Positions 1 through 10,443 of a stretch of 10,443 nt of DNA are shown here, piece after piece. The DNA lies in the NCBI GenBank assembly GCA_025996865.1, contig BNTV01000151.1, forward strand, positions 1 through 10,443, given 5' to 3'. This DNA is from Bacteroidia bacterium. Lineage in GTDB: Bacteria > Bacteroidota > Bacteroidia > Bacteroidales > Azobacteroidaceae. A program made the position numbers and the translations under genes. The stretch's first letter is position 1. Every line of letters starts with the position of its first letter. Below the pieces are notes generated by a model. It was not told the origin of the DNA and did not search any database. It was given only the letters and a program-made list of their open reading frames with translations.

Positions 1-441
1 AATTTTACCGCTTATCTCTCTGACATGACGCGCGTTTTCGCTTTCGGCGAACTTCCCGAAGAAGCTTACCGGGCGCATGGGCTTTCGATAGACATGCACA
101 CGCATCTGATGGAAAAAGTTGGTCCGGGAACAAGTTGCTCCGAGATTTTCGAATGGTCGGTTCAAATGGTTAAAAACGAGGGATTTACCGCTAATTTTAT
201 GGGAACGGTACAACAAGCTAAATTTGTCGGCCACGGCATCGGAATAGAAATCAACGAATTACCTGTCCTGATGGGGCGTTCGAAAGACACCTTACAACCG
301 GGCATGGTTTTTGCATACGAACCTAAGTTTGTATTACCGGGAATCGGTGCGGTAGGAAATGAAAATACCTATCTTATCACGGATTCCGGTATAGAAAAAC
401 TAACTGTTTTTGAGGAAGATATAATCAAACTCACAGATTAA
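1..441 (+). CDS. Xaa-Pro peptidase (M24 family), C-terminal catalytic part, 5' end missing
   Basis: This is the C-terminal half of an M24 'pita-bread' metallopeptidase of the Xaa-Pro aminopeptidase/dipeptidase type, a cytoplasmic enzyme that cleaves next to proline. The frame is open from base 1, so the true start lies outside the window; the ATG at 25 is internal. Visible metal-ligand positions, numbered from the first codon, are Asp8 in SDMTR, His78 in GHGIGIEINELP, Glu107 in EPKF and Glu121 in NENTY. The first Asp ligand of the family would lie just left of the window. About 146 residues are present of a usual 390 or so. The matching N-terminal domain is found inverted at 1340-831, so the gene may be broken by an inversion, or an intact copy may extend leftward. 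The family call is firm; whether the gene is functional is open. Confidence 0.9.
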   Translation, partial: NFTAYLSDMTRVFAFGELPEEAYRAHGLSIDMHTHLMEKVGPGTSCSEIFEWSVQMVKNEGFTANFMGTVQQAKFVGHGIGIEINELPVLMGRSKDTLQPGMVFAYEPKFVLPGIGAVGNENTYLITDSGIEKLTVFEEDIIKLTD

Positions 442-473
442 GAATTACAAATAACAATAAAATTACTTTTCAA

Positions 474-1106
474 ATGATGCATTTCAAGTGTTTTTATTCC
501 AAGCTAAATATGCTTGTTCTCTTTTTGCTTTGTTCAACGATGACATACGGGCAACAGACATTAGATATCATTGATTTGTCTTATGATTATTTTTTAAGTA
601 AACAGGCGCGTACCATACAGACAAGGTCTAATGTGGGAGTTTATGGATTCCACGAAGGAACCGGCGGAGTTGTATTTGAATCCGTTGCTACCCCTTCGAA
701 AGCAATCGGAAACAGTAAAATTTTCCTGGATTATGAATCAGACCGGTTTACCGTTACAGTTGACAATCAAAGAATTTATCCGGAATTTCCTGATTGGCAA
801 TTGATTCCGACAGTAACATTTGCCGATAGTCCGTTCGATTTCGATTTGAAATTCGATATCCGTCATTCCTTTCCGGAAAACGGATGGGATTTCACGATAG
901 GCTTCCGCATGTTTCACGGCGGAAATACGGAATTGTTCAATTTCCCAAGGGGTTTTAACCATGCGCGCTTGCCGCAAGATGGGGCTTGCATTTCCCGTAT
1001 GTGCAGGATTAAAAACTTTTTTCAAGCGAACAAACTCGCTGTAAGAAATTTGATCTTCTTCCAGAAAAAGGTTTTCGGGCAGAGGAATATTTCTTTCTTT
1101 GAGTAA
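474..1106 (+). pseudogene. Exported protein of unknown function, apparently truncated near 830
   Basis: I do not recognise this protein. It begins with a clear signal peptide: a basic start, a hydrophobic core (LNMLVLFLLC, residues 11-20) and a likely cleavage site around TYGQQ (24-28). Residues 29-120 look like a soluble or beta-rich envelope domain, with segments such as GVYGFHEGTGG and YPEFPDWQL. It starts 32 nt after the peptidase stop, which suggests an operon; ATG 474 is followed at once by a second ATG. The frame stays open to 1106, but from about 831 the opposite strand encodes conserved M24 peptidase sequence. Residues after about 120 are therefore probably read-through of the wrong strand. 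The real 3' end of this gene is expected elsewhere. Supported: an exported protein fragment. Inferred: truncation by rearrangement. Confidence 0.55.
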
Positions 1107-1340
1107 ATCGGGAATATCTTCCGGCTTGCGGATAAAAATCACCTGTTCATCGTTAAAATCCAAAGGTCGTTGAACAAAATAAACCGGCTTACCTTCCTCC
1201 GGGAGATACAGAAAACCCGTAAATATTTGCTCTGTAAGATAATAGATATTTACATTGGTAGAAATCAAACAAGCGCCACCTCCCGCTTCCACAAGTAGTT
1301 TTTGTACCGAATCCCAACGGACTCGCAAGTCTTTGTTCAT
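738..1340 (-). pseudogene. Xaa-Pro peptidase (M24 family), N-terminal part only, broken near 831
   Basis: Residues 1-170 match the N-terminal creatinase-like domain and the start of the catalytic domain of Bacteroidetes Xaa-Pro peptidases. They include CLISTNVNIYYLT (24-36), FLYLPEEGKPVYFVQRPL (43-60), RKPEDIPDLL (71-80), and the segments MVKTPWEIEQF (127-137) and GMTDIEFQIEIER (158-170) that precede the catalytic domain. After residue 170 the expected continuation is missing. The remaining 30 residues (codons in 738-830) are antisense to the signal-peptide gene and look spurious. This protein has no metal ligands, so it cannot be an active peptidase. The missing C-terminal half lies at 1-441 in the opposite orientation; the two halves do not overlap, and about 70 residues fall outside the window. 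ATG 1340 is preceded by a good promoter. Confidence 0.8.
815..845. other. Probable inversion or fold-back junction
   Basis: Left of this interval the credible coding strand is + (signal-peptide gene); right of it the credible strand is - (M24 peptidase N-terminus). Peptidase homology stops at Arg170, whose codon occupies 831-833. No insertion-sequence ends or long repeats are visible here. The exact breakpoint cannot be fixed to the base, because both frames stay open across it and short homology may be shared. The position is inferred from where protein similarity ends. Confidence 0.6.
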
Positions 1341-1362
1341 ATCAAATGCGTCAAATATATCG

Positions 1363-1393
1363 CAAAATTATAATTTTTTCGTGAAATTACAAA
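1363..1393 (-). promoter_or_regulatory. Bacteroidetes-type promoter for the peptidase 5' part
   Basis: Read on the - strand, TTTG (1393-1390), a 19-nt spacer and TAATTTTG (1370-1363) fit the Bacteroidetes consensus TTTG / TAnnTTTG. The predicted start of transcription is about 16 nt before ATG 1340. A second -7-like match, TATATTTG (1359-1352), lies closer to the gene but has no -33 partner. The broken peptidase gene thus keeps its promoter, which fits a recent rearrangement. Confidence 0.55.
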
Positions 1394-1428
1394 AATTAGG
1401 TTGGAAATAATGCAGGGACGCATATATT

Positions 1429-1459
1429 TTTGAAATTTCATTTTTATCACGTATCTTTG
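1429..1459 (+). promoter_or_regulatory. Bacteroidetes-type promoter for purL
   Basis: TTTG (1429-1432), a 19-nt spacer and TATCTTTG (1452-1459) match the primary sigma factor consensus of Bacteroidetes in both boxes and spacing. Transcription would begin around 1466, leaving an A/T-rich leader of under 20 nt before ATG 1483, without a Shine-Dalgarno sequence. That is too short for a riboswitch. This promoter is divergent from the one at 1363-1393. Confidence 0.7.
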
Positions 1460-1482
1460 TAACCAAAAATTTCTATAAATCA

Positions 1483-4400
1483 ATGATTCTTTTTTTTAAA
1501 AACGGCACAAATTCGATTATCGTTGTTGAGACATCGGTAAAACTTTCAAAGATAGATTGTAAGAAATTAGTTTGGCTTTTTGATGACGCCGAGTTATTAC
1601 CTAAAAAAAACATAGATTTGTTTTTGGTGGGACCTCGACGAGAAATGGTTACTCCCTGGAGCACCAATGCCGTTGAAATCACCCAAAACATGGGACTCGA
1701 AGGCATCAGCCGGATAGAGGAATTTTTGATTGTTCCTGATAAAAATGCCGGATATGACCCTATGCTTCAACGCCTTTACAACGGAATCGGTCAAGATGTT
1801 TTCACCATTAATAAAAAACCGGAAGCCATCGTATCTATCGACGACATAGCGGTTTATAATCAACAGGAAGGCTTGGCTTTAAGTCCGGAAGAAATTGATT
1901 ATCTCAACCGCGTCAGTGAAAAATTGGGCCGGAAACTCTCCGACAGCGAAGTATTCGGATTTTCACAAGTCAATTCCGAACATTGCCGGCACAAAATTTT
2001 CAACGGCATTTTCATCATCGACGGAGTGGAAAAAGAATCTACGCTTTTCAACCTGATCCGCAAAACATCTCAGGTGAATCCCAATCAATTAGTCTCGGCT
2101 TACAAAGACAATGTGGCTTTTAACGCAGGCCCCGTTATCGAACAATTTGCCCCTCAATCGGCCGATATGCCGGATTATTTTTCCGTAAAAAAGATAGAAA
2201 CCGTTCTCTCGCTGAAAGCAGAAACCCATAATTTCCCAACTACCGTCGAACCTTTCAACGGCGCTTCAACCGGCACGGGCGGCGAAATCCGCGACCGGCT
2301 GGGCGGCGGAAAAGCATCTTTACCCATCGCAGGAACAGCCGTTTACATGACTTCTTATCCACGCACCGAAGAAGACCGGGAATGGGAAAATGCCATGCCG
2401 CCAAGAAAATGGCTCTATCAAACACCTGCCCAAATCTTGATTAAAGCCTCAAACGGAGCTTCCGATTTCGGAAATAAATTCGGACAACCGTTAATCTGCG
2501 GTTCGCTTTTGACTTTTGAACACGAAGAAAACCGCAAGAAATTCGCTTACGATAAAGTAATTATGCTCGCCGGCGGCGTAGGCTTCGCCAACAAACGGGA
2601 CGCACTGAAAGGTGAACCCGAAGTCGGTGAAAAAGTAGTGGTTTTGGGTGGAGACAATTACCGCATCGGAATGGGTGGCGGCGCCGTATCGTCGGTTGCT
2701 ACAGGAGAATACAACAGCGGAATTGAGCTGAATGCAGTTCAACGCGCCAATCCCGAAATGCAAAAACGAGTTTCAAATGTCATCCGCGCGCTTGCAGAAT
2801 CGGGTGATAATCCCATCGTATCCATTCATGACCACGGAGCCGGAGGACATCTCAACTGCCTCTCGGAATTGGTGGAATCGACGGGTGGAAAAATCGACAT
2901 GTCGAAATTACCCATCGGCGACCCTACCCTGTCGGCCAAGGAGATTATCGGAAACGAAAGCCAGGAAAGAATGGGCTTGCTACTGAAAAAAGAAGACATC
3001 GAACGTGTACGTAAAATCGCTGAACGTGAACGCGCTCCTATGTATGCTGTCGGAGAAACTACCGGTGACGATCGTTTGGTATTCGAGCAAGCCGACGGTC
3101 AAAAACCTTTGGACATGCAACTGGCTGATTTTTTTGGAAAACCGCCGCGCACGATAATGAACGACCTGACTATCGAAGAACATTTTAATCCCATCCGGTA
3201 CGATATTAAAAACATCAACGAGTACCTGGAAAATGTACTGCAATTGGAATCGGTGGCTTGTAAGGATTGGTTGACCAACAAAGTGGACCGCTCAGTCACC
3301 GGAAAAATCGCCCGCCAACAATGCCAAGGTGAAATACAATTGCCTTTGAGCGATTTAGGCTCAGTTACTTTGGATTACCGGGGAAAATCGGGAATGGCCA
3401 CTTCGATTGGCCACGCACCCCAAGCCGGTCTGATTAACCCGGCTGCCGGTTCGATTTTGGCTATCGCAGAAGCGCTTACCAATATCGTTTTTGCTCCTTT
3501 GAAAGAAAAAATGGCAAGTGTTTCGTTGAGCGCCAACTGGATGTGGCCCGGCAAAAACCCCGGTGAAGACGCCCGTTTGTACGAAGCAGTCGAAGCCTGT
3601 TCCAATTTCGCTTGCGATTTGGGAATCAATATCCCGACAGGAAAAGATTCGTTGTCCATGACTCAAAAATACGGTGAAGAAAAAGTCTTTTCGCCGGGAA
3701 CAGTCATTATTTCCGCCGGAGCGGAAGTTTCGGATATTCGCAAAATCGTTTCTCCGGTATTGGTTAATAATCAACGCTCTACACTTTATTACATTGATTT
3801 TTCGTTCGATACATTCAAGTTGGGCGGCTCGGCTTTCGCCCAGTCCCTGAACCGTTTGGGCGACGAAGCGCCTACCGTTACGGACGCCGAATATTTCAAA
3901 ACCGCATTCAACACCATTCAGGAACTGATTGATAAAGAATTGATTCTTGCCGGCCACGACATTTCGGCCGGAGGAATGATTACCGCTCTCTTGGAAATGA
4001 CTTTCGGAAATACGGAAGGCGGTTTGGAAATCAATTTGGACAAACTGAAAGAAAAGGACTTGATAAAAATATTGTTTAGCGAAAATCCGGGTATATTGAT
4101 TCAGGTTGAAGACAAACAAACCGTCGAAAATATCCTGAATGCCAACGAAATCGGCTTTGCCAAAATCGGGAAACCAAGCGTAGAACGGCATATCCTGCTT
4201 TCCAAAGAGGAAGCTAAGTACCATTTTGGGATTGATTACATGCGCGACATCTGGTATATTTCATCTTATCTTTTAGACCGTCTTCAAAGCGGAGAAAAAT
4301 GCGCCAAGGAACGTTTCCTCAATTACAAGCAACAACCTTTGCAAATCAGGTTTCCTAAAAAATTCAGCGGCGCTTTGGCAGAATACGGTTTGAGTTTCGA

Positions 4401-5160
4401 CCGTCGTCCGTCCGGAATCAAGGCAGCCATTGTCCGCGAAAAGGGAACCAACGGAGATCGCGAAATGGCTTATGCGCTTTATTTGGCCGGCTTTGATGTA
4501 AAAGACGTTCACACAACCGATTTGGTTTCGGGCAGGGAAACTTTGGAAGATATCAACATGCTCGTTTTCTGCGGCGGATTTTCCAATTCCGATGTGTTGG
4601 GTTCGGCGAAAGGTTGGGCGGGAGGCCTGCTGTACAATGAAAAAGCGAAAGAAACATTGGATAAATTTTATGCCCGTCCCGATACACTGAGTTTGGGTAT
4701 ATGCAACGGTTGCCAATTGATGATAGCCTTGAACCTGATTGTTCCCAAGCACAAAATCCAACCGCGAATGTTGCACAACGATTCTCATAAATTTGAATCG
4801 GAATTTATTTCATTAACCATACCTAAAAATAAATCTGTAATGCTTGGCTCTCTTGCCGGCAGCAAATTAGGCATTTGGGTAGCTCACGGAGAAGGTAAAT
4901 TCTCTTTGCCTTTGGACGAAAAGAAATATCCTGTCGTTGCCAAATATACTTACGACGCCTATCCGGGCAATCCGAACGGTTCGGATTATGCCGTAGCGGG
5001 AATTTGCTCCAAAGACGGCCGGCATTTGGCGATGATGCCTCATCCTGAAAGAGCGATATTTCCTTGGCAGTGTGCGTATTACCCGGATGGACGCAAAAAT
5101 AATGAAATTACGCCCTGGATAGAGGCGTTTGTAAATGCGCGGAAGTGGATCGAGGGGTAA
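1483..5160 (+). CDS. purL: Phosphoribosylformylglycinamidine synthase (large, single-chain PurL)
   Basis: This enzyme converts FGAR, glutamine and ATP to FGAM, the fourth step of de novo purine synthesis, in the cytoplasm. At 1225 residues it is the long single-chain form that fuses the PurS-like, synthetase and glutaminase parts. The N-terminal region carries GPRREMVTPWSTNAVEIT. The first synthetase half shows SEHCRHK (165-171), AETHNFPTTVEPF from 246 and GTGGEIRD, then HDHGAGGH starting at His449. The second half repeats the fold with HDISAGG at 825-831. The C-terminal class I glutaminase has its nucleophile Cys1074 in GICNGCQ and its His/Glu pair at His1187 and Glu1189 in HPER. No break or missing catalytic residue is seen. 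ATG 1483 gives the normal family N-terminus and sits just after a strong promoter. The gene is alone on its strand and ends 1 nt from the convergent ettA stop. Confidence 0.97.
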   Translation: MILFFKNGTNSIIVVETSVKLSKIDCKKLVWLFDDAELLPKKNIDLFLVGPRREMVTPWSTNAVEITQNMGLEGISRIEEFLIVPDKNAGYDPMLQRLYNGIGQDVFTINKKPEAIVSIDDIAVYNQQEGLALSPEEIDYLNRVSEKLGRKLSDSEVFGFSQVNSEHCRHKIFNGIFIIDGVEKESTLFNLIRKTSQVNPNQLVSAYKDNVAFNAGPVIEQFAPQSADMPDYFSVKKIETVLSLKAETHNFPTTVEPFNGASTGTGGEIRDRLGGGKASLPIAGTAVYMTSYPRTEEDREWENAMPPRKWLYQTPAQILIKASNGASDFGNKFGQPLICGSLLTFEHEENRKKFAYDKVIMLAGGVGFANKRDALKGEPEVGEKVVVLGGDNYRIGMGGGAVSSVATGEYNSGIELNAVQRANPEMQKRVSNVIRALAESGDNPIVSIHDHGAGGHLNCLSELVESTGGKIDMSKLPIGDPTLSAKEIIGNESQERMGLLLKKEDIERVRKIAERERAPMYAVGETTGDDRLVFEQADGQKPLDMQLADFFGKPPRTIMNDLTIEEHFNPIRYDIKNINEYLENVLQLESVACKDWLTNKVDRSVTGKIARQQCQGEIQLPLSDLGSVTLDYRGKSGMATSIGHAPQAGLINPAAGSILAIAEALTNIVFAPLKEKMASVSLSANWMWPGKNPGEDARLYEAVEACSNFACDLGINIPTGKDSLSMTQKYGEEKVFSPGTVIISAGAEVSDIRKIVSPVLVNNQRSTLYYIDFSFDTFKLGGSAFAQSLNRLGDEAPTVTDAEYFKTAFNTIQELIDKELILAGHDISAGGMITALLEMTFGNTEGGLEINLDKLKEKDLIKILFSENPGILIQVEDKQTVENILNANEIGFAKIGKPSVERHILLSKEEAKYHFGIDYMRDIWYISSYLLDRLQSGEKCAKERFLNYKQQPLQIRFPKKFSGALAEYGLSFDRRPSGIKAAIVREKGTNGDREMAYALYLAGFDVKDVHTTDLVSGRETLEDINMLVFCGGFSNSDVLGSAKGWAGGLLYNEKAKETLDKFYARPDTLSLGICNGCQLMIALNLIVPKHKIQPRMLHNDSHKFESEFISLTIPKNKSVMLGSLAGSKLGIWVAHGEGKFSLPLDEKKYPVVAKYTYDAYPGNPNGSDYAVAGICSKDGRHLAMMPHPERAIFPWQCAYYPDGRKNNEITPWIEAFVNARKWIEG

Positions 5161-5161
5161 A

Positions 5162-6847
5162 TCACTCCATCAACTTCCGGTAACGTATCCGCTTGGGTTC
5201 CACATATCCCAAACGTTGCTTTTTGTTTTCCTCGTATTCCGAATAAGAACCTTCAAAGAAGAACACTTCCGAATCGCCTTCAAAAGCAAGGATATGCGTA
5301 CAAATCCGGTCTAAAAACCAGCGGTCGTGGGAAATAACCACCGCACAGCCGGCAAAATTTTCCAAACCTTCTTCCAACGCGCGTAAAGTATTCACATCTA
5401 TATCGTTGGTAGGTTCATCGAGCAGAAGTACGTTGGCCTCTGATTTCAAAGTGAGCGCCAAATGCAAACGGTTTCTTTCCCCGCCTGAAAGTACGCCGCA
5501 TTTCTTTTCCTGATCGGCGCCGCTGAAATTAAAACGTCCCAAATAGGCGCGGGAATTGACTTCTTTTCCGCCGACGCGAATAAATTCCGTACCTCCCGAA
5601 ACTACCTGAAAGACCGTTTTTTCAGGATCAATATCCGTGTGGCTTTGATCGACATAACCGATTTTTACCGTTTCCCCGACTTCAAAACTGCCTTTATCCT
5701 GTTTTTCCAAACCCATAATCAGCCGGAAAAGTGTCGTTTTTCCGGCACCATTAGGCCCGATAATTCCGACAATCCCGTTGGGCGGAAGCATGAAATTCAA
5801 ATCGGCGTAAAGCAATTTATCGCCGTAAGCCTTGGATACATGAATCGATTCGATGACTTTGTTTCCCAAACGGGGACCATTGGGAATGAAGATTTCCAAT
5901 TTTTCTTCCCGCTCTTTAATGTCTTGATTCAAAAGTTGTTCGTATGAATTTAGACGGGCTTTTCCTTTGGCTTGACGGGCTTTGGGCGCCATTCGCGACC
6001 ATTCCAGTTCCCGCTCCAAAGTTTTGCGGCGTTTGCTGGCTTGTTTTTCTTCCTGCGCCATCCGGGTGGTTTTTTGTTCCAGCCAGGAAGTATAATTTCC
6101 TTTCCAAGGGATTCCTTCGCCGCGGTCTAATTCGAGAATCCAACCCGCTACATGGTCTAAGAAATAACGGTCGTGGGTGATGCAGATAACCGTTCCGGCG
6201 TATTGTTGTAAATGTTGTTCCAACCAGTCGATGGATTCGGCGTCCAAATGGTTGGTCGGTTCGTCCAACAAGAGAATATCCGGTTGTTGCAGCAGTAAAC
6301 GGCAGAGGGCGATGCGACGGCGTTCTCCTCCGGAAAGCGTTCCGACTATTTGATCTTCAGGAGGACAGCGTAGCGCATCCATAGCTCGTTCGAGCTTGCT
6401 GTCGATGTTCCAGGCGTCGGTCGCGTCGATTTTATCTTGTAATTCGGCTTGACGGGCAAAAAGTTTGTCCATCTTTTCAGCGTCTTCGTAATATTCCGGC
6501 AGACCGAATTTTTCATTGATAGATTCGTACTCTTTCAGAATATCCATGATTTCCTGTACGCCTTCCTGCACTATTTCTTTGACGGTTTTTGTATCGTCCA
6601 GTTTGGGGTCTTGTTCCAGGTAACCCACTGAATATCCGGGAGAAAAGACAACCTCACCCTGGTACTCTTTTTCGATTCCGGCGATGATTTTCAACAAAGT
6701 CGATTTACCGGAGCCGTTCAAACCGATGATTCCGATTTTAGCGCCGTAATAAAATGATAAATAAATGTTTTTAAGGACTTGTTTGTGAGGCGGAAATGTT
6801 TTGTTCACGCCTACCATGGAAAAAATAATTTTTTTATCGTCTGCCAT
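5162..6847 (-). CDS. ettA: Energy-dependent translational throttle protein (ABC-F ATPase)
   Basis: This is an ABC-F protein without membrane segments. In E. coli, EttA binds the ribosomal E site and gates entry into elongation according to ATP/ADP level. It has two ATP-binding domains. NBD1: Walker A GLNGSGKST (42-50), signature LSGGE (171-175), Walker B LLLDEP (192-197, Glu196), and ITHDR (223-227). NBD2: Walker A GPNGAGKTT (364-372), LSGGE (453-457), LLLDEP (474-479, Glu478) and ISHDR (505-509). The acidic arm insert at about 88-145 and the basic linker at about 260-310 (RMAPKARQAKGKAR) are typical of EttA rather than Uup or antibiotic-resistance ABC-F proteins. Its 561 residues match the family (about 555). 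ATG 6847 gives the standard N-terminus. The gene appears monocistronic and convergent with purL. Confidence 0.95.
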   Translation of the reverse strand: MADDKKIIFSMVGVNKTFPPHKQVLKNIYLSFYYGAKIGIIGLNGSGKSTLLKIIAGIEKEYQGEVVFSPGYSVGYLEQDPKLDDTKTVKEIVQEGVQEIMDILKEYESINEKFGLPEYYEDAEKMDKLFARQAELQDKIDATDAWNIDSKLERAMDALRCPPEDQIVGTLSGGERRRIALCRLLLQQPDILLLDEPTNHLDAESIDWLEQHLQQYAGTVICITHDRYFLDHVAGWILELDRGEGIPWKGNYTSWLEQKTTRMAQEEKQASKRRKTLERELEWSRMAPKARQAKGKARLNSYEQLLNQDIKEREEKLEIFIPNGPRLGNKVIESIHVSKAYGDKLLYADLNFMLPPNGIVGIIGPNGAGKTTLFRLIMGLEKQDKGSFEVGETVKIGYVDQSHTDIDPEKTVFQVVSGGTEFIRVGGKEVNSRAYLGRFNFSGADQEKKCGVLSGGERNRLHLALTLKSEANVLLLDEPTNDIDVNTLRALEEGLENFAGCAVVISHDRWFLDRICTHILAFEGDSEVFFFEGSYSEYEENKKQRLGYVEPKRIRYRKLME

Positions 6848-6884
6848 ATTCTTTATGAATGATTTGTGTTTCTTAATTTGGGTG

Positions 6885-6892
6885 CAAAGATA
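6885..6892 (-). promoter_or_regulatory. -7 promoter element upstream of ettA
   Basis: TATCTTTG on the - strand matches the Bacteroidetes -7 consensus TAnnTTTG and is identical to the purL -7 box. No clear TTTG is found at the expected -33 distance, so the promoter is only partly supported. It lies in the 81-bp gap between the TusA-like gene and ettA and suggests that ettA is transcribed separately from the sulfur cluster. A short palindrome (ATTCTAAGAAT, 6896-6906) sits beside it, but it is too weak to call a terminator. Confidence 0.45.
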
Positions 6893-6928
6893 ACGATTCT
6901 AAGAATATTTATTTGCGTACGGTAAAAA

Positions 6929-7153
6929 TTATTTTTCTATTTCAATATTATAAACTCCCGCTATATCCGTTTTTTTCACGGACAAAACAGTATAACCTTG
7001 CTCCGTTGCACTTTTCGGCACATTTTCGAGCGGTTCGGCTTCTGTCACTTTAACATTCAAGTCATCTACCGGTTGGAGTTTGTTCAATGCTATTGTGGTC
7101 TTGACAAATGTCATCGGACAATGTTCTCGTGTTACATCTAAATCGTAAACCAT
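6929..7153 (-). CDS. TusA-like sulfurtransferase (SirA/YeeD/TusA family)
   Basis: This is a small cytoplasmic protein of 74 residues, the usual size for TusA-like sulfur carriers. These accept a persulfide on a conserved cysteine and pass it to DsrE-type partners or other acceptors. The active-site segment EHCPMTFVKT (10-19) holds Cys12. The family motif is CPxP; here the second proline is replaced (CPMT), as in several TusA-like relatives. The frame can be opened at a TTG at 7159, but the ATG at 7153 gives a proper TusA start and lies 2 nt after the stop of the dsrE-like gene, so I prefer it. It is the last gene of the sulfur cluster. A role as terminal carrier is inferred from its family and position; the actual acceptor is unknown. 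Confidence 0.85.
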   Translation of the reverse strand: MVYDLDVTREHCPMTFVKTTIALNKLQPVDDLNVKVTEAEPLENVPKSATEQGYTVLSVKKTDIAGVYNIEIEK

Positions 7154-7155
7154 AA

Positions 7156-7644
7156 TCAAATAAACAATGTTTGTCCTCCTTCGGAAAGTTTCAGGAAAGA
7201 CGCGACGCCTAATATTTCTTTCACTTCCGGAATGAGGTCGCTTTTCCCAATTCCCAAAATGTGCATAGCCATTTCGCAGGCGTAAAAATTGATACCCAAT
7301 TCCTTAGCGGCATCTACCAATTCTTCCAAGGTTGCTACGTTGTTCTTTTTCATCAGAAAACGGAAGATTTTCGGACTGATACCCCAAAAATTGAGGCGGC
7401 TTACCGGAGCGGCTTTCAATCCGCCCATCATAAGGCCAAACACTTTGGGCAAGAATCCTTTACCGACCGGAGAACGCCCTTGTTTGATTTTAATTGCATC
7501 CAATCCCCAAAAAGTGAAAAACAGATTCACTTCGTATCCGACAGCGGCGGCTCCTGTCGCCAAGGTAAATACGGCCGTCAATTTATCGAAATCCCCACTG
7601 AATGAAATAATGGATAATTTCTTTGTTTGTTTCTCTTCGCTCAT
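7156..7644 (-). CDS. DsrE/DsrF/DrsH-like family protein
   Basis: This 162-residue protein has the DsrE-like alpha/beta fold of the larger variant often annotated 'DsrE/DsrF/DrsH-like' or 'peroxiredoxin family'. Seen here: an N-terminal beta strand KLSIISFSGDFDKL, a glycine/alanine helix (ATGAAAVGYEV, 29-39), FTFWGL (43-48) typical of this subfamily, and one cysteine, Cys123, in FYACEMAMHILG, at the place where family members carry the persulfide. DsrE-type proteins exchange sulfur with TusA, and here a TusA-like gene follows at once, which supports a functional pair. The frame extends to a TTG at 7653, but ATG 7644 (MSEEKQ) is the more plausible start. The start abuts a 7-bp tandem repeat. 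The substrate or acceptor is not known. Confidence 0.85.
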   Translation of the reverse strand: MSEEKQTKKLSIISFSGDFDKLTAVFTLATGAAAVGYEVNLFFTFWGLDAIKIKQGRSPVGKGFLPKVFGLMMGGLKAAPVSRLNFWGISPKIFRFLMKKNNVATLEELVDAAKELGINFYACEMAMHILGIGKSDLIPEVKEILGVASFLKLSEGGQTLFI

Positions 7645-7686
7645 AATTCTCAATTCTCAATTTTTAATTCTTAATTTTCAATTCAC
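7645..7686. repeat. Heptanucleotide tandem repeat, six degenerate units
   Basis: On the + strand, six consecutive 7-bp units fit AATTYTY, with AATT kept in perfect 7-bp register: AATTCTC, AATTCTC, AATTTTT, AATTCTT, AATTTTC, AATTCAC. The array fills the whole gap between the dsrE-like ATG (7644) and the moeB-like stop (7664-7666) and extends into the last codons of the moeB-like gene, where it encodes ELKIKN and the stop. The repeat could vary in copy number by slippage; this is inference. Confidence 0.8.
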
Positions 7687-8473
7687 ACGCCGCTTGTTCA
7701 TAATCAATTAATTCCGTTATTACCGGATGCGGGCCACAGACGGGACAATGTTCCGAACGTTTCGTTTTAATGGTTCGGAATTGCATGGTCTTCGCATTGA
7801 ATGACAGGAGTTTATCCGTCAATAATTCGCCGACTCCCGTCAGAAATTTCAAGGCTTCTGCCACCTGAATCGTACCTAACATGCCTGCAATGGCGCCCAA
7901 AACGCCTGCCTGCGAACAAGTGGGAACAGCCCCCGTAGGGGGCGGAGCGTGAAACAAACACCGATAGCAGGCTGAACCGGGTAAGTAGGTCATTGTTTGC
8001 CCTTCAAACCGCAAAATGCCTCCGTGCGAAAACGGTTTGCCGGCCAATACGCAAGCATCGTTAATCAGAAATTTGACGGGAAAATTATCGGTTCCGTCCA
8101 CGATGAAATCGTAGTCTTTGATAATATCGAAAGCATTTTCCGAAGTCAAAAGTTCATAGTAGGTAACTACTTTTACATCAGGGTTTAACTGATTGATTTT
8201 TTCCTTGGCCGAAAGTACTTTCGGTTTGTTTACATCGGCAGTGAAATGGATGATTTGGCGTTGAAGGTTACTTAAATCAACCACATCGCCGTCAATCAAC
8301 CCGATAGTTCCTACACCTGCCGCCGCAAGGTACAGAGCGACCGGAGAACCCAAACCGCCGGCTCCGACTACCAATACCTTACCGTTGCTTATTTTTTCCT
8401 GACCGTCCACTCCTACGTCTTGAAGCAAGATGTGGCGGCTGTATCTGCTTATTTGATCTTCTGTAAATTCCAT
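7664..8473 (-). CDS. MoeB/ThiF-type sulfur-carrier adenylyltransferase (E1-like)
   Basis: This E1-like enzyme (269 residues from ATG 8473) uses ATP to adenylate the C-terminal Gly-Gly of a ubiquitin-like sulfur carrier such as MoaD or ThiS before thiocarboxylate formation. Visible are RYSRHILL (10-17), the nucleotide loop GAGGLGS (37-43), LSNLQRQ (67-73), DGTDNF with Asp129, the PTCSQAGVLG segment with Cys186, and four zinc cysteines in CYRC (169-172) and CPVC (243-246). There is no C-terminal rhodanese domain. The frame can be opened to a TTG at 8503, but ATG 8473 gives the family N-terminus MEFTEDQISRYSRH. MoeB, ThiF and HesA types cannot be separated safely from sequence alone. No MoaD/ThiS-like carrier gene is in the window. 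It lies 42 nt downstream of the cysteine desulfurase, and its C-terminal tail is encoded by a tandem repeat. Confidence 0.9.
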   Translation of the reverse strand: MEFTEDQISRYSRHILLQDVGVDGQEKISNGKVLVVGAGGLGSPVALYLAAAGVGTIGLIDGDVVDLSNLQRQIIHFTADVNKPKVLSAKEKINQLNPDVKVVTYYELLTSENAFDIIKDYDFIVDGTDNFPVKFLINDACVLAGKPFSHGGILRFEGQTMTYLPGSACYRCLFHAPPPTGAVPTCSQAGVLGAIAGMLGTIQVAEALKFLTGVGELLTDKLLSFNAKTMQFRTIKTKRSEHCPVCGPHPVITELIDYEQAACELKIKN

Positions 8474-8492
8474 TTTATTCGTTTTTGAGATA

Positions 8493-8500
8493 CAAAAATA
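8493..8500 (-). promoter_or_regulatory. Possible internal -7 element before the moeB-like gene
   Basis: TATTTTTG on the - strand matches TAnnTTTG and lies in the 42-nt gap between the cysteine desulfurase stop and the moeB-like ATG. No -33 TTTG is seen at the right distance, and the A/T-rich gap makes chance matches likely. If real, it would let the downstream three genes be expressed apart from the shell and cargo. Confidence 0.25.
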
Positions 8501-8515
8501 CAATAATTTTCGCGT

Positions 8516-9991
8516 CTATGAGAATGTTGACCGCAAGATGTTGTTGACGGCTACAACCAATCGGTCTATTTCTGCTGTTGTATTATAAAATGCAAACGAA
8601 GGACGAACGGTCGCTTCAACACCCAATCTGCGCAAAGCCGGTTGAGCGCAATGGTGTCCTGCTCTCAAAGCAATTCCTTCCAAATCAAGCGCTTTTCCCA
8701 CTTCAGGCGTAGAAATTCCCGGAATAATAAAAGAAACTACGCTTATTCGTTCGCGGGGATTGCCAATCAACCGGATGCCTTCTATTTGTCCCAATTCCTT
8801 ACGGGCGTACTCTGTCAGGTAATGTTCGTATTTTTCAATGTTGTGAATACCGGTTCGGCTCACGTAATCCAAGGCAGCGCCTAATCCGATGGCATCAGCG
8901 ATGTTAGGCGTTCCGGCTTCAAATTTGTGGGGCGGAACATTGAAAACGGTTTCTTCGAAAGTCACATCTTTAATCATATTTCCCCCGCTTTGCCAAGGGG
9001 GCATCAGTTCCAGAAGTTCCTTTTTACCGTAAACTACACCGATTCCGTTGGGTGCGTAGATTTTATGTCCGGAAAATACAAAGAAATCCACATCCAAATC
9101 CTGCACATCAACGGCAGTATGCGCAATGGATTGCGCTCCGTCGATCAATACCCTGGCGCCATAGCGTTTCGCCATGTCAATCATGGTTTTTGCAGGGGAA
9201 ATTGTTCCGAACGTGTTATTAACCTGTCCGAAGGAAACGATTTTCGTGCGTGGACTTAACAGTCGTTCATATTCTTCGAGGATAACTTCACCTTTATCAT
9301 TGATCGGAATTGCCAGTAAATGAGCGTTTTTCTCTTTTGCCAATTGTTGCCAGGGCACAATATTCGCGTGATGATCAAGCGTAGAAACAATAATCTCGTC
9401 GCCGGGCCGGATGAATTTCCGGCCATAAGTTTGTGTGACGAGATTGATTCCTTCGGTTGTTCCCCGGACGAAAAGAATTTCTTCGGAAGAAGACGCATGG
9501 ATGAAGTCTTTGACTTTTTCCCGCGCGCCTTCGTACTGGTCGGTGGAACGAGCTGCAAGCGTATGCGCTGCCCGGTGGATATTTGAATTGTCGTGTTCGT
9601 AATAATGCTTGATTGCGTCGATTACCTGTTGGGGCTTTTGCGTAGTTGCCGCATTATCGAACCAAATCAACTCTTTTCCATTGATTTTCTGGTTAAAAAT
9701 CGGAAAATCCTTGCGAATCGCCTGTACATCAAAAGTTTCTCTGCCATTATAAGTGATGGGTTGATCTCTCAAAAAGGAATATTGCGAATAATTGGTATCG
9801 GCAAACTCGCTTTGGGCTGCCGAATGCAGGCGGGAAGTATCGTTGGGGGAATCGCCTTCCCCGAAGAAAAATCCCGGTAATTTCTCCGCTTCCGGTAAAA
9901 CGCCGGAAAGTTCCGGCTTGGAAAGCGAAGCCTGCAAGCCTTGAAATGAGGCGAAAACACTGCTTAAATCAATAGTATCATGCAGGCTCAT
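8516..9991 (-). CDS. SufS-type cysteine desulfurase with N-terminal encapsulin-cargo extension
   Basis: This PLP enzyme removes sulfur from cysteine, giving alanine and an enzyme persulfide. The catalytic part (about 87-491) is a group II (SufS/CsdA) aminotransferase-fold protein: WFDNAATTQKP (110-120), RGTTEGIN (176-183), LDHHANIVPW (205-214), DGAQS from Asp284, the PLP lysine Lys310 in SGHK, and the nucleophile Cys448 in RAGHHCAQP, followed by VRPSFAFYNT. SufS proteins are about 405 residues; this one has 491. The extra 86 N-terminal residues are rich in Ser, Asp, Glu and Pro, contain LPGFFFGEGD (38-47), and look disordered. Such extensions direct cysteine desulfurases into Family 2A encapsulins. 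The ATG overlaps the shell-gene stop (ATGA), implying coupled translation and matched supply of cargo and shell. Encapsulation is inferred from family knowledge and linkage. Confidence 0.93.
   Translation of the reverse strand: MSLHDTIDLSSVFASFQGLQASLSKPELSGVLPEAEKLPGFFFGEGDSPNDTSRLHSAAQSEFADTNYSQYSFLRDQPITYNGRETFDVQAIRKDFPIFNQKINGKELIWFDNAATTQKPQQVIDAIKHYYEHDNSNIHRAAHTLAARSTDQYEGAREKVKDFIHASSSEEILFVRGTTEGINLVTQTYGRKFIRPGDEIIVSTLDHHANIVPWQQLAKEKNAHLLAIPINDKGEVILEEYERLLSPRTKIVSFGQVNNTFGTISPAKTMIDMAKRYGARVLIDGAQSIAHTAVDVQDLDVDFFVFSGHKIYAPNGIGVVYGKKELLELMPPWQSGGNMIKDVTFEETVFNVPPHKFEAGTPNIADAIGLGAALDYVSRTGIHNIEKYEHYLTEYARKELGQIEGIRLIGNPRERISVVSFIIPGISTPEVGKALDLEGIALRAGHHCAQPALRRLGVEATVRPSFAFYNTTAEIDRLVVAVNNILRSTFS
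9734..9991 (-). other. Predicted disordered cargo-loading domain of the cysteine desulfurase
   Basis: Codons 1-86 precede the conserved SufS start (FDVQAIRKDFPIF, 87-99). The segment lacks regular hydrophobic spacing, carries many Ser, Asp, Glu, Gln and Pro residues, and has a few hydrophobic clusters (VFASFQGLQASL 12-23, LPGFFF 38-43, YSQYSFL 68-74) that could dock to the inner shell face. Cargo desulfurases of Family 2A encapsulins carry a long disordered N-terminal domain in this place. The boundary is approximate. Confidence 0.7.
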
Positions 9992-10443
9992 TTCAGTGTT
10001 GTTTTACGATTGTTGTAATCGTGGTAATAACCGACTTCTACGTTTTCGAGAACAGCAATGGCATCGTCCGTTAAAGAAGCTAATGAGAAATATTTGGTCA
10101 GCAAATAGCTGGCTACCGCAAATTTATCCAAACCCATCAGACGTGCCGAAAGGCTGGGAGCGATTTCTCCGGGGATACCGGCTTGATGAAGTCCGACTAC
10201 GCCTTGTTCCTCTTCGCCGGTGCGAACCAAAATAATGCTGGTTGTGCCTACGCCGCGATTTGTCAGATATTGTCCCTGAATTTCCACTTTATCGCTGGGA
10301 ATTACCGGAACCCCGCGCCAGGTAATGATTGGAACGCCAAAAACATGAGTTGTTACAGGGGGAACACCGCGCCAGGTACATTCTCTTTCAAAAGCGGCAA
10401 TCGCGCGCGGATGCGCCAGAAAGAAAGCCGGTTTTTTCCACAC
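9988..10443 (-). CDS. Family 2 (probably 2A) encapsulin shell protein, SrpI-like, C-terminal half
   Basis: The last 151 codons of an HK97-fold encapsulin; the gene continues past the right edge, and the first codon in view is an internal GTG, not a start. Recognisable SrpI-like segments, numbered from the first codon in view, are PAFFLAHPRAIAAFERECT (5-23), ITWRGVPVIPSDK (40-52), QGVVGLHQAGIPGEIAPSLS (80-99), and SLTDDAIAVLENVEVGYYHDY (123-143). These proteins self-assemble into icosahedral shells; Family 2A shells package cysteine desulfurase and are linked to sulfur storage. Full-length members are about 300 residues. No cyclic-nucleotide-binding domain, the mark of Family 2B, is seen in this half, and the desulfurase cargo next door supports 2A; the missing half could still change that. 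The stop overlaps the cargo start by 4 nt. Its promoter lies outside the window. Confidence 0.9.
   Translation of the reverse strand: MWKKPAFFLAHPRAIAAFERECTWRGVPPVTTHVFGVPIITWRGVPVIPSDKVEIQGQYLTNRGVGTTSIILVRTGEEEQGVVGLHQAGIPGEIAPSLSARLMGLDKFAVASYLLTKYFSLASLTDDAIAVLENVEVGYYHDYNNRKTTLK

Follow-up and report, generated by a model that had tools for sequence, protein, structure and literature searches.

Does the truncated shell gene at the end of this contig form a sulfur compartment only with the desulfurase gene that overlaps it, or do the two belong to a longer pathway that also carries sulfur back out? The window is the whole stretch of DNA that was analyzed, 10,443 nucleotides. The contig is exactly 10443 bases long, so the window ends where the contig ends. 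The features on which the answer is built are collected in Table 1. In our reading, the window holds the downstream portion of a sulfur module of Bacteroidales that has a Family 2B encapsulin at its core. On balance we favor a reversible cysteine-sulfur store as the role of that module.

Table 1. Features of the window, listed from the contig end inward
Feature	Coordinates	Strand	Evidence
Encapsulin shell, C-terminal 151 residues, very probably Family 2B	9988..10443	(-)	PF19307 185 bits; identity to P0127, L041
Cysteine desulfurase cargo, SufS type, 491 aa	8516..9991	(-)	PF00266 489 bits; TIGR01979 553; NF041166 767
Putative cargo-loading extension	9734..9991	(-)	Extensions compared among relatives; published CyD motifs
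E1-like adenylyltransferase (ThiF/MoeB), 269 aa from likely ATG	7664..8473	(-)	PF00899 281 bits
DsrE2-like sulfur carrier, 162 aa from likely ATG	7156..7644	(-)	PF13686 136 bits
TusA-like sulfurtransferase, 74 aa	6929..7153	(-)	PF01206 64 bits

The shell fragment and its family

The shell frame has 151 codons and is open at the contig end. It contains the segments HPRAIAAF, GVVGLHQAGIPGE and LTDDA, in which the preliminary description had recognized the end of an SrpI-like shell gene. That reading holds. A comparison with encapsulin profiles and SrpI structures had been proposed as a check, and for the fragment it was positive. PF19307 (SrpI-like) is matched at profile positions 124-253 of 254 (185 bits, cut-off 22.8), and a sequence search matched solved SrpI-type shells with E values down to 9e-50. 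In the full-length shell of one relative (L013), sequence homology to solved shells spans residues 7-466. The AlphaFold model of the shell from L041, the nearest locus fetched, is poor (mean pLDDT 50.8).

The N-terminal part of the window's shell lies beyond the contig limits, as do CysK, ThiS and JAMM. Its source genome contains 5.42 Mb in 421 contigs. In this assembly, which is 88% complete, a family search did not retrieve the missing shell N-terminus, and there was no match to L041-like DNA and no protein match to JAMM.

The shell is very probably a member of Family 2B, as judged from its relatives; the domain that defines this family lies outside the contig. Two relatives of 479 residues nearly match the fragment: P0127 (96% identity) and the L041 shell (97%). 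With encap_f2b (cut-off 400), the shell of L041 reaches 566 bits and that of L013 reaches 565, and Pfam finds a cNMP-binding-like domain in the L041, L013 and L011 shells. Both PF00027 and PF19307 are present in all of the best 120 of 8000 scored matches to the L013 shell. Shells were found in 7 of the 295 Bacteroidales genomes searched, and in the six other than the window's the frame has 482-490 codons and its match to the 2A model is split. The fragment groups with L041 among Bacteroidota 2B shells in a tree of 29 sequences. A node with a support of 1.000 sets the Bacteroidota and green-sulfur 2B shells apart; on its far side lie six 2A shells and a single 2B shell from an actinobacterium. 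The loop after PSDK contains 18 residues in the fragment, 16-18 in Bacteroidales 2B shells and 15-16 in four green-sulfur 2B shells. It contains 9-10 residues in five of the six 2A shells compared.

That the shell of this organism belongs to Family 2A after all is very improbable. The fragment alone scores slightly higher with encap_f2a (215 bits) than with encap_f2b (197 bits), but full 2B relatives exceed both cut-offs, so this score does not discriminate. Loop length by itself does not decide for 2B or against 2A, because one of the six 2A shells, that of Aliarcobacter, has a loop of 17 residues. Taken together, the nearly identical 2B relatives, the position in the tree and the loop set the fragment with 2B.

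The preliminary description had framed the pair as Family 2A. The encapsulin shell and its desulfurase cargo stand. The closest full-length relatives are 2B, and together with the tree and the loop they led us to reject the Family 2A filing. Bacteroidetes versions, described there as less explored, had already been tallied in the literature: PMC8346489 counts 111 Family 2A CD operons in Bacteroidetes and reports 2B CD systems in 9 phyla. The warning that such shells are mislabelled was borne out: the database names of several relatives read "Crp/Fnr family transcriptional regulator" or "cyclic nucleotide-binding domain-containing protein." Some already carry the label "family 2B encapsulin."

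A canonical cyclic-nucleotide-binding domain has a phosphate-binding arginine (PBC Arg). This residue is replaced in all of the best 120 shell relatives. A pattern gave Ser in 114 and Ala in 5, and the one protein that it did not match (P0226) has Ala by eye. The inserted 2B domain keeps much of the FGE motif but does not have the phosphate-site Arg. Judging from these residues, the CRP-like domain of the shell probably does not sense cyclic nucleotides. The loss of Arg in the 120 listed relatives agrees with the part of PMC12407261 that was available, where 2B domains are reported not to bind cyclic nucleotides.

The desulfurase cargo and its extension

The desulfurase exceeds the cut-off of the SufS model (TIGR01979, 553 bits against 475). 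It scores 767 bits with NF041166, which is named for 2A cargo; this is below the cut-off of 800, and the alignment runs from residue 74 only. The SufS-like part starts at about residue 83-86. The N-terminal extension therefore contains about 86 residues, the length given earlier. A SufS-type enzyme with an N-terminal extension adjoins the shell, which is the arrangement of an encapsulin desulfurase cargo. The overlap of the two genes was also described correctly: the shell stop and the desulfurase ATG have ATGA, 4 nt, in common. This overlap is not universal. Taking the first ATG, GTG or TTG as the start, the spacing is -4 nt in 9 of the 42 loci with both genes and -1 to +151 nt in the others.

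The extension contains DLSSVFASFQ and YSQYSFLRDQPITYNGRET, whereas the LREIAGRI-type motif present in a number of longer relatives is missing from it. By eye, YSQYSFLRDQPITYNGRET resembles AASPYYFLDG, a motif given for other CyDs in PMC8049743. Another published motif, LARLANEFFS, has no counterpart in the extension of the window's desulfurase; it is kept as LREIAGRI or LASRLFNE in some longer relatives. Extension lengths in the relatives were obtained by cutting at a motif, which may have misplaced the end of a few short ones.

The genome has one other strong match to PF00266, on contig C13. It is a frame of 406 residues without an extension, and the frame next to it looks like SufD by eye. 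Among the best 120 of 7999 scored matches to the window's desulfurase, the named proteins come from Dysgonamonadaceae, Candidatus Symbiothrix and other Bacteroidales.

Neighboring genes in the window and in related loci

The shell-desulfurase pair is part of a larger gene set that the preliminary description left unmentioned: genes for E1/ThiF, DsrE2 and TusA adjoin it on the downstream side. All five genes are read from the same strand. Their spacing from shell to TusA is -4, 42, 19 and 2 nt, and EttA starts 81 nt beyond TusA. PF00899 is the sole Pfam family in the E1, which has no rhodanese domain and is 94% identical to that of L041. The DsrE2 scores 71 bits with NF047629, below the cut-off of 210. 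TusA proteins have the motif CPxP. The TusA-like protein of the window has CPMT in its place.

In L041, the gene order is CysK, ThiS, JAMM, shell, desulfurase, ThiF and DsrE2. Proteins common to this locus and the window are 92-97% identical. From the CysO/CysM/Mec+ set, the window has the E1 only, and L041 has the carrier, E1, cysteine synthase and JAMM. The L041 carrier exceeds the cut-off of the ThiS model TIGR01683 (63 bits against 37), and its JAMM is nearest to desampylase (76 bits, below the cut-off of 130). The window's own genome contains a CysK on contig C5. It looks like a paralogue of the locus CysK, since it is 65% identical to that of L041, while the L041 and L043 copies share 82%. 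Two other loci (L047 and L034) contain two CysK-like genes in tandem upstream of the shell.

We compared 45 shell loci, 26 of them with at least 4.5 kb of sequence upstream of the shell. Within these 26, TusA was found in 25, DsrE2 in 24, CysK in 22, JAMM in 18, and ThiS and ThiF in 14 each. Across all 45, cut loci included, the counts were 39 for TusA, 36 for DsrE2, 32 for CysK, 29 for JAMM, 21 for ThiF and 20 for ThiS. A desulfurase is present in 42 of the 43 loci with 500 nt of sequence downstream.

ThiS, ThiF and JAMM often lie away from the shell locus. In 8 of the 26 loci, JAMM is missing from the available stretch; 7 of these 8 genomes encode it elsewhere, and in 6 of those it has ThiF as a neighbor. 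The genome of L050 was the one among 13 searched with no match to JAMM. The association also holds across whole genomes: of the 295 Bacteroidales genomes, 7 have a shell, 11 have JAMM and 5 have both (Fisher 5e-7, uncorrected for kinship and with both counts taken as from the same 295 genomes). JAMM is missing from two of the seven genomes with a shell, that of the window (88% complete) and one that is 65% complete.

The JAMM motif is HxHx7SxxD. It is present in 40 of 40 JAMM proteins. ThiS-like carriers from Bacteroidales loci extend at least one residue past GGG in 29 of 30 cases, and these tails suggest trimming by JAMM.

Other lineages differ in content. Four loci of a green-sulfur family have the 2B pair beside CysK, with no DsrE2, TusA or JAMM nearby. 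A ThiF-like gene lies a few kb away in three of the four. The green-sulfur carriers, three weak matches, end at GGG and are tailless. Neither JAMM nor ThiS was found near four of five plasmid shell loci in an incomplete gene table. The Aliarcobacter cibarius plasmid pACIB (L135), from another phylum, has a 2A pair near MoaD/ThiS and an M67 peptidase. On these counts, the coupling of the shell to thiocarboxylate genes is not general.

Genes for rhodanese, CysE and cysteine synthases also lie near the pACIB pair, interspersed with insertion sequences. In a phylum sample of 395 genomes, 62 were shell-bearing, 55 of them in one family (L068-L097, L125-L128). The chlorosome protein CsmA was present in 4 of 4 tested genomes of that family. 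From these two counts, the 2B desulfurase encapsulin seems common in green sulfur bacteria.

Sulfur flow and known systems

The encapsulin-desulfurase half and the thiocarboxylate-cysteine half of this module are each already known. In the portion of PMC8049743 available, the Family 2A SrpI/CyD system of Synechococcus elongatus likewise has a shell followed by a desulfurase with a non-catalytic N-terminal domain; its shell differs in having no inserted domain, and its loading domain contains 225 residues. CysK, serine acetyltransferase and rhodanese adjoin that pair. ThiS, E1, JAMM, TusA and DsrE2 are absent within 8 kb of it in the PLSDB table, which is incomplete. Family 2B encapsulins have a CRP-like domain inserted, as do the relatives of the window shell, and 199 2B operons with desulfurase cargo had already been counted, according to the accessible sections of PMC12407261 and PMC8346489. 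The 2B structure study, as far as its text was available, concerns a different system, the xylulose-kinase system of Streptomyces (PMC12407261).

The carrier half resembles the mycobacterial CysO/CysM/MoeZ/Mec+ set, which includes a ThiS-like carrier, an E1, a cysteine synthase and a JAMM-type protease (PMC3227635, available part). It differs from that set in that the E1 has no rhodanese domain and TusA and DsrE2 are present instead, the carrier is tailed, and the synthase is CysK and not CysM by NCBIfam. Operons with ThiS, E1, JAB and cysteine synthase, and SirA-containing ones (types 4c and 4e), were described in 2006, and their content resembles the carrier half. Type 4e has an E1 without rhodanese together with a SirA/TusA protein (PMC1779556, available text). 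The word "desulfurase" appears nowhere in the main text of that paper.

The union of the two halves was not found in the encapsulin literature searched, with most subscription papers and all supplements outside its reach. Three encapsulin papers (PMC8049743, PMC8346489 and PMC12407261) use none of the terms MoaD, sulfur carrier, TusA and DsrE in their main text. For the exit of sulfur from a desulfurase encapsulin, a rhodanese acceptor has been proposed (PMC8346489), and the source of CysO sulfur was stated to be unknown in 2011 (PMC3227635). The module offers a testable answer to the exit question, and its gene set would address the CysO-type sulfur source at the same time. It makes TusA and DsrE2 candidate partners of the shell.

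As proposed, the extension would load the desulfurase into the shell. The encapsulated enzyme would strip sulfur from cysteine and leave persulfide or elemental sulfur inside. On demand, sulfur would pass via TusA and DsrE2 to the ThiS-like carrier and be placed on its C-terminal glycine. The tail of this carrier would first be trimmed by JAMM, and the E1 would then adenylate it. CysK would build cysteine on the carrier from the thiocarboxylate, and JAMM would release it. The carrier chemistry is modelled on mycobacterial CysO/CysM/Mec+. The steps would form a closed cysteine-sulfur cycle, in which the direction of sulfur flow is hypothetical.

An encapsulated desulfurase is also reported to store sulfur in Acinetobacter. 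The shell here may likewise be a plain sulfur store as in Synechococcus, with the thiocarboxylate cysteine genes fed not by the shell but by a sulfite reductase-TusA fusion. We regard this as unlikely, although several observations fit it. Such fusions lie by or near ThiS/ThiF/JAMM in three of six JAMM clusters from genomes with no shell match and in one split shell genome, and parts of them are visible in further genomes. On contig C53 (L110), the window's own genome encodes the end of a sulfite reductase that has a TusA domain at its C-terminus. No match to the shell was found in six of the 11 genomes of the order sample that have JAMM, so a shell is not required for the cysteine pathway to operate. 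Against a plain store, most loci keep free-standing TusA and DsrE2 by the shell, also when ThiS, ThiF and JAMM are elsewhere; L047 is an exception.

It is still more doubtful that sulfur flows one way from cysteine, with the desulfurase feeding E1/ThiS for thiamine, thio-cofactors or tagging and JAMM removing tags. The scores of the carrier as ThiS (63 bits) and of the JAMM nearest to desampylase (76 bits) would suit this. CysK, however, is a steady neighbor in 22 of 26 loci, which indicates cysteine as the product.

The reversible store that we favor has a more speculative form. The virus-derived shell would be a rechargeable sulfur bank, filled by the desulfurase and emptied via TusA/DsrE2 into ThiS/JAMM cysteine synthesis, and the CRP-like domain would gate release in response to some ligand that is not a cyclic nucleotide. 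We offer this tentatively, as a possibility on the low side.

At the other end of the window, the frames at 1-441 (+) and 738-1340 (-) seem to be the C-terminal half and the N-terminal half, respectively, of one M24 peptidase, the latter matching PF01321 Creatinase_N. They lie on opposite strands, as if inverted or misassembled.
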